NCBI GenBank assembly: GCA_016792845.1
Contig: JAEUKH010000054.1
Coordinates: forward strand, 195,708-259,707
Origin: Myxococcales bacterium
Lineage (GTDB): Bacteria > Myxococcota_A > Polyangia > Polyangiales > Ga0077539
Direction: 5' to 3'
DNA: 64,000 nucleotides
Part shown: positions 1 through 64,000 of the stretch, piece by piece
How positions within the stretch are numbered: position 1 is the stretch's first letter
How the letters are laid out: each line of letters begins with the position of its first letter
Made by a program: the position numbers and the translations under genes
Notes under the pieces: generated by a model
Told to the model about the DNA's origin: nothing
The model's database searches: none
The model's input: the letters and a program-made list of their open reading frames with translations, nothing else

Positions 1-671
1 GTGCCCTGGGTGCTCACGCGCGTCTCGGAGCCCCCCGCGGCGGCCGGCGGCGCGAGCGCGATCGACCAACTGGGCGTCCACAAGAAGCCGCCCTCGACGC
101 TGAACACCAGCTGCAAGGCGCGCCAACGCGCGTTGCCTGCGAGGCGCGGGCTCCAGAGCATCGCGCCGAGACCGCCCTGGGCCGCAGGGTGCCAATCGCC
201 GAACTCAAGATCGCTAGCGTTGTCGTAGGGCGACACCGCGCCTGAGAAGTACCCCGCGCCGCCGCCGAGCCGCGCGTAGGGGGTGAGCCACCGGAGCGGC
301 TGCCAACGCAGCACCGCCGAGAGCTCGAACATGTGCTGGCTCATCTGGGTGGCCCACACCTCGCGCACGCTGCCGCGCACCCGGCCGAACTGGTATCCGG
401 CCTCGACGGCGAGGGCCCAGGTGCCGAAGCTGTCGGTGAGGTCGCGCTGCACCGCCACGCCGCCCGTGGGACCGCCCGCGATGTCGTCAAAGGCCGTGTA
501 GTTCGGGTCGAGACGCCAGTAACCCGTGGCGGCGCCCATGACGCGCCAGGGTGAAGGGCGGAGCTGCGGCTGCGGCGCCTCGGCTTCGACCGAGGCTGGC
601 AAGGGCTGCGCCCCGAGCGCACCGGCCCACAAGAGCGAAATGGCCGCGCCGACGAGAGAAAGTACGCGCAT
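1..671 (-). CDS. Secreted beta-barrel-like envelope protein, 3' end outside window
   Basis: Only the first 223 codons are present; the frame stays open to the left edge. It begins with a Sec signal peptide (hydrophobic residues 3-20, likely cut after Ala21, ALGA-Q). The rest alternates glycine and aromatic residues in short strands (ATGYWRLDP near 47-55, AVEAGYQFGRVRG near 88-100, YARLGGGAGYF near 132-142), the texture of an outer-membrane beta barrel. The ATG overlaps the stop of the preceding lipoprotein gene as ATGA, so translation is probably coupled to the two propeller lipoproteins upstream. I recognise no named family; the barrel reading is inferred from composition only. Confidence 0.6.
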   Translation of the reverse strand, partial: MRVLSLVGAAISLLWAGALGAQPLPASVEAEAPQPQLRPSPWRVMGAATGYWRLDPNYTAFDDIAGGPTGGVAVQRDLTDSFGTWALAVEAGYQFGRVRGSVREVWATQMSQHMFELSAVLRWQPLRWLTPYARLGGGAGYFSGAVSPYDNASDLEFGDWHPAAQGGLGAMLWSPRLAGNARWRALQLVFSVEGGFLWTPSWSIALAPPAAAGGSETRVSTQG

Positions 672-2287
672 CACTCAGCCCCGATCGAGAGGAGGTTCGA
701 GAGGAGAAAGCCCCGCACCGAGCGCGCCGTGCTGCGCTGCGGGTCGCTCGCGTCGAGCACCGTGACCCACCCGTCGCGGGCCTCGTGGAGCGCCACCACC
801 CGCGACCGCGCCCCAGCGCCGCCACCGAGCGGGATCACGTCGCGCACCACCCCGTCGAGGCGAAGCTCCCCAGGCCGGAAGCTCCGAAGGTCAATGTACC
901 CGAGCCGCTCGCCCGACTGCGGCGCGACCCAAAGCATCGTACGGTCGTGGTCAAAGCGCGCGTTGCCGAGCGGGACCTCCGAGAAAATCGGCGCCGCCGT
1001 GCGACGCCCCAAGTCGAGCAGCGACACCGCCCCGCGCCCCGCCGCGCTCGCCTCCGTCGGGTGACCGAAGAGCACCACGCCCCGGTCGAGGAGCGGCAAG
1101 GCCGTGCGGATGCTCCGCTGCAAGGGCACGAGCTCGACGTTCTGGCTCTGACGCGCTTCGAGGTCGTTCAGCTCAAGAAAGCTCACCGCCGTGACGCCGT
1201 TGGTGGCGTAGAGCAGGGCCCGCGGGCGCACGGCGTTCTCGCGCGGCGAGACGCCCTCGAAGAGCAGAATCTTGTCGGCCTGGGCGCTCAACGGCACCCG
1301 CAGCGTGGTGTTCGCCCGGGCGTCGATCACCCGCGCATCGACGCTGCCCGGAGAGACCACCAGGAGCCTCCGGTTGGCGGGCTCGCCGATGAGGGCCATG
1401 TCGCTCGGGTTTTGCCCCGCCGCGAGTTGGTTGATGCTCGGCCGGTAGTCGTTGTCGCTCGCCGCCATCGGCGTCACGGGTTCGAGCCGCAGCGCGTAGA
1501 TGTCGTTGCTCGACTGCGCCCTGAGGTAGATCGTCGCGCCCTCGAGGTCGAAGACGGCCTGTTGGGGCAAGATCGCCCGCGGGTCTTCGGGCAGCGTGAG
1601 CCGCACGGTGATCTCGTTGCGCTGCGGGTTGTTGAGGTCGATGAGGGTGACGTACGCGTCGCTGAAGACCAGGGCGAGCTGGTGGGCGACGCCGCCGATG
1701 TTCAAGGTCGGCGCGAACACCACCCGGTTGGGGATGCCTCCGAACGACCGCACCGTGCGCGTGCTCGGGTTGGTCGCGCCGGGCGCCGCCGCGAGGTCGA
1801 TGAGGCTGATCTCGTTCGGGTTGAACAGCAGCCGGTCGGCGCTCGACGAGGGGCGGTAGTGGGCCAACACGAAGCGCCCGTCGGGCGACTGCGCCATGGC
1901 GTTGTAGGGCGACGAGAAGACGTACCGTCGGGCCGTCGGGGCGTCGCCCACCGCCAGGGCCGTGAGGCTGCCCGGCTCGGGAGAGACCCCCACCTCGTCG
2001 CGGCGCCCCCGCGACAGCACGAGCGCCTCGGGCGCAGAGGCCGGGGTGCCCGCGCGGGTCTCGATCAGCGTCGGGTTGGCGCCCACCGCGAGCACCCGCA
2101 CGCCGGGCGACTCAGGGGTGCTCAAGGTCACCACCCGGGCCCGGGCCGTCGGCGCGTCGAGGTACACCAGCGAGGTGCCCACCACCACCGGCGCGCTCGC
2201 GTTCAGCACCACGTCAAACTCGCTCGGGCGGTCGATGCAGCCCGTCGCCGCGAGCACCGCAAGAGACAGAAGGTTCTTCGGGTTCAT
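671..2287 (-). CDS. Predicted lipoprotein with beta-propeller-like repeats
   Basis: A 538-residue protein. I start it at the ATG giving MNPKNLLSLAVLAATGC, because this is a compact lipoprotein signal with the lipobox Cys at 17; an upstream ATG at 2320 would only add a polar extension. The mature part has repeated blade-like segments (for example ALVLSRGRRDEVGV, YVTLIDLNNPQRNEITV, FDLEGATIYLRAQ, ALLYATNGVTAVSFL), as in WD40/YVTN-type propellers. The start lies 4 bases after the stop of the similar lipoprotein 2292-3989, and its own stop overlaps the beta-barrel gene. Probably a surface or periplasmic lipoprotein; ligand and function are unknown. Confidence 0.7.
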   Translation of the reverse strand: MNPKNLLSLAVLAATGCIDRPSEFDVVLNASAPVVVGTSLVYLDAPTARARVVTLSTPESPGVRVLAVGANPTLIETRAGTPASAPEALVLSRGRRDEVGVSPEPGSLTALAVGDAPTARRYVFSSPYNAMAQSPDGRFVLAHYRPSSSADRLLFNPNEISLIDLAAAPGATNPSTRTVRSFGGIPNRVVFAPTLNIGGVAHQLALVFSDAYVTLIDLNNPQRNEITVRLTLPEDPRAILPQQAVFDLEGATIYLRAQSSNDIYALRLEPVTPMAASDNDYRPSINQLAAGQNPSDMALIGEPANRRLLVVSPGSVDARVIDARANTTLRVPLSAQADKILLFEGVSPRENAVRPRALLYATNGVTAVSFLELNDLEARQSQNVELVPLQRSIRTALPLLDRGVVLFGHPTEASAAGRGAVSLLDLGRRTAAPIFSEVPLGNARFDHDRTMLWVAPQSGERLGYIDLRSFRPGELRLDGVVRDVIPLGGGAGARSRVVALHEARDGWVTVLDASDPQRSTARSVRGFLLSNLLSIGAE

Positions 2288-2291
2288 AAGC

Positions 2292-3989
2292 TCAGTTGAC
2301 GATCCGTGAGTTGAGTTCAAACCCAGTCACCGACTGGAGGGCCCCGGTGGCCTGGTCGATGAACGTGATGCGCCCCTCAGGGTGCAGCTGCCCCACAAAG
2401 GCCCGCATCGTGCCCGCGATGGTGCCCACCGAGGTCGGCGGCGAACCCAACACGATGTCTTGCACCGCGAAGTTGGCCAAGGTCACCCGCTGCACCGTCG
2501 CCACCCGCGCGCTGTCGTCGCGGAGCAGCACAAACGCGTAGCTCCCGTCGGCGTTGAGGGCGAAGGGCCCCACCGTCGCCGGGGTCAGCTGGAGCTTCGC
2601 GAAGCGCGTCGCCGTGTCGATGAGGGTGTAGCCCCAAGCGCGGTCGATCTGCGCCTCAAGGTCGGTCTCTGGGGCCCCGGGCGCTCCGTCGGTGCGGTTG
2701 TGCACCACCATCACCGTGCGGCTGTCGGGCGAGAAGGTCACCGAGCGCACCGTCTTGCGGAGCCGAATCACCGCAGGGGGCGATCGCCCCGCCAGGTCAA
2801 GGAGCACCGCCCGCTCGACCGGCGCCGCCGTGGTGTAGAGCACCGCGAGGCGCCCATCAGGGCTGGCCGTCACCGAGCCCACGAGCTCGCCCGTGAGCGC
2901 CACCCGCTCGACCTGGGCGGGCGTGTCGAAGCCCGAGGGCACCGCCACCCGGAGCACAGTCGACTGCTCGCGCAACACCGCGAGGGCGCTGCGTCCGTCG
3001 GCCGTGAGGTCGAGGTCGGTCACCGTGGCCCCCGCGTCAAGGATGCGCACCTGACGGCTCTCAAGGTCGATGAGACGGAGGTACCGTGAGCCCTCGACCC
3101 GCGCGACCGCGTAGCGCCCGTCAGGGGTCACGCTCACGTCGCTCGGGCGGGCGTCGCGCTCAAGGCTCGGCACCGCCGCGTCGACCACCCCCGCGTCGGC
3201 AGCGGGCACGAACTCGTTCAGGCCGAGCGAGACCGAAGGCACGATGGTGGGCCCGGTGATGGCCTCGAAGCGCAAGAGGCTGACGCCGTCTTCGGTCACC
3301 ACGAAGCCCGCCGCGCTGTTACGAGAGAAGATCACTTCGAGCGGGCGAAAGCCCACCGAGAGCTGCACCGCGCGGTCAGCCTCGGGCGTGTCGCCGAAGG
3401 TCACCAGGGTGACATCTTGGAAGCTCCCCGCGGGCACGCCTCGGTTTGGGCGCGAGGTGTCGAGCCAGACCACCGCGTGACGGCCGTCGGGCGCCACGGC
3501 GATCGCGTTCGCGTTGCGCACCACCGGCAGCTGCCGCGTGCGCGTCACACCGCCCTCGGTGCGCAGAATCGTCATCGTGTTGGCGTTGACGTTGATCGTC
3601 AGCGCCACATCGCGCCCCGGGAGCGTCGCCAGGTACGTCGGCCCGTCGCCCGCCTCGACGGTCTGGATCGTCAGGCTCTGCGAGTCGATCACCGCCACCG
3701 AGTCGCGCGAGGGGTTGGCCACATACACCGCGCGCACCCCGGCCTGCGGGGCCTCGAAGCTCCGCACCTCTTCGATCTCGGGAGGCAGCGGCTGCCCCGC
3801 GTCGACCGCCGAGTTGCCCGTGTCAGAGGGCGTGGCGCCCGCGTCGAAGCGCCCGCCCCCGGCGCCCGCGTCGAAGGTGCCGCCGCCCGCGCCGCCCTCG
3901 TTCGAGCTGTCAGACCCGCAGCCCCCAACCCACCAAGACGCCCCGAGCGGGAGCGCTGCAAGCATCACAAAGCGTAGCCAAGGTCGCAT
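2292..3989 (-). CDS. Predicted lipoprotein with YVTN-type beta-propeller
   Basis: A 565-residue protein starting at MRPWLRFVMLAALPLGAS, with the lipobox Cys at 24 (VGGC), then a Gly/Asp/Ala-rich linker typical of myxobacterial lipoproteins. The remainder holds repeated propeller blades: VYVANPSRDSVAVIDSQSL, then segments ending in DGRYAV, DGRSALAV, DGRLAVLY, DSRTVMVV and DGSYAFVLL at roughly 40-50 residue spacing. These match the YVTN/lactonase-like seven-bladed family pattern. It heads the three-gene operon that continues with 671-2287 and the partial barrel gene. An in-frame ATG at 4223 exists but would put 78 non-signal residues before the lipobox, so I reject it. Catalytic activity cannot be judged. 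Confidence 0.72.
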   Translation of the reverse strand: MRPWLRFVMLAALPLGASWWVGGCGSDSSNEGGAGGGTFDAGAGGGRFDAGATPSDTGNSAVDAGQPLPPEIEEVRSFEAPQAGVRAVYVANPSRDSVAVIDSQSLTIQTVEAGDGPTYLATLPGRDVALTINVNANTMTILRTEGGVTRTRQLPVVRNANAIAVAPDGRHAVVWLDTSRPNRGVPAGSFQDVTLVTFGDTPEADRAVQLSVGFRPLEVIFSRNSAAGFVVTEDGVSLLRFEAITGPTIVPSVSLGLNEFVPAADAGVVDAAVPSLERDARPSDVSVTPDGRYAVARVEGSRYLRLIDLESRQVRILDAGATVTDLDLTADGRSALAVLREQSTVLRVAVPSGFDTPAQVERVALTGELVGSVTASPDGRLAVLYTTAAPVERAVLLDLAGRSPPAVIRLRKTVRSVTFSPDSRTVMVVHNRTDGAPGAPETDLEAQIDRAWGYTLIDTATRFAKLQLTPATVGPFALNADGSYAFVLLRDDSARVATVQRVTLANFAVQDIVLGSPPTSVGTIAGTMRAFVGQLHPEGRITFIDQATGALQSVTGFELNSRIVN

Positions 3990-4194
3990 GGTGAAGGACG
4001 TGACACAGCACGTCGGGTGCCAACCGCGCCCTGCGGGCGTTTCGACGCGTCTTCGAAGCCCCAGTCTGGGGCGTCTGTGACACCCCTGCCGTGATGTGCG
4101 AGCGTGGCACAGTCGCGGGGCGCGGCGCCTCAGGGCCCTCGGGCGGGGTGGGGGTTTCGCGAGGGGGTGAAAGCGACTATGGTCGCGGCCTTCG
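3990..4194. promoter_or_regulatory. Divergent intergenic region with GC hairpin
   Basis: About 205 bp between the divergently read lipoprotein gene (minus, start 3989) and the gene starting at 4195. It contains a short inverted repeat GCCCCAG-T-CTGGGGC at 4058-4072. No convincing -35/-10 pair was identified. It must hold both promoters if the two units are transcribed separately; the hairpin could be an operator, but that is inference. Confidence 0.3.
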
Positions 4195-4824
4195 GTGATG
4201 GCGACGAGACGGCGAGTGTGCATGGGCTGGGCGGCTTTGTTGGCCCTTCACGCCCGCCCCGCGCGGGCCGAAGGCGCGCCCGACGGGCTCTACGGTCGCC
4301 TCTCGCGCGATCTCGTGTTGAGCGCCGAGCTCATGGGCGGCGTGCGGGGCCTCGGCGACGAAGCCCGGGCCATGGGCTCGGTCGCCTTGCGGGTGCGCAC
4401 CCTCGACATGACCGGCGTGGCCCTCGGGTACGACCGCGGGCTCTCGGGCGCAGGCCGCAGCGACACCCTTTGGGCCGCGGTCGACCTCAGGCCCGCCCTC
4501 TTGGCGCGCTGGTCGTCGAACCTTGAGACCGGCCCCCGTTGGCGCGACCTCGCGCTCGACTCGCTGGGGATCGAGCTCGGGGTGGGCTACCTCCGTCCGT
4601 TCGGGGCTGAGGGCTCGGGCTTCGCGATGGTGCTCGGGGCAGGCTTCGAGCTGCCGCTGGTGTGGTCTGAGGGCGACGCCGTGATGCTGCGCTTCTCGGC
4701 CCGCTACCAGGCCGCCGCCGCGTGGGACAACCAAGGCACCGGCCGCGACGAGTCGGGCCTCACCCTCGGCGCGGGCCTCGTGTTTCGCACCATGCGCAGG
4801 GCCGGAGCGGTGCGTGCGCGCTAG
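4195..4824 (+). CDS. Secreted hypothetical protein, beta-barrel-like
   Basis: A 209-residue protein with a signal peptide (hydrophobic WAALLALHA near 12-20, cut near ARA-EG). The body alternates small and hydrophobic residues (SAELMGGVRGLG, LGIELGVGYLRPFG, FAMVLGAGFELPL, LTLGAGLVFRT), again the texture of an outer-membrane barrel. Translation may begin at GTG 4195 or at the adjacent ATG 4198. Its last 11 bases overlap the next gene, so the two are likely co-translated. No family is recognised. Confidence 0.6.
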   Translation: MMATRRRVCMGWAALLALHARPARAEGAPDGLYGRLSRDLVLSAELMGGVRGLGDEARAMGSVALRVRTLDMTGVALGYDRGLSGAGRSDTLWAAVDLRPALLARWSSNLETGPRWRDLALDSLGIELGVGYLRPFGAEGSGFAMVLGAGFELPLVWSEGDAVMLRFSARYQAAAAWDNQGTGRDESGLTLGAGLVFRTMRRAGAVRAR

Positions 4825-5254
4825 CGTAGCCCTCGTGCTGGCGGGCGCCCTAGGGTGCGGGCGCGGCGAGCCTCGCACCCCGGAGGCCACCGTGCGGGCC
4901 TTCGTCTCTGCGGTCTCGGCCGCCCAAGACGACGCCAACGCCCGCGAGCGGGTCTACCACCTGCTGAGCGGCCGCACCCAAGAGACCCTCCAGAGCCGCG
5001 CCCAACTCGCCTCGCAGGTGTCGGGCTTCACCCTCCAACCGTGGGAGATGCTCGCTCCCGGGCGCATGCGCCTCAGGGTCGGCTACGACCCCTCGCTCAG
5101 CACCACCCGGGTCGAGGGCGACCGCGCGTGGGTCACTGTACGGGGCCCCACCGGCGGCGTGGCCGAGGTTCCCTTGCTCCGCGAAGGGGGCCGCTGGCGG
5201 GTCGAGCTCGGCCTGCCCGCGTTTCGCCCCGTCTCGACCACCGAAGCGCCGTAG
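4814..5254 (+). CDS. Small predicted lipoprotein (DUF4878/NTF2-like texture)
   Basis: A 146-residue protein starting at GTG 4814 inside the end of the upstream gene. The N-terminus MRASVALVLAGALGC is a lipoprotein signal with the Cys at 15. The mature domain begins TPEATVRAFVSAVSAAQ and ends with GRWRVEL, a layout resembling NTF2-like/DUF4878 lipoproteins in which a helix precedes a curved sheet; this resemblance is from memory and tentative. The gene ends before a tandem repeat array, and the next gene converges on it. Confidence 0.6.
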   Translation: MRASVALVLAGALGCGRGEPRTPEATVRAFVSAVSAAQDDANARERVYHLLSGRTQETLQSRAQLASQVSGFTLQPWEMLAPGRMRLRVGYDPSLSTTRVEGDRAWVTVRGPTGGVAEVPLLREGGRWRVELGLPAFRPVSTTEAP

Positions 5255-5329
5255 CGTCTCCGCGATGGCCCGCTCCGGGGGGCGGGGCGCTGTGATGGCG
5301 TCAATGCGGCGAGAGGGCCCAGCCCGCGA

Positions 5330-5544
5330 CGCAAATGGAGCGCACCTGGGGGTCAAGTGCAGTGTAGTGGCCCGCAAATGGAGCGCACCTGGGGGTCAAG
5401 TGCAGTGCAATAGGCCGCAAATGGAGCGCACCTGGGGGTCAGGTGCAGTGCAATGGGCCGCAAATGGAGCGCACCTGGGGGTCAGGTGCACTGTGGTGGG
5501 CTGCAAATGGACCGTGTTTGGGGGTCAGGTGCACCGCAACGGGC
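5330..5544. repeat. Five tandem 43-bp repeats with internal palindrome
   Basis: Units begin at 5330, 5373, 5416, 5459 and 5502, each exactly 43 bp. The first 26 bases of units 1-4 are identical; the last third drifts, and unit 5 is the most divergent. Units 3 and 4 contain the perfect hairpin GCACCTG-GGGGT-CAGGTGC; units 1 and 2 have one mismatch in it. Because 43 is not a multiple of three, any open frame across the array rotates through three readings, so I do not call it coding. The array lies between the 3' ends of two convergent genes, the usual place for REP-like elements or bidirectional terminators. Confidence 0.9.
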
Positions 5545-5568
5545 CGCGCAGGGGGGCGGTTTGCGGCG

Positions 5569-6591
5569 TCAGCGAACGGCGGGGGTGCAGGTGCCGCGCT
5601 GGCTGGGCTGGTTCGAGTCGTAGTCACCCGTCATGACGTAGATCTGGCCAGAGCTGGGGCAGGTGACGTAGGCCGAGGGGCAGGTGCCGCACTGGTCGTC
5701 GGCGTTGCCCGAGAGCACGGCGAGGGCCGAGGCGGCCGAGCAGGGCGCGGTGCCGGGGCAGACGCGCATGACGGGGTCGCCGGTGCAGACGCCGTACGAG
5801 GGCTGACAGAGCGAGCCGACCCCGGCCGAGCCGCTGCATCCGACCATGGTGGCGCGGTTGGGGAGGCAGGTGAAGGTCATGCCGAAGGTCCACCCGCAGT
5901 TGCGGTTGGGGCCTTGGGTGACGGTGCTGCCGCAGGCGGTCATGAAGCCGCCGCCTGCGCAGGTGCCGCAGTCTGAGGCGCAGCTCTCACAGGTCTCGCT
6001 GCCGTTGCAGGTGCCGTCGCCGCAGCGGGCCGCCGGGGGCACATCGACCGGAGGCGGGCACAACGCCGCGCAGTCGGCCCGGCAGCTCTCGCAGGTCTCG
6101 CTGCCGTTGCAGGTGCCGTCGCCGCAGCGGGCCGCCGGGGGCACATCGACCGGAGCCGGACACTGGGCCGCGCAGTCAGCCCTGCAGCTCTCGCAGGTCT
6201 CGCCGCCGTTGCAGGTGCCGTCGCCGCAGCGCGGCCCGACGGGGCACTGCGACTCACAATCGGCCCGACAGCTCTTGCAGGTCTCGCCCGCGTTGCAAGT
6301 GCCGTCACCGCACCGCGGCGCCGGCGGAACGTCAAACTCAGGCGACCCCACATCGTCGGCGGTCGGCCCCGTGTCGCTGCCCGGCCCCGCGTCGCTGCCG
6401 AGGCCCGTGTCGACCGCGGGCCCGTTGTCGTTGGTGGGCCGCGGCGTGTCTTCGCCGGGGATCGCGCCGCTGTCGGTGCCGCCCCCGGCGTCGCTGCCGC
6501 CCCCGCCCCCGCCGCCGCTGCTGCCCCCGCGGGCCGTGCAGGCCGAGGCGCATACCAGCGAAGCAACCACAATCCAACGTGAGAACTGCAT
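5569..6591 (-). CDS. Cys-rich repeat lipoprotein
   Basis: A 340-residue protein with a lipoprotein signal (MQFSRWIVVASLVCASAC, Cys at 18), then a long Gly/Asp/Ser-rich linker with the DTG/DAG texture seen in other lipoproteins here. Residues about 93-215 hold four copies of the pattern CGDGTCNxxETCxSCxxDC; two adjacent copies are almost identical in DNA with a 102-bp period (from 5984 and 6086). The C-terminal about 120 residues are a separate Cys-rich domain. The repeats are probably disulfide-knotted modules exported to the cell surface. No enzyme motif is visible. It converges with 4814-5254 across the repeat array. Confidence 0.75.
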   Translation of the reverse strand: MQFSRWIVVASLVCASACTARGGSSGGGGGGGSDAGGGTDSGAIPGEDTPRPTNDNGPAVDTGLGSDAGPGSDTGPTADDVGSPEFDVPPAPRCGDGTCNAGETCKSCRADCESQCPVGPRCGDGTCNGGETCESCRADCAAQCPAPVDVPPAARCGDGTCNGSETCESCRADCAALCPPPVDVPPAARCGDGTCNGSETCESCASDCGTCAGGGFMTACGSTVTQGPNRNCGWTFGMTFTCLPNRATMVGCSGSAGVGSLCQPSYGVCTGDPVMRVCPGTAPCSAASALAVLSGNADDQCGTCPSAYVTCPSSGQIYVMTGDYDSNQPSQRGTCTPAVR

Positions 6592-7039
6592 GGTGAATCA
6601 AACCTGAAGCGTGAGTGAGCCGCCCCGAGGTGCGAGACCCCACAACCCAGGCAGCGCGTGTTGTGCGAAGGCGTGGTCGTACTCACCCCGCACAGCTTGT
6701 CAATGTACCGACATGAGAAGATCACCACGCCCCTCGGGCACGGCCCTCGCCCGCGATGGGGGCTCCCGGTGGCCCCGCGGCCCGCGAGAGGGGCGAAGCC
6801 TCGTTGAGGCATAACTGCTTGTTTTGACAAATGATTGCCCAGCTCGACCCGCAGCGCCTGAGGGCTCCGCGCTGACCCGAGGGCGCCCCTACGAGGGGCC
6901 TCGCGCAGGGCTCTCAGGGGCCGGAGGGCTGCCGAAGAATGTCAAAAGTGGGGGCCCGGGGGCGCCGAGGGGGTGCGAAATGTGTCTCAGGGTCCACAGG
7001 GGTTTTGGGAGCGTCGATGGAATTTGCGATGATCGGCCG
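6592..7039. other. 448-bp intergenic region, no gene seen
   Basis: Open frames here lack signals or family resemblance. A TTGACA on the minus strand at 6703-6698 could be the -35 for the Cys-rich lipoprotein gene, but I find no good -10 at 16-18 bp. A TTGACA on the plus strand lies at 6824-6829, likewise without a clear -10. A short hairpin GCCCCT-ACG-AGGGGC lies at 6885-6899. Otherwise I see nothing recognisable. Confidence 0.4.
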
Positions 7040-7606
7040 ATGGGCGCATGGCGACTGGTCTTGGGGGTGATGGTGCTCGGGTGCTCGCCTGCGGCGGGGC
7101 GCGCCGCGGGGGCGACGGCGGGGGCAGGGGCGGCGGCGGCGGCGGCGGGCGCGTGCGTGGGCGAGGCGGAGCTTCCGGCCGAGGGGCTTCGGCGGGTCGA
7201 AGACCCAGCGTTGCTGGCCCAGGCTTTGGGTCGGGCCGACGAGGGCAAGCTCTGCGCGGGGGCGGTCTACGAGGTGACGGCGCCGCTCACGGTGTACCGG
7301 GTCTGGCAGGCCGACCGGGGCTACACCGCCTTGGGCCGCTGGTGGACCTTCGCGCGTCCGTCGGGCACCCGCGAGGCGTACCGGGCCGCCTACGCCATCT
7401 GCCCCGAGTGGAGCGCCCTTGACCGGGTGAACCGCTGCGAAGTCCCTGCGGGGACGCGCCTCGTGGTGGGGGTCGGGCAGAGCGCGCGGTGCGAGAGCGG
7501 CGCGGTGTTGCCGCGGTCGGCGTCGACCCAGGTGTTCATCGACAACGACACCCGGCAGAGCCGCGTGCTGGTGACCGGGTGCGAGACCGCGGGGGCCTTT
7601 CCGTGA
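7040..7606 (+). CDS. Predicted lipoprotein of unknown function
   Basis: A 188-residue protein. The start at ATG 7040 is chosen because it gives MGAWRLVLGVMVLGCS, a lipoprotein signal with the Cys at 15; the longer frame from 6824 adds 72 residues without signal features. An Ala/Gly stretch (residues about 17-34) follows the Cys. The mature domain contains VYEVTAPLTVYRVWQADRG, ARPSGTREAYRAAYAICPEW and four or more cysteines likely to be disulfide-bonded. I do not recognise the family. Confidence 0.6.
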   Translation: MGAWRLVLGVMVLGCSPAAGRAAGATAGAGAAAAAAGACVGEAELPAEGLRRVEDPALLAQALGRADEGKLCAGAVYEVTAPLTVYRVWQADRGYTALGRWWTFARPSGTREAYRAAYAICPEWSALDRVNRCEVPAGTRLVVGVGQSARCESGAVLPRSASTQVFIDNDTRQSRVLVTGCETAGAFP

Positions 7607-7726
7607 GCGAGACGGGGCGGCAGACTGCGCGATCGACGCCCCTCTGGAGCGCGGCCTGACGGTGTGTTAGGGCTCTCGTCACGGCCGCCGCGGGGCTGCG
7701 ACCGAGAGAGGGTGTTGGGTGGGGGT

Positions 7727-7945
7727 GTGACCGCATTCACAGGCGTCAAGGTGTTTACCGCGACCCGGGCCAAAGACCGCGAAGAGTTGGGCGAGGCGAT
7801 CACGCGCTGGCTCCGTGACGCGGGCGACATCGAAGTGGTCGACAAGGTGGTGACCCAAAGCTCCGACCAGGAGTTTCACTGTCTGTCGATCACGCTGTTT
7901 TACCGCGACGGGCACGCAGCGCGGCGCGAAGACCGAGGGCCATGA
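7727..7945 (+). CDS. Small Cse60-like conserved protein
   Basis: A 72-residue protein starting at GTG 7727 (MTAFTGVKVFTATRAKDRE). The pattern VKVF...DREELGEAITRWL...IEVVDKVVTQSS...FHCLSITLFY resembles the small Cse60-type proteins first named in Bacillus sporulation and common elsewhere as uncharacterised proteins; the link is from remembered sequence pattern, not a search. It is predicted to be a compact alpha/beta cytoplasmic protein. Its last 56 bases overlap, in opposite sense, the 3' end of the membrane protein gene 7890-8777. An upstream ATG at 7664 is less likely because the added residues look random. Confidence 0.55.
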   Translation: MTAFTGVKVFTATRAKDREELGEAITRWLRDAGDIEVVDKVVTQSSDQEFHCLSITLFYRDGHAARREDRGP

Positions 7946-8777
7946 GGCCCGCGGCGACGATGAGGTTCTCGACTCGGGCGTGGGCGCCCGTCGAGAGCAG
8001 CGCCGAGAGGCTCAGGGTGAAGGCCGCGGCGATCAAGAGCCGGGTCGCGTCGTCGGTGACGTCGTCGTCGCGCCAGGCCAGGTAACCCAACAGCATCACC
8101 ACGCTGAACACCTGCGGGAAGAGCCACTCGTGCATCACCAGGTGCATCGCCACGCCCGCCCAGAGCGCAGCCCGACGCCACCGCGCGAGGTAGAAGCACA
8201 CCGGCAAGAGCACCTCGGCGAGCATCACCGCCTGGTCGGTGAAGCGCGCCCGCCCTGGGTCGGCCAGCCACGGGCCCAGCGCCGACTGAAGCAAGCCGCC
8301 CCCGCGCCCCGGCACGTACTCGGTCGCGAGGAGCTGAAGGACGCGACCGGAGCCGTTCCACCAAGGGTGTGAGAGCTTGACGACCACCGAGACGAGGTAG
8401 ACCACCGCGAGCTGCGCCCGCAGCAACGGCCGCAGGAGCCCCTCGGCGCGGCCCAAGCGCGTGAGCGCCGTGAGCGCCACCATGCACCCCAGGAGGTAGT
8501 AATTGTTGTGATACACCGACGGCACTCGGGCGTGGAGCGCGCCCAAGGCCAGCACCGCCCCCAGCCCGTACCCCGGGTGTCGCCAGGCGAAGCCCAGCCC
8601 CGAGAGCAGCGCCGCGAAGGCCAAGACCCAAGGCGCCGCCGCGTCGAGAGGGCTCCGGCCCGTGGCGTCGAGGGCGAAGAAGCGCGGCCACTCGGTGACG
8701 AGGGCGTGGGCCACCGTGAGCCCGACCAAGAGCCCCAGGCGACGTTGAAAGAGCGCTGCAAAATCGGCGTCGTTCAT
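7890..8777 (-). CDS. HTTM/VKGC-like multi-pass membrane protein
   Basis: A 295-residue integral membrane protein with about seven hydrophobic segments. Features in common with HTTM-domain (vitamin-K-dependent gamma-carboxylase-like) proteins are YHNNYYLLGCMVALTAL, then AVVYLVSVVVKLSHPWWNGSG, a helix with a conserved Lys and a following Trp-rich turn, and MHLVMHEWLFP, a histidine-bearing helix. It lacks the extra soluble domain of full carboxylases. The start (MNDADFAALFQRR) overlaps the end of the upstream one-TM gene by 4 bp, and that gene overlaps selD by 4 bp. Enzymatic activity is not established for most short HTTM proteins, so function is open. Confidence 0.6.
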   Translation of the reverse strand: MNDADFAALFQRRLGLLVGLTVAHALVTEWPRFFALDATGRSPLDAAAPWVLAFAALLSGLGFAWRHPGYGLGAVLALGALHARVPSVYHNNYYLLGCMVALTALTRLGRAEGLLRPLLRAQLAVVYLVSVVVKLSHPWWNGSGRVLQLLATEYVPGRGGGLLQSALGPWLADPGRARFTDQAVMLAEVLLPVCFYLARWRRAALWAGVAMHLVMHEWLFPQVFSVVMLLGYLAWRDDDVTDDATRLLIAAAFTLSLSALLSTGAHARVENLIVAAGLMALGLRAALRARRGKTA

Positions 8778-9241
8778 GGCACCGGGGTGAGCACGAGGGT
8801 GCGCGCGAAGGGCCGCGCGAGCGCCGTCTCGCAGCGCAGCGTGTCGGTGAGGGTGTGGGTGCGATGCTCGGGCTGGACCCGCCACCAACGGGTGATGAGC
8901 GCGTCGAGCCGGGCCGCGAGGGCCGCGTCGCTGTCGGCGTAGGCCAGGAGCCAAGGCGCGACCCGGGCGAAGTGCTCGGGCGTACGGCTCCGCAAGACCG
9001 TGGCGGCGGGCTCGGGGGCCCGCGCGAGGGGCGCGTCGGTGTCGACGCCGTCCGGGGCCGTGACGCGCAGCTGGTGGGTGCAGTGACCGCTGAGGGGCCC
9101 GGCGAACATGCTCCACGAGGCCCGGCCCGAGAAGGGCACGGGGCGCGAGAAGTCAGCCCGTACGACCAGGTTGGCGAGGTGAAACGTGAGCAGCGCCCCG
9201 AGGCTGAGGGCCGTGAGGGCGTGCGAGGGGCGAGGGCTCAC
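8774..9241 (-). CDS. One-TM membrane-anchored protein, partner of HTTM protein
   Basis: A 155-residue protein with one N-terminal hydrophobic segment (ALTALSLGALLTFHLANLVV, about residues 8-27) and a soluble domain with RASWSMFAGPL and a Trp-rich stretch DALITRWWRVQPEHRTHTLTD. It lies between selD and the HTTM gene with 4-bp overlaps on both sides. In other bacteria HTTM genes often sit beside such short anchored proteins; that this is a functional partner is inference. No catalytic motif is seen. Confidence 0.6.
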   Translation of the reverse strand: MSPRPSHALTALSLGALLTFHLANLVVRADFSRPVPFSGRASWSMFAGPLSGHCTHQLRVTAPDGVDTDAPLARAPEPAATVLRSRTPEHFARVAPWLLAYADSDAALAARLDALITRWWRVQPEHRTHTLTDTLRCETALARPFARTLVLTPVP

Positions 9242-10305
9242 GCCGACGAGGATTGCAAGGTCACGGCCACGGCGTCACCCGCGTCGACGCGCCCCACCAC
9301 GGCGGCCGCGAAGCCCTCGTCGACGAGGGCCCGGGCGAAGGTCTGCGCCTGCGCTTCGGGCAAGGCGAAGAGGAGCCCCCCCGAGGTCTGAGCGTCACAC
9401 GCCAGGGTCGCGAGCCACTCGGGCGCGCCCGGGCCGAGGGTGAGGAAGGCGCCCGCAGACTGTCGGTTGGCGCGGCTCCCGCCCGAGACAAAGCCCGCAG
9501 CGACGAGGGCCTCGACGTCGGGCAGGCGCGGCAGGGCGTCGGCGAAGAGGGTGGCCCGACGCGCGGGAGAGGCCGCGAGCATCTCTCGCAGGTGCCCGAC
9601 GAGACCGTAGCCCGTGACGTCGGTGGCGGCGTGAACGTCGAGCCCCAAAGCTCGCGCCAAGGCCGCGGGGCGCGCGTTTAGGGTGGTCATCGAGGCGACC
9701 GCGGCGGCGAGGGCGGGGTGGTCTTGGGCGATGCCGTCGCGCTTGGCGGCGGTGACGATGAGCCCCGTGCCGAGGGCCTTGGTGAGCACGAGGAGGTCTC
9801 CCTCGCGCGCGCCGCCCTTGTGCCAGAGGGCCCGCGGGTCGACGGTGCCGAGCACCGCCAGGCCATACTTGGGCTCTGGGTCTTCGACCGAGTGACCGCC
9901 CGCGATCGAGACGCCCGCCGCGGCGGCGGCGTCGGCCCCTCCGGCGAGCACCTCGGCCAGCAGCTCGACCCCGTACGCCCGGGTCGGGAAGGCCACGATG
10001 TTGAGCGCCATCTTGGGCTCGCCCCCCATCGCGTACACATCGCTGATCGCGTTGGTGGCGGCGATCCGGCCGTAGGTGCGCGGGTCGTCGACGAGGGGCG
10101 CGAAGAAGTCGGTGGTGAACACGATCGCGAGCGTCTCGCTGAGGCGCCACACCGCCGCGTCGTCGGCGGGGCTGAGCCCGACCAGCAGCGAAGGGTCGGC
10201 CAAGAAGCTGAAACGACTGAGCAATTCGCCGAGGTCAGCCGAGCGGATCTTGCTGGCGCAGCCGGCCCCCTGGGCCAGACTGGTCAGGCGCGGTGGTGGG
10301 GTCAT
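9238..10305 (-). CDS. selD: Selenide, water dikinase
   Basis: A 355-residue cytosolic enzyme that makes selenophosphate from selenide and ATP, the selenium donor for selenocysteine and selenouridine. The N-terminal motif GAGCASK aligns with the E. coli HGAGCGCK loop, giving the essential Cys at 16 and Lys at 19. The family pattern continues with DDAAVW, TTDFFAPLVDDP and GRIAATNAISDVYAMGG, and later ATDVTGYGLVGH. The active residue is Cys, not an in-frame TGA. The gene starts an operon with the two membrane genes downstream. No selA, selB or selU is seen in the window, so which pathway uses the product is unknown. Confidence 0.95.
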   Translation of the reverse strand: MTPPPRLTSLAQGAGCASKIRSADLGELLSRFSFLADPSLLVGLSPADDAAVWRLSETLAIVFTTDFFAPLVDDPRTYGRIAATNAISDVYAMGGEPKMALNIVAFPTRAYGVELLAEVLAGGADAAAAAGVSIAGGHSVEDPEPKYGLAVLGTVDPRALWHKGGAREGDLLVLTKALGTGLIVTAAKRDGIAQDHPALAAAVASMTTLNARPAALARALGLDVHAATDVTGYGLVGHLREMLAASPARRATLFADALPRLPDVEALVAAGFVSGGSRANRQSAGAFLTLGPGAPEWLATLACDAQTSGGLLFALPEAQAQTFARALVDEGFAAAVVGRVDAGDAVAVTLQSSSA

Positions 10306-10460
10306 GACCGCCGCACGGGAGCATGTTTTTGTTCAAACTTCTACGCTGCGCAAAACGTGCAGTGTGTGCACACGCGAGGTATACCGAGATGTCGCACAGC
10401 GGGTGAAGGCTGTAGGGTTGTTGTGCGTCTGACGCGACTTACTGAGCGAGAGGCGACACC
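10306..10460 (+). promoter_or_regulatory. Divergent region with palindrome and possible -10
   Basis: About 155 bp between selD (minus) and the gene at 10461, and AT-richer than its surroundings. It contains the perfect palindrome GTGTGCACAC at 10364-10373, followed by TATACC at 10380-10385, which could serve as a -10 element for the rightward gene. The palindrome would then overlap the spacer/-35 region, a classical operator position. Evidence is pattern only. Confidence 0.35.
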
Positions 10461-11075
10461 ATGCGCGCGTTGAAGTGGGCCCTTGTGGCCGTAGGGTTGA
10501 CGACGGTCTCGGGGCTCGTGCAGGCCCAGCATCGCGGGCGGCACCGCGCCGCGCCGGTGGTCCAGGCGCCCGACGCGGGGCCGGTGATCCCGGTGGGGTC
10601 GAACTTCAACCCAGACGAGGTGATCCCCGTGCCGGTGGCCTCGGTCGACGGCATGCTTCGGCAAATGCGGGTGTATCTCTTTCTGGCCCCGAACGGGTCG
10701 GGGGCCTTCGGGGGGGCGAACCTCCCGGCGGGGCGTCGGGTGTGGGCGCTCCTCCCGAGCTGCCGCGCGACCAACCCTGACGACAACCGCGACCCCTGTC
10801 CGGTCGACCGCGTGGCCATCGAGGCCGTCGGCCGGGGGAGCGCCACGGGCACCGACCCGACGGGCCTCACCGCGGCCCCTGACACGCGCCGCGTGCAGGT
10901 GTTCTCGGTCAACGAGGTCGCGCCGCGGGTGCGGGTGAAGCTCTTTGCGCCGGGCGGCAGGGTCAGGTACGAAGCCGTGGTCGATGCGACGCGGCTGGTC
11001 GATCTCACCGTGCCTGAGGGCACCGACCCGGGGCAGGGCTTTGCCTTCGACCTCACGCGCTACCCTGCGCGGTAG
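10461..11075 (+). CDS. Secreted hypothetical protein
   Basis: A 204-residue protein with a Sec signal peptide (MRALKWALVAVGLTTVSGLV, cut near VQA-Q). The mature part contains SNFNPDEVIPVPVASVDGML, a Cys pair near residues 98-115 (SCRATNP, DPCPVDR) and VFSVNEVAPRVRVKLFAPGG, suggesting a small periplasmic beta domain. It overlaps the next gene by 35 bp if that gene starts at TTG 11041. No family is recognised. Confidence 0.6.
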   Translation: MRALKWALVAVGLTTVSGLVQAQHRGRHRAAPVVQAPDAGPVIPVGSNFNPDEVIPVPVASVDGMLRQMRVYLFLAPNGSGAFGGANLPAGRRVWALLPSCRATNPDDNRDPCPVDRVAIEAVGRGSATGTDPTGLTAAPDTRRVQVFSVNEVAPRVRVKLFAPGGRVRYEAVVDATRLVDLTVPEGTDPGQGFAFDLTRYPAR

Positions 11076-11862
11076 CCTCCTCGGGGCCGCGCTCGTCGGC
11101 GCGATGTCGGCCCGGCCCGCCCACGCGCAGACCCGGCTCCGCTTCGACGACCCCGCGCTCGAAATTACAGCCCCGGCGGGCTACCAGCGCCTCGCCGAGA
11201 ACGCCCGAGCGCCCGACGTGTTGGCCACCCTGCGTCGCGAAACCTTAGGTCAAATCGCAGTCTTACAAATGGTCAGGCTCGACGCCGAGCTGCCCGAGGC
11301 GGGCCTCGACCCCGCCGGGCGCGAGACGCTCCGGCGGAGCGACCCGGTGCCCTTTCGCGATCGCAGCGCGCGGGTCGAGAGCCTCGGCGTCGAGGTCGAG
11401 CTCCTGGTCGGCGAGGCCACCGTGCAAGGGCAGGCGTTGGTGCGCTACGCGGTGGCGCTCCCCACCCGTGACGAGGCGGTGCTCTTGACCCTGGTGGTGC
11501 CCGCGGCGGCGCGTCACGAGGGCCTCGCCGCGCTGCGCACGATGGCCGCCAGCGCCCGAGGGCCGCGGGCCTGGCTCACACCCCGGGAGCGCGCCATCGG
11601 GTGGCTCCGGGTGCTCTCTGGGGGCCTCGCGACGGCGTTGATGTTGGCTTACGCGTTGGGGTGGCTCGCGACGCGTACGCGCCCTGGGGGCGTGCCCGGC
11701 CGTCGGTGGCACTTGGGGGCGGTGGCGGCGGCTTGGGCGCTCTGCGGGGTCGCGCTGGCGTTGCCGTGGCCCGCGCGGTACGGCCTGGCGGCGGTGCAGG
11801 CGCTCGGGCTCGCGTCGGTGTTCGCCTGGCGCGCCCGACGGGCCGCCCTCAGCGCACGATGA
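11041..11862 (+). CDS. Membrane-anchored envelope protein with C-terminal TM segments
   Basis: The upstream ATG at 10945 would put about 40 unrelated residues before an obvious signal peptide (LLGAALVGAMSARPAHA). I therefore prefer TTG 11041, which follows a purine-rich GGGGCAGGG, giving 273 residues; an internal ATG 11104 is also possible. Residues about 30-175 form an extracytoplasmic domain, followed by three hydrophobic segments (GGLATALMLAYALGWLA, LGAVAAAWALCGVALALPW, YGLAAVQALGLASVFAW). Function is unknown. Its 3' end overlaps the convergent gene 11849-12355 by 14 bp. Confidence 0.5.
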   Translation: MPSTSRATLRGSLLGAALVGAMSARPAHAQTRLRFDDPALEITAPAGYQRLAENARAPDVLATLRRETLGQIAVLQMVRLDAELPEAGLDPAGRETLRRSDPVPFRDRSARVESLGVEVELLVGEATVQGQALVRYAVALPTRDEAVLLTLVVPAAARHEGLAALRTMAASARGPRAWLTPRERAIGWLRVLSGGLATALMLAYALGWLATRTRPGGVPGRRWHLGAVAAAWALCGVALALPWPARYGLAAVQALGLASVFAWRARRAALSAR

Positions 11863-12355
11863 AGCCGACGATGAGGGCTTGCTCGGGGCGGCTCGTGCGC
11901 ACGGTGAAGAAGGGCTGGCCCTCGGTGGCGACGAACTGAATGTTGCTCGTGGCGCCCGCGCCCGCGAAGCGCACGTCGACGGTGTAGCGCCCCTCAGGGG
12001 AGCGCCCCGCGAGGCTCACCGTGACGTTGCCGCGCCCCTGGGGCAGCGGGGTGCTGTGCGGCTCGGCCGAGAGCGCGAGGGTCACCCGCGACATGAGGCG
12101 CATCGAGGTGAAGGCGCTGAAGGGCGGCTCGCGGAGCTGACGCAAGGGCGCCAAGGCCGGCGCGATCTCGCCGGGCGCGTTGCTGGCTTCGATCACCAAC
12201 ACCTCGACACGGCCCGTCGCGGCGGGCTGCTGCGCGTTGCGCGACGCCGGGCGCGTCACGGCCTGAGGGTGCGCCCAAGCCCCAGACGGGAGAACCAAGA
12301 GCAGCCCCAGACCTACCACCGCCCACCCACGCCGCGCTGCCATGAAGAGCCTCAT
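11849..12355 (-). CDS. Secreted hypothetical protein in ECF sigma operon
   Basis: A 168-residue protein with a signal peptide (AVVGLGLLLVLPSGAWA-HP). The mature part contains GRVEVLVIEASNAPGEIAPAL, then SAFTSMRLMSRVTLALS and GNVTVSLAGRSPEGRYTVDVRF, suggesting a periplasmic beta-sandwich. The start overlaps the stop of the repeat-domain membrane protein as ATGA, so it is the third cistron after the sigma factor. It may act in the same envelope-signalling pathway, by context only. Confidence 0.6.
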   Translation of the reverse strand: MRLFMAARRGWAVVGLGLLLVLPSGAWAHPQAVTRPASRNAQQPAATGRVEVLVIEASNAPGEIAPALAPLRQLREPPFSAFTSMRLMSRVTLALSAEPHSTPLPQGRGNVTVSLAGRSPEGRYTVDVRFAGAGATSNIQFVATEGQPFFTVRTSRPEQALIVGFIVR

Positions 12356-13134
12356 TGTACCCGGGTCTCGAGCCCTTCAGACTCGGGTTTGTCGTGAATC
12401 CAGACGACGGCGCTCGATGCCGTCGAGATGACCTCGTAGGAGCGGGCGCCGACGACCTCCATGCGGGTCACCTCGGGGCCCAGACCGTCTGCCTCGGCCA
12501 CAAGAATGGGCCCGAGCTCGGCGCTGGGCTCAGGGGTCGCCGAGGGGAGCGCGGGGCCCGGCGCGGGCCGCGCGGCCAGAGGGGCGTTGGGCGTCGGGTC
12601 GGGCCGAGGCGCGCGCCCTGAGACGAGGGCCACCAGCAGGGCCGCGGCGGCCGCGAGGGCGGGCCAGAGCACCCGACGGGAGGGCCCACGACGCGAAGCC
12701 AGCGAGACGACCTCGGCCTGAGGCTGCGGCGCCGCGACCGGGTGTGCGGTGCGCTGGGTCGCCGCGACGGCGGCCATGACGGCGTCGGTGAAGTCAGCCC
12801 CGAGGGCGGGCACGGCGTGGGCCGCCCAGGCCGCAGAGACGCTCGCGCGCTGCGCCTCGGCCTCGAGTTGGGCGGCGAAATCGGCCCCGAGGGCGGGCAC
12901 CGCGTGGGCGGCCCAAGCTTCGGCCGCGGGCGCGAGGGCGAGCTCGGCCATCACCTGGTCTGAGAAGCCCGGCGCGGGGGCGAGGGCGGCCTCGCGCGAC
13001 CATGCGAGGGCCGCCGGGGTGAGCGCTGTCTCGGCGAGCACGCGGGCTGAAAAGTCATCGGCGAGGGTGGGCACGGCGTGGGCCTCCCACGCGGCGAAGG
13101 CAGCCTCGAAGCCTGAACGGTCACCAGCGTTCAT
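12352..13134 (-). CDS. Putative anti-sigma-type membrane protein with 29-residue repeats
   Basis: A 260-residue one-TM protein encoded directly after the ECF sigma gene with a 4-bp overlap, the usual place of an anti-sigma factor. The cytoplasmic half holds four repeats with Trp at 16, 45, 74 and 103, an exact 29-residue period, each of the form W..(H)AVP.LG.DF...V.AE. A hydrophobic segment follows at about 155-173, then a Pro/Ala-rich linker and a periplasmic domain ending VVWIHDKPES. The HxxxCxxC zinc-binding motif of ZAS anti-sigma factors is absent, so the anti-sigma role rests on location and topology. The repeats could be sigma-binding modules. Confidence 0.55.
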   Translation of the reverse strand: MNAGDRSGFEAAFAAWEAHAVPTLADDFSARVLAETALTPAALAWSREAALAPAPGFSDQVMAELALAPAAEAWAAHAVPALGADFAAQLEAEAQRASVSAAWAAHAVPALGADFTDAVMAAVAATQRTAHPVAAPQPQAEVVSLASRRGPSRRVLWPALAAAAALLVALVSGRAPRPDPTPNAPLAARPAPGPALPSATPEPSAELGPILVAEADGLGPEVTRMEVVGARSYEVISTASSAVVWIHDKPESEGLETRVQ

Positions 13135-13814
13135 GGGTCACCGGCCTCTCCCTCCGCGGGCGCGGGGACTTCATCGCCCAGCTTCGCGCGGAGAAGCTCT
13201 TGCATCTTGCGTCGCGCGTGAAACAAGCGCGACATGACGGTACCTTTGGGGATCTCGACGGCCTCGGCGATCTCTTCGTACGAGAGCCCTTCGACCTCTC
13301 GCAGCAAGATGACCGTGCGGTGGTGCACGGGCAACTGATCGAGCGCGCTTTGCATGGCCTCGGCGAGCCGACGCTGGTCGAGCCGCGCGAAGGGGTTGGT
13401 CTCGCCGCGGTAGGGCAAGAGCTCGCCGCCGGGGGTGCCGTCGAGGTCGGTGCGGTCGTCGAGCTCGACGTGGCGGCCCGGGTGCCGTCGGCGCAGGGCG
13501 TCGATGCTGAGGTTGACGACGATGCGATAGAGCCAGGTCGAGAAGCTCGCTTGCCCTTCGAAATCGTTGAGGTGGCGGTACACCCGCATGAAGGCATCTT
13601 GGGCGACCTCGCGGGCGTCGTCGGCGTTGCGCACGATGCCGTAGGCGACCGCGTGGGCCTTGCGCTGGTGGCGCTCGACGAGCTCTCGGAAGGCGACGGT
13701 CTCGCCTTGCGCCGCACGGGCGATGAGCTCGCGATCGTAGGCCTTTTCATCACGTTCACCGGTCTGCTTTAACGCAGCCGCTGACGAAGCATTCATGTTG
13801 TTGTTCGATGCCAT
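13131..13814 (-). CDS. ECF-type RNA polymerase sigma factor
   Basis: A 227-residue RpoE-like sigma factor. Region 2 is at about 40-110 (LVERHQRKAHAVAYGIVRNADDAREVAQDAFMRVYR.. and FSTWLYRIVVNLSIDALRR in shorter pieces) and region 4 near 150-205 (LPVHHRTVILLREVEGLSYEE, then GTVMSRLFHARRK). Sigma-1.1 and region 3 are missing, as in all ECF members. I start at MASNNNMNASS; the longer frame from 14099 runs over the divergent helicase start. The gene begins a three-cistron operon with the repeat-domain protein and a secreted protein. It faces the uvrD-like gene across 163 bp, which should hold its promoter. Confidence 0.9.
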   Translation of the reverse strand: MASNNNMNASSAAALKQTGERDEKAYDRELIARAAQGETVAFRELVERHQRKAHAVAYGIVRNADDAREVAQDAFMRVYRHLNDFEGQASFSTWLYRIVVNLSIDALRRRHPGRHVELDDRTDLDGTPGGELLPYRGETNPFARLDQRRLAEAMQSALDQLPVHHRTVILLREVEGLSYEEIAEAVEIPKGTVMSRLFHARRKMQELLRAKLGDEVPAPAEGEAGDP

Positions 13815-13977
13815 CGCGGTGGTGTCGACCGTGCAGAACGGTGCACGCAGAACGGCGCGCTCGCCCGTCAGGCCGGGGCCGAAGGTAGCACCGAGACGCG
13901 GCGTTTCGGCCAGGCAATGTGAAGGCGCTCCGCGACACTTTACCTGAACGCTTGCGCGGTGTAGCCCTTCGCGCACC

Positions 13978-16242
13978 GTGCTCGACGCGACAAGCCTTGC
14001 GAAGTGCCTGAACCCCCCGCAGCTCAAGGCGGTGCTGCACACCGAGGGGCCGCTCCTGGTCTTCGCCGGGGCGGGCTCGGGCAAGACCCGGGTGATCACC
14101 TACCGCATCGCGCACATCCTCGCGACGCGGCCTGTGCAACCGTCGAACGTGCTCGCGGTGACCTTCACGAACAAGGCCGCGGCCGAGATGCGGGGGCGCA
14201 TCGCGAAGCTCGTGCCCGAGGGCGGGGCGCGGGGGCTTTGGGTGTCGACCTTTCACGCCACCGGGGCGCGGCTCCTGCGGCGCTTCGCGGCCGAGGCGGG
14301 GCTCCAGCGCGACTTCACCATCTACGACGACGGCGACCAGCGCGCGGTGATGAACCGGGTCTTCGACGCGCTCAAGATCGACGACAAGCGGCTGCCGGTG
14401 CGGGCGGCGCTCTCGGCCATCGACCGCGCGAAGCAAGAGGCCCTCTCGCCCGACGCGCTGCTCAGCCGCGCCCGCGCGCCGATCGAGCTCCAGACGGCCC
14501 AAGCCTACGCCGCGTACGAGGCGCAGCTCGCGAAGAACAACGCCGTCGATTTCGGCGACCTCTTGTCGCGCACGGCCTTGTTGATCGAGCGCGACGACGC
14601 GGTGCGGGGGCTGCTCCAACAAGAGTGGCGGTACCTCTTGGTCGATGAGTTTCAAGACACCAACAACGTGCAGTGCCGCATCTTGAAGGCCCTCGCCGGG
14701 CCCTCGCAGAACCTCTGCGTGGTGGGCGACGACGACCAGGCGATCTACGCGTGGCGCGGGGCCGACGTGCGAAACATCCTCGATTTTCGCAAAGATTACC
14801 CGGCTGCGACGGTGATCAAGCTCGAAGAGAATTACCGCTGCACGGGGCGCGTCTTGGCCGCCGCGAGCGCGGTGATCGCCCGGGCCAGCGACCGCGAAGA
14901 GAAGAAGCTCTTTACGCGCAACGACGAGGGGCCGCCCATCGCGGTGTTGCCCTGCGACGACGAGCGGCTCGAAGCGCGGGCCGTGGCGCAGCGGGTGCGG
15001 GGGCTCATCGACCGCGGGTGCGCGCCCGACGAGGTGGCGGTGTTCTACCGCATCCACGCGCAGTCGCGGCCCCTCGAAGAGGCGCTGCGGGCGGCCAACG
15101 TGGCGTACACCATCGTGGGCGGCGTGCGCTTCTACGAGCGGGCCGAGGTGAAAGACCTGTTGGCCTATCTGCGGCTGACGCTCAATCCGCACGATGACGT
15201 CCAGCTCTTGCGGGTGATCAACGTGCCGTCGCGCAAGATCGGCAAGACCACCCTCGATCGGGTCGTCGCGGCGGCCGCGGCGCTGCGGGTCTCGGTGTGG
15301 CAGCTGCTCGTGTCGCAGCGGCTCCCTGACGACCTCGGCGCGCCCGCGCGGCGCGCGCTCATGGGCTTTCAGGCGGTGGTCGCGGCGATGCAGCAGAAGC
15401 AGGTCGCGATGGCTCTTCAGCCCGCTGACTTCGCGCGGTGGGTGTACGAGCAGAGCGGGTATCGCGCGCTCTTGGCGGCCGACGCGACCCCCGAGGGCGA
15501 GGCCCGGGTCGAGAACGTGGCCGAGCTCTTGGGCACCCTCAAGTCGTACGAAGACGAGACCGAGGCGCCCAGTCTGCAAGAGTTTCTTGAGCGGGTGACG
15601 CTCAACGAAGAGAGCCCCGAGGGCGAGGCCGCGGCGCGGGTCTCGTTGATGACCGTGCACAGCGCGAAGGGGCTCGAATTCAAGGCCGTGTTCATCACGG
15701 GGCTCGAAGACGGGATGTTCCCCTACAAAGGGGTTGAGCTCGGGAGCGACCAGGATGACCTCGAAGAAGAGCGGCGCCTCGCGTATGTGGCCATCACCCG
15801 CGCGCGCTGGCAGCTCGTGCTCTCGTATGTGCGCTTTCGGCAGATCTTCGGTCAAACCAAGGTGCACCCGCCGAGTCGGTTCTTGTATGAGATCCCGCCG
15901 GCGTGTCTGTCACAGCCCGTGGTGCGCGGCGCGGTCGATCGGGCCCAAACGGTGAAGCTCGGGGTGGCCGCGACGGGCGCCGTGGCGCGGGCGGCGGCGG
16001 CTCCGAAGCCCCGTGAAATCGTGCGCGAAGACGGGCTCACCTTCGTGCCCGACGACGACGCCGCGGCCCCCGCAGGGGCGATGCCGCGGTGGCTCCGGCG
16101 CGGGGTGCGCGTCAGGCATGACAAGTACGGCCCGGGCACGGTGAAGTCGGTGCTGCCGGGCGACCCGCCCAAGGTGAGCGTGTACTTCCCCGCGACGGGC
16201 AAAGAGGCCACGCTCCTCGCGGCCGCGGTAAAACCACTGTAA
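13978..16242 (+). CDS. pcrA: UvrD/PcrA-type superfamily 1 DNA helicase
   Basis: A 754-residue 3'-5' helicase for repair and for clearing replication or transcription roadblocks. Motifs in order: Walker A AGAGSGKT at 30-37, Ia VTFTNKAAAEM, II LVDEFQDTN near 221-229, III VVGDDDQAIYAWRGA near 247-261, V TVHSAKGLEF near 558-567, and VI LAYVAITRAR. The last about 50 residues (GVRVRHDKYGPGTVKSV) match the C-terminal Tudor-like domain by which PcrA binds RNA polymerase. Start is GTG 13978, directly before NPPQLKAV, where the family begins. It converges with the acyl-CoA synthetase gene, leaving only 2 bp between stops. Confidence 0.95.
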   Translation: MLDATSLAKCLNPPQLKAVLHTEGPLLVFAGAGSGKTRVITYRIAHILATRPVQPSNVLAVTFTNKAAAEMRGRIAKLVPEGGARGLWVSTFHATGARLLRRFAAEAGLQRDFTIYDDGDQRAVMNRVFDALKIDDKRLPVRAALSAIDRAKQEALSPDALLSRARAPIELQTAQAYAAYEAQLAKNNAVDFGDLLSRTALLIERDDAVRGLLQQEWRYLLVDEFQDTNNVQCRILKALAGPSQNLCVVGDDDQAIYAWRGADVRNILDFRKDYPAATVIKLEENYRCTGRVLAAASAVIARASDREEKKLFTRNDEGPPIAVLPCDDERLEARAVAQRVRGLIDRGCAPDEVAVFYRIHAQSRPLEEALRAANVAYTIVGGVRFYERAEVKDLLAYLRLTLNPHDDVQLLRVINVPSRKIGKTTLDRVVAAAAALRVSVWQLLVSQRLPDDLGAPARRALMGFQAVVAAMQQKQVAMALQPADFARWVYEQSGYRALLAADATPEGEARVENVAELLGTLKSYEDETEAPSLQEFLERVTLNEESPEGEAAARVSLMTVHSAKGLEFKAVFITGLEDGMFPYKGVELGSDQDDLEEERRLAYVAITRARWQLVLSYVRFRQIFGQTKVHPPSRFLYEIPPACLSQPVVRGAVDRAQTVKLGVAATGAVARAAAAPKPREIVREDGLTFVPDDDAAAPAGAMPRWLRRGVRVRHDKYGPGTVKSVLPGDPPKVSVYFPATGKEATLLAAAVKPL

Positions 16243-16244
16243 TT

Positions 16245-17837
16245 TCAGTCAGTTGTGCCGGGCCACTGGTACCCCGCGAACTGCGCCCGGAGGGTCGTCT
16301 TCTGGAACTTGCCGGTCGACGTCCGGGGGATGGTGTCTGTAAAGACGAACACGTCGGGGAGCCAGAACTTAATAAACTTCTCAGCGAGGTAGGCGCGCAG
16401 CTCTGCCTCGGTGACCTCGGCGTCGGGCTTCTTCACCACCACCGCGAGGGGGCGCTCGCTCCACTTCGGGTGCGCCAGGCCGATGACGGCGGCTTCGCGC
16501 ACGGCGGGGTGCCCCATGAGGGCGTTCTCGAGCTCTTGGGATGCGATCCATTCGCCGCCCGATTTGATCAGGTCGGCGGTGCGGTCGGTGAGCTGCACGA
16601 ACCCGTGGGCGTCGCGGTGGGCCACGTCGCCGGTGCGAAAGTATCCGTCGTCGCTCCACCGGTCGGGGGTGTTGTTCGAGCTGTAGCGGGCGGCTACCCA
16701 GGGGGCGCGCACGAGCAGCTCGCCGCTGCTGCGCCCGTCGGCGGGGGGCGTCTCGCCGTCTTTACGGATGGCGATTTCGACCAGCGGCGGGGGCACGCCC
16801 TGCTTGGCCCTGAGCTGGTAGCGCAGCGCCTCGGGGGCGTCGTCGAGCTCGGGCGGGAGCCGCGACACGAGGCCGATGGGCGAGGTCTCGGTCATGCCCC
16901 AAGCGTGGAGGAGCGAGAGGCCCTGGCGGTCGAAATCGCGAATGAGCCGCTCGGGCGCGGCCGCGCCGCCGACGATCATGGTGAGCCCGGGGTGGAGCTT
17001 CCAGCGGGCGGGCTCCTTGTCGAGCGCCTCGCGGATGCCGAGCCAGAGGGTGGGCACCCCCGCGGCGATGGTAACATGTTGAGACTCCATCACTTCAAGG
17101 AGACTCACGGGGTCAAGGTGCGGCCCCGGGAAGGCCAGCCGCGCCCCCACCAGCGCCGCCGTGTACGGCAAGCCCCACGCGTTGACGTGAAACATCGGCA
17201 CCACGGGGAAGAGCGTGTCAGACCGCGACAGCCGCAGCGAATCGGGCAAGGCCGACACCAGCGAGTGCAAGAGCGTCGAGCGGTGCGAGTACACCACCCC
17301 CTTGGGGCGCCCCGTGGTGCCGCTCGTGTAGCACATGCCCAGCGGGTCGCTCTCGGCCAGGGCGGGCAGCGCGAGGGGCGGCGCGGCGTCGAGAAAGGCC
17401 TCGTAGTCGCGGCCTACCACGATGACCCGCTCGAAGCGCACCTTGTCGGCGAACTTCTCGTAGAGGGGCAAGAGCACCGCGTCGACGATGAGCACCCGGT
17501 CGGCCGCGTCGTTGGCGATGTACGCGATGTCGTCGGGGTGGAGCCTGAGGTTCAGCGTGTGGATCACGGCGCCTGCGAGGGGGATGCCGAGGTAGGCTTC
17601 GAGGTGCTCGGCGTGGTTCCACATCAGGGTGGCGACGCGGTCGCCGCGCGCGATGCCCATGGCCAGGAGGCCCCGCGCGAGCTTCTCGGCCCGCGCCGCG
17701 ATGGCCCCAAAAGTCGTCGTGTGAAAGCTCTTGTCAGGGCGCCGTGAGACCACCTCTACGTGCCCCAAGACCTCGCCCATGCGACGGTGCAAGGTCGTCA
17801 GGGTGAGCGGCAGCTCCATCATCGTGTGTGAAAACAT
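16245..17837 (-). CDS. Fatty-acyl-CoA synthetase (AMP-forming)
   Basis: A 530-residue adenylate-forming enzyme that activates a medium- or long-chain fatty acid to acyl-AMP and then the CoA thioester. The phosphate-binding loop is CYTSGTTGRPKG at 169-180; AWGMTETSPIG (A5) and the GYFRTGDVAHRD region follow, with TDRTADLIKSGGEWIA (hinge/A8) and a C-terminal PRTSTGKFQK carrying the catalytic Lys. The overall pattern is closest to the AlkK/FadD13-like group. Start ATG 17837 follows GGCGAG; ATGs at residues 6 and 7 are alternatives. The aldolase gene lies 50 bp upstream on the same strand; a shared pathway is not evident. Confidence 0.9.
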   Translation of the reverse strand: MFSHTMMELPLTLTTLHRRMGEVLGHVEVVSRRPDKSFHTTTFGAIAARAEKLARGLLAMGIARGDRVATLMWNHAEHLEAYLGIPLAGAVIHTLNLRLHPDDIAYIANDAADRVLIVDAVLLPLYEKFADKVRFERVIVVGRDYEAFLDAAPPLALPALAESDPLGMCYTSGTTGRPKGVVYSHRSTLLHSLVSALPDSLRLSRSDTLFPVVPMFHVNAWGLPYTAALVGARLAFPGPHLDPVSLLEVMESQHVTIAAGVPTLWLGIREALDKEPARWKLHPGLTMIVGGAAAPERLIRDFDRQGLSLLHAWGMTETSPIGLVSRLPPELDDAPEALRYQLRAKQGVPPPLVEIAIRKDGETPPADGRSSGELLVRAPWVAARYSSNNTPDRWSDDGYFRTGDVAHRDAHGFVQLTDRTADLIKSGGEWIASQELENALMGHPAVREAAVIGLAHPKWSERPLAVVVKKPDAEVTEAELRAYLAEKFIKFWLPDVFVFTDTIPRTSTGKFQKTTLRAQFAGYQWPGTTD

Positions 17838-17887
17838 CTCGCCGTGGGCTCCTTCATCGGGCGAGACGGCCCCGCCCCCGACGAACG

Positions 17888-18532
17888 CTACCGTGACCCA
17901 AGCGCCGCGCGGAGCGTCAAAATCCGCGTCAATTCCGCCTCCGAGAGCGGGGTCGCGGGGCCGGCTTGGAGGGCCGCGAGGGTGATCTTCGCGGTGTGCT
18001 CGATCACCTCGGTCTTCATCACCGCGTCGTCGAGCGAGAGGCCGAGCACCACGCTGCCGTGCCGGGCGAGCAGAAAGGCCTCGGCCTCGCCGATCACCGA
18101 GAGCACCCCCTCGGCCACCGCGTGGGTCGTCGGAGACGCGTACGCGACGGTGGGGCAGCGCCCCATGGCGAACAAGATCTCAGGCACCATCGGCGGGTCG
18201 AGGCCGGCCCCCGCCACCGTGAGCCCCACCGCCGTCGGCGGGTGCGCGTGGACGATGCAGCGCACCCAAGGCCGCGCGGCGTAGAGGGCCAGGTGCAGCT
18301 TCAGCTCGCTCGACGGCCGGCCCGGGCCGAGGGGCGCCCCGGTACGGTCGACCCGCACGATCTGCGCGGGCGAGAGCGCGCCCTTGTGGCATCCCGAGGG
18401 CGAACAGAGCACCGCGCCGTCGGCGCCGAGGGCCGAGAAATTGCCGTCGGTGGGCCCGATGAGCCCGCGGGCGTAGAGCTGCCGACCCGCGTCGCAGAGC
18501 TGCTGTCGCAGCGCGTCGTCAGAGAGATTCAT
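17888..18532 (-). CDS. Class II aldolase/adducin-family protein
   Basis: A 214-residue zinc-dependent enzyme of the fuculose-phosphate-aldolase fold. The zinc ligands and catalytic acid of FucA (Glu73, His92, His94, His155) map with a constant +3 offset to Glu76 (SSELKLHLALY), His95 and His97 (VHAHPP) and His158 (LARHGS). Related members also act as methylthioribulose-phosphate dehydratases or sugar-phosphate aldolases, so the substrate is undetermined. I start at MNLSDDALRQQL, where the family normally begins; a longer frame from 18577 adds 15 residues. The divergent aconitase-family gene starts 115 bp away. Confidence 0.85.
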   Translation of the reverse strand: MNLSDDALRQQLCDAGRQLYARGLIGPTDGNFSALGADGAVLCSPSGCHKGALSPAQIVRVDRTGAPLGPGRPSSELKLHLALYAARPWVRCIVHAHPPTAVGLTVAGAGLDPPMVPEILFAMGRCPTVAYASPTTHAVAEGVLSVIGEAEAFLLARHGSVVLGLSLDDAVMKTEVIEHTAKITLAALQAGPATPLSEAELTRILTLRAALGSR

Positions 18533-18646
18533 CGAGAGAGCGGTAACACGGGTTGCGTGGGCGGGCATGGGTGGCATAGGGTCCGTCGCCCGGTTGTCGC
18601 TTGGCGCTTACGCGGCGCCTGCAACAACCCGTCGGAGGAGACGCTG

Positions 18647-20611
18647 ATGCCACGTCCTGCGAGCGTCCGGTTTACCGGGCGCGTGTTGTATCTCACCGAA
18701 GACCCTGCACTTTTGAAGGCCCAGCTGCACGACGGCGTGCGGCTCGACGATGACCCTTCGCGGGCGCTGATCGACAACATCTCGACCGACGAGATCACCC
18801 CGGGGTGGGTCTGTTACTACTACGACGAGACCCTGGCCGAGTACGCGATGGTGGGGCTGCGGGGCGGCGTGGTGGGTCGCGGCGACCTGAAGAACGGCGG
18901 CTTCTCGGTGATCGTGTCGGGGCGCTCGAAGGGCTGCGGCTCGTCGCGCGAGACCGCGCCCTACTCAGAGCTGAAGTCTGGCGTCGGCCTCGTGATCGCG
19001 AAGAACATCGAGAAGATCTACGGCCAGAACGCGCAGAACATCGGGCTCCTCACGAGCACTGATTTCGGCCTCTTGCCGCGCATCGCCCGGGGCGAAGAGA
19101 TCGCGCTCGACGAGTTCACCCGCGGCCTCGACCCGATCTCGGCTGACATCGTCCGCTACGGCGGTCTCTTCGAGTACAGCAAGGCGCGCGCGGCGGGCGA
19201 GGTGTCGCCGCCGTCGATCGCCACGGCGCCGGGGCCCATGACCCTGGCCGAGAAGATCATCGCCGCGCACGCGGTGACCGACCTCGCGACCGACCAGGTG
19301 GGGGTGCCCGCGGTGGCGCCGGGCGACGCGCTCTTTGTGCGCGCCGACGTGCGCTTCTCGCACGAGTACGTCACCCCGATGGCCGACGCGCTCTTCCGCG
19401 GCGCCTTCGGCGACGACGCGAAGGTGACCGACGCGGCGAGCGTGTACACCTTCCGCGATCACCTCACCTTTCTCGACGATGTGATGCCCGAGCAGCACGT
19501 CAAGATGGGCCTCAAAGACGTGGCCCGTCGGCTCGCGGTGGTGCAAGAGAATTTCGCGCAGGCCCAAGGCGTTCGGCACTACGGCGAGGTGCAGAACAAG
19601 GTGGGCCGCGGCTCGCAGGCGATCTGCCACAACGCCGTGATCGAAGACCTCGCGCTGCCGGGCCAGGTGGTGGCGGGCACCGACTCGCACACCTGCATGG
19701 CGGGCGCGCTCGGGTGCTTCGCCTTCGGGGTGGGCAGCACCGACATGGCCAACGCGTGGTACACCCGCGACATCCGGGTGCGCGTGCCCGAGAGCGTGCG
19801 GGTCGAGCTCACGGGGGCGCTCAGGCCCGGGGTGAGCGCCAAAGACGTGATGCTGTACCTCCTCTCGCAGGAGTACTTCAAAGACGGCCGGGGCATCGGC
19901 AAGGTGCTCGAATTTGCGGGCCCCGGGGCGCGCTCGCTCTCGCTCGACGAGCGGGCCACGCTCACCAACATGAGCGTCGAGGCGGGCGGGTTTACGGGCA
20001 TCCAGGCCGCCGATGAGGTGGTGGTGCAGTACCTCGTCGAGAAGCGCGGGCTCGACGCCGAGGGGCTCCGGGCGCGCTGCGTCGAGGCCGACCCGGGGGC
20101 GAAGTACCATCACCGTTTTGACATCGATCTGTCGACCCTGGTGCCGATGGTGGCGACGCCGGGCGACCCGCGAAACGGCATCCCGCTCGCGAGCCTCGGC
20201 GAGACGGTGAAGATCGACGTGGCCTACGGCGGCAGCTGCACCGGCGGCAAAAAAGCCGACATGGACATGTACGCCAGCGTGCTGAAGCGGGCCGTCGATG
20301 CGGGCCAGAAGGTGGCGCCCGGGGTGAAGCTGTTCATTCAGTTTGGCTCCCAAGACATCAGGGCCTACGCCGAGTCGCGGGGCTACATTGACGTGTTCGA
20401 GCGGGCCGGGGCCGAGCTGATCAACCCGTCGTGCGGGGCGTGCATCCGCGCGGGCCCGGGGGTGAGCATGCGCGCCGACGAGGTGACCGTGAGCGCGATC
20501 AATCGCAACTTCCCCGGGCGGTCGGGGCCTGGCAAGGTCTACCTCGCGTCGCCCTTGGTGGTGGCCGCCAGCGCCATCGCGGGGCACATCGTGTCGCCCG
20601 ACGCCCTCTGA
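18647..20611 (+). CDS. Single-chain aconitase/isopropylmalate-dehydratase relative, swivel domain first
   Basis: A 654-residue [4Fe-4S] hydro-lyase. ATG 18647 follows GGAGGAG at 18634-18640. Residues about 1-190 are the swivel (LeuD/aconitase domain 4) part: NISTDEITPGW, then SGRSKGCGSSRETAP. From about 200 on comes the catalytic LeuC-like part: MTLAEKIIAAHA, GTDSHTCMAGALGC and INPSCGACIRAGPG, placing the cluster ligands at Cys350, Cys596 and Cys599. This swivel-first order is that of AcnB without its HEAT domain, and the reverse of AcnA. Whether it acts on citrate/isocitrate, isopropylmalate or another substrate cannot be told. It is translationally coupled to the next gene. Confidence 0.85.
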   Translation: MPRPASVRFTGRVLYLTEDPALLKAQLHDGVRLDDDPSRALIDNISTDEITPGWVCYYYDETLAEYAMVGLRGGVVGRGDLKNGGFSVIVSGRSKGCGSSRETAPYSELKSGVGLVIAKNIEKIYGQNAQNIGLLTSTDFGLLPRIARGEEIALDEFTRGLDPISADIVRYGGLFEYSKARAAGEVSPPSIATAPGPMTLAEKIIAAHAVTDLATDQVGVPAVAPGDALFVRADVRFSHEYVTPMADALFRGAFGDDAKVTDAASVYTFRDHLTFLDDVMPEQHVKMGLKDVARRLAVVQENFAQAQGVRHYGEVQNKVGRGSQAICHNAVIEDLALPGQVVAGTDSHTCMAGALGCFAFGVGSTDMANAWYTRDIRVRVPESVRVELTGALRPGVSAKDVMLYLLSQEYFKDGRGIGKVLEFAGPGARSLSLDERATLTNMSVEAGGFTGIQAADEVVVQYLVEKRGLDAEGLRARCVEADPGAKYHHRFDIDLSTLVPMVATPGDPRNGIPLASLGETVKIDVAYGGSCTGGKKADMDMYASVLKRAVDAGQKVAPGVKLFIQFGSQDIRAYAESRGYIDVFERAGAELINPSCGACIRAGPGVSMRADEVTVSAINRNFPGRSGPGKVYLASPLVVAASAIAGHIVSPDAL

Positions 20612-21453
20612 TGCCGTGCGGGCGACTCCGGGTCGTGCGCGAGGCCGCACAGCTCGCGCGTTTGGGCTTCTGGGTGGTGTTGCCCCAAGGGGCCCACACG
20701 CTCTCGCTCGAAATTGATGGTCCGGCGCTGCGCGACGGGGCCTTCGCGCCCACCGTCGCGCGGCTCACGCTGGCCGCGCAGCGCGCGCGCCCGGTCGACC
20801 CGCTTTGGGAGGGTGAGGCCCTCTGGCGCGGCCCCTCGGGGGCTTGGGTGACCCACCCCGTCGCGGTGACCTGCGCGGCGGGGCTCGGGGCCACGGTGGT
20901 GGCCAGCGTGGCGGGGCTCGTGACCGACGCGGGCCCGCTCGACCTCGGGCTGGCGTTGCGCTGCGACGGCGCCGTGGTGGCCCGCGACCGCATCGAGGTG
21001 GCGCCCCGCGAGGCGCCAGGGCGCTTCTGGGTGCGCGACGACGCGGGGTGCGCCGCGGGGGCCCAGGTGGCTCAATGGCTCGCCCGAGACCCGCTGGTGG
21101 CCTCGGTGCTGCCCGCGCGGGGCCTCGGCGTGGCGTGGAGCGGGCTCCAGACCCGCGGCGAGGCTGGGCCCATGAGCCCGCGGCGTTGGGGCGAGGCGCT
21201 GCGCGCGCTGGCGGCCGAGCGGCTGGTGGCGCTGCGGGTGAGCACCGACGACGGGCGGGCGGGGGTCGAGCTGGCGCCTCCGCGGCGGGCGACCGGGGGC
21301 GGGTTTCTGCGGCGGGTGTGGCACCGCGCGGCGGGGTCAGAGGCGTTCTCGGGGCAGGTGCTCGACGCTTGGGCCGCGGCGCCCGCGCTGGCCGAGGCGG
21401 TGGTGACCGTGCGCTGCGCCGACGACCTCGGGGGCGCGCCGAGCTGGTGCTGA
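20611..21453 (+). CDS. Hypothetical protein coupled to aconitase-family gene
   Basis: A 280-residue protein whose ATG shares a base with the preceding TGA (TGATG), so it is translationally coupled. There is no signal peptide or TM segment. Recognisable texture only: LGFWVVLPQGAHTLSLEIDGPAL, and segments with REAPGRFWVRDDAG and RFWVRDD-like turns. The composition is Ala/Arg/Gly-rich, probably cytosolic. The coupling suggests a role with the hydro-lyase, or a myxobacterium-specific addition. I do not recognise a family. Confidence 0.55.
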   Translation: MPCGRLRVVREAAQLARLGFWVVLPQGAHTLSLEIDGPALRDGAFAPTVARLTLAAQRARPVDPLWEGEALWRGPSGAWVTHPVAVTCAAGLGATVVASVAGLVTDAGPLDLGLALRCDGAVVARDRIEVAPREAPGRFWVRDDAGCAAGAQVAQWLARDPLVASVLPARGLGVAWSGLQTRGEAGPMSPRRWGEALRALAAERLVALRVSTDDGRAGVELAPPRRATGGGFLRRVWHRAAGSEAFSGQVLDAWAAAPALAEAVVTVRCADDLGGAPSWC

Positions 21454-21502
21454 GCAGGGCGCTGCGCCCGCGCACGAAGGGATAGGGCCGAAGGAGGCTC
21501 CC

Positions 21503-22618
21503 ATGCGGCTAGATCAAGTCGAACTCTATGGCTACCCCGGGTTCGCGACCTTGCGATGGTCGCCGGCCTCGTTGAACCTGTTTGTGGGCGAGCGCCCCGG
21601 GCGCATTTTTGAGGCCCTCAAGCTGATCACCAGCGCAGCCCGCGGGTGGGACGCCCTCGGCCTCGCGGTCACCCGCCATCGCGAAGCGCACCCCTGGGGC
21701 GACGAGCGCATCGTCGAGTGGGTGCTTCGCTCGGCGCCCTTCACCGACGAGGGCCAGGCGCTGCGGTACCAAGGGGTCATCGACCATGTCACGAGCGACT
21801 GGCTCGTGGCCTATGAGCACCTCCAGCTGGTCGACGATTTTCGAGACGAGACGGTCTTCACCCGCGAGGGCCAGGGGCTCGTCTACACGCCCGCGGCGAA
21901 CCGCTCCAGGCCGTCGGGCGCGGCCCCCAAGGCCGAGCGGTTTGTGCTCGGGCGCGACGCCTCGGCGCTGTCGTTCTATGCGGTGACCCAAGACCCGAGG
22001 GTCGCTGAGGCCATTGATTCGCTGGCGGGGCTGGCGTTCTACGACCGCGCCGGGCTCACCCTCGCCGACGAGCCCGTGTACGGCGGGCATCACACCCGCT
22101 TGATGGAGCGCGGGGCCAACCTCTGCAACACGCTCTTCGATCAGCACGACGTCGACGCGGGCCCGGGGTACCTCTTGGGGCGGGCGCAGCGGCTCGATCC
22201 CGGCATCGAGGGCTTCGCGTTCCGCGCCGACGAGGCGAGCCAGCTTGAGGGGTGGGTGCTCCGAGGGGGCGCGCGGGTGCCGCTCGGGGCGCTCGAAGCG
22301 CCGCTGCGGCGGGCCCTGGCGCGGCTGGCGATCACGGGCTCGACCCGGCCGCCGGCGGCGGTGTACCTCGACCTGGCCGACGAGACCCTCCTGCCCGGCG
22401 AGCCCGCCCTCCTGGCCGAGGGGCTCCTGGCCCTCGCGCGGCGGGCGCAGGTGAGTGTGGCGAACATGCCGCAGGCTTTGGGGCGTTGCCTGAGCGAACA
22501 CATCGACGGCGGCGCCGAGGGGCTGCCGGCGGTCGGGGTGGTGGGGCTCTCGGAGGGCCCCGAGGGGGCAAAACTGACGTCGATGCCTCCGTCGGTGTTG
22601 CGCACTCTTTTCGAGTGA
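21503..22618 (+). CDS. RecF/SMC-like ATPase with degenerate P-loop
   Basis: A 371-residue protein that looks like an AAA_21/RecF-type ABC ATPase head. The N-terminus MRLDQVELYGYPGF...SLNLFVG matches the strand before the Walker A loop of these proteins, but the loop itself reads GERPGRIFEALK, lacking the GKS/T. Near the C-terminus VYLDLADETLLPGEPALLAEG resembles the Walker B and D-loop region, and QVSVANMPQAL the following strand. The central region lacks a long coiled coil. ATP binding is therefore doubtful; it may be a decayed or scaffold-type member. It lies between the aconitase unit and nuoA, 79 bp before the nuo promoter-like element ends. Confidence 0.55.
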   Translation: MRLDQVELYGYPGFATLRWSPASLNLFVGERPGRIFEALKLITSAARGWDALGLAVTRHREAHPWGDERIVEWVLRSAPFTDEGQALRYQGVIDHVTSDWLVAYEHLQLVDDFRDETVFTREGQGLVYTPAANRSRPSGAAPKAERFVLGRDASALSFYAVTQDPRVAEAIDSLAGLAFYDRAGLTLADEPVYGGHHTRLMERGANLCNTLFDQHDVDAGPGYLLGRAQRLDPGIEGFAFRADEASQLEGWVLRGGARVPLGALEAPLRRALARLAITGSTRPPAAVYLDLADETLLPGEPALLAEGLLALARRAQVSVANMPQALGRCLSEHIDGGAEGLPAVGVVGLSEGPEGAKLTSMPPSVLRTLFE

Positions 22619-22671
22619 CGGCCAAATGGAGTAGGAAGCCGCGGGGCCTCGCATCGGGGGCCTCGGGATGA

Positions 22672-22700
22672 TTGACGGTGATTTCGGTCCCGACTAGATG
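22672..22700 (+). promoter_or_regulatory. Candidate sigma-70-type promoter of the nuo operon
   Basis: TTGACG at 22672-22677 and TAGATG at 22695-22700 are separated by exactly 17 bp. A transcript from here would begin near 22706-22708, leaving a short leader with GGAGG at 22713-22717 before GTG 22722. This supports GTG 22722 rather than ATG 22698 as the nuoA start. It is pattern evidence only. Confidence 0.45.
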
Positions 22701-22721
22701 TTCCGCCCGTTTGGAGGCGAT

Positions 22722-23111
22722 GTGAATCCGAGTTTGAGCCTCACCCACGCGTACGGCCCGGTCTTTATGATCGTGGGCTTCTCATTGTTCGTCGCTTGCG
22801 CGATGTTCGCCCTTGCGACCCTGATGGGGCCGAAGGTCAAGCCCGAAGACCGCGGCGAGTTCAAAGACACGCCCTACGAGTCGGGTTCGCCGTCGAGCGG
22901 CGCCCAGCACGTCAAGCTCTCGGTGAAGTTCTACCTCACCGCGATCTTGTTCGTGGTCTTCGACATCGAGGCGATCTTTCTCTACCCGTGGGGCGTGCTC
23001 TTTCAGCGCCTGGGGTGGGTGGGCCTCGCTGAGATGCTGGTCTTCCTCTCGGTGCTCACGGTCTGTCTCGTCTACTGCTGGAAGAAGGGTGCACTCGAAT
23101 GGCAGAGCTAG
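22722..23111 (+). CDS. nuoA: NADH-quinone oxidoreductase subunit A
   Basis: A 129-residue three-TM subunit of the membrane arm of complex I. Conserved features are KVKPEDRGEFKDTPYESG (the loop near the quinone site), then VKFYLTAILFVVFDIEAIFLYPW, the hallmark TM2. I start at GTG 22722, which has a strong Shine-Dalgarno GGAGG four bases upstream; ATG 22698 lies inside a likely promoter -10 element. The 3' end overlaps nuoB by 13 bp. It opens a seven-gene nuo operon. Confidence 0.93.
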   Translation: MNPSLSLTHAYGPVFMIVGFSLFVACAMFALATLMGPKVKPEDRGEFKDTPYESGSPSSGAQHVKLSVKFYLTAILFVVFDIEAIFLYPWGVLFQRLGWVGLAEMLVFLSVLTVCLVYCWKKGALEWQS

Positions 23112-23665
23112 AAACGCATGTGCTCAGCGGGGCCGAGTCGGCCATCGTGCCGACGCGCTTCGACGCGTTGCTCAACTGGGCGCGCAAGTACTCACTGTTT
23201 CAGTACCCCTTCGTGACGGCGTGTTGCGGCATGGAGTTCTTCTCGACCGCGTCGCCGCGCTACGACCTCGCGCGCTTCGGCGCCGAGGCCCCCCGCTTCT
23301 CGCCGCGCCAGGCCGACGTGCTCTGGGTGGTGGGCACCATCTCGCAGCGTCAGGCCCCGGTCTTGCGGCGCATCTACGAGCAGATGACCGAGCCCAAGTG
23401 GGTCATCGCCTTCGGCACCTGCGCGTCGTGCGGCGGGTTCTACGACAACTACACCTCGGTGCCGGGCATCGACAAGATCGTGCCGGTCGATGTGTTCATC
23501 CCCGGGTGCCCGCCGCGGCCCGAGGCGGTGCTCGACGGGCTTATGCTGCTCCAGCACAAGATCGGCACGGGCGATCGCACGCCGGTGTCGGTGAAGAACA
23601 CGCAGCTCCCCGACGGGGCCGAGACGCAGCTTGAGCGCCTCTATCAGATTCGGATGAAGCCCTGA
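23099..23665 (+). CDS. nuoB: NADH-quinone oxidoreductase subunit B
   Basis: A 188-residue peripheral-arm subunit that carries the terminal iron-sulfur cluster N2 and forms the quinone pocket with NuoD. The four ligands are visible as Cys42-Cys43 (TACCGMEFF), Cys108 (GTCASCGG) and Cys137 (PGCPPRPE), with the same spacing as E. coli NuoB (63, 64, 129, 158). An extra Cys at 111 follows the third ligand. The start lies within the end of nuoA. Function is secure. Confidence 0.97.
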   Translation: MAELETHVLSGAESAIVPTRFDALLNWARKYSLFQYPFVTACCGMEFFSTASPRYDLARFGAEAPRFSPRQADVLWVVGTISQRQAPVLRRIYEQMTEPKWVIAFGTCASCGGFYDNYTSVPGIDKIVPVDVFIPGCPPRPEAVLDGLMLLQHKIGTGDRTPVSVKNTQLPDGAETQLERLYQIRMKP

Positions 23666-23692
23666 GCGCAGGTCAAGAGAGAGCTGAAGATC

Positions 23693-24286
23693 ATGGCGAA
23701 GATCATTCTTGATCGGTTGAAGGCGAAGTTCGCTGGCGATGTGCTCGAGACGAGCAGCTTCCGCGGCGACGACGTGGCCGTCGTGAAGGCCGAGCGGTGG
23801 CGCGAGATCGCCGAGTTCATCAAGACCGACGCCGAGTGTCTGTGCGACTATTTCGTCGACCTCTCGGTGATCGACAACCTCGACCCGCAGACCGAAGAGG
23901 TCGATCGCGCGGGGCGCTTCGAGGTCTATTACATCGTTTATTCGGTGACGAAGAAGCACCGGGTGCGGGTCAAGGCCCGGCTCGACGGCGAGTCGCCCTC
24001 GATCGCGACGCTGGTGTCAGTGTGGTCAGGCGCCAACTGGATGGAGCGCGAGGCCTGGGACATGTACGGCGTCGACTTCGAGGGTCACCCCGATCAGCGG
24101 CGCATTCTCTTGTACGAAGAGTTCAAGGGGCACCCGCTTCGTAAAGACTATCCGGCCAATCGGGCGCAGCCCTTGATTGAGTACCGCGAGGGCACCCACA
24201 ACAAGCTCGGGCCCTTCCTCCAAGATGAGGGCATGCCTCTCAACCGCTCGGTCACCCTCGACGAGCGTAGTCACAAGCCCTCGTGA
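23693..24286 (+). CDS. nuoC: NADH-quinone oxidoreductase subunit C
   Basis: A 197-residue 30-kDa-type subunit of the peripheral arm. The family signature is visible: NWMEREAWDMYGVDFEGHPDQRR in parts (EREAWDMYG, HPDQRRIL), then EEFKGHPLRKDYP. It is separate from nuoD, not fused as in E. coli. It lies 27 bp after nuoB and 46 bp before nuoD. Confidence 0.96.
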   Translation: MAKIILDRLKAKFAGDVLETSSFRGDDVAVVKAERWREIAEFIKTDAECLCDYFVDLSVIDNLDPQTEEVDRAGRFEVYYIVYSVTKKHRVRVKARLDGESPSIATLVSVWSGANWMEREAWDMYGVDFEGHPDQRRILLYEEFKGHPLRKDYPANRAQPLIEYREGTHNKLGPFLQDEGMPLNRSVTLDERSHKPS

Positions 24287-24332
24287 ACGTCACCCGACCC
24301 AATGACCCTCAACGACAATAAGGTGCCCGATC

Positions 24333-25565
24333 ATGGAGCCCGTTGATCTCGAGCTGGAAGATGCCGACCTTGACCTGCCGAGCGAGCCCATGTCGCTCAA
24401 CATGGGTCCGTCGCACCCGGCGATGCACGGCACCATTCGCATGGTGCTCAAGCTCGATGGCGAGACCGTTCACGACGTAGACGTGCAGCCCGGGTACCTC
24501 CACCGCGGGTTTGAGAAGATGTGCGAGCGGGGCACCTGGCAGCAGGTCTTCCCCTATACCGATCGTCTCAACTATGTGTCGCCGCTCCTCAACAACGTGG
24601 GCTACGCCCTCGCGGTCGAGAAGCTGCTCGGGGTGACGGTGCCGCGCAAGGGCCAGCTCTACCGGGTGATCTTGGGTGAGCTCTCGCGCCTCAGCGACCA
24701 CCTCACCTGCAACGGCGCCATGGTGATGGAGCTCGGCGCGTTCACGCCCTTCCTCTGGATGCTCAAGGCCCGTGAGTGGGTTTGGGAGGCCTGCGAAGAG
24801 CAGACCGGCGCGCGGCTCACGCACAGCTTCTTCCGCATCGGCGGGGCGGCGCATCCGCCGACCGAGCGCTTCATCGCCAACTGCAAAGAGCTCGTGCCGC
24901 GGGTGCTCGAAGTGATCGCCGAGAGCGAGTCGCTTCTGTTGAAGAACCGCATCTTCCTCGATCGCACCCAGGGTGTCGGCATCTTGCCGCGGGCCCACGC
25001 CATCGCGATGGGGGCCTCGGGGCCGGTGCTCCGCTCGACCGGGGTCGACTACGACGTGCGCAAAGACAAGCCGTATCTCACCTACGGCGAGGTCGACTTC
25101 GACGTGCCCGTGGGCGAAGACGGCGACACCTACGACCGCTTCATGGTGCGCCTCGAAGAGATGCGCCAAAGCTGTAGGATCATCGAACAGAGCGTGGCCC
25201 TGCTTGAGAAGATCAAGCCCGGCTCGCCCGACGACGCGGTGAGCGTGAGCGACCCGCGGATCGTGCTCCCGCCGAAGGGCGAGGTCTATTCGACCATCGA
25301 AGCCACCATCAACCACTTCAAGCTCATCATGGAGGGCATCGATGTGCCCGCGGGTGAGGTGTACGGGTACACCGAGGGCGGCAACGGCGAGCTCGGCTTC
25401 TTCCTCGTGTCGCGGGGCGGCGGCAACCCGTGGCGGGTGCGGGTGCGGGGGCCGTGTTTCTTCTCACTTCAGACCGCAGAGAAGATGATCAAGGGCGGCA
25501 TGCTCGCTGACATCATCCCAACCTTTGGCAGCGTCAACATGATTGGCGGCGAGTGCGACCGCTGA
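24333..25565 (+). CDS. nuoD: NADH-quinone oxidoreductase subunit D
   Basis: A 410-residue 49-kDa subunit that shares the quinone-binding site with NuoB. Conserved stretches: NMGPSHPAMHG near the N-terminus (the His that contacts quinone), GYLHRGFEKMCE, RLNYVSPLLNNVGY, LGELSRLSDHLTCNG, RTQGVGILP, and near the C-terminus EGGNGELGFFLVSRGGGNPWR and ADIIPTFGSVNMIGGECDR in parts. Length is normal. It is followed after 26 bp by nuoG, with no nuoE/nuoF between them. Confidence 0.97.
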   Translation: MEPVDLELEDADLDLPSEPMSLNMGPSHPAMHGTIRMVLKLDGETVHDVDVQPGYLHRGFEKMCERGTWQQVFPYTDRLNYVSPLLNNVGYALAVEKLLGVTVPRKGQLYRVILGELSRLSDHLTCNGAMVMELGAFTPFLWMLKAREWVWEACEEQTGARLTHSFFRIGGAAHPPTERFIANCKELVPRVLEVIAESESLLLKNRIFLDRTQGVGILPRAHAIAMGASGPVLRSTGVDYDVRKDKPYLTYGEVDFDVPVGEDGDTYDRFMVRLEEMRQSCRIIEQSVALLEKIKPGSPDDAVSVSDPRIVLPPKGEVYSTIEATINHFKLIMEGIDVPAGEVYGYTEGGNGELGFFLVSRGGGNPWRVRVRGPCFFSLQTAEKMIKGGMLADIIPTFGSVNMIGGECDR

Positions 25566-25591
25566 GCCAGCGAAGGCTTTGAGTACCGACC

Positions 25592-27223
25592 ATGCCTACC
25601 TTCAAGCTCGATGACCGCGAGATCCCCTTCGAGAAGGGCGAGACCATCATCGCGGCGGCGTACCGCCAAGGGGTCGAGATCCCCCATTATTGTTGGCACC
25701 CGGGCCTCTCGGTGGCCGCCAACTGTCGCATGTGCCTCGTTGAGATCGAGCCCGCCGCGGGGCAACGCGCGATGATGCTCGACATTCTCAAGTGGGACGC
25801 TGAGAAGAACGACTACGTCGTCGATCGCAAGCCCAAGCTCCAGCCCGCGTGTCAGATCGCCGCGAGCGACGGCATGGTGGTGCGCAGCGAGAGCTCGGCC
25901 AACGTCAAGCAGGCGCGGGCGCACGTCCAAGAGTTTCTCTTGGTCAACCACCCGGTTGATTGCCCGATCTGCGATCAGGCCGGCGAGTGCAAGCTGCAAG
26001 ACTACTGGATGACCCAGCAGCGCACCTTCAAGCGCATGCGCGACGAGCCCGTGCACAAGCCGAAGGCGCAGCCCTTCGGTGAGAAGATCGTGTACGACGC
26101 CGAGCGGTGCATCACCTGCACGCGGTGCATCCGTTTCTGCGACGAGGTCGCGGGCGATCACATGCTCGACCTCCGCGAGCGCGGCAACAAGAACGAGGTG
26201 GTGCTCGCGCCGGGCCGCGCGCTCGAGGGCGATTACACCCTCATGACCGAGCACGTTTGCCCGGTGGGCGCGCTCACGTCGAGCCACTTTCGCTTCCGCG
26301 CCCGCGTGTGGACGCTGAAAGAAGTGCCGTCGATTTGTACGGGCTGCGCCACGGGGTGCAACACCTGGCTCGACTACGACCCGCGCGAGCAGAAGGTGTA
26401 CCGCCTGCGGCCGCGCGACAACGAGAAGGTCAACAAGTTCTGGATGTGCGACGACGGGATGATGTCGTACCAGCACGTCCATGAGAATCGCGTGAAGGGC
26501 GCGCGCACCGGGCGGGGCTCGTCAGAGGCGCTCGGCGTCGACGAGGCGGTGAGCCGGGCGGCCGAGCTCTTCAAGAAGGCCGGCAAGGGCAAAGTGGCGG
26601 TGGTGCTCTCGGCGCAGATGTCGACCGAAGACAACCTCGTCGCGGTCGAGCTCGGGCGGCAGTTCGGCGCGAGCTTCTACCTCTCGGCCAAGGCGCCGTG
26701 GCGCGCAGACAAGATCCTCCGCAACGCCGATCAGAACCCGAACCGCGCGGGCGCGACGGCGGCTGCGATGGGGGCCGCGGTGGGCTCGCTGCGCGACCTC
26801 ATGGCCACGGCGGGCGAGGGCAAGCTCGCGGCGGCCTTGGTGCTCGGCAGCGACAGCGATGTGAGCGACGCCGAGCTGAGCGCGATGGGGCGCATCGCCG
26901 ACGTGGTGGTGCTCGCGGCCAACGAGGGGCCGCTGACGCGCTCGGCGACCTTGGTGATCCCGGTGGCGTCGGTGGCCGAGGCCGACGGGAGCTTCGTCAA
27001 CGCGAAGGGGCTCGCCCAGGGCTTCAAGCGCGGGCTTCAGCTTCAGCCCGAGGGGGCTCCGGGGTGGCAGCGAGTGGCCGAGATCGGTCGGGCGATGGGG
27101 CTCGACCTGGCCTACAAGAAGTTCAAAGAGGTTCGGGCGGCGCTGACGGTGAAGGTGCCGACGGCGAGCCCCGACGCCCCGGCGGCGTCGGCGGCGGGTG
27201 CCGGTACCGAGTCGCACGCGTGA
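25592..27223 (+). CDS. nuoG: NADH-quinone oxidoreductase subunit G (short form)
   Basis: A 543-residue iron-sulfur subunit. The N-terminal ferredoxin-like domain has the 2Fe-2S ligands Cys34, Cys45, Cys48 and Cys87, with an insertion between the last two. HPVDCPICDQAGECKLQDY (N5, with His ligand) follows, then CITCTRCIRFCDEV (N6-type) and CTGCATGCNTW, the 4Fe-4S of the molybdopterin-like domain. The C-terminal molybdopterin-fold region is much shorter than the about 900-residue E. coli NuoG but keeps VVVLAANEGPLTRSATLVIP. The normal partners nuoE and nuoF are not beside it. Confidence 0.93.
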   Translation: MPTFKLDDREIPFEKGETIIAAAYRQGVEIPHYCWHPGLSVAANCRMCLVEIEPAAGQRAMMLDILKWDAEKNDYVVDRKPKLQPACQIAASDGMVVRSESSANVKQARAHVQEFLLVNHPVDCPICDQAGECKLQDYWMTQQRTFKRMRDEPVHKPKAQPFGEKIVYDAERCITCTRCIRFCDEVAGDHMLDLRERGNKNEVVLAPGRALEGDYTLMTEHVCPVGALTSSHFRFRARVWTLKEVPSICTGCATGCNTWLDYDPREQKVYRLRPRDNEKVNKFWMCDDGMMSYQHVHENRVKGARTGRGSSEALGVDEAVSRAAELFKKAGKGKVAVVLSAQMSTEDNLVAVELGRQFGASFYLSAKAPWRADKILRNADQNPNRAGATAAAMGAAVGSLRDLMATAGEGKLAAALVLGSDSDVSDAELSAMGRIADVVVLAANEGPLTRSATLVIPVASVAEADGSFVNAKGLAQGFKRGLQLQPEGAPGWQRVAEIGRAMGLDLAYKKFKEVRAALTVKVPTASPDAPAASAAGAGTESHA

Positions 27224-27242
27224 CAGGGCTCTGAGGCGAGAG

Positions 27243-28523
27243 ATGTTGTTCTGGATTCAAGCCTTCGTCAAAATTGCCCTGATTGTGGGCGTGTTGGTCA
27301 ACATGGCCGCGATCCTTCTGTGGGTCGAGCGCAAGCAGTCGGCCATGATGCAAGACCGCGTGGGGCCGAACCGCGCGGCCATCGCGGTGTTTGGCAAGCG
27401 CTTCCGCCTGGCGGGGCTTGTGCACTCGATCGCCGACGGCATCAAAATGGTGTGGAAGGAAGATTGGGAGCCCAAGACCGGCGACAAGCTTCTCTACCGC
27501 CTGGCGCCCATCGTGGCCCTCGTGCCGCCGCTGTGTCTCTTCGCGGTGATCCCCTTCGGGCCGACGCTCTACATCGACCACGCGCGTGAGATGTTCAGCC
27601 CGGCGTGGGCCACCGAGGCGACGGCGCGCACGGTGCCGTTGCAGATCACCAACCTCGACGTGGGGGTGCTCTTCATCTTCGCGGTGGCGGGCGCCGGCAT
27701 CATCGGCTCGGCCCTGGCGGGGTGGGCGAGCGACAACAAGTTCTCATTGATGGGCGGCCTCCGCGCGGCGAGCCAGATGGTCTCGTACGAAGTGGCGATG
27801 GGCCTCTCGTTGGTGGGCGCGTTCATGATCTACCAGACCGTGCGTCTCGACGAGATGGTGGCCTGGCAGCAAGAGCACACCTGGGGCATCTTCGTGCAGC
27901 CGCTGGGGTTCGTGCTCTTCGCGGTGTCGGCCATCGCAGAGACCAAGCGCGTGCCCTTCGACGTGCCCGAGGGCGAGAGCGAGCTCGTGGCGGGCTACTT
28001 CACCGAGTACGCGGGCTTGAAGTTCGGCATGTTCGCTTCGGGCGAGCTGGTCGAGGTTTGTACGTCGAGCGCCATCTTGGTGACGATCTTCCTCGGGGGG
28101 TGGCACATGCCGTTCTTTACCGACCGGGGGCTCGAGTTCATCTTCAGGGGCGCCTCGGCGGTGAGCCCTGAGGTCGCGGCGCAGTTTGTGGCCTCGCACA
28201 CCATGACGCCCGGGTTTGACGCCTCGCAGGGGGTGACCACGGCGAGCTTGCTCCAGCACTGTGCGAACGCGTTCGCCTCGGTCAACGGGAGCTTCGTATG
28301 GCACTGGCCGCACTGGGCCGTGGTCGTGGTGGGGCTCGGCAACTTCGTGCTGAAGGCTGCCTTCTTGATCTTCATGCAGCTCCAAATTCGGTGGACGTTG
28401 CCGCGCTTCCGTTACGACCAGATCATGAAGCTGGGGTGGCAGATGCTCTTGCCCGCGGCCCTGGTGAACGTGCTCGTCACGGGCACCGCGATTCTGTTCT
28501 TCAACGGCCCGTCGGGTGGGTGA
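27243..28523 (+). CDS. nuoH: NADH-quinone oxidoreductase subunit H
   Basis: A 426-residue multi-pass subunit (usual size about 320-350) that links the quinone site to the proton channels. The diagnostic loop LLWVERKQSAMMQDRVGPNRA and the acidic loop ETKRVPFDVPEGESELVAGY are present. About 60-70 extra residues lie between HMPFFTDRG (near 290) and WAVVVVGLGNFVLKAAF, including a periplasmic-looking stretch with FVASHTMTPGFDASQGV. I start at ATG 27243, which matches the family N-terminus; an upstream GTG at 27198 overlaps nuoG. Confidence 0.95.
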   Translation: MLFWIQAFVKIALIVGVLVNMAAILLWVERKQSAMMQDRVGPNRAAIAVFGKRFRLAGLVHSIADGIKMVWKEDWEPKTGDKLLYRLAPIVALVPPLCLFAVIPFGPTLYIDHAREMFSPAWATEATARTVPLQITNLDVGVLFIFAVAGAGIIGSALAGWASDNKFSLMGGLRAASQMVSYEVAMGLSLVGAFMIYQTVRLDEMVAWQQEHTWGIFVQPLGFVLFAVSAIAETKRVPFDVPEGESELVAGYFTEYAGLKFGMFASGELVEVCTSSAILVTIFLGGWHMPFFTDRGLEFIFRGASAVSPEVAAQFVASHTMTPGFDASQGVTTASLLQHCANAFASVNGSFVWHWPHWAVVVVGLGNFVLKAAFLIFMQLQIRWTLPRFRYDQIMKLGWQMLLPAALVNVLVTGTAILFFNGPSGG

Positions 28524-28528
28524 GTTCG

Positions 28529-29158
28529 ATGACCGCAACGACCAAGATCATCCGTAAACCTGCGCGTACGCTCGCAGATCAGTCGTACCTCCTCGAAGTC
28601 GTCAAGGGCCTCGGGGTGACGCTGAAGCACTTCTTCAAGGGCACCGCGCAGCTGGTCTCGGGCAACCGCCCCGACCCTGTGAAGGAGCCCTACGCCGAGG
28701 GCGTGGCCACCATCGAGTATCCCGATGAGAAGCGCCCCTACGCGCGCCGCTGGCGCGGGGTGCACCGGCTCACGCACCGCGAAGACGGCTCGCCGCGCTG
28801 CGTGGCGTGCCTGTGCTGCTCGACGGCGTGCCCGGCCCAGTGCATTTACATCAAGCCCGCAGAGTACCCCCTCGACGACGCGCGTCGCGGATACGAGCGC
28901 TACCCCGAAGAGTTCGTGATCGACGAGCTGCGCTGCATCTTCTGCGGCTTCTGTGTCGAGGCGTGCCCGTGTGACGCCATCCGGATGGACACCGGCTTGC
29001 ACATGACGGCGCTCGACAACCGCGCGTCGTTCATCTTCGACAAGGCGATGTTGATGAGCTTCCCCTCGCAAGACAACACGTTCTTGAGCGAGAATCCGCG
29101 GCACGAGCCGGGCGACGAGAGCCACCCCGGCATCGACCGGGTGCGCGGCGGGCACTGA
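28529..29158 (+). CDS. nuoI: NADH-quinone oxidoreductase subunit I
   Basis: A 209-residue subunit with two 4Fe-4S clusters (N6a/N6b) that pass electrons to NuoB. The ligands are Cys91, 94, 97 and 101 (CVACLCCSTACP) and Cys136, 139, 142 and 146 (CIFCGFCVEACP). The first motif contains an extra Cys at 96 and another at 105. The N-terminal segment with KGLGVTLKHFFKGT matches the amphipathic helix that rests on the membrane arm. It starts 5 bp after nuoH and ends the nuo block; nuoJ-N do not follow. Confidence 0.96.
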   Translation: MTATTKIIRKPARTLADQSYLLEVVKGLGVTLKHFFKGTAQLVSGNRPDPVKEPYAEGVATIEYPDEKRPYARRWRGVHRLTHREDGSPRCVACLCCSTACPAQCIYIKPAEYPLDDARRGYERYPEEFVIDELRCIFCGFCVEACPCDAIRMDTGLHMTALDNRASFIFDKAMLMSFPSQDNTFLSENPRHEPGDESHPGIDRVRGGH

Positions 29159-29182
29159 GCCTCCGGGCGCGTTGTTTCTCCG

Positions 29183-29244
29183 TTGACAGCATTGCATCTG
29201 TGAGGCTTAGACCTCCGGCGCCGCGTGTCGGTGTTGGAGGTCTA
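29183..29244 (+). promoter_or_regulatory. Promoter with overlapping 9-bp palindromic operator
   Basis: A perfect -35 TTGACA lies at 29183-29188, with TTAGAC at 29207-29212 after an 18-bp spacer as a possible -10. Overlapping this -10 is one arm of the inverted repeat TAGACCTCC (29208-29216) / GGAGGTCTA (29236-29244), separated by 19 bp. The second arm ends 9 bp before the ATG at 29254. The repeat could be an operator, or an RNA hairpin that hides the GGAGG ribosome-binding site in its 3' arm. Confidence 0.5.
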
Positions 29245-29253
29245 GGCACATTT

Positions 29254-31728
29254 ATGGCTCAGGGTGCTCGCTGGTCTCGTCTTGTGGTGGTTGCCTCGGT
29301 GGCCGCCGTGTTGGGGTGTTCGTCGTCGCAGAACCGCGTTCAGGCGGCCCAGGGCAACGCCGGGGGCCCCGTGCGTACGTACACCGACACTGACCTTGTG
29401 ACCGACGTGGCGGCCACCGATGCGCAGGTCTATGTGGCCACGGCGCGGGGCGTGTTGAAGTACCCCTTGGCGGGCGGCCAGGCGGTGCGGATGGGCCGCA
29501 GTGAGGGGCTCCCGAGCGAAGACGTGCTCGCGGTGGCGGCGAGCGAAGACGGCACCAGCCTGTGGGTGGCGACCGCCGCCGGGGTGGCGCGCAAGGCGGG
29601 CGACGGGCGCTTCGAGCGGGTGGGGGCCGAAGGGGCTCAGCCCGACGTGGGGCGCGTCTCGGCGCTCTTGGTGACCGGCGACAGCGCGGTGCTCGCGGGC
29701 GACCACGGCCTCGCCCGGTGGGACGGCGCGCATTGGGTGCGGGTCACCGATCGCTTTCAGGTGTTGGCCCTCGCGCGCCGCGGCGAGACCGTGGTGGCGG
29801 CCACGGCGTCGAACGGCGTGCTGGTCTTTTCGAGCGATTTCTCTCAAGTGACCGAGCACGGCGGCAACGTCATGCCCGACCCTTTGGTGCGCGACGTGGT
29901 GGCGCTCTCAGACGGCAAGATGTGGGCGATCACCCAAGGCCCCGCGGGGGCGCAGCTCGCGTACTACAACGGTCAGCGTTGGTACGCGTACACCACGGGC
30001 GAGACCGCGCGTGCGACCTGGCTCGGGCTCGTGCCCACAGGCACGGGGGTCGCTTTGGTGACCACGGGCGGGTACTACGACATCGCCCTCGACCGCGGCG
30101 ACCGGCTCACCCCGACCAACGTGGCCGACCCCGGGGGGACGCAGCAGTACGCGCTCCAGCCGACGGTTCTTGAGCCGCCGCCGCCGCCCGCGCCGCCTGC
30201 GCCGCCTGCGCCGCCGCGTCGCGGGCGACGGCCTGCGCGGCCTGCTCCGGCGCGTCCGGCGGGGCGTGCGCAGCACCTCGTGCCGGTGTCGATGCAAGTC
30301 GGCGGTGCCGCAGCGCCCGAGACCCCCGCAGCGCCCGCGACGCCTGCGACAACGGTTGCGCCTGCGACGCCTGCGACAACAACGGCTGCGCCTGCGACGA
30401 CGGCTGCGCCTGCGACAACGGCTGCGCCTGCGACGACGGCCGCGCCTGCAGCGCAGGTGGGCGGTGCGGGGGGGCCTGCGGCTTCGCCTGAGGTGCCTGC
30501 GGCGGCGGCCACGCCTGCGGCGCCTGAGGCGCCTCCGTTGCCGGTGTTGCGGGTGCGCGAGGTGCCTGCGGCGGGCTTCCCGATCGACCCGCCGAGCGGC
30601 GGGCCGACGCTCGATGCGCCGACTTTTGGCCTCGTGCGGGGCGCCGTCGATGCGGTGCCGCAAGACGTGACCCGCGTCGACTGGTCGCGGGGCGACGCCT
30701 ACATCACCCGCATCGGTCTCGGGGTGAGCCGGGTGTCGCCGCGCTCGACCCAAGCGCCGGTCGAGTACCGCACCCACGACCTCGCGATGCAGCGCCGCGC
30801 GCTCTCGGTGGCCACCGACTCGCGCAACAACGTCTGGCTCGTGGGCGAAGACGGCGGCGCGGTGATGTACAACGGCACCGCGTTCTCGCGGGTGTCGCTC
30901 GAAGACGACGCGCAGCTCCACCCGCTCCTCTTCGCGGGGCGCGGGGCCCAGGCCATCGCCATCGCGCGGGTGGGCGACGGCAACATCCTTCGCGGCTACC
31001 GTCTCGAAGGCAACACCTGGCGTCGCGTGGTGTCGGGCCCCGTCGAGCTCTACGGCCCGGGCGTGGCCGAGGCGAGCTTTGTGGCCACCGACAGTACCGG
31101 GCGCTTCTGGGTGGGCCTGCGGGCGCTCCCGCAGCCGGGGCAGGCGGGTGAGCCGCGGAGCCTCGGGGTGGCGGTGCTCGACCCCAACAGCCCCACCACG
31201 GCGCAGTACAACGCCAATGTTCCGCAGGGCGGCGGTGAGGGCGGCTCGCGGCGCGCGCCGAGCGACATGAGCGCGATCGATTTCGACAACAGCGGCAACG
31301 CGTGGCTCGCGAGCCTGAGCGGCGTGGTGCGCATCTCGGCCAGCGCGGTGACGACCTTCGGCGAGGCCCAAGGGCTGCGCGGCGATGTGGTCAGCGACGT
31401 CGCGCGCACCCACGGGGCGAAGGTCTATGTGGCCAGCTCCGAGGGGCTCACCTACGTCGAGAATGGCGAGCCTTCGACGGCGCTCCTCGGGGGGGGCACC
31501 CTCGCCCGGGCGAGCGCCCTCGCGGTCGACACGGCGGGCAACCTCTGGGGCGCGGGCCCGCGCGGGGTGTGGCGCTACGACAGCCAGACGTTCACCAACA
31601 TGGGGCGCGCTCAGGGGCTTCCGGCGGCTGAGTTCAACGACATGGCCATCGACGCCGTGGGCCGCGTGTGGCTTTCGACCAGCGAGGGCATCGTGCTCTT
31701 CGACCCGGCCGTGCAGGCCAACAACTGA
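29254..31728 (+). CDS. Large propeller-repeat lipoprotein with Ala-Pro-Thr linker
   Basis: An 824-residue predicted lipoprotein (MAQGARWSRLVVVASVAAVLGC, Cys at 22). Residues about 45-305 and 470-824 carry repeats like those of two-component-regulator-type propellers: VYVATARGVLKY, SLWVATAAGVARK, VYVASSEGLTYVENG, NLWGAGPRGVWRYDS and VWLSTSEGIVLFD. Between them is a low-complexity linker with AAPATT hexapeptides encoded by 18-bp repeats (30385-30438). The protein lacks kinase domains, so it is probably a stand-alone sensor-like or structural envelope protein. The ATG at 29254 is chosen for the lipobox. It follows nuoI by 95 bp but has its own promoter-like element. Confidence 0.7.
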   Translation: MAQGARWSRLVVVASVAAVLGCSSSQNRVQAAQGNAGGPVRTYTDTDLVTDVAATDAQVYVATARGVLKYPLAGGQAVRMGRSEGLPSEDVLAVAASEDGTSLWVATAAGVARKAGDGRFERVGAEGAQPDVGRVSALLVTGDSAVLAGDHGLARWDGAHWVRVTDRFQVLALARRGETVVAATASNGVLVFSSDFSQVTEHGGNVMPDPLVRDVVALSDGKMWAITQGPAGAQLAYYNGQRWYAYTTGETARATWLGLVPTGTGVALVTTGGYYDIALDRGDRLTPTNVADPGGTQQYALQPTVLEPPPPPAPPAPPAPPRRGRRPARPAPARPAGRAQHLVPVSMQVGGAAAPETPAAPATPATTVAPATPATTTAAPATTAAPATTAAPATTAAPAAQVGGAGGPAASPEVPAAAATPAAPEAPPLPVLRVREVPAAGFPIDPPSGGPTLDAPTFGLVRGAVDAVPQDVTRVDWSRGDAYITRIGLGVSRVSPRSTQAPVEYRTHDLAMQRRALSVATDSRNNVWLVGEDGGAVMYNGTAFSRVSLEDDAQLHPLLFAGRGAQAIAIARVGDGNILRGYRLEGNTWRRVVSGPVELYGPGVAEASFVATDSTGRFWVGLRALPQPGQAGEPRSLGVAVLDPNSPTTAQYNANVPQGGGEGGSRRAPSDMSAIDFDNSGNAWLASLSGVVRISASAVTTFGEAQGLRGDVVSDVARTHGAKVYVASSEGLTYVENGEPSTALLGGGTLARASALAVDTAGNLWGAGPRGVWRYDSQTFTNMGRAQGLPAAEFNDMAIDAVGRVWLSTSEGIVLFDPAVQANN
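30385..30446 (+). repeat. 18-bp tandem repeats encoding AAPATT linker
   Basis: Units starting at 30385, 30403 and 30421 follow GCTGCGCCTGCGACRACG, with a fourth degenerate unit after 30439. They encode the hexapeptide AAPATT in frame. Length changes in whole units would keep the reading frame and only alter the linker between the two propeller halves. Confidence 0.8.
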
Positions 31729-31873
31729 ACGCCCCCAGCGTGGCGGGTCGCGTGGCCGCGAGGGCCGGGCGCGATCCGCAGCGGGTGCGGTGCTTCGCGT
31801 CTGTACAAGGGCCGGGCGTGTCGATGCGCTGGCGGGCGGTCATCCGATGGGGGGCCCGGTGTGTTGGGGCCGC

Positions 31874-33658
31874 TCAGGGGCAACCCACGAGGAGCCCTTC
31901 GCGCGCGGCGAGGCCCGGGCTTCGGGCCACGAGCCAGCGGGCTTCGCGGCAGCGGCAGGGGTGCTGCCCTTGCGCCTCGCATGACATCCACAGGGCCCTG
32001 TGGGCGCTCTGGAGCGTCGGGCCGAGGGTGACCGCGCGGGCTGCCGCGAGGGCCGCTTCGTCGTGCCGCTGGGCGCCCGCGAGGGCCGCGTAGCGGAGCA
32101 CCCACGCGTATGACGATTGAGGGCTCTGGGCCACGAGGCGCTCGCTCTCTCCGAGGGCCTGGGCGCCGAGCGTGGGGTCGCTGCGGTACCGGGCGATGTC
32201 ATGGCGCCAGTCGCCGAGACGCAGGGCCACAAGGCCGTCGCGCCGGGCCAGGGCTTCGTTCTCGGCGCCGCGCACCGCGACGAAGCTCTGGTCATCGAGG
32301 TAGACGAGCCTCCAGCCGGGGTTGTCTTGAAAGTATTTCACCCGCTGGTCGGTACGGAGCACCGCGATGTCGAGGTTGTACCCTTCAATCAACGCGCCCA
32401 GACGCTCGGCCCGAAGGTCGACCGCGCGACGCGCAAATTCAGCGGGGTAGAGCGCCCAACTGCGGCCGTCGAAGAAGACGGGCACGCGGCCTTCGAGGGC
32501 CCACAAGAGGTATCCGCCGCTCTCGAGCTCATTCAAGAGATGGCCCCGGGGCCGCGCCCGCTCAAGGTACCGGGCCGCTCCGACCGGAAAGAGATCGCTC
32601 CGTACGCCCACGCCCCAACCGTGTTGACTCTGCCAGAGCAACGGGAGCCCCAACACCGCCGCGGCGAGCCCGCCGAAGGCGCGAGCGAAGCGATGTGTGA
32701 CCCTTGCTTCGAGGCTCCGTAGACCCAGGGCCGCGGGGCCGAGGGCCCCCATCGCCGCGAAGCTGAGAAAGCGCACCGCGCTCAGACCCATGGCGGCGCT
32801 GAAGACCCACACGATCCACCAGCCGGCGGGGAGCTCGCGCCGTCGGAGGCGCCCGAGACCCACGAAGGCCAAGAGCTCAAGGGCGGCCAGGGCGATGAGG
32901 GCGGGGCTCCATGCGCGCTGACGGTAGAGCGGAACCCACTCGGTGATCAGCGCGGCCATGGCGGGGTCGGTGACGTGACCGAAGCCCGCCCGCAGCCGGT
33001 CGATGGGGCGAAGAGAGACCCCAAGGCCCAGTGCCGAGAGGGCGACCCAAGGCGCCCAGCGTAGAAGTGACGCGCGTCGCGTTGTGGGCGAGTCGAAGAG
33101 GCTCCCGAGGGCGGCGCTGAGGGTCATCGCGAGGGCCACGAGCCCCGAGGGGTGAAGGCTCTGCCACGCGGCGGTGAGCGCCGAGAGACGCCAGCCCTTC
33201 GACGCGTCGGCGCGGGCCTTGGCGATGCCCCAAAGGCCCACGGAGAAGCACAACAAGGTCAGGGTCTGCGGGCGGGGCGTGACCCGAAAGACCACCGCGG
33301 CGGTGAGCAAAGGCCCGAGCGCCGCGTGGGCCCAACCCGACCGCCCGGTCGCGCCCAAGACCCGACGCAGCGTTTCGAGGCAGAGGCCCACCGTGAGGGC
33401 GCCGATCAGGGCCGTGCCGACGACCACCGCAGGGGTGCCGCCCAAGCGCCAAAGACCGTAGAGCCCCAGGTCGGCCAGCACGTCGATGAAGAGCCACGGG
33501 CGACCGCGGGCCGTGTGCGAGAACACGTCGTGCCAGGGGATGCGCCCCGTCTCGGCGATCACCCGCCCGGTGTGAAGGTGCCAGAAGCAGTCGGGGTCGT
33601 AGAGCGGTGTGACGCGCAGAAGAAAGGCCACCAGCGCCCAGAGGAGTGACCCAAGCAT
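31874..33658 (-). CDS. GT-C-like multi-pass membrane protein
   Basis: A 594-residue protein with about ten TM helices and a soluble C-terminal third. The first extracytoplasmic loop carries DPDCFWHLHTGR, an acidic-aromatic motif at the place of the catalytic Asp of GT-C glycosyltransferases. The segment NELESGGYLLWAL...VPVFFDGRSWALYP resembles the characteristic soluble region of bacterial GT-C-like proteins of unknown donor. The end has TPR-like helices with four Cys in the last 30 residues. It faces 33712-35355 divergently. Substrate is unknown; the GT-C assignment is by topology and motif. Confidence 0.65.
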   Translation of the reverse strand: MLGSLLWALVAFLLRVTPLYDPDCFWHLHTGRVIAETGRIPWHDVFSHTARGRPWLFIDVLADLGLYGLWRLGGTPAVVVGTALIGALTVGLCLETLRRVLGATGRSGWAHAALGPLLTAAVVFRVTPRPQTLTLLCFSVGLWGIAKARADASKGWRLSALTAAWQSLHPSGLVALAMTLSAALGSLFDSPTTRRASLLRWAPWVALSALGLGVSLRPIDRLRAGFGHVTDPAMAALITEWVPLYRQRAWSPALIALAALELLAFVGLGRLRRRELPAGWWIVWVFSAAMGLSAVRFLSFAAMGALGPAALGLRSLEARVTHRFARAFGGLAAAVLGLPLLWQSQHGWGVGVRSDLFPVGAARYLERARPRGHLLNELESGGYLLWALEGRVPVFFDGRSWALYPAEFARRAVDLRAERLGALIEGYNLDIAVLRTDQRVKYFQDNPGWRLVYLDDQSFVAVRGAENEALARRDGLVALRLGDWRHDIARYRSDPTLGAQALGESERLVAQSPQSSYAWVLRYAALAGAQRHDEAALAAARAVTLGPTLQSAHRALWMSCEAQGQHPCRCREARWLVARSPGLAAREGLLVGCP

Positions 33659-33711
33659 CGCGCCTTCTGCCTTGCCTCCAAGGCCCGGGCGGCGTCAATC
33701 ACCCCGTCACG

Positions 33712-35355
33712 ATGTGCGTTGACGCTCCGGCGCGCGCGGTGGCCAACTCTCGCTCCGTGCCGCCACGCGCCCCAGAGAACACCCTGAGCCTCTCGCGCGG
33801 ACGGTGGCTCACCGCCCTCGCGACCGCCCTCGCGCTCGCCGCACGGAGGGCCACGGCGGTCGAGGCCCCTGTCGATGTTGACACTGTCAACTTTGGGCTC
33901 TCGGCCTTCCGCTTTGACCTCGTGTCGCACCAGCCGCACCCGCCTGGGTACCTCGGGTATGTTCTGTTTTTGAAGCTCCTTCACGCGCTCTTGGGGCGCC
34001 TGGGCCCGGTCGAGGTGGCCGTGCTCGGGAGCCTCCTGTGCGGGGTGTTGTGCGTGCCGCTGGCGTGGTGGGCGGTGGGGCGCGTGGCGGCGCTGCGCGG
34101 CGACGCTGTGGGGCTTCGGGTTGGGGCTGGGGTCTCGGCGGCGCTGCTCGCGGGGGCGCATCCGTTGCTGTGGTACTCGAGCTGTGATGGGCAATCGCAC
34201 GCGGCCGAGGCCTTGGCGGTGTTCGCGCTGGTGGGCCTCGCGGCCGAGCTTCGTCGGCGGTCGGGTGTGGGTTGGGCCCTCGCGATGGGCGTGGCGGTGG
34301 GCCTCGCGGGCGCGCTGCGTCCGACGGTGTGGCTCGTGGCGGCGCCCTTGGGGGCGTGGGCGTTGGGGCCTGCGACGCGGCGCGCGCGGGCTTGGGCGCT
34401 CGCGGGCGGTGCGCTCTCGACCCTCGGCTGGTACCTGCCGCTGGTGCGATGGGCGGGCGGCTTCGCGCTGTACGCGCGGGTGAGCCGCGCCCTGGTGCAA
34501 GACATCTTCATCGCCAACTACAGCGTGTTGAATCTCTTTCGCGCGCCCGAGCGGGTCTTGGGCAATGTGACGATGGCCACGCTGGCGCTTGCGTTGGCGC
34601 TGCTGCCCTTGCTCGCGGGGCGGCGCTTCGCTTCGCCGGTGATGCGCCGGGGGCTCGCGCTCGCGGGGCTCTCGTGGGCGTTCTATGCCGCGGTGTACAC
34701 CGCAGAAGCTGGGTATTTCTCAGCGGTTGCGGCCTTGGGGTGTCTGGCGCCGCTCGGGTGGTCGACGGCGGGGCGGCGCGAGGGCCTCGGGGTCGCGGCG
34801 GCCGCGCTCGTCGGCATCGGAGTCTTCCTGGCGGGGCCCGCGCAGCGCGCGTTGGGGGCCGCGGGTGAGGTGTGGCTCCCGACCCGGGCGACCCTTGTGG
34901 CTCGCGAGGCGAGCGCCGAGAGGCTGGTCGAGGCGGTGTGCCGTCCGTTGCGGGGGCGTGCGGCTTTGGTGCTCACCGACGCGCCGGAGACGCGCTTGTT
35001 GCGGTACCTCCCGTTGCGGTGCCCGGGGGTGACCGCGGCGTGGCTCGGGTTTCACCCCGTGGTGAAGCCTTCGCTCGAACAGTGGCAGGTGTTTTCGCCG
35101 TGGTCGATGCGGTCGTTTCCGTCGGAGGTCCCGTACGAAATCGGTGAGGCGCGGGCCGAGACCCTCGACGCCGCGGTTCAGTGGGTGGTGCTGGCGCCGA
35201 GCGCGTCAGCTGCGATGCGCGACGCGCTCTTGCGCCAGGCCCGTTGCCCCGCGCGCCGCCCCGGAGGCACGCCGGCCCTGTTCTGGTCGAGCGCGTGTCT
35301 GCCTGAGATTCGCCTGAGCCCGAGCGCGCTGCGGCTCACTCCGTCGGCCCGGTGA
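33712..35355 (+). CDS. GT-C/PMT-like membrane protein
   Basis: A 547-residue multi-pass protein. I choose ATG 33712 because the longer frame from 33646 overlaps the divergent gene's start region. The first loop has DVDTVNFGLSAFRFD and HQPHPPGY; the DxD plus HPPGY combination resembles the protein O-mannosyltransferase-related DUF2723 family. About ten hydrophobic helices follow, then a soluble C-terminal domain (about residues 400-547). The 3' end overlaps the convergent GT-C gene 35336-36928 by 20 bp. Confidence 0.65.
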   Translation: MCVDAPARAVANSRSVPPRAPENTLSLSRGRWLTALATALALAARRATAVEAPVDVDTVNFGLSAFRFDLVSHQPHPPGYLGYVLFLKLLHALLGRLGPVEVAVLGSLLCGVLCVPLAWWAVGRVAALRGDAVGLRVGAGVSAALLAGAHPLLWYSSCDGQSHAAEALAVFALVGLAAELRRRSGVGWALAMGVAVGLAGALRPTVWLVAAPLGAWALGPATRRARAWALAGGALSTLGWYLPLVRWAGGFALYARVSRALVQDIFIANYSVLNLFRAPERVLGNVTMATLALALALLPLLAGRRFASPVMRRGLALAGLSWAFYAAVYTAEAGYFSAVAALGCLAPLGWSTAGRREGLGVAAAALVGIGVFLAGPAQRALGAAGEVWLPTRATLVAREASAERLVEAVCRPLRGRAALVLTDAPETRLLRYLPLRCPGVTAAWLGFHPVVKPSLEQWQVFSPWSMRSFPSEVPYEIGEARAETLDAAVQWVVLAPSASAAMRDALLRQARCPARRPGGTPALFWSSACLPEIRLSPSALRLTPSAR

Positions 35356-36928
35356 GCGCGTAGAGCTGCATGCGCTCGGCGCCCTGGCGTCGCGCCCGGC
35401 CGAGAAAGCGCAAGGGCGGCAGCGGGGCGCCCCAACGCGCGCGCATCACGTCGAGGTTGTAGGGCCAATCGACCAGGTGCGTGACGCCGCGTTGACGCGC
35501 ATACGCCCCGAGCGTCTGCGAGGAAAACGCGCGGGCCGCGGCCCCATCGACCACGCCGTCGAGGTTGACCACCTGCACGTCACGGCGCAAGGCGCCCGCC
35601 CAATACGCGAGGGCGCCCGACTGCATCGACGCGACCACCGCGTTGGGCGGAAGATGTCGCAAAATTCCGTGGGCCGGCGCGCGGTACCCCTTGGCGCCGA
35701 CGAGCCCGCCGTCGAGGCTCTCGCGCGGGGCGCTCAGCCAGAGATGCTGGCTCTGAAGGCCGGTGACGAGCACCAAGGCTCCCAACCCGAGACCGAGGCG
35801 GCGCGGCGAGAGCGCGGCCCAACGTTGGCCCAGGCTCACACTCACCGCGAGCGCCACGAGGGCCTCGGCGACGCTGAGGTAGCGCCTCAGAAACCACGGC
35901 GCAGGAAGGTAAAACGCGTAAAATGCGAGGTAGAGCCCGAGGGCGCATTGAAGCGCCCGGAAGGTGCTCCGATGGGGGCTCACGGCGCCCGCGCGGCGCA
36001 TGGCGGCGAGGGCCGCGAGCACGAGCGCGAGCCCGACCGCGAGGCCCAAGGCGCGGCCGCCCGAGAACCCGAGGGTCGGGCTGTGCATGAGCGCGGGCCA
36101 GTCGCAGACGAGGTGTCCGGCGGTCTGGCCGAGGGCCCAAAGCACTTCGGCGCTGCGGCTCTGACCGTGCAAGCGGTGGTCGAGCACCAAGGCCCGCACC
36201 GCGGCTCCGCTCTCGGGCGTCACCGTGCCGAAGCGGTGAAGCTGGTACGCCCACCACGGCCCGAGGGTGAGCGCGGTGGTCGCCATCGAGCGGGCGATTG
36301 CTCTGTAGTTTCGATGGTTTAGGTAGACAATCCAGAGCGGCGCGAGGGCGAGCACGGCGTCGACCCGGGCCAAGAGGGCGGCGCCGCTCACGAGGCCGAA
36401 GCACCACGCGCGGCGGGGTGTGGGGTCGCGCAGGAGGCCGGGCAGCGCGTCGAAGGCGCCGAGCACCAAGGCCAGGGCCACGGGGGTCTCAAGGCCGCTG
36501 TAGGCGTTCTTGACGAGCACGGGCGAGGCGACGCCGAGGGCCAGGGCCAGGCACCCGGCCACCGCTCCGCCGTGGCGCCGCGCGAGGCGCGCGAGGAGCC
36601 AGAGCGAGGCGAGGTCGGCCCCCAAGAGGACGAAGCAGTTGGCGCGAAAGAGCGCGTCGCCGTCGAGGCCGAAGAGGGCGAAGGGCACGAGCGCGAAGGC
36701 CTGGAGGGCCTGAAAGCCGTTGGTGAGGGTGTGGCCGTCGACGGTGGGGCCGAGGCCCCGCGCGAGCGAGCGCGCCACCGCGAGGGTGAACCAGGTGTCA
36801 TCGGGCACGAGCAGCGCGTCGAGGGCCTCGACCGGGCGCAGCACGAGCCAGAGGCGCAGCGCCGCGGCCGAGAGAAAGAGCCCGTAGGTCAGGCGCCGAC
36901 GCGGCGGCAGAGAAGGAGCCTCGTCCAC
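35336..36928 (-). CDS. GT-C-like multi-pass membrane protein
   Basis: A 530-residue protein with about ten TM helices and a C-terminal soluble part. The N-terminal loop LLVPDDTWFTLAVARSLARG carries the DD-aromatic motif typical of GT-C enzymes such as the ArnT/PMT group, and NGFQALQAF and NAYSGLETPVAL follow as in that fold. It is the third such gene in 5 kb and overlaps its convergent neighbour by 20 bp. It probably transfers a sugar from a lipid-linked donor at the outer face of the inner membrane. The acceptor is unknown. Confidence 0.65.
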   Translation of the reverse strand: MDEAPSLPPRRRLTYGLFLSAAALRLWLVLRPVEALDALLVPDDTWFTLAVARSLARGLGPTVDGHTLTNGFQALQAFALVPFALFGLDGDALFRANCFVLLGADLASLWLLARLARRHGGAVAGCLALALGVASPVLVKNAYSGLETPVALALVLGAFDALPGLLRDPTPRRAWCFGLVSGAALLARVDAVLALAPLWIVYLNHRNYRAIARSMATTALTLGPWWAYQLHRFGTVTPESGAAVRALVLDHRLHGQSRSAEVLWALGQTAGHLVCDWPALMHSPTLGFSGGRALGLAVGLALVLAALAAMRRAGAVSPHRSTFRALQCALGLYLAFYAFYLPAPWFLRRYLSVAEALVALAVSVSLGQRWAALSPRRLGLGLGALVLVTGLQSQHLWLSAPRESLDGGLVGAKGYRAPAHGILRHLPPNAVVASMQSGALAYWAGALRRDVQVVNLDGVVDGAAARAFSSQTLGAYARQRGVTHLVDWPYNLDVMRARWGAPLPPLRFLGRARRQGAERMQLYALTGPTE

Positions 36929-37097
36929 CCGGGCGATGGTTGGAATGGGCGGCGGTCTGGGTCAAGGCCATCGTCGCTCTCCCCGGGTCGGGCGCCCGCG
37001 GCTCCGCCGAGGCGACAGGTCGGGGGCTGAGATGCGGCTTCCACGCACGATCTGTCTGGTGAAGACTTGACGTTTTGTGGGGTGAGCCTACGGTTCG

Positions 37098-37379
37098 GTG
37101 GTGAACGCCGAAGAGCGAAAGGCGCTCGTCGAGATCCGCGGCTATGCCAGTGCGAACCGCGTCACGCTCAGCTTGCATGCGAGCCATCGGCTTCGACAAC
37201 GTGGGGGCGGCCCGGCCGATGCTGTCTACGCGTTGGCCAACGCGGCTTCGTCCGCAGACCAGCGTGCCGACTCCGGGCGGGCGGGCGACTGACGTGTCAC
37301 GGGGCCCGATCTCGACGGCGACGACCTCACCTGTGCGGTTGTCGTGGCAGACGGGGTGATCGTTGTGACGGTGTTTTGA
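37098..37379 (+). pseudogene. DUF4258-type toxin interrupted by an in-frame TGA
   Basis: The frame opens at GTG 37098 (MVNAEERKALVEIRGYA...LSLHASHRLRQRG), the N-terminal part of DUF4258/RelE-like toxins, and meets TGA at 37290-37292 after 64 residues. The same frame then continues for 28 codons as RVTGPDLDGDDLTCAVVV...VIVVTVF to a TGA at 37377-37379, which is the usual C-terminus of the family. At the interrupted position homologues, as I remember them, have Trp (G-x-W-x-V-x-GPDLDGD), so a single TGG to TGA change explains the break. The MqsA-like antitoxin gene starts 19 bp later. It is either a genuine null mutation or a sequence error. Confidence 0.7.
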
Positions 37380-37398
37380 CCGCACGATGGAGAGAACC

Positions 37399-37854
37399 AT
37401 GAAGCAATGCGTGAAGTGCAACGGCGCGCTCAGCGCCACTGAGGTTCGTGAGGAGGTCAGGGTCGCAGGCGCGACCTTCGCGGGCCTGGTGCGGGCGCGT
37501 CGATGCGATGGGTGCGGCGAGGTCTATATCGCCGCCGAAGACGCGATGCGTTTTGATCTTCGGGTGGCGCGTGAGCTCGGCATTCGCGGCGCTGCAACGG
37601 GCGAGGCGTTCAAGTTCATGCGCAAGGCACTCGCGATGCGCGCGGCCGACCTCGCAGGGCTCCTCGGTGTCGCCGCAGAAACCGTCTCGCGTTGGGAGCG
37701 GGGTGAGCGATCGGTTGATCGTGCGGCGCTGACGGTGGTGGGGGCGCTCGTCGTTGACAAGCTCGAAGGGCGCGCGACCACGATGAAACTGCTCAAGGCG
37801 CAGCAGGCACCCCAAGCGGTTGAGGGCTTGCAGCTCGCCGTCGGCCAGAAATAA
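37399..37854 (+). CDS. MqsA/HigA-like antitoxin (YgiT zinc finger plus HTH)
   Basis: A 151-residue DNA-binding protein. The N-terminal CVKCNGA and CDGCGEVYIA supply the two CxxC pairs of a YgiT-type zinc finger; residues about 75-130 form an Xre-type helix-turn-helix (LAMRAADLAGLLGVAAETVSR...WERGERSVD). This architecture is that of MqsA-type antitoxins, which bind the toxin with the zinc domain and the operator with the HTH. ATG 37399 is preferred over 37387 because GGAGAG lies just upstream of it. It follows the broken toxin frame by 19 bp and probably autoregulates the pair. The gene itself appears intact. Confidence 0.85.
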   Translation: MKQCVKCNGALSATEVREEVRVAGATFAGLVRARRCDGCGEVYIAAEDAMRFDLRVARELGIRGAATGEAFKFMRKALAMRAADLAGLLGVAAETVSRWERGERSVDRAALTVVGALVVDKLEGRATTMKLLKAQQAPQAVEGLQLAVGQK

Positions 37855-37859
37855 CCCGA

Positions 37860-39332
37860 TCACGCGTTCGGGTCGGCCCCCGCGTCGTGGGGGGCCTCGT
37901 CGCCGAGTCCGAGCGCCCGAAAGGCCGCCATCACCCGGGCCCGCGACGCGCCGCGGTCGACCATCGGCTGCGCGTACCCGCGGGCCCGGCGCTCGGCGGG
38001 GGTGAGCCGCGCGATCTGCTTCAGACTCAGACCCTTGAGCTCGGGCACCCAACGGCCGATGTACCGGGCCTCGGGGTCAAACTTCTCGGCCTGGGCGTCG
38101 GGGTTGAAGATGCGAAACCAAGGCTGCGCGTCGGTGCCCGTCGAGGCCGCCCACTGCCAGCCGCCGTTGTTCGCCGCGAGGTCGCCGTCGATGAGATGCT
38201 GCATGAAATGCCGCTCTCCGAGGCGCCAGTCGAGCATCAGGTCTTTGCTGAGGAAGCTCGCCACCACCATGCGGACGCGGTTGTGCATCCAGCCCGTGGC
38301 CATCAGCTGACGCATCCCCGCGTCGACGAGGGCGAAGCCCGTCTGACCCGCGCACCATCGCGACAGCTCGTCGGGCGCCTCGCGCCACGCCAGACGCTCA
38401 GTCTCGACCTTGAACGCGCGGTGCCGGCTCACCCGCGGAAAGTTCACCAAGACGTGGCCGTAGAAGTCGCGCCACGCCAGCTCCGAGAGCCAGGTCGAGG
38501 GCCCCGCGAGGCTCCCCGGGAGGCCTCCCGAGAGACGCCCGTTGTTGGCCTTGAGGGCGGCCGCCAAGGCCCTGCGCGGCGAGAGCAGGCCCGCCGCGAG
38601 GTAGGGCGAGAGCGCGCTCGTGCCGGCCTCGGCGGGGCGGTCGCGGCCTTCGGCGTAGGCGGCGAGACCGTGGCTGACAAAACGCTTGAGACGCCGCTCG
38701 GCCTCGGCCTCGGTGGCGGGCCAGAGCGCGCGGTCGAAGCCGCCCTCGAAGCCTTCGAGCTGCGTCGGCACGGGGTCGCGGGCGAGGGCGCTCCGCTGAC
38801 GCGGCGTCGGCGCCGAGAGGGGCCTGTGCTCGACCGCGCTCAGGGCCTCGGCCCAGCGTCGACGGAAGGGCGTAAAGACCGTGTAGGGCCCACCCGCGGC
38901 GGTCTTGAGCGAGCCCGGGAGCGTCAAGTATCGGGTGTCAAAGCGCCGGAGGTGCAGGCCCTCGTCGGCGGCCATCTCTGCCACCTTGAGGTCGCGCCGC
39001 TGCTCGTTGATCTCGTACTCGTTGTTGAAATAGATCGCCTTGCAATCAAGCGCTTTGCAGAGCTCGCGCAGCGCGGCGGCGACCTCGCCGGGGGTGTCTG
39101 CGCGGAGCACCTTCAAGGCCACGCCCCGGGCTTCGAGCGCGGCCCCGAGGCCCTCTGCGGCGTCGAGCCAGAGCTGCACCTTGCGGGGCGCCTCGTCGTG
39201 CGCGCGCCACATGCGGGGCGACAGCACGAAGACCCCGACGAGCTCGTCGTAGTCGCGGGCCGCCTCGACCAGGGCGAGGTTGTCGTCGAGCCGGAGGTCG
39301 CGGCGAAACCAAATCAGGGCGCGGGCGGTCAT
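37860..39332 (-). CDS. phr: Deoxyribodipyrimidine photolyase (class I CPD type)
   Basis: A 490-residue FAD enzyme that repairs pyrimidine dimers using light. The N-terminal Rossmann domain begins ALIWFRRDLRLDDN. The FAD domain shows TSALSPYLAAGLLSPR, WLSELAWRDFYGHVL and VDAGMRQLMATGWMHNR, then LDWRLGERHFMQHLIDGD and NNGGWQWAASTGTDA, giving the Trp electron-transfer residues and the Asn/Asp around FAD. It ends with the PWFRIFNPDAQAEKFDP region. Length is normal. It is the last gene of a minus-strand chain with 4-bp overlaps reaching up to 45314, and converges on the antitoxin gene with a 5-bp gap. Confidence 0.95.
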   Translation of the reverse strand: MTARALIWFRRDLRLDDNLALVEAARDYDELVGVFVLSPRMWRAHDEAPRKVQLWLDAAEGLGAALEARGVALKVLRADTPGEVAAALRELCKALDCKAIYFNNEYEINEQRRDLKVAEMAADEGLHLRRFDTRYLTLPGSLKTAAGGPYTVFTPFRRRWAEALSAVEHRPLSAPTPRQRSALARDPVPTQLEGFEGGFDRALWPATEAEAERRLKRFVSHGLAAYAEGRDRPAEAGTSALSPYLAAGLLSPRRALAAALKANNGRLSGGLPGSLAGPSTWLSELAWRDFYGHVLVNFPRVSRHRAFKVETERLAWREAPDELSRWCAGQTGFALVDAGMRQLMATGWMHNRVRMVVASFLSKDLMLDWRLGERHFMQHLIDGDLAANNGGWQWAASTGTDAQPWFRIFNPDAQAEKFDPEARYIGRWVPELKGLSLKQIARLTPAERRARGYAQPMVDRGASRARVMAAFRALGLGDEAPHDAGADPNA

Positions 39333-40588
39333 CGTGATTCGATGAGAGATGCCCTCGACGCGTGCGCGGTTTCAGCCCAATCGAGGTGCCCCATGACGCG
39401 CCCGAGCACGACCCCGGAGAGCGGGCCCTGGCCCCAACGATGGTGGCTCTCGGCCATGCTGCGGCGGTGCACGAATCCGTGGTCGGTGTCGGGCCAGGTC
39501 TCGTACCGGGCCGCGCCAGGGTGGGCCGCCGCGAGGGCCCGCGCGAGGGCCTCGTGCTCGTCGCGATAGGACTGAAAATCGCAGTCTCCCCAAGCCACGG
39601 TGCTGGGCTTCGCGGCCTCGCAGAGCGGGCCCACAGGGTCGATGGCGCTGAGCTCCTGCCAGAAGCGCAGGCCGTGCCCGTCGAAGGTGCCGTCGGGGGC
39701 CACGCCGTAGCGCGAGGGGTTCGCCGCGAAGTCAGGGCAGATGGCTCCTAACTCATCGAAGCTACGACGTTTGTCGAGCAGCCAATGGTCGCGCAGCGCG
39801 CGCGCCTCGCGCCAGGCCTCGCCCTCGGGATGGGGGGCGAGGTCGAGCATCGTGCGGGCGTGACGGGCGAGGTACTCGGGCCACGGGGTGCTGCCGACGC
39901 CGTACAGAAGCTGGCTGCGTACGGCGGGGTGGGCGGCCACGAGCGAGGCCCACAGGCCGCCGAGCGAGTGCCCGAAGAGGGTGAGGGGGCGGGCGCCGTA
40001 GACCGGGTGCGCCGCGGCCCAGTCGACGAGGCGCTGGCAGTCTGCGAGGGCGTCGAAGAAGCCGAGGGTCTGGGGGCGGGGGCCCTCGCTGTCTCCGATG
40101 CCGGTGCGCTCGACCCTGAGCACGGTGACGCCTGCTTCGCCGAGGGCGCTCAGGAGCGCGCCGAGGGGGCTCTCAGGGCGGCTCTCGACGCTGTGGGTGC
40201 CGACCCCCTGGAGGTAGAGCATCACCGCCCGCGCGGGGGCCTCAGGGCCCGTGGCGAGCACCCGCAGGCGGCCGTAGGGGCCCGCGGTGTGGTGGTACCG
40301 CGTGTGGGCCTCGCGCGGTCGCTCGATGGGGGTGAGGGTGCGCTGGTGCGGGCTCCCGTCGCGCAGGAAGGCGACGGCGAGGGGCGCTCCGGGCGAGAGG
40401 CTTTGCAGGGCGCGGTGCCGGGCGTCGAGGCTGTCGAGGGGGGTGTCTCCGAGGCGGGTGAGGGTGTCACCGGGGCAGAGGGCGGCGCGGTGGGCCGGGC
40501 CCTGGTCGAGCACCCGCGCGACGGTGAAGGGCCGCTCGGGGTCGAAGGTGAGACCCAAGAGGCCGCGTCGCGGGAGCGGGTCGGTCAT
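39329..40588 (-). CDS. PDZ-domain alpha/beta hydrolase
   Basis: A 419-residue protein. Residues about 8-88 form a PDZ-like domain (GLLGLTFDPERPFTVARVLD, GPAHRAALCPGDTLTRLG). From about 100 on is an alpha/beta hydrolase: VMLYLQGVG at the oxyanion strand, TLFGHSLGGLWASLV with the nucleophile Ser, VAWGDCDF for the acid and WPDTDHGF for the His. There is no signal peptide, so it is probably cytosolic. A PDZ fused to a hydrolase is uncommon; the PDZ may bind a C-terminus of a partner. It overlaps photolyase and the Cys-rich lipoprotein gene by 4 bp each. Confidence 0.8.
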   Translation of the reverse strand: MTDPLPRRGLLGLTFDPERPFTVARVLDQGPAHRAALCPGDTLTRLGDTPLDSLDARHRALQSLSPGAPLAVAFLRDGSPHQRTLTPIERPREAHTRYHHTAGPYGRLRVLATGPEAPARAVMLYLQGVGTHSVESRPESPLGALLSALGEAGVTVLRVERTGIGDSEGPRPQTLGFFDALADCQRLVDWAAAHPVYGARPLTLFGHSLGGLWASLVAAHPAVRSQLLYGVGSTPWPEYLARHARTMLDLAPHPEGEAWREARALRDHWLLDKRRSFDELGAICPDFAANPSRYGVAPDGTFDGHGLRFWQELSAIDPVGPLCEAAKPSTVAWGDCDFQSYRDEHEALARALAAAHPGAARYETWPDTDHGFVHRRSMAESHHRWGQGPLSGVVLGRVMGHLDWAETAHASRASLIESR

Positions 40589-42645
40589 CGCACCATGAGC
40601 ATGCCCTGCTGGCGGTTGATGGCCCCGGCATAGCAGTTGTCGTTGCGGTAACAGGTCATCCAGCCGGTGGCCGAGAGGCCGAAGCCGGGGCCCTCGACGT
40701 CGCGAAAGTAGAAGGCCCCGTTGGTGTCGGTGAAGCCCATGTAGACGAACATCGACCCGGTGCCGCCGTCGGGGTTGTCCATGCTGGCGGGGGGCTGGAA
40801 GACGCAGCGCGAGGGGCTGAGCTCTTCGGGGGCCCCGATGCGGAGGTTGCGGGTGCGGTATCCGTCGAGAAAATCAGCCGGCACGGTGTGACGGTAGAGC
40901 CGCGCGCCCCAGGTCTTGCCCATGTCGTAGTTGCCGAAGAGCACCTCGGTGAAGCGCAGCCCCGCGGCGGCGACGTTCATCGAGTAGGGGGTGCTGTCGT
41001 TGGTGACCGAACCCTGGGCGTTGCGCCACCCGAAGTCGGCGCCGCCGTCGGTGCTCACGCAGGTCCCGAGGAGGTTGCCGCCGGGGCGTGAGCGCCCCAC
41101 CAACGTCCACCCGCCGCCCGCGGTGACCATGTCGCAATACGCGAGGAGCGCCGCGTTGCCGCCGGGGCCGTCGGGGTCGATGCGATAGAGCCCTGAGGGC
41201 GCATTGGGCTGCGCGGCCTTGATGGCCGCACACGACACGGGGTTGCAGCGCCCCGCGACGCACACGCGGTTGACGCCGCCCTCGCTCGGGCACGCCGCGC
41301 CGCACGCGCCGCAGTGCTCGACGGCGCCGCCGAGGTTGACCTCGCAGCCGTTGGCGTACATCGCGTCGCAGTTGCCGAAGCCCGTCGCGCAGGTGGGCTG
41401 ACACGCCCCCGCGGCGCACACGGCGCCCGACGCGTTGGTCTGGTTGACGCAGCGGTTGTTGCACGCGCCGCAGTTGCGCAGGTCGCTCTGGGGGTCGATG
41501 CAGAAGGCCGCCGAGCCCGATCCGCAGGCGGTCTCGCCGGTCTCGCAGCGGCATTGCCCGCCCGCGCAGGTCTGCCCCGCGCCGCACGCCGCGCCGCACG
41601 CGCCGCAGTGGGCCGCGTCGCTCTGGAGGTTCACGCAGCTCATGGCCGAGCCCGCGCCGCACGAGGTGCGGCCGCCGTCGCACGACAGGGTGCAGGCGCC
41701 GCGCGAGCAGAGCTGGTTCGACGGGCACACGTTGCCGCACGCCCCGCAGTGGTTTCGGTCGCTGTCGGGGGTGACGCACTGGCCGTTGCAGAGGGTCTGA
41801 CCCGTGGGGCACGCGCAGGCCCCCATCACGCAGCTCTGGCCACCTCGGCACACGTTGCCGCAGGCGCCGCAGTGGGCGTCATCGCTGGCGAGGGTCACAC
41901 AGCGGGCCTCGCTCCCGGCGCCGCAGAGGCTCTGCCCGGTGCCGCAGGCGCACTGCCCGGCGACGCAGGTCGCGCCGCCCCCGCAGGCGGTGTTGCAGAC
42001 ACCGCAGTGGGTGTTGCTGCTGCGCGGGTCGACGCAGGCCCCCGAACACACGATGCCGTCGTCGGGGCACACGCACTGCCCCATGGCGCACGACTGCCCC
42101 GCGGCGCAACGGTTGGCGCAGGCGCCGCAGTGCTGCGGGTCGACCTGCGAGGCGACGCAACGCCCGTCGCAGAGCTCGGTGCCGCGGGGGCAAGCGCACA
42201 CGCTGCCGTCGCAGACCTGGCCCGGCGCACAGGCCGCGCCGCAGCGGCCGCAGTGCTCGGCGTCGCGGGCGGTGTCGACGCAGCTCTCTCCCGTGGGCGT
42301 GGTGCAGAGCGCGCGCCCGGGGCCCGTGCAGCCGCCCCCGTCGGTGGCAATGTTGACATCGCCCACATCGCCGTCGGTGGCAATGTTGACATCGCCCACA
42401 TTGCCGTCGGTCGCAATGTTGACATCGTTTACATTGCCGTCGGCGGCGACATCGAGGGGGGCTCCGAGGTCTGCGGTCGCGCCGCTGTCGGGCGGGCCCG
42501 CGTCGGTCTTCGCGCCGCTGTCTTGGCCGAGGTCTGAGGCCGCGCCGCTGTCGAACTCGGTGACGGCGGGGGTGTCGCTGCTGCACGCCGTGAGCTGCGC
42601 GGCGGCGGCGAGCGAGAGGGCGCAGAGCCAGTCAGCGCGGGTCAT
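40585..42645 (-). CDS. Cys-rich lipoprotein with C-terminal fibrinogen-like domain
   Basis: A 686-residue lipoprotein (Cys at 21 in QLTAC). An Asp/Ala/Ser-rich linker contains three NVGDVNIATDG-type 11-mers. Residues about 105-465 hold roughly nine Cys-rich modules of the form HCGACGN.C..GQ.C..G.C.C, often mis-annotated in myxobacteria as unrelated enzymes. The last about 210 residues resemble a fibrinogen-like domain: SCAAIKAAQPNAPSGLYRID..., YCDMVTAGGGWTLVGR, then NCYAGA near the end. These domains usually bind glycans or acetylated ligands. It is likely surface-exposed and adhesive. Confidence 0.75.
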   Translation of the reverse strand: MTRADWLCALSLAAAAQLTACSSDTPAVTEFDSGAASDLGQDSGAKTDAGPPDSGATADLGAPLDVAADGNVNDVNIATDGNVGDVNIATDGDVGDVNIATDGGGCTGPGRALCTTPTGESCVDTARDAEHCGRCGAACAPGQVCDGSVCACPRGTELCDGRCVASQVDPQHCGACANRCAAGQSCAMGQCVCPDDGIVCSGACVDPRSSNTHCGVCNTACGGGATCVAGQCACGTGQSLCGAGSEARCVTLASDDAHCGACGNVCRGGQSCVMGACACPTGQTLCNGQCVTPDSDRNHCGACGNVCPSNQLCSRGACTLSCDGGRTSCGAGSAMSCVNLQSDAAHCGACGAACGAGQTCAGGQCRCETGETACGSGSAAFCIDPQSDLRNCGACNNRCVNQTNASGAVCAAGACQPTCATGFGNCDAMYANGCEVNLGGAVEHCGACGAACPSEGGVNRVCVAGRCNPVSCAAIKAAQPNAPSGLYRIDPDGPGGNAALLAYCDMVTAGGGWTLVGRSRPGGNLLGTCVSTDGGADFGWRNAQGSVTNDSTPYSMNVAAAGLRFTEVLFGNYDMGKTWGARLYRHTVPADFLDGYRTRNLRIGAPEELSPSRCVFQPPASMDNPDGGTGSMFVYMGFTDTNGAFYFRDVEGPGFGLSATGWMTCYRNDNCYAGAINRQQGMLMVR
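42340..42438 (-). repeat. Three 33-bp tandem repeats in lipoprotein linker
   Basis: Units start at 42340, 42373 and 42406 with an exact 33-bp period, and a diverged fourth follows at 42439. On the minus strand they encode NVNDVNIATDG, NVGDVNIATDG and DVGDVNIATDG. The in-frame period lets the linker between lipid anchor and Cys-rich modules change length without frameshift. Confidence 0.85.
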
Positions 42646-45314
42646 TCGGTCACCTCGACTTCTTCGGGTTGGCGGGCCCTGAAGGTCTGGTCAATGTAGT
42701 CGTACAGGTCGAGGAAGTAGGTCTCCATCTGCGCGTTTCGCACGGGCGAATCGGCGTAGAAGGTGCCGCGGAAGCAGTTGTCTTGCGGTCGGCACCGCCC
42801 GTCGGGGAAGACCATGATGAACTTGCCGGGCCGGCGCCACGAGGGGATGGCCCGGTTGACCATGAAGTTGGCCACCAGGAGCCCCGTGGCCACGAGGTCT
42901 TGGGGCTGCTGCCCGTACCCGTGGAGGAAGAACACCACCGGGTAGCGCACGTTGGCGTTGGCCGGGTCGTGGTACCCCGGCGGCAGGTAGATGCTCACCG
43001 GGCCCGTGCGGTTGGCGCGCTCAGAGCGGTAGTCAAAGGTGCAGAAATTGCCGCGCGCGCAGCGGTTGGCGTTGTCAGGGGTCGACTCGAAGCGCGCGAT
43101 GCTGCGGTCGGCGTTGGGCCACCGAGACTGCATCCAGTAGAGGGCGGTGTAGAAGCGGTTGGTGATCTGGGGGATGGTGCCGACGTGGCCGCCGTCGCCG
43201 CCCACGAGCTCGGCCATGGTGGCGTCGGGGTTGCCGTAGCGGAGCATCACGTGACCCGGCACCCGAGCCCAGTCGACGGTGTCGTGGGCGAAGTTCGCCT
43301 CGGGGGCGCGCTCGCCCGAGAGGGGCGCGAAATTGTTGAAGTAGTGCACCGGCAGCCCGCGCTGCGCGAAGGCGCCCATGAAGTGATTCGACACCGTGCC
43401 GAAGAGGAAGAGGTCTTTGGTGCCGCCGTCGGCCCACACGTCGACGCGACGCAGCCGGTCGATGGGCATGGTGGCCGCGAGGGTGCGGGGGTTGACGTCG
43501 ATGAAGCGCTGGCCGCCGGGGTTGATGTCCCACCGGCCGTTGCCCTCGCCGGCGTCGTAGGCACAGGTGACGCCGGTGGGGCATCGCACACCATCAACGC
43601 CCACGTCTTCGTAAGGCTCGTTGGCGTCGTGGACGTAGTTGCCCTCGGTGCCGCCGGGGTTAAACTGCCGGTCGTAGTCGTCGCCCGCGGGGTCGGGGTT
43701 GGTCGCGGGGTCGTATCCGGGCTCCATCGCCGAGGCGACGCCGTCGGGGCCCACGTCGCTGAAGGGCTCGTAGAACTGCCGCAAGACGGGCTCGCCCGCG
43801 TCGCGCCGACGGTTGTCGTTCACGTCGACGTAGAGGCTCACATCCATGGGGAAGTTGCCGGTGGTGCCGTCCCACCGGCCTGCGCGCCCGGCGGCGTGGG
43901 TGCCGTCGCAGAAGGTGCGCACCGGGAGCCGCCCGTCGGGGTTGTACTCTCGGTCGTACCAGCCCGTGAGGGTCACCGGGTTGGCGCAGCGCTCGGCGTC
44001 GCTGCGGGTGAGCTCGCTGTCAGGCAGCCCGCGGGGCAACACCCCGGTCATGCCCGTGGGCACGATCGCGTTGCCGAACATCCGGGTCAGGTCGCGAAAG
44101 ATTTGGAGGTACGAGCGGCGATCGAAGGTGCCGCCCTGACCATCCCACCCGTCGGGGAAGAACCACTCTTCGTAGTGTTGCCGAAACTCAAAGAGGTCGC
44201 CGCGCAAGGGCGGGGTGCGCTCGGCGCTCGCACCGCGCGCGCAGCCCTCGGGGTCGCGGGCCCGCTCGGCCGCCGTGCAGAAACCACCGACGTGGTAGTC
44301 GTGGATGTAGTGCCCGAGGTAGTTCCAATCAACGGGGCCGCCGAGGGGCATCACGGCGTCGAAGCGGTCGGGGTTGCGCATCCCGATCATGCCGGCCCCC
44401 GCGGCGCCCATGCTCACCCCCAAGATCGAGTGGTAGGTGAAGCGCCGCCGCACCCGCCGGGTGCCGAGGTCGGCTCGCACCACAGCTTGCCATGTGCCAA
44501 ACCTAGGCACTCGAAATTGCACAGCATTTCGGTCGCTCGTGAAGTGCACGTCGGCGGCCGGCACGACCCTCGGCGCGGCGATCGAGGGCCCCGTGTAGGC
44601 CAGCTCGATCTGGAGCTCGTAGCCCGTGGGCACCCGCGCCGCGTTCACCGGCAGGGTCATGGTGAGCTCGCGCGCGAGGCGGAGGTCGCCCGGGCCGAAC
44701 TGCACCGCGGGGCCCACCGCGCGGTACCCCTCGGGGATCTGATCGGCGGCGCAGCGCAGCGTGACCGCGCGCCCGGTGACCTCGGCCGCTGAGGCGGGCA
44801 GGGCCACGCTGGCCTCGGCGAGCGCAGAGCCCGCGGCGCCGCGTACGGTCATCCCCGGGGCGAGCATCCCGCTCGCGGGCGCGGTGCCCATCGCGCATGC
44901 GGGCAGGGCGTCGGTCACGACGCGCACCGCGAGGGTCGCGCCGCCCACGCGGATCATCGCGTCGCCGACCGCGACACCTTGGATTTCGAGCTCCGCCGTC
45001 GACGCGCCCGAGGCGTACCGCACCGCCGCGTTGGGCAACGCCGCGACCGCCGCCGCGCTGGTCTCGGCGCTCAACATCAGCGGGTCGCAGCGGTCGCGCT
45101 GGAGCCGCACCGTGACCGTCGCGCGGGCCCCCACCGCGAGGTGCAAGGCCGCCGGGTTGAAGCTCGGCCGCGGCTCGGGGTCGAGCTCGCACTGCCGTTC
45201 GCCCGCATCGGCCGCGACATCAGAAGCAGCATCGGTCACCGCGGGGCTCGGGTCAGAGCACCCTACACCCGCCACCGCACACAACGAACCAACCCACCAA
45301 CGCAAGCGACGCAT
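42642..45314 (-). CDS. Lipoprotein with apparently circularly permuted esterase domain
   Basis: An 890-residue lipoprotein (MRRLRWWVGSLCAVAGVGC, Cys at 19). Residues about 45-290 look like Ig-like domains. Then comes the nucleophile elbow GVSMGAAGAG with Ser301 and MRNPDRFDAVMPLGGP, a long stretch with calcium-loop-like segments (DVNDNRRRDAGEP, NYVHDANEPYEDVG), DVWADGGTKDLF and GGDGGHVGTI with His710. Only after this, at the C-terminus, comes the usual N-terminal half of an esterase-D/feruloyl-esterase-like fold: SIYLPPGYHDP, YPVVFFLHGYG (His798-Gly799), MVFPDG and FLDLYDYIDQTF. The hydrolase strands are thus in permuted order. It begins the operon that ends with photolyase. Confidence 0.7.
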   Translation of the reverse strand: MRRLRWWVGSLCAVAGVGCSDPSPAVTDAASDVAADAGERQCELDPEPRPSFNPAALHLAVGARATVTVRLQRDRCDPLMLSAETSAAAVAALPNAAVRYASGASTAELEIQGVAVGDAMIRVGGATLAVRVVTDALPACAMGTAPASGMLAPGMTVRGAAGSALAEASVALPASAAEVTGRAVTLRCAADQIPEGYRAVGPAVQFGPGDLRLARELTMTLPVNAARVPTGYELQIELAYTGPSIAAPRVVPAADVHFTSDRNAVQFRVPRFGTWQAVVRADLGTRRVRRRFTYHSILGVSMGAAGAGMIGMRNPDRFDAVMPLGGPVDWNYLGHYIHDYHVGGFCTAAERARDPEGCARGASAERTPPLRGDLFEFRQHYEEWFFPDGWDGQGGTFDRRSYLQIFRDLTRMFGNAIVPTGMTGVLPRGLPDSELTRSDAERCANPVTLTGWYDREYNPDGRLPVRTFCDGTHAAGRAGRWDGTTGNFPMDVSLYVDVNDNRRRDAGEPVLRQFYEPFSDVGPDGVASAMEPGYDPATNPDPAGDDYDRQFNPGGTEGNYVHDANEPYEDVGVDGVRCPTGVTCAYDAGEGNGRWDINPGGQRFIDVNPRTLAATMPIDRLRRVDVWADGGTKDLFLFGTVSNHFMGAFAQRGLPVHYFNNFAPLSGERAPEANFAHDTVDWARVPGHVMLRYGNPDATMAELVGGDGGHVGTIPQITNRFYTALYWMQSRWPNADRSIARFESTPDNANRCARGNFCTFDYRSERANRTGPVSIYLPPGYHDPANANVRYPVVFFLHGYGQQPQDLVATGLLVANFMVNRAIPSWRRPGKFIMVFPDGRCRPQDNCFRGTFYADSPVRNAQMETYFLDLYDYIDQTFRARQPEEVEVTE

Positions 45315-45331
45315 CGGCCGCGAGTGTACCC

Positions 45332-45361
45332 GATTCGCCGCGCGCCGCCGCAGCGCGAATC
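45332..45361 (-). other. Hairpin between two minus-strand units
   Basis: GATTCGC at 45332-45338 and GCGAATC at 45355-45361 form a 7-bp inverted repeat with a 16-nt GC-rich loop, lying between the end of the enoyl-CoA hydratase gene and the start of the esterase lipoprotein gene. There is no T tract, so an intrinsic terminator is doubtful. It could be an operator. Confidence 0.3.
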
Positions 45362-45381
45362 AACATCCCGCGCGAGAACCT

Positions 45382-46146
45382 TCAGCCCCGCCGACGCGCC
45401 AGAAACGACGCCACGGCCTCGGCGTGGGCCGGTGAGGCCCAACTGCGCCCGAAGTGCTCGAGCTCCAAGGCCCGTGCGGCGGCCGGGCCGCGCGACGGTG
45501 TCTCGCGCAAGAGCGTCAGCATGTGACGCAGGGCGTGACGGTCGTGTCGCACAAAGCGCGCGGCCTGGGCGAGGGCGACCGCGAGCCCCTCGCCAGGGGC
45601 CGCGAGCGCATCGGCGAAGCCCGCGGCGTGGGCCTCGTCGGCGCTCACCGGGTCGGCCGAGAGGAGCCAGCGTACGGCGGTGCCGGGCGAGACGGTCTGC
45701 GCGAGGCGCGCGGCGCCGCCCCAACCCGTGGTGACCGCGAAGTTGAGCTGGGCCCACACAAAGCGCGCCTGCCGCTCGACGACCCTGAGGTCGCAGGCCG
45801 CCGCGAGTTCGCATCCGCCGCCGTGGGCGTCGCCGCACACCGCGGCGATGAGGGGCACCCCGAGGCGCCGGAGGGCGTCGACCGAGGCGTGGGCCCGCTT
45901 CGCGAACGCGCGGGCGCCCCGGGCCGATTTGACCGCGTGCAAGACCTGCAGATCGCCCCCCGCGATGAAGCCGCCGCCGGCGGCCGAGCCCGTGAGCACC
46001 ACGGCCTTCACGGCGCCTTCGCGTTGCATCGCGCGGGCCGCGTCACCGAGGGCGTCGAGGGTGTCGAGGTCGAGGGCGTTGCGACGCGCGGGGCGGTCGA
46101 CGGTGAGCACCGCGATGGGGCCCTCGGCGCGAACGGTGAGGCTCAC
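45382..46146 (-). CDS. Enoyl-CoA hydratase/isomerase family protein
   Basis: A 254-residue crotonase-fold protein. The oxyanion-hole strands are visible as GGGFIAGGDLQVL and CGDAHGGGCELAAACDLRV, with the first Glu position (GGGCEL) kept. The second catalytic Glu of true hydratases, normally in a PExG motif, is replaced: the sequence reads VTTGWGGAARL. This suggests an isomerase, hydrolase or other crotonase-type reaction rather than standard beta-oxidation hydration. It overlaps the rimK gene by 4 bp and lies downstream of it. Confidence 0.85.
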   Translation of the reverse strand: MSLTVRAEGPIAVLTVDRPARRNALDLDTLDALGDAARAMQREGAVKAVVLTGSAAGGGFIAGGDLQVLHAVKSARGARAFAKRAHASVDALRRLGVPLIAAVCGDAHGGGCELAAACDLRVVERQARFVWAQLNFAVTTGWGGAARLAQTVSPGTAVRWLLSADPVSADEAHAAGFADALAAPGEGLAVALAQAARFVRHDRHALRHMLTLLRETPSRGPAAARALELEHFGRSWASPAHAEAVASFLARRRG

Positions 46147-47159
46147 CGCGACGACCCCCCTTCGGGGTCTGGCACCACCGAGCCGGTGCCGAGCACCACG
46201 GCGCGCTTGCGCGGGCGGGCGCTGCGCTCGACGGCCATGGCGGGGTCTTCGTTGCGGGCGGCCTTCTTGCGCTTCTGGCGCCGCTGCACGAAGCGCTCGG
46301 CGTGCTTGATGATCGCGGTGGCCACGTCGAGGCGGGTCGAGCCCTCGATGCCTTCGAGGCCGGGCGAGCTGTTGATCTCAAGGATCTTCGGCCCGCTGCG
46401 GGTCTCGAGCATGTCGACGCCGCCCAGTTCGAGCCCCATCACGCGGCACGCCTCGACCGCGGCGCGCGCATACCGCGGGTCGAGCTCGGTGATGGGCTCG
46501 GCGTCGCCGCCGCGGTGGAGGTTCGAGCGAAACTCGCCCTTCTGGGCCTTGCGGCGCATCGCCGCGACGACCTTGCGACCGGCCACGATGGCCCGAATGT
46601 CGCGGCCCCGCGATTCGGCCACGAACTCTTGGAGGATGATGTCTTGCCCCATGCTCCAGAACGCTTCGAGGGTGCTCTCGATCGACTGGCGGGTCTCGGC
46701 CAGCATCACCCCGATGCCTTGGGTGCCTTGATGCAACTTCACGATCGCCGGAGGGCCCCCCACCAAGGCCAGCGCGGCATCGAGATGGGCGCTGGTCTTC
46801 GTACAAACCGTGGTCGGAATGTCGAGGTCTTTCTTCGTCAAGAGCTGCATCGCGCGGAGCTTGTCGCGCGAGCGCGCGATGGCCACCGCCGAGTTGAGCA
46901 CCGCCGTGCCCATCATGTCGAACTGCCGCACCACCGCGAGGCCGTAGCTCGTGATGCTGGCCCCGATCCGCGGGATCACCAGGTCGAAGCGCTGCACCTC
47001 ATCGCCCTTGAGGAAGAGCGAGGGCGTGCCCCGGGTCACCACCAGCGAGATGTCGAGGGGGTCGACCACCCGCACCTCGTGGCCCCGCGCATAGGCCGCC
47101 TCGACGAGGCGGCGGGTCGAATAGATCGAGGCCCGGCGTGACAAGATCAGTACATTCAT
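46143..47159 (-). CDS. rimK: RimK-type ATP-grasp glutamate ligase
   Basis: A 338-residue ATP-grasp enzyme. The N-terminus MNVLILSRRASIYSTRRLVEAA matches RimK, which adds glutamates to the C-terminus of ribosomal protein S6. The ATP-grasp core has AIVKLHQGTQGIGVML, ILQEFVAESRGRDIRAIVAG and GGVDMLET...KILEINSSPGLEGIE, with metal-binding Glu and Asn visible. Beyond the core is an extra about 45-residue basic tail (RRQKRKKAARNED...). I start at ATG 47159; the frame from 47510 overlaps the divergent tsaE start. Substrate specificity within the family is uncertain. Confidence 0.85.
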   Translation of the reverse strand: MNVLILSRRASIYSTRRLVEAAYARGHEVRVVDPLDISLVVTRGTPSLFLKGDEVQRFDLVIPRIGASITSYGLAVVRQFDMMGTAVLNSAVAIARSRDKLRAMQLLTKKDLDIPTTVCTKTSAHLDAALALVGGPPAIVKLHQGTQGIGVMLAETRQSIESTLEAFWSMGQDIILQEFVAESRGRDIRAIVAGRKVVAAMRRKAQKGEFRSNLHRGGDAEPITELDPRYARAAVEACRVMGLELGGVDMLETRSGPKILEINSSPGLEGIEGSTRLDVATAIIKHAERFVQRRQKRKKAARNEDPAMAVERSARPRKRAVVLGTGSVVPDPEGGSSR

Positions 47160-47307
47160 CGGGGCGTCGAACCTTCTCGCAGCGTCGCACGACCCTGTAC
47201 GCGCCCGCGGCAACGGGGGCGCAGGGCCGCTCAAAAGGCGCGCGATGGTAGGCACCCGCCCGGGGGTGTCAAGCCGCTCTCGCCGAGAGTGTGCTACGAG
47301 GCCCGCG

Positions 47308-47829
47308 ATGCAACGCGAATTGCTGCAAAAAACAGCGCTCTCGGCCCGGGCCCTGCGCACCCTCGGGTGGCACCTCGGGGGCCGCTGCGTCGCCGGCGAG
47401 GTCATCGCCCTCTCGGGGCCCCTCGGGGCCGGCAAGACCCTGCTCACCCAAGCCTTGGCCCGCGGGTTGGGCGTCGGCTTCGACACCCGCGTCACGAGCC
47501 CGACCTTCACGGTGGTGCAGGCGTACGAGGGCCGCTTGGGGCTCCATCACGCAGACCTTTATCGCCTCGGCTCTGCCGACGAGCTTCACGAGATCGGGCT
47601 CTTTGAGCAGAGCGTCGACGGCGTGGCGGTGATCGAGTGGCCCGAGCACGGCGCGGGGGCCATCCCCGAGGGGGCGCTGTGGGTCTTCATCACCGTCGAG
47701 GGCCCCGAAACCCGCGGGGTGCGCTTCGCGGGCGACGAGGCCGTCTTGGCGCGCTTTGCGTCGGCCCTCGGCGCGGGCGAAGAGGGGGTCGACCCGCGGG
47801 TGTACTCGCACGACGGCGACGACCCTTGA
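47308..47829 (+). CDS. tsaE: tRNA threonylcarbamoyladenosine biosynthesis ATPase TsaE
   Basis: A 173-residue P-loop protein needed with TsaB/TsaD for t6A37 formation in ANN-decoding tRNAs. GPLGAGKT (37-44) is the Walker A, TSPTFTVVQAYE contains the switch-I-like SPT motif, HHADLYRL the conserved His/Asp and VIEWPEHG the Walker-B-like Glu. I start at ATG 47308 (MQRELLQK), since the longer frame from 47245 has no counterpart in the family. It faces rimK divergently across 148 bp. Confidence 0.93.
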   Translation: MQRELLQKTALSARALRTLGWHLGGRCVAGEVIALSGPLGAGKTLLTQALARGLGVGFDTRVTSPTFTVVQAYEGRLGLHHADLYRLGSADELHEIGLFEQSVDGVAVIEWPEHGAGAIPEGALWVFITVEGPETRGVRFAGDEAVLARFASALGAGEEGVDPRVYSHDGDDP

Positions 47830-47931
47830 GCCACCGGCGGCCCGGCAGGGGTGCGCAGCCGTCAGGGTTTAGGGCAAACCGTGCGCGCGATCGGGCCGCG
47901 GCGGTGACTTCGGGGTATGGTCTCACCCACG

Positions 47932-50181
47932 ATGGGTGCACTGTTCGACGACGTCAGGGCGGGGCTCGAAGAAGAGCGGGGCCACTTCTCAAAAGACCGT
48001 CGGGTCTTGAGCTTTGATGAGTATCTCGCGCTCGTCGAGGGGGCGCCCCGGCGCTACACCCGCGACGCGGCGCGGTACCTCAGAGACCTCTTCGAGCACT
48101 ACGGCACCGCGCCCATCGAGCGGCCCTATGGGCACTTCACGCGCTGGCGGCTATTCGACCTCCCGTGGGAGGATGAGGCCGGTCGGGCCGACGCGCTGGT
48201 GCATCACGAGGGGCTCCAGGCTGAGGTGTTTCGGTGCCTCCACACCTTCGCGCGGCAGGGCAAGGTGCACAGGATGGTGCTCTTGCACGGCCCCAACGGG
48301 AGCGCCAAATCGACCTTCTGCGCCAGCATCATGCGCGCGATGGAGCACTACGCCCGGCAAGACGAGGGCGCGCTCTACCGCTTCAACTGGATCTTCCCCC
48401 GGGGGCGCGGCACCGACAACGCGCGGATCGGGTTTGGCCCTTCGGCGCGCGACTTCGAGGGCCCGCGCCCCGGCGAGAGCTACGCCCACCTCGAAGACGC
48501 CGCGATCGAGGCGAAGCTGCCCTGCGAGCTGCGCGACCACCCGCTGCTCCTCTTGCCGCGCGCGCTGCGGTTGAAGCTCCTCGCGCGGGTCTATGAGGGC
48601 ACCGGCGAGTCGGCCCCCGAGCTCCTCACCCGCGGCGGGCTCTCGCACAAATCGCAGATGATCTTCGACGCGCTCTTGAGCGCGTACCGGGGCGACCTCG
48701 AGCGCGTGCTCGGGCACGTCCAGGTCGAGCGGTGGTACATCTCGCGGCGCTACCGTCAGGGCGCGGTCACCCTGGGGCCGCAGATGGCCGCCGACGCCAA
48801 GGAGCGCCAGGTGACGGCCCCGCGCTCGCTCTCATCGCTGCCGCCCTCGCTCCAGAACGTGTCGCTCTTCGAGCCCTACGGCGAGCTCGTCGACGCCGCG
48901 GGGGGCCTTCTCGAATACAGCGATCTCCTCAAGCGCCCCCTCGAAGCGTGGAAGTACCTCCTCATCATGATCGAGACCGGCGAGGTGTCGCTCAACGCGA
49001 GCAACATCGCGCCGAACCTCGTGCTCATGGCCAGCTCGAACGAGGGCCACCTCGACGCCTTCCGCGAGCACCCCGAGTACCCGAGCTTCCGCGGGCGCCT
49101 TGAGCTCGCGCGGGCCGGTTACCTCCGCGACTGGCACGCCGAGCGGCTGATCTACGACCGCCAGGTGGTGCCCGGCATCGCGCGCCACGTGGCCCCCCAC
49201 GCGACCGAGATGGCCGCCCTCTTCGCGGTGCTCTCGCGGATGAAGAAGCCCGTCTCAGACCGCTACCCGCGGCCCCTGGGGCACCTTGCGAGCGAGCTCA
49301 CGCCGCTCGAAAAAGCCGACCTCTTCGCCGAGGGGCGGGTGCCCGCGCGGCTCTCAGACGAGCAGTCAAAAGAGCTTCGCGCCAACATCGCGCGGCTCTG
49401 GCACGAGTACGACCACGACGCCCACTACGAGGGCCGCACGGGGGCTTCGCCGCGCGAGATCCGCGGGGTCTTGGGCGACGCCGCGCAGCACCCCGAGTAT
49501 GCGTGCCTCTCACCCTTCGCGGTGCTCGAACGGCTGAGCGACCTGTCGCAACGCAGCGCCGAGTTCGAGTGGCTGAGGCAGGAGTCGAAGACGGGCGGCT
49601 ACCACGACCCGCAGCAGTTCTTGCGGCTGCTCAGAGCGCGGCTGCTCGACCACGGCGAAGAGGCCCTGCGGAGCGCCACGGGGCTCATCGACGAGGCGCG
49701 ATACCAAGAGTCTTTCGAGCGGTATGTGATGCACGTCTCGGCCTGGCTCAAGGGCGAGAAGATCTTCAACCGCGTCACCAACCGCGACGAGCCCGCCGAC
49801 GAGACGATGATGCGCGAGACCGAGCAAAACCTCGGGGTCGCGGGCGCCCACGATGAGTTTCGCAAGAACCTCATCTCGCAGGTGGCGGCGTGGGCCATCG
49901 ACCACCCGGGCGAGGGGGTGCCGTACGCGACGCTCTTTCCGCAGCATTTGCAGAAGCTGAAGGAGCGGTACTACGGCACCCGGCGCAAGCTCGTGGCCGG
50001 GTACACCGAGGCGCTCGTGCGCTTGATCGCCGAGAAGGGCGACGGGCTCGACGACGAAGACCAGAAGCGCGCCGCGCGCACCCTCGAAGCGCTCACCGAC
50101 CGCTCGGGGTACTGCCCCGCGTGCGCCCGCGACATGGCCGTGGCGCTCTTGAAGGAGCGCTTCTCAGACATCAAGCGCTAG
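47932..50181 (+). CDS. prkA: PrkA-type AAA+ serine protein kinase
   Basis: A 749-residue protein of the PrkA family (usual size about 640). It begins with FSKDRRVLSFDEYLALV and RYTRDAARYLRDLFEHYG, the family N-terminus, then a Walker A GPNGSAKS at 120-127 and the AAA core. The C-terminal half contains NLGVAGAHDEFRKNLISQVAAW and ends GYCPACARDMAVALLKERF; the CPAC pair is an extra feature. Some PrkA proteins have been reported to act as Lon-like proteases rather than kinases, so biochemical role is open. ATG 47932 is chosen over 47917. No yeaH/spoVR-like partners are adjacent. Confidence 0.88.
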   Translation: MGALFDDVRAGLEEERGHFSKDRRVLSFDEYLALVEGAPRRYTRDAARYLRDLFEHYGTAPIERPYGHFTRWRLFDLPWEDEAGRADALVHHEGLQAEVFRCLHTFARQGKVHRMVLLHGPNGSAKSTFCASIMRAMEHYARQDEGALYRFNWIFPRGRGTDNARIGFGPSARDFEGPRPGESYAHLEDAAIEAKLPCELRDHPLLLLPRALRLKLLARVYEGTGESAPELLTRGGLSHKSQMIFDALLSAYRGDLERVLGHVQVERWYISRRYRQGAVTLGPQMAADAKERQVTAPRSLSSLPPSLQNVSLFEPYGELVDAAGGLLEYSDLLKRPLEAWKYLLIMIETGEVSLNASNIAPNLVLMASSNEGHLDAFREHPEYPSFRGRLELARAGYLRDWHAERLIYDRQVVPGIARHVAPHATEMAALFAVLSRMKKPVSDRYPRPLGHLASELTPLEKADLFAEGRVPARLSDEQSKELRANIARLWHEYDHDAHYEGRTGASPREIRGVLGDAAQHPEYACLSPFAVLERLSDLSQRSAEFEWLRQESKTGGYHDPQQFLRLLRARLLDHGEEALRSATGLIDEARYQESFERYVMHVSAWLKGEKIFNRVTNRDEPADETMMRETEQNLGVAGAHDEFRKNLISQVAAWAIDHPGEGVPYATLFPQHLQKLKERYYGTRRKLVAGYTEALVRLIAEKGDGLDDEDQKRAARTLEALTDRSGYCPACARDMAVALLKERFSDIKR

Positions 50182-50188
50182 CCGCGCC

Positions 50189-52546
50189 TCAGTGGCTGAG
50201 CACGTCGCCGAACTCGGCGAAGCGCGCGCTCATTTCGCGCTGCTCCCACACGCTGGCGGGGGTCGTAAACACCGTGGCGCCGTCGTACACGAAGACCTGA
50301 CGCTCGCCCATGAGGTCGAGCAGCGCGGTGGTGCCGAGGTCGGTGCGGCCGTCGCCGTTGAAGTCACCGACGGGGCTCACGGCCTCGGCCAACGAGGGCG
50401 CGGGGCCGCCGCCCGGGCCGCGCAGCGCCATCGCAAACTGCAAGCCCCCAGACGAGCCGCGAAACAGCACCAGGCAGCCGCTCCGAAAGGCCACCGCGGC
50501 GTCGCCGAAGCCGTCGCCGTCGAGGTCGCCGGTGCCGACGAGCCGCGCGCTCAGCGCCCCCGAGCCGATGGCCCCGGCGCACCAGGTCTGCGTCGCGAAG
50601 GGCGTGCTCTGCGCGACAAACTGCCGACCCGTCGAGACCTGCGTGTAAGTGAACAGGGCCTCGTGCGAGAGCACCCCGAGGTCGGCGCGGCCGTCGCCGT
50701 TGACGTCTCCGAGCGCCGCGATCGCGTTGCCGAAGCCCAGGCCCAACGCCATCGGAGCGTTCAGCCGCTCAGGCATCGGGCACTGAAAGGGCGCCGGGCG
50801 CGGCTGGCCAAAATACACCGTCACGGGTTGGGCGTTGTTGGGCAGCGGCGCCATCAGCACCGCGCCCATCGCGAAGTCGCCGTACCCGTCGCCGTCGAGG
50901 TCGCCCAAGCCCGTGAGCGTGACCTGCTCGACGGGCTGCCCCGCGTCGGCCATGCAGCCCGTGGGCACGGTCATCTGGCCGACTCCGGGCTGCATCGCGC
51001 CGAAGTGGAGCAGCGCGCCGTAGCTGTTCGGGTTGCTCGCCGCGCGCATCGACACCAGCGCGTCGGCGTACCCGTCGCCGTCAAAATCGGTGGCCCCGAG
51101 GCTCTGCCCGAGGGCCTCTCCGTTGGTCGGGATGAGCTCGTACGTGTTCAGCAGTCCGTTGCGCAGCGTGTTGCCGTAGATCACCGACACCCGGCTCCGG
51201 TCGCCCGCGCTCGCGGCGAAATCGCCGTACCCGTCGCCGTTGAGGTCGCCCAATGCGGCGATGTCGCTCGGGCCCACGGCCATGTCGTTCGGGTTGCCCG
51301 CGGGGAAGGGCTGCATCGGCGGCGCCATCGTGCCCGCACGGAAGCCCCACTGGAGCCGCGTCTCGTTGCTCGGGTTGGGGCTCGCCACGTTGCGCGCCCC
51401 GGCCACGAGGTCGGCGAAGCCGTCGGCGTCGTAATCGAGGTACGTGCGAAAGCCCACGCCGTCGCCCTGCATGGCCGCTGCGGGCGCGAGAAACCATCGC
51501 TTGTTGCCGACGCTGCGCACGTTGCCGTGCTCGACCACCAGGCGGTACCACCAGGTGCCCGCGCCGAAGATGAAGTTGTTGAGCTCCCACCCGACGCTGT
51601 TGCCCTGCGCGCGGCTCATCTCGCGCTGCAAGGTCTGGCCCCCCGCGGGCGCCATCTCGACGTAGACCCGCTGCACGTTCGGGAGGGTGACCTTGGCCCG
51701 AATGCGGGGCATCCGGCTGCTGAGAAGCGAGAACGAGGCAGGCGCCGTGAGGTAGGCCCCGGGGTCGGGCCCGAGCACGATGCGGTCGTTCGGCACGTCT
51801 GCGGGGCCCGCGTCGGGCATCGCGGCGTCAGGCGCGCCCGCGTCAAAACCGCTGTCAAAGCCGCCGTCAAAGCCGCTGTCAAAGCCCGCATCGGGGGCGC
51901 CCAGATCGGGGGCGCCGACGTCTACGCCAGCATCCCCCGAGGCGGTGTCGACCATGTTGACATCGTGAACATCGAGCCCGCCCTGGCTGGCGTCGCTGGG
52001 GGCCCGCGCGTCGAGGGCGCTCATGAGGTCGACGGCGGCGTTGGGGGGCGCTTCTTCGAGGGTGTTGGTCGGGCGCAGGGCGCTCTGGCAGACACCGTCG
52101 ATGCAGGTGAGGCCGTCGGCGCAGTCGGTGACGTTGATGCAGCGCTGCTGAAGAAACATCGGCAAGACGAGCTTCTTGCCTTCGATGAAGCCGGTGATGG
52201 CGGTGAGCTGCACGGCGTCGCGGCGGCCGGTGCCCTGAAACGACGCCGAGACGGTGACACGCACCCCGCGGCGCGCGTCGTCGCCCTCGGGCACGACCCC
52301 GAACGAGAACGGGATCGCCACCGTCAAGGGCGGCGTCGGGGTGTTGCTCACCACCACCCGCGAGCGGCCTCGGTCGACGCGCCCGTCGCGGTCTTGCACC
52401 AAGAGCTCGACGGTTTCGAGGCGCCCCGAGCCGACCGCGATGTCGGTGCCGACCACCACGAGGAGCTGCGACGCCGGGCGCTCGCGGCACGCGCTCTGGA
52501 GCGAAGCGAGGAGCAACAACGTACCCGTCAGGGCGCGAGACTTCAT
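50189..52546 (-). CDS. FG-GAP repeat lipoprotein
   Basis: A 785-residue lipoprotein (MKSRALTGTLLLLASLQSAC, Cys at 20). A Cys-bearing segment (RCINVTDCADGLTCIDGVCQ) and an Asp/Ala/Gly-rich linker (DSGFDGGFDSGFDAG) precede about six FG-GAP/integrin-like repeats: DYDADGFADLVAG, DLNGDGYGDFAAS, DFDGDGYADALVS, DLDGDGYGDFAMG, DVNGDGRADLGVL, DLDGDGFGDAAVA and DFNGDGRTDLGTT. Each has a calcium-binding DxDGDGxxD loop, and together they should form a seven-bladed propeller. ATG 52546 is chosen for the lipobox. It lies 14 bp after the TPR-PEGA gene, so it is probably the third cistron of the kinase operon. Confidence 0.78.
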   Translation of the reverse strand: MKSRALTGTLLLLASLQSACRERPASQLLVVVGTDIAVGSGRLETVELLVQDRDGRVDRGRSRVVVSNTPTPPLTVAIPFSFGVVPEGDDARRGVRVTVSASFQGTGRRDAVQLTAITGFIEGKKLVLPMFLQQRCINVTDCADGLTCIDGVCQSALRPTNTLEEAPPNAAVDLMSALDARAPSDASQGGLDVHDVNMVDTASGDAGVDVGAPDLGAPDAGFDSGFDGGFDSGFDAGAPDAAMPDAGPADVPNDRIVLGPDPGAYLTAPASFSLLSSRMPRIRAKVTLPNVQRVYVEMAPAGGQTLQREMSRAQGNSVGWELNNFIFGAGTWWYRLVVEHGNVRSVGNKRWFLAPAAAMQGDGVGFRTYLDYDADGFADLVAGARNVASPNPSNETRLQWGFRAGTMAPPMQPFPAGNPNDMAVGPSDIAALGDLNGDGYGDFAASAGDRSRVSVIYGNTLRNGLLNTYELIPTNGEALGQSLGATDFDGDGYADALVSMRAASNPNSYGALLHFGAMQPGVGQMTVPTGCMADAGQPVEQVTLTGLGDLDGDGYGDFAMGAVLMAPLPNNAQPVTVYFGQPRPAPFQCPMPERLNAPMALGLGFGNAIAALGDVNGDGRADLGVLSHEALFTYTQVSTGRQFVAQSTPFATQTWCAGAIGSGALSARLVGTGDLDGDGFGDAAVAFRSGCLVLFRGSSGGLQFAMALRGPGGGPAPSLAEAVSPVGDFNGDGRTDLGTTALLDLMGERQVFVYDGATVFTTPASVWEQREMSARFAEFGDVLSH

Positions 52547-52560
52547 GGGCACCTCTGCGA

Positions 52561-53550
52561 TCACCACCGCGCGGTGGCGGCCTCAAAAATCTGGTTCGTG
52601 GTGCCGCCGTCGGGCTCGCCCACCCGCTCGATCACCACCAGCGGGATCACCACCGCGGCGACCACCCCGAGGCCCAGCACCGTCCAAAAAATGGGGTTGC
52701 GCGCGAGGCCACCGCGCTCGTCGCGTTGGAGCGCCGCGACCACCTCGAGCGACTGCCCCCCGGTGAGGGTCACCGCCTGCCGCAGGGGTCGAAAGCCTTG
52801 GGCCTCGACCCGCACCCGGTGCGCGCCGGGCGCCCCCGTCCATCGGCTGAGCCCGCGCCCTACGACGAGGTCATCGACGCTCACCGTCGCCGTGTTGGGG
52901 GTGGGCCGCACCGTGATCTGCGCCACGGTGTTGCTGAGCGCGACGCGCCGCACGTGCCGCTCGCCGGTGCCGAGCGTGAGCTCAAAGTGTTCGGGCACGA
53001 AGCCCTCGGCCGCCACGTCGACCACATGCCGCCCCGGGTCGAGCCGAAGCTCGCGGGTGGGGCCAACACCTTCACGTCGCGCGCCGTCGACCCGCACCGC
53101 CACCCCAACGGGCTCGACGGTCAGCGTGAGCGTCGCGAGGGCCCCCCGCACCGCCGTGAGCAGGGTGTCGAGGTCGCGGCTCAGCGCCGCATCCGAGGCC
53201 GCCCCTTGGGCCTCGACGAGGGTGCGCTCGGCCTCGACGAGGCGCCCGAGGTGCTGCAAACACAGCGCGAGGTTGAACGAGGTTCGCGGTCGCTGCGCCG
53301 CCGCCCGCGACTGCTCGAAGAGCGAGGCAGCCTCGGCCCAACGCGACTGCTGCGTGAGCGCGACCCCGGCCTCGAACAAGCGCCGCGCGCGGTCGAGGGC
53401 CTCTTCGGGGCTCTCGAACGCGACCGCCTGGGTCGCAGCTGGGCTCGGCGCCGTCTGGGCCTCAACCCGCGACGACAACCCCCAAAGCATGAGCCCCACG
53501 CACCGCGCGACCCTGCGACCCCTTAGAACGTCGATCGAACCTGCTGCCAT
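52561..53550 (-). CDS. TPR and PEGA domain membrane protein
   Basis: A 329-residue protein with a signal peptide or anchor (CVGLMLWGLSSRVEAQ), TPR helices at about 45-125 (ALDRARRLFEAGVALTQQSRW, ASLFEQSRAAAQ, LCLQHLGRLVEAERTL), then two PEGA domains (VEPVGVAVRVDGARREGVGP, PGRHVVDVAAEGF; VRPTPNTATVSVDDLVVG, GAHRVRVEAQGFRPL). A TM helix at about 285-305 (FWTVLGLGVVAAVVIPLVVI) ends the protein with a short tail. Its start overlaps the kinase gene by 28 bp. PEGA proteins next to Ser/Thr kinases are common in myxobacteria; this one probably works at the envelope with the kinase. Confidence 0.8.
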   Translation of the reverse strand: MAAGSIDVLRGRRVARCVGLMLWGLSSRVEAQTAPSPAATQAVAFESPEEALDRARRLFEAGVALTQQSRWAEAASLFEQSRAAAQRPRTSFNLALCLQHLGRLVEAERTLVEAQGAASDAALSRDLDTLLTAVRGALATLTLTVEPVGVAVRVDGARREGVGPTRELRLDPGRHVVDVAAEGFVPEHFELTLGTGERHVRRVALSNTVAQITVRPTPNTATVSVDDLVVGRGLSRWTGAPGAHRVRVEAQGFRPLRQAVTLTGGQSLEVVAALQRDERGGLARNPIFWTVLGLGVVAAVVIPLVVIERVGEPDGGTTNQIFEAATARW

Positions 53551-55085
53551 GAAGGGCTACCCGAAGGAGGTGGGGTTGAAGGGGGCGGCGCCGTCGGCGC
53601 CGTCGAAGCGGTCGTCGTCGCCGGTTGCGGTACCGTCGGTTGCGGTGTCGCCGGGCCCGTCGCCGTGTGACCATGCGCGCGGCCCTCGGCGGGGCGCTGC
53701 GAACGGCGCGCGGGCGCCGCGAGGGGCGTCTCTGCGGGGGGCGCGACGGGCACCTCCCGCGGCGTCTCGACAGGGCGCAACACCGCCGGGGCGGGGGGCA
53801 AAGTCGGCACCTGAGGGGGGGGCGCCGTGCGCTGAGATACCGGGCTCGCTGCGACCGTCGGCGCGGCCCGCGCGGGGCTCACCAGACGCCACACCAGGGC
53901 GACCAGGGCCACCGTGGCGACGGCTGAGACCAGCACCAACCACGGGGCCGGGCGGGTGAGCTCGGGCCCCCGCGCGGCTGACGGCGCGGGCGCCACATCA
54001 CGCGCGACCTCGACGCGAGGCGCCACCGCCGCGGCCTCGACGGTCTCGTGAAGCGCCTCGCGCGGGATGGGCGCCGCAGCAGGCGGACGCCACGTCGGCG
54101 CGGCCTCGATCGGCATCGGAAACTCAGACTCCCACCGCTGCCGCCCCGCCTCACTCAAGAAGGGCAAGAGCGCGTTGCCGAGCGCCCGCATGTCACGGTG
54201 CCGCGCCGATCGATCGCGCTGCATGGCCTTGAACACCACCGCGTCGAAGCGCGCGTCGATTTCGGGCGAGACCGCCGCGATGTGCGGCGTCGGAGCCGTG
54301 AGGATCTCTTGCAACATCCCCAGCATCGTCTCGGCGTCGAAGGGCAGCCGCCCCGTCGCGAGCTCGAACATCACGACCCCGAGCGAATACTGATCGCTGA
54401 AGGCGTCGACGTAGCGAGCCCCGCGGGTCTGCTCGGGGGCGAGGTACGCCGGCGTGCCGAGGATCATCTCGGTGCCGGTGAGCCGCTTGAGTTCTTCGCC
54501 CTCGCTCGCCACGAGCCGCGAGATGCCGAAATCGACGAGCTTCGGCGTGGCCTCGTTGCGGCGCCCGCGGGCGAGAAAAATGTTCTCGGGCTTCAGGTCG
54601 CGGTGCACCACCCCCGCGTCGTGGGCCGCGCTCAACGCCGCACACACCGGCACCATCACCTGCGCGATGGCCTCGGGCGAGAGCGGCCCCTCGCGGTTGA
54701 GCCGCGACGCGAGCGACTCGCCTTCGAGGAACTCCATCACCAGGTACGGCACCCCGTCGAGCTCGCCCACATCGGTGACGTCTACGATGTGCGCGTGCTG
54801 CACCCGCGCCGCCGCGCGACCCTCTCGCACGAAGCGCTCACGGAGGTGATGGTCGCGCCCCACCGAGGCGAGCATCACCTTGAGGGCCATGCGCTTCTGG
54901 AGCCCCGTGTGCTCGACCTCGAACACCGCCCCCATGCCGCCGCGACCGAGCTCGCGCACGATGCGGTACGGGCCGAAGCGCTCGCCCTCACGCGGCAGGC
55001 CCTCTGCACCCGAGAGCCCGTCTCGCGCTTCAAGCGGAGCGTCGGTTTGTTGCCCCAAAGGCGTGTTCGGAGTCACCCGCACCAC
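53523..55085 (-). CDS. Hanks-type Ser/Thr protein kinase with one TM helix
   Basis: A 520-residue kinase. Catalytic domain about 40-310: glycine loop GRGGMGAVFEV (48-58), Lys69 (ALKV), HRDLKPEN (161-168), DFGIS (185-189) and LGTPAYLAPEQ with the DQYSLGVVMFELATG segment. A TM helix (PWLVLVSAVATVALVALVW) near 375-395 is followed by a Pro/Ala/Thr-rich extracytoplasmic tail; no PASTA or other sensor domain is recognisable. The kinase acts in the cytosol. It is the first gene of a putative operon with the TPR-PEGA protein and the FG-GAP lipoprotein, which could supply the sensing parts. Confidence 0.92.
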   Translation of the reverse strand: MVRVTPNTPLGQQTDAPLEARDGLSGAEGLPREGERFGPYRIVRELGRGGMGAVFEVEHTGLQKRMALKVMLASVGRDHHLRERFVREGRAAARVQHAHIVDVTDVGELDGVPYLVMEFLEGESLASRLNREGPLSPEAIAQVMVPVCAALSAAHDAGVVHRDLKPENIFLARGRRNEATPKLVDFGISRLVASEGEELKRLTGTEMILGTPAYLAPEQTRGARYVDAFSDQYSLGVVMFELATGRLPFDAETMLGMLQEILTAPTPHIAAVSPEIDARFDAVVFKAMQRDRSARHRDMRALGNALLPFLSEAGRQRWESEFPMPIEAAPTWRPPAAAPIPREALHETVEAAAVAPRVEVARDVAPAPSAARGPELTRPAPWLVLVSAVATVALVALVWRLVSPARAAPTVAASPVSQRTAPPPQVPTLPPAPAVLRPVETPREVPVAPPAETPLAAPARRSQRPAEGRAHGHTATGPATPQPTVPQPATTTASTAPTAPPPSTPPPSGSPSWQQVRSTF

Positions 55086-55181
55086 AGCCCGGAGTCTTCA
55101 CCGTACAGGCCCGCAGTTCAAGCATTTCGTGGAGAATCGGACTGCCTACGGAGGCGCAGGATGTAGGCGTAGGCGCCGCGC

Positions 55182-56369
55182 TCAGTGGCGCGCGAAGCAG
55201 GCCCGCAGGCCCGCGTCGAGTTCGGGCGGCACCCGCGGCGTGCCCATGATCTCTTGGCCGAAGCGCTCCCACCGGAGGCCCCCGCCGCCCTGCACGTTTG
55301 ACCACCAGATGCGCATCGAGCGGCCCTTGATGTTCTGCAACGGCACAAAGCCCCAGAAGCGCGAGTCGAAGCTGTTGTCGCGGTTGTCGCCCATCACGAA
55401 GACGTGCCCCGCGGGCACCGTGCAAGGCTCGCGCACGCAGTGATCGGCCGGGGTGGCCTCGCGCTCGGCGCTGTCGCGGTTGTAGAGCGAGAGGTACCGC
55501 TGGTTGCCGTGCCATTCGAGGAAGAGCCTGCGCTGCGGCTGCTCGCCGCGGGTGAGGCCCTCGCCGTCGTCGCCGCGCCAGGCGCCCACCTCGCAGCGCT
55601 CGATGGCCCGACCGTTCACCTCGACGCTGCCGTCGTCGCGCACCCAGACCCGATCGCCGGGCAAGCCGATCACGCGCTTGATGAAGTCTTTGCTCGGGTC
55701 ACTGGGGAAGACGAACACCACCACCTCGCCCCGCTCGGGCGCGCGCCCCTGAAACAAGCGCCGGGTCGTAAACGGGATGAGCGGCCCGTAGATGAACTTG
55801 TTGACGAAGATGTTGTCGCCCACGTTGAGCGTCGGATACATCGACGGCGACGGGATCTTGAAGGCCTCGACCACGAAGGCCCGAATGCCGAGGGCCATGA
55901 GCACCGCGAAGCCGATGGCCTCGAAGTACTCGCGGGCCGTGCCCTTGCGGTGCTCGGCGAGGTGCTTGTTGAGCAGCCCGTCGTACTTGCGCACCGCGGC
56001 GGCGGCGGCCTCGGGGTCGCGCTTCTTGATGGCCTCGTCGAGGGCCGCGCCGGCTTCACGCACCGCGGCGGCCGCGTCGCCGCTCAGCGGGTGCCGCTTC
56101 TGAATGCGCTCGGCCTCTTTCTGGAGCTCGCGGCCCTCTTGCACCACCGTGCGAAAATCGCGGGCGCCGCCGTGGCTTGAGCCGTACATGCGGTCGCGGA
56201 CGCCGAGCACCACCACCTCGAGCACCGCGAAGGCCAGGAGGTACTGCCACGGCGCGGCCTCTTCGAGCACACGCGCCGCCGCGAGGCCCTGGACGAGCCC
56301 CACCGCGAGCGCCGCGGGGATCAAAAAGTACCACGCGAGGTACCACAGACGGTCTTGCCAGGTGTTCAT
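55182..56369 (-). CDS. lepB: Signal peptidase I
   Basis: A 395-residue inner-membrane serine protease that removes Sec signal peptides. Two N-terminal hydrophobic segments (to about residue 57) and a charged helical insertion (about 70-145) precede the catalytic part: [15 protein letters not shown] with Ser176, [15 protein letters not shown] with Lys231, and later [17 protein letters not shown]. The large insert with an Ala/Lys-rich coiled segment makes it longer than average. The start overlaps the lepA stop by 4 bp, the classical lepA-lepB arrangement. Given the many secreted proteins here, it is an obvious supporting enzyme. Confidence 0.95.
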
Positions 56370-58171
56370 CCATCTACCTTCAAGATGGCAAGAAAGGCCT
56401 CTTGCGGAATGTCGACCGAACCCACCGACTTCATGCGCTTTTTGCCCTCTTTCTGCTTCTCGAGGAGCTTTCGCTTACGCGAAATGTCGCCACCGTAACA
56501 CTTCGCCGTCACGTTCTTGCGCACCGCGCCGATGGTCTCTCGGGCGATGATCTTGCCGCCGATCGCGGCCTGAATGGCCACCTCGAATTGCTGCCGGTGG
56601 ATGAGCTCCTTCAAGCGCTGCGCGAGCTCGCGCCCTCGCTTCTGGGCGTGCCCCCGATGGAGGATCACCGAGAGCGCGTCGACGGCCTCGCCGTTGACCA
56701 GCATGTCGACCCGCACGAGGTCGCCCTCGCGGTACCCGATGAGGTCGTAGTCCATCGAGGCGTACCCGCGCGAGACGCTCTTCAGCTTGTCGAAGAAGTC
56801 GAAGAGCACCTCGTTCATCGGCATCTCGTAGCTCAAGATCACCCGGTCGGAGCCGGCGTACTGCATCGCCGTCTGCACGCCGCGGCGGTCTTGGCAGAGC
56901 TGCATGATGGGCCCCACCGAGGCCGACGGCGTGTGAATCGTAATCTTGAGGAAGGGCTCGTCGATCTGCTTCACCCGGCCCATGTCAGGGAGCCGCGCGG
57001 GGTTCTCGACGTCGATGCTCTCGCCCGTGTTGAGCTGAACCTTGTACACCACGCTCGGCGCCGTGGTGATGAGGTCGAGGTTGTACTCGCGCTCGAGCCG
57101 CTCTTGAATGATCTCCATGTGGAGCAAGCCCAAGAAGCCGCAGCGGAAGCCGAAGCCCAGGGCCTCTGAGGTGTCGGGCTCGAAGCGAAAGCTCGCGTCG
57201 TTGAGCTGCAGCTTCTCGAGCGCGTCGCGCAGCGCGCCGTAGTCAGCGCTGTCGGTGGGGAAGATCCCCGCGAAGACCATCGGCTTGACGTCTTTGAAGC
57301 CCGCGAGGGGCACCTCGGCCCGGCGCTTGGCGTGCGTCAGCGTGTCGCCGATCTTCGTGTCGTGCACCGAACGGATGTTCGCCGCCACAAAGCCCACCTC
57401 GCCCGCCCCGAGCTCCTCAAGGGCCACCGGGAAGGGCGAGAACACCCCCATCTCGACCACCTCGTACTCGCGCTGGGTGGCCATCAGATAGATCTTGTCG
57501 CCCTTCTTGAGCGTGCCATCGACCACCCGCACCACCATCATCGCCCCGCGGTACGAGTCGTACCAGGAGTCGAAGATCAACGCCCGCAAGGGGCCCTCGG
57601 TCTCACCCTTCGGCGGGGCCACCCGGTGCACAACCGCCTCAAGGATGTCTTTGATCCCGATGCCGGCCTTGGCGCTCGCGAGCACCGCGCCCGAGGTGTC
57701 GAGCCCCACCACGTCTTCGATCTGCGCCTTGGCGCGGTCGGGGTCGGCGCTGGGCAGATCGATCTTGTTCAGCACCGGGATGATCTCAAGGTTGGCCTCG
57801 ACCGCGAGGTACACGTTGGCCAAGGTCTGAGCCTCGACCCCCTGGGTCGCGTCGACCACCAAGAGCGCGCCCTCACAGGCCGTGAGCGAGCGCGACACCT
57901 CGTAGGTGAAGTCAACGTGGCCGGGCGTGTCGATGAGGTTGATCTGGTAGGTCTTGCCGTCGTCGGCCTTGTACTTCAGCCTGACGTGCTGGGCCTTGAT
58001 CGTGATGCCGCGCTCACGCTCAATGTCCATCTTGTCGAGAAACTGGTCGACGCGCTCGCGCTGCGAGAGCGCGCCAGTAAACTCGAGGATGCGGTCAGCG
58101 AGAGTCGACTTGCCGTGGTCGATGTGGGCAATGATCGAAAAGTTGCGAATATGAGCCGGGTCGGTCGCCAT
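56366..58171 (-). CDS. lepA: Elongation factor 4 (LepA)
   Basis: A 601-residue ribosomal GTPase involved in back-translocation or initiation quality. The G1 motif AHIDHGKST is at 15-23, followed by [18 protein letters not shown] and the EF-G-like domains. The C-terminal LepA-specific region includes [21 protein letters not shown] in parts and ends [14 protein letters not shown]. Length is normal. It begins the lepA-lepB operon. Confidence 0.98.
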
Positions 58172-58276
58172 GCGTGCAGTGCGACGCTCCTAGCAGATTT
58201 CTCGCGCCCGCGCCGAATGCTCGCACACCGCGCCCTGCGCATTCGTACAAGACACCCGCCAAACCCGCGGCGGCGT

Positions 58277-58678
58277 TCAGCCGCCCGAGTGGTCGCCGCC
58301 GGCGGTGCCGCCCGGGGGGGCCCCAACGGTCGAACCGACGGCGCCCGCAGGCCGCGGTCGCGCCGCGGGCTCAAGGGCGAGCTGACCCGGGAGCTTGTCT
58401 TGGTGCCGCTTCAACACCAGGTCGATGCCCTCTCGGATGTACTCAGCCATCGGCACCTTCGTGCGCTCATTGAGGATCTTGAGCAGGTCGAGCTGCTCGG
58501 GCTCAATGTAGATCGTGGTCGAGACCTTCTTGCGTGCCATCGTCTTACGCCCCGCTGACCGCCACATGGCGGCCTCGACGAAGGTTGCCTCGGCAGCCAG
58601 ACCCGGTGACACACCCACAGACATCGTCGCGTCTACGGGTGGGGCCGCATCGGGCAGGTCGTCGTGCTTGTTGTCCAT
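58277..58678 (-). CDS. Ribbon-helix-helix protein
   Basis: A 133-residue reading frame containing MARKKVSTTIYIEPEQLDLLK, then VPMAEYIREGIDLVLKRHQ, a ribbon-helix-helix DNA-binding fold (beta strand then two helices) like many myxobacterial CopG-type proteins. Two starts are possible: ATG 58678 (preceded by GAGGTGG) gives an acidic 46-residue extension, and ATG 58540 gives the compact form. A Pro/Gly/Ala-rich tail follows the fold. Such proteins bind operators as dimers. A three-half-site motif at 58788-58814 lies upstream and is a candidate target. Confidence 0.72.
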   Translation of the reverse strand: MDNKHDDLPDAAPPVDATMSVGVSPGLAAEATFVEAAMWRSAGRKTMARKKVSTTIYIEPEQLDLLKILNERTKVPMAEYIREGIDLVLKRHQDKLPGQLALEPAARPRPAGAVGSTVGAPPGGTAGGDHSGG

Positions 58679-58787
58679 GATCCACCTCTGCGCCCTGTGA
58701 ACGTACCCTAGATGCCGGTACGTGCACTGTCAATCGTCTCCGTGACCTGGGCGCACACCCCGCCTAAGTTGACAGAACGAGTCGAAT

Positions 58788-58814
58788 TTGGGCGAATTGG
58801 CCCAAGTCTTGGGG
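58788..58814. promoter_or_regulatory. Operator-like cluster of alternating TTGGG half-sites
   Basis: Within the 333-bp gene-free region 58679-59011, TTGGGC (58788-58793), GCCCAA (58800-58805) and CTTGGGG (58808-58814) form two overlapping inverted repeats: TTGGGC-N6-GCCCAA and CCCAAG-T-CTTGGG. TTGACA lies just left at 58769-58774. The rest of the region, G-rich on the plus strand, shows no gene. The motif lies between the RHH gene and the lipoprotein gene at 59012 and could serve either. Confidence 0.45.
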
Positions 58815-59011
58815 TAAGGGCAGGTGGTGGGGTGTGGGGGGCGGTGGTGTGAATTGTGCGCGGCGGTGTGCGGTGCCGGGGTCTTGCTTGCGCGTGTGGG
58901 GTGCGGCGCGATAGCTTGCGCGGGTCGGTGATGAGGCTGTTTGGGTGTGTGAGACACCTGAAGGTTGTAAGACGGGCCTTGTCGCAGGGTTTGCGTGAAG
59001 GTGAGGCACGA

Positions 59012-59782
59012 ATGAAGGGCCCGGTGGGTCTTGCTTGGTTGCTCTTGATGCTGGGCGTGGCGGGTTGCGGGTCGAGCGAGGGCGCGTCTTCGGCGGTGCG
59101 TCGCAGCAGCGATGACGCCGCGACGGCGCGACGCGAGCCGCGCGGTGAGCCGATGCCTCATGAGGCCTGTGTGACCGGTGGCGACGTGGCGACCATTGAC
59201 GCCAACGGCGACGGTCAGGTCGACATCCGCACGATGATGGAGTCGGGGCGCCCGCGGTGCCGTGAGACCGACGCCAACTTTGACGGTCGCGTTGACATCT
59301 ACCGGTGGTTCGACGCGAGCGGCAACGTGGTGCGGGTCGAAGACGACTACGACTTCGACGGCCGCGTCGACGTGGTGGCCACGTTTGAGAACAACCAGCC
59401 CGTGCGCGACATCCTCGATACGAACTTCGACGGTCGCACCGACACCTGGCGCGAGTACCGCAACAGCCGCGTGGTCGAGCTGCGCCGCGACGGCGACGGC
59501 GACGGGCGCGTCGACACCTGGGAGCGCTTCGATGACAACGGGCGCCTCGTGTACGACGCCATCGACGCCAACCGCGACGGCGAGCCCGACGCGGCCCAAC
59601 AAGCGGGCTACGGCGAAAACCGACAAGGGCAGAGCGGCAACAGCGTGAGCCCGACCGCCCCCGCTGCGCCCGCGGCGGCGCCCGCTCCGGCTTCTGCACC
59701 CGCACCCGCACCCGCACCCGCACCCGCACCCGCACCCGCACCCGCACCCGCTCCGGCGGCGCCGACCGGAGGTGCTTCGTGA
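59012..59782 (+). CDS. Lipoprotein with six Asp-rich calcium-loop repeats and Ala-Pro tail
   Basis: A 256-residue lipoprotein (MKGPVGLAWLLLMLGVAGC, Cys at 19). Six DxNxDGxxD motifs follow at about 21-23-residue spacing: DANGDGQVD, DANFDGRVD, DYDFDGRVD, DTNFDGRTD, DGDGDGRVD and DANRDGEPD, each followed by an aromatic strand. They resemble calcium-binding loops of thrombospondin type-3 or dockerin modules. The C-terminus is (Ala-Pro)n encoded by a GCACCC microsatellite. ATG 59012 is chosen for the lipobox. The stop overlaps the GTG of the next, similar lipoprotein gene. Confidence 0.72.
   Translation: MKGPVGLAWLLLMLGVAGCGSSEGASSAVRRSSDDAATARREPRGEPMPHEACVTGGDVATIDANGDGQVDIRTMMESGRPRCRETDANFDGRVDIYRWFDASGNVVRVEDDYDFDGRVDVVATFENNQPVRDILDTNFDGRTDTWREYRNSRVVELRRDGDGDGRVDTWERFDDNGRLVYDAIDANRDGEPDAAQQAGYGENRQGQSGNSVSPTAPAAPAAAPAPASAPAPAPAPAPAPAPAPAPAPAAPTGGAS
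59696..59749 (+). repeat. (GCACCC)9 hexanucleotide microsatellite
   Basis: Nine perfect GCACCC units encode (Ala-Pro)9 near the C-terminus of the lipoprotein 59012-59782. Because the unit is six bases, slippage would change tail length but keep the frame and the coupled downstream start. Confidence 0.95.
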
Positions 59783-60618
59783 AGAGGCGACGTACGCTGT
59801 GGGCCCTGTCGATGGTGGCGGCCTTGGGGTGCGCGTCGAGCGCGCCGAACGAGCGACGGATGGTGGCCCGGCGGGCCGCGGTGATGCAGAGCACGCAGTC
59901 GCAAGAAGATCACTCGCGCTGCGATTCGACCCGCCCGGGGCGCACGTCGAGCGAGTACGACACCAACGGTGACGGCACGCCCGATGTGCGCAAGGTGTTT
60001 CAGACCATGGGCGAGGGCAACGCCATCCATGCGGTGATGGTGTGCCGCGAGGCCGACTTGAACCACGACGGTCGCAAAGACGTCTTTCGCTTCTACAACG
60101 ACGAAGGGCGCACCCTGCGCGAAGAAGAAGACCACGATTTTGATGGTCGCATCGACACCATCACGTACTTCGACGGCGGCAGCGTCGTGCGCCGCGAGAT
60201 GGACACCAACGCCGACGGCATGGTCGACATGCGGGTGTTCTACCGCGACGTGGGCGCGGGCGAGTCGCGCTCGAACGCGGGCACCTCTGAGAATCGCCCC
60301 CAGGAGCGCGCCCGCGAGGTGCGCCCCTTCCGCGCAGAGCGCGAGACCCAGAACGACAACAACCCCGAGTTTCGCGCTGACTATTGGGAGTTTTACGACG
60401 CCCACGGCCACGTCGTACGCATCGGGTGGGACTACGACCACGACGGCCGCGCCGACCGCTGGGATCGCGTCGACCGCGTGAGCCCGCAACGGGTCGACGC
60501 GCCCGAGCCCGCTCCCGCAGCGCCCGCTGCGCCGACCCCCGCTGCGCCGACCCCCGCTGCGCCGACGACCCCCGCTGCTGCGCCCGCCGCGGCTGCGCCG
60601 CCCGCCCCGACGCCCTGA
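59779..60618 (+). CDS. Paralogous lipoprotein with Asp-rich calcium-loop repeats
   Basis: A 279-residue lipoprotein (MKRRRTLWALSMVAALGC, Cys at 18) that starts at a GTG overlapping the previous stop (GTGA). Five loops are visible: DTNGDGTPD, DLNHDGRKD, DHDFDGRID, DTNADGMVD and DYDHDGRAD, with intervening strands such as VFRFYNDEGRTLR and YWEFYDAHGHVVR. A charged insertion (about 155-200) and a Pro/Ala tail follow. It is clearly a diverged tandem copy of 59012-59782. It is probably an envelope protein that binds calcium; function unknown. Confidence 0.72.
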   Translation: MKRRRTLWALSMVAALGCASSAPNERRMVARRAAVMQSTQSQEDHSRCDSTRPGRTSSEYDTNGDGTPDVRKVFQTMGEGNAIHAVMVCREADLNHDGRKDVFRFYNDEGRTLREEEDHDFDGRIDTITYFDGGSVVRREMDTNADGMVDMRVFYRDVGAGESRSNAGTSENRPQERAREVRPFRAERETQNDNNPEFRADYWEFYDAHGHVVRIGWDYDHDGRADRWDRVDRVSPQRVDAPEPAPAAPAAPTPAAPTPAAPTTPAAAPAAAAPPAPTP

Positions 60619-60705
60619 CTCCCTGAGAAATCTCCTGCGAGGCTGCGCACAAGCTGCGAGAGCCGTGCTAGAGCCGCGCGACGCCGTCACGACCGAGTTG
60701 GAGTC

Positions 60706-61968
60706 GTGAGCGATCGAGAAGTGACCGACATGACTGACACTCCCAAGGGCGACCGGCTCCAGAAGGCGCTTGCGCGGGCCGGGGTCGCCTCGCGCCGCCA
60801 CGCTGAAGAACTCATCACCGCGGGGCGCGTGCGCGTGAACGGTCGCATCGTGACCGAGCTCGGCACCCGGGTGACCCACCGCGACAAGGTCGAGGTCGAC
60901 GGGCAGCGCATCGTCGCAGAGTCTCCGGTGTATTTGCTCTTTCACAAGCCCCGCGGGGTGGTCACGACGCTCTCAGACCCCGAGGGGCGTCCGACGATTC
61001 GCGAGCTCTTGAAAGACGTCACCGAGCGGGTCTACCCCGTGGGGCGGCTCGATTTTCACACCTCCGGGGTGCTGCTCCTCACCAACGACGGCGACCTCGC
61101 GCAGGCGCTCTTGCACCCGCGGCGCAGCGTGGCCAAGACCTACGTGGCCAAGGTTCGGGGCATCGTGACCGACCTCCAGCTTGATCCTTGGCGCACGGGC
61201 ATGGTGCTGCCGCCGAGCGAGGGCGACCCTGACGAGAAGCGCGTGCCGACCTTGCCCGCCGACGTGCGGGTGTTGCGTACGACGCCGCCCACCGAGGCGA
61301 CCGAGTACACCCGCGCGACCCCGGGCAGCACCTGGCTGCAAGTGACCCTGCGCGAAGGGCGGACCCGGCAGATTCACCGCATGGCCGAGGCCACCGGCAT
61401 GTTCGTGATGCGCCTCGCGCGGATCGCCTTCGCGGGGGTGACCGCCGACGGGCTGCGACCGGGCGAGTCGCGGCCGCTCAGCGACAAAGAGGTGACGGCG
61501 CTGCGGGTTCAGTACCTCCGTCCGGTCGAGCAAGGTGCGCCCGAGTTTGAGCCCGAGCCGGTGATCGCGAGCCCGAAGAAGGGCAAGAGCGCCGTCGAAA
61601 TTGTGATGGAAGAGGAAGAAGACCCGAGCCCGGCCTTCACCCGCGGGGCGGCGCCGCACACCATGCCCGAGGCGCGGGGGCTGGGGCGCCCTGGGGCGGC
61701 TCCGAAGGGGCGCGGGGGCCCGCGTCGCGAGGCTCCGGGTGGCGGCCGCGCAGGGGGCCGCGCAGGCGGTCGCGCGGGCGGCGAGGGCGGCCGTTCGGGA
61801 GGCACGGGCGGCGGTCGTTCGGGCGGTCGCTCGGGGGGCGCGGGCGGCGGTCGTTCGGGCGGCGGCGCGCGCGACAACGCCAACGCCGGAGCGCGCGATT
61901 CTCGCGGCCGTTCAGGGCCTTCGCGCGGTCAGCGTGGGGGCTCCGGCGGTCGCGGTCGCGGGGGCTGA
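60706..61968 (+). CDS. rluB: RluB/RsuA-family pseudouridine synthase with RGG tail
   Basis: A 420-residue RNA-modifying enzyme. An S4 RNA-binding domain (about 17-75: RLQKALARAGVASRRHAEELI) precedes the catalytic domain with FHKPRGVVTTLSDP and VGRLDFHTSGVLLLTNDGD, placing the catalytic Asp at 116; GRTRQIHRM is the conserved RQIR-like motif. About 130 residues beyond the core are an Arg/Gly-rich tail with GGRAGG and GGRSGG repeats, probably an RNA-binding extension. Start is GTG 60706 or, equally plausible, ATG 60730. Family members modify 23S or 16S rRNA; the exact site is not known. Confidence 0.92.
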   Translation: MSDREVTDMTDTPKGDRLQKALARAGVASRRHAEELITAGRVRVNGRIVTELGTRVTHRDKVEVDGQRIVAESPVYLLFHKPRGVVTTLSDPEGRPTIRELLKDVTERVYPVGRLDFHTSGVLLLTNDGDLAQALLHPRRSVAKTYVAKVRGIVTDLQLDPWRTGMVLPPSEGDPDEKRVPTLPADVRVLRTTPPTEATEYTRATPGSTWLQVTLREGRTRQIHRMAEATGMFVMRLARIAFAGVTADGLRPGESRPLSDKEVTALRVQYLRPVEQGAPEFEPEPVIASPKKGKSAVEIVMEEEEDPSPAFTRGAAPHTMPEARGLGRPGAAPKGRGGPRREAPGGGRAGGRAGGRAGGEGGRSGGTGGGRSGGRSGGAGGGRSGGGARDNANAGARDSRGRSGPSRGQRGGSGGRGRGG

Positions 61969-62022
61969 CGATTTTCTTTGACGTGGTGGGCGCGTACGGA
62001 TACAACACGCCCACCTCAGCGA

Positions 62023-62099
<77 letters not shown>

Positions 62100-62105
62100 A
62101 CACAC

Positions 62106-62147
62106 AACGTCACCCTCCCTTCACCGGGGGGGTGGCGTTTTGTCTTT
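62106..62147 (+). terminator. Intrinsic terminator after tRNA-fMet
   Basis: AACGTCACCCTCCC (62106-62119) pairs with GGGGGGGTGGCGTT (62126-62139) through a 6-nt loop, two pairs being G-U, followed by the T-rich TTGTCTTT. This is a strong rho-independent terminator just downstream of the tRNA. Confidence 0.9.
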
Positions 62148-62215
62148 GGGGCGCCTTCGGCCTGCGCAGGGCCCAGGCTTGACGCGCTCGGCTGCGAGGT
62201 CGTACCCGTTCGCCG

Positions 62216-62620
62216 GTGAAACGCACGGTGTCGGTTGCGCTGCTCGTCGCTGGCGTTGTCTCGGCGGCGACGGTCACGGCGTCAGGGCAAACACGACCCG
62301 AGGCGGGTACGATCTGTGTGCCGCCGGTCAGGCGCGCGCCCTTCGGCCCCGGCGATGCGCCGCCTCACGCAGCCTTGCCTGAGGGCATGTACGTCTTTCG
62401 CGTCGATGACGGCGAAGCGCTCGTCGTGCGACGCGACCGAACGGCGCGGCTGCGCGGCGTGCCCGCAGGGCGCCACACGGTGTCGCTGTGGATCAGGCGT
62501 CGGCGGGTGGCGTCGTTGCGCGTGAACCTGGCGGCCCGGGCCGAGCTCTGCGTCGCGCCCGACAGCTACAACGGCCCGCAGATTCAGCGCTGCAACGACT
62601 GCACGCGCCCGCGGGGCTGA
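62216..62620 (+). CDS. Small secreted hypothetical protein
   Basis: A 134-residue protein starting at GTG 62216 with a signal peptide (VALLVAGVVSAATVTASG-QT). The mature part contains PEGMYVFRVDDGEALVV, then RLRGVPAGRHTVSLWIR, a PEGA-like or surface-antigen-like beta unit, and four Cys near the ends (ICVPP, LCVAP, RCNDC). It is the first gene after the tRNA. Its 3' end overlaps a frameshifted minus-strand gene by 37 bp. No family is recognised. Confidence 0.6.
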   Translation: MKRTVSVALLVAGVVSAATVTASGQTRPEAGTICVPPVRRAPFGPGDAPPHAALPEGMYVFRVDDGEALVVRRDRTARLRGVPAGRHTVSLWIRRRRVASLRVNLAARAELCVAPDSYNGPQIQRCNDCTRPRG

Positions 62621-63019
62621 CGCGCTCCGCCTTGGACCTCCAGACCCTGCACGGCGGGCTCGTTGCCGACGACGAATAGCTCGCCGTGCTCGACACGCTC
62701 GGGCGTCGGTGATGGGGAGCAAAAAGGCGTGGTGCGGGCCGCGGTCCTTCACGAAGATCGGCAGCCCGTCGGCGCGCCCCGCGGGGATGGTGCGGGCGTC
62801 GTCGCGGGAGATGTAGAGGATCACCTCCGCCCGCGGCAGGATGCTGACCATCAGGCCGCGCTGAACGCCGTTGACCGTGTGCTCGCCGAGGACGAGGCCG
62901 ACGAACTCGTTGAGCTTCACGACGGGCGTGAGCGCGAACGAGAGAATGCGTGCGAGGCCGGGGATGTGGGCCTTCGCGAACTGCCGGAGGCGCCTGTTGG
63001 TGTTGGTGGTGTTCGGCAT
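62584..63019 (-). pseudogene. Frameshifted hypothetical gene
   Basis: From ATG 63019 the frame reads well (MPNTTNTNRRLRQFAKAHIPG, then GVQRGLMVSILPRAEVILYIS, GPHHAFLLPITDA) and then turns into Arg-rich noise. Near 62690-62712 the neighbouring frame takes up a protein-like sequence, ERVEHGELFVVGNEPAVQGLEV, and ends at a TGA at 62584-62586. One extra or missing base in that stretch would join them into about 145 residues. No slippery heptamer is evident, so decay or a base-call error is more likely than programmed frameshifting. Function unknown. Confidence 0.55.
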
Positions 63020-63180
63020 GACGGGGTGTTCTCCTGCGCGGTCGAAGGGGGCGCGGGAGCAGGGTAGGTCGCCGATTCGGGTGGCACGCGAACCCGCCGC
63101 GCGAACCCGCTGTGAAGGGATCGGCCTGAACGAAACGCTCGACGAACGCTCCCCTTCGTCAGACCATCGGGGAGTCGTCG
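63020..63180. promoter_or_regulatory. Divergent intergenic region with 11-bp direct repeats
   Basis: Lies between the frameshifted minus gene and the nuclease gene. CGCGAACCCGC occurs at 63087-63097 and again at 63100-63110, a 13-bp period, which could be a tandem binding site. A good Shine-Dalgarno GGGGAG precedes ATG 63181. No clear -35/-10 pair. Confidence 0.4.
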
Positions 63181-64000
63181 ATGAGTTCCAGCACCTACAG
63201 CCCGGCGAAGACCGTGCATCCCGTCCATTTCGAGGACTTCAGCGGCGAGCAGTTCGAGCGACTGGTGTTCGCCTACCACCTTCGCGTCGGACGCTGGCGT
63301 TCGCTCGAATGGTACGGGCAGGTGGGGAGCGACCTCGGGCGCGACATCTGGGGCGTTCGTGAGGACGATGGCCGCGGTGAGCCCGTCTGCATCCAATGCG
63401 TCAACCGCGCGCAGTTGACCTTCAAGAAGGCCAGCGACGACCTCGCGAAGGCGGTCGCGGGTCCCACCGGCAAGCCCGCCGTGTTCCTGTTCGTCTGCCG
63501 GGCCTCGGTATCGGCCGAGATGCGCGACCAGATTCGCGTCGAAGCGCGGAAGCTTGGCATCGGTCGGTGTGAGTGCTGGTCGGGGGTCGAGTTCGAGGAG
63601 CGCCTTCGACGGGACGCGGAGTCGCTGCTGGTGCGGTTCATCGAGGGGGTCGAGTTCCCGGACGCTCCCGAGCGCCTCGCTGGTTTTGTCGGCGGGATCG
63701 GCGCGGCCAGCGACCGCGAGACCGTCCGCCAGATGGCGCGGCTGTTCGAGCGACCGGCGTTCTACACGGCGATGGGCGAGGAGAGCTGTCTGCCGGCCTT
63801 CAAGCAGGCGATCACCGACACGATCCAGGCGTTGAACACCGGCATCTGGCAGACGCGGGACGGGCAGCTCATTGAACGCATCCCGACCCGCCACCATCTC
63901 CGCGATGAGCGACTGCGTGAGCGGATGACCGAGGTGGAGCGAGGACTCGCGCGACTGCGTGCCACCTACGACGCGCTGTTTCGCTCTGGGAAGCTCCGGG
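63181..64000 (+). CDS. Mrr-like PD-(D/E)xK nuclease-domain protein, 3' end outside window
   Basis: The first 273 codons are present; the gene leaves the window open. ATG 63181 follows GGGGAG by six bases. Residues about 15-95 match the pattern of restriction-endonuclease-like domains: FSGEQFERLVF, then GSDLGRDIWGV with the metal-binding Asp55, and VCIQCVNRAQLTFKKASDDL. The last motif has Gln72 but Val at 74 where Mrr enzymes have Lys; Lys82/83 may substitute. A second domain (about 150-250) contains LFERPAFYTAMGEESCLPAF and TIQALNTGIWQTRDGQ, a module I recall from other Mrr-type proteins in defence contexts. The C-terminus seen is a coiled coil-like helix. Probably DNA defence; partners would lie to the right. 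Confidence 0.65.
   Translation, partial: MSSSTYSPAKTVHPVHFEDFSGEQFERLVFAYHLRVGRWRSLEWYGQVGSDLGRDIWGVREDDGRGEPVCIQCVNRAQLTFKKASDDLAKAVAGPTGKPAVFLFVCRASVSAEMRDQIRVEARKLGIGRCECWSGVEFEERLRRDAESLLVRFIEGVEFPDAPERLAGFVGGIGAASDRETVRQMARLFERPAFYTAMGEESCLPAFKQAITDTIQALNTGIWQTRDGQLIERIPTRHHLRDERLRERMTEVERGLARLRATYDALFRSGKLR

Follow-up and report, generated by a model that had tools for sequence, protein, structure and literature searches.

The window, by which we mean the whole 64-kb stretch of DNA analysed here, carries at positions 5330-5544 five head-to-tail, indel-free copies of a hairpin-bearing 43-bp unit. The array is real. It is similar to a REP cluster in where it sits and how it is built, and it probably represents a low-copy intergenic repeat of an ordinary sort, not a novelty. 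Our leading explanation, to which we assign a probability of roughly 0.45, is that of a low-copy, untagged, REP-like palindromic tandem array whose hairpins act, if at all, at transcript 3' ends.

The array and its flanking genes

TRF describes the array with a period of 43, 5.1 copies, 87% matches and a score of 303, the copies being spaced by 43, 43 and 43 bp. Adjacent units are identical at a level of 0.88, compared with a top value of 0.49 among 20 shuffles of the 64-kb window (periods of 30, 43 and 50), a comparison that rules out a chance origin. The open reading frames on either side (Table 1) converge on the array, and both were recovered by a codon-usage gene call trained on the array's own genome; the preliminary description of a five-unit, exactly 43-bp array between convergent genes is thus borne out by TRF, spacing, shuffles and gene call alike. 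A coding repeat was considered and rejected, 43 not being divisible by three and no open frame spanning the array together with 150 bp on each side. Rfam covariance models, run over positions 4500-6500 at E values up to 1, gave 0 matches.

Table 1. Coordinates of the array, its hairpins and the neighbouring genes in the window
Feature	Position	Strand	Basis or remarks
Tandem array, 43-bp units	5330-5372, 5373-5415, 5416-5458, 5459-5501, 5502-5544		Repeat and unit comparison
Unit 1 hairpin	5342-5360		Right arm CAAGTGC: one mismatched pair (+), G.U (-)
Unit 2 hairpin	5385-5403		Variant identical to unit 1 (CAAGTGC)
Unit 3 hairpin	5428-5446		Stem 7 bp, perfect; loop 5 nt
Unit 4 hairpin	5471-5489		Stem 7 bp, perfect; longer on - strand (z -5.1)
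Unit 5 hairpin, degenerate	5514-5532		Left arm GTGTTTG; four wobble pairs on + strand
Left flanking gene, 146 aa	4814-5254	+	Gene call starts at 4835; no Pfam match
Right flanking gene, 340 aa	5569-6591	-	Cysteine-rich repeats; no Pfam match; 24 bp from stop to array

The GCACCTG/CAGGTGC hairpin that had been ascribed to every unit is present in perfect form in two of the five, units 3 and 4, and is altered in units 1 and 2 (CAAGTGC) and in unit 5 (GTGTTTG).

The window contains other tandem repeats. One of 102 bp, at 5980-6244, lies within the right flanking gene, where it encodes the cysteine-rich repeats, and the homologues in relatives hold coding repeats of 75-102 bp. A hexanucleotide GCACCC repeat at 59696-59751 is perfect (9.3 copies, 100% matches), and a 33-bp repeat at 42338-42447 (3.3 copies, 90% matches) falls in a region with open frames.

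A second array in the same genome

The assembly of the genome (6,707,257 bases in 56 contigs, 90.7% complete) holds a second array at C8:118875-118995, where three units on the opposite strand, 90% identical to part of the window array, sit in the same register between convergent genes, namely a 318-aa gene and ndk. A 24-mer taken from the unit and allowed up to 3 mismatches gave seven matches in the genome, all within the two arrays (reversed control 0), a count that misses unit 5 of the window, which is too diverged; a search for the 19-bp hairpin, also with up to 3 mismatches, found three extra scattered sites with 3 mismatches each. The genome total is therefore eight units in two arrays, with no dispersed single copies beyond these three sites, and GGGGGTCA is unchanged in all eight known units. 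The preliminary description had named uniqueness of the unit to the window site as a finding that would speak against it, and the second array shows that the unit is not unique.

BLAST alignments between the two loci stop at the second array's edge or no more than about 22 bp from it, just past the stop of the 318-aa gene, so that the DNA shared by the loci is essentially the array itself. Under the REP-like explanation, an ancestral unit or array would have been copied between the two genome sites, and its length may then have been altered by slippage, as described for REP clusters.

Occurrence in other genomes and the search for a transposase

Among the genomes searched, the repeat is found only in its own, apart from single near-chance matches. 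BLAST of the array against 96 genomes (its own included) returned that genome and, in a single relative (G078), a lone 22-bp stretch, while a 25-mer, allowed up to 3 mismatches and run against 317 genomes of the class (again including its own), matched eight others once each, always with 3 mismatches (reversed control, four genomes). An exact scan of genome_contigs, by its description a database of one genome per species for 84,980 species, with a 21-base pattern of 19 fixed positions produced five single matches; BLAST covers just 21-28 bp at these sites, and TRF, run on four of the five (all but L008), found no 43-bp array. The same pattern gave 0 matches in viral contigs, as did a distant BLAST against phage and plasmid records. 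These last collections may omit the array's own genome, and the lists of relatives showed no second genome of its genus. The search of the genome and its relatives that the preliminary description had proposed thus produced a second array in the former and near-chance single matches in the latter. A literature search at the level of titles and abstract openings turned up no such repeats in myxobacteria.

Both loci were looked for in family relatives. A match to ndk occurs in 11 of 12, and in these 11 the ndk flanks lack both a 43-bp array and anything matching the 318-aa neighbour. The window locus was traced through homologues of the right flanking gene (5569-6591), which family relatives carry at up to 72% identity; the left flanking gene (4814-5254) was matched nowhere in the flanks read at the loci of 11 relatives.

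A REP-associated tyrosine transposase, which the preliminary description had suggested looking for elsewhere in the genome, did not appear, a search of the 90.7%-complete assembly for PF01797 (Y1_Tnp/RAYT) giving 0 matches. A Y1_Tnp gene is present in 11 of 12 family relatives and in 38 of the 57 genomes searched. Ten stretches around the Y1_Tnp genes of family relatives, one of which (L109) holds two such genes, contain none of three cores taken from the present genome at up to 3-4 mismatches; perfect hairpins of other sequence stand behind GTNG in three of the ten (L109, L113 and L117).

Some insertion sequences have multi-repeat ends that such direct repeats may resemble. A remnant of an end of this kind would suit several regularly spaced direct repeats that share a conserved core and occur at two unrelated sites, but we hold this origin, which the preliminary description had raised, to be extremely unlikely: neither array has a transposase seen beside it or an inverted partner, the sole other copy is itself a direct array, and searches of the genome, relatives, viral contigs, phages and plasmids yielded no additional copy.

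Conservation and folding of the unit

The unit divides into a conserved block of about 32 bp, which holds the hairpin, and a variable linker of about 11 bp. Across the eight units, 10 of 32 columns vary in the block as against 9 of 11 in the linker (P 0.005), or 5 of 32 as against 9 of 11 when unit 5 is left out (P 1.5e-4), values to be read with the split having been chosen post hoc, after the data were seen, and with the units not being independent. Conservation of the hairpin alone does not clearly exceed that of the remaining columns (variable columns 6/19 versus 13/24, P 0.22; without unit 5, 3/19 versus 11/24, P 0.05), and the 12 columns 5' of the hairpin vary as little as it does. The 19-bp stem-loop is perfect in three of the eight units, has one changed pair in four and is degenerate in one. 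No unit of the eight shows a two-sided stem change to another Watson-Crick pair, and a 7-bp stem arises by chance in 47 of 5000 shuffles of unit 3. The progressive drift from left to right that had been described is absent: units 1 to 5 differ from the eight-unit consensus at 4, 4, 2, 2 and 9 positions, respectively, unit 5 being the outlier among them.

These data bear on the main rival, and a close one, in which the array is a functionless intergenic minisatellite, amplified by slippage and copied once elsewhere, with a palindrome that is incidental or merely favours slippage. We regard this as quite possible, though not as our first choice. It accords with the presence of just eight units in one genome of those searched, with stem pairs that lack two-sided changes and with the unrelated intergenic tandem arrays, some without an evident palindrome, that lie within the surveyed 840 kb. 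It fits less well with the placement of both arrays in convergent gaps, with a linker more variable than the block and with the exact 43-bp spacing at both sites.

A bolder rival makes the array a set of sites on one helix face (43 bp is about 4.1 turns) to which a DNA-binding or architectural protein would bind. Here the constant 43-bp spacing without indels is suggestive, as are the invariance of GGGGGTCA and a conserved block that reaches 12 bp past the hairpin. Few indels would be expected at such divergence regardless, however, the sites lie at 3' ends rather than upstream of genes, the genome has no dispersed single sites and there is no protein candidate, so that we consider this reading unlikely.

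Folding differs between the strands. The whole window array has a folding z of -5.4 on the C-rich minus strand and of -1.35 on the plus strand, and for the second array the corresponding values are -5.1 (C-rich strand) and -0.9 (opposite strand); for the C-rich strand of either array, 0 of 200 shuffles fold as well. Unit by unit, z for units 1 to 5 is -1.5, -2.2, -3.2, -5.1 and +0.5 on the minus strand and 0.9, 0.8, -2.1, -1.8 and 0.0 on the plus strand. Permutations of the window array that preserve the tandem structure fold as well in 2 of 300 cases on the minus strand and in 44 of 300 on the plus strand. The strand difference in z is partly one of base composition, because the absolute energies of the two strands of the window array are similar (-87 and -92 kcal/mol). 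At each array, a transcript running on past the nearer of the two stops (24 bp from the array in the window, 22 bp at C8) would have the sequence of the well-folding strand, an agreement that with two arrays could be coincidence.

Folding of the C-rich strand beyond shuffles in both arrays, together with a block less variable than the linker, favours the REP-like explanation. Several findings speak against the REP-like explanation and its role for the hairpins at 3' ends: the hairpin does not clearly stand out in conservation and shows no two-sided pair changes, its stem is perfect in two of the five window units and a 7-bp stem also turns up in shuffles, the strand that is not C-rich shows folding at chance level (z -1.35 and -0.9; 44 of 300 permutations), and ndk has its own terminator-like site ahead of the second array. 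The last of these also weighs on a bidirectional intrinsic terminator serving both flanking genes, a function that had been proposed for the array and that its position between two 3' ends and its hairpins on both strands would suit. We find such a terminator very unlikely, as the stem has no T-run after it, positions 5100-5800 contain 0 terminator-like sites and the site at the second locus (one found, 0.3 expected) separates ndk from the array.

Genome context

A survey of 840 kb, or 12.5% of the assembly, covered the contigs holding hits and a few others, with genes called by a simple codon model made for the analysis. Convergent pairs make up 98 of 660 neighbouring gene pairs in this part and have a median gap of 17 bp; among the 225 gaps longer than 100 bp, 15 are convergent, and both 43-bp arrays lie in such gaps. 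That both arrays share one register and occupy convergent gaps, in a genome where such gaps are short, again favours the REP-like explanation, as does the occurrence of intergenic arrays built from other palindromic families of this genome.

The surveyed part contains further intergenic tandem arrays of several unrelated sequences, some palindromic and some without an evident palindrome, and, the 43-bp repeat included, the genome has no fewer than three palindromic families arranged in intergenic arrays. One of the others, the GTAG-tagged REP-type family R1, has the core GGGCAGGCCTTGTGCCTGCCC and 40 genome sites at up to 2 mismatches. In 24 distinct copies the bases preceding the core are GTAG in 12, GTAC in 4, GTGG in 4, GTTG in 3 and GACC in 1, and the family fits the published description of GTAG REPs (PMC3733652). 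Examples are found at C55:25638-26034, C8:115695-116044 and C11:195066-195494, the last just left of the window; R1 is partly in tandem with flanking DNA, in 58-bp and 72-bp units, in an assembly that has no Y1_Tnp match. A palindrome family with the core GTTGAACACYGTTCAAC gives 48 strand-wise matches, which correspond to fewer than 48 sites because a near-perfect palindrome is counted on each strand; it forms a 43-bp array between convergent genes at C2:7588-7714 and a 47-bp array with different flanks at C2:4761-4893. The palindrome TGTTGAACACYGTTCAAC, concentrated on few contigs (C2:4725-7712, many sites on C34 between 76 and 190 kb, C31 and others) and arranged in part as 43-bp and 47-bp arrays whose flanks differ, may represent an operator or a further hairpin repeat.

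R1 forms 15 clusters, and each of the two 43-bp arrays has one of them no more than 5.6 kb away (C11:195066-201251 and C8:115695-118995). A rough estimate for this joint nearness is 6e-4, but it was noticed afterwards and is not counted as evidence; it possibly reflects a repeat hot spot and possibly chance. Beyond the window on the same contig (L047), a CRISPR array with a 36-nt repeat at C11:272362-275729 is preceded by matches to Cas_GSU0053, Cas3, a Cas4-Cas1 fusion and Cas2, a gene set that we take to point to type I-U/I-G.

A possible role at transcript 3' ends

If the REP-like explanation holds, the 3'-end location would be one where the array is tolerated or useful. Transcripts running on from the gene with the nearer stop would carry the C-rich strand, which could fold into hairpins, and these might shield the 3' end of the mRNA and reduce transcription running on into the facing gene. 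A further step, which is speculative and which we think improbable, would make the array an insulator specific to this lineage, in which phased hairpins or protein sites at exact 43-bp spacing separate convergent units and which spreads without a RAYT; the setting for it is a genome whose convergent units nearly abut (median gap of 17 bp in the surveyed part). Were the arrays to guard convergent gene ends, they would offer a simple system for studying the separation of facing transcription units. As it stands the finding is modest: one more low-copy case among palindromic intergenic repeats, in a genome with several unrelated palindromic families, one of them GTAG-tagged, and an assembly without a detectable Y1 transposase.

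Comparison with known repeat systems

With a CRISPR array the 43-bp array shares a conserved block, a variable linker and a constant spacing, but its linkers are about 11 bp long and mutually related, and the CRISPR array of this genome has another repeat. An intrinsic terminator was set aside for its stem without a following T-run and the 0 terminator-like sites in 5100-5800, and an insertion-sequence end finds no inverted partner in 4800-6000 and no further genome copy, the transposase search having been for Y1_Tnp only. Intergenic minisatellites and VNTR loci consist of short tandem units that differ little and lie in a stretch of non-coding DNA. The array is like them in its short, little-diverged tandem units and its non-coding position, and unlike them in that its unit recurs in two unrelated convergent gaps and contains a palindrome.

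BIMEs of enterobacteria, in which REPs alternate in orientation (PMC2817692), resemble the array in having several palindromic units at regular spacing in an intergenic gap; every unit of each array here has a single orientation, without alternation, and BIME was rejected on this ground.

The closest comparison is with REPs, which Di Nocera et al. 2013 (PMC3733652) place mainly between convergent and unidirectional genes, in clusters repeated in tandem with flanking DNA. The preliminary description had called the array REP/BIME-like, and this stands insofar as the array is palindromic, intergenic and located at 3' ends in a genome with a GTAG-tagged REP-type family; strict membership does not. 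Instead of a GTAG/CGTC tag, the stem is preceded by TGGAGC in six of the seven copies matched and by TGGGGC in the seventh, with AGTG, ACTG or ACGG on its 3' side; the copy number of eight units in two arrays is not high; the units are purely head-to-tail, with no single copies; and the 90.7%-complete assembly yields 0 PF01797 matches for the RAYT (Y1_Tnp) gene that goes with GTAG REPs. As tag, copy number and transposase were each looked for and not found, we do not file the array as a REP. What it has in common with the GTAG/CGTC REPs (PMC3733652) is a stem-loop with a 7-bp stem (at 19 bp in all, taken to fit the palindromic stem-loop of 20-40 bp of REPs), an intergenic position, a convergent setting at both of its two sites and repetition in tandem together with its flanks.
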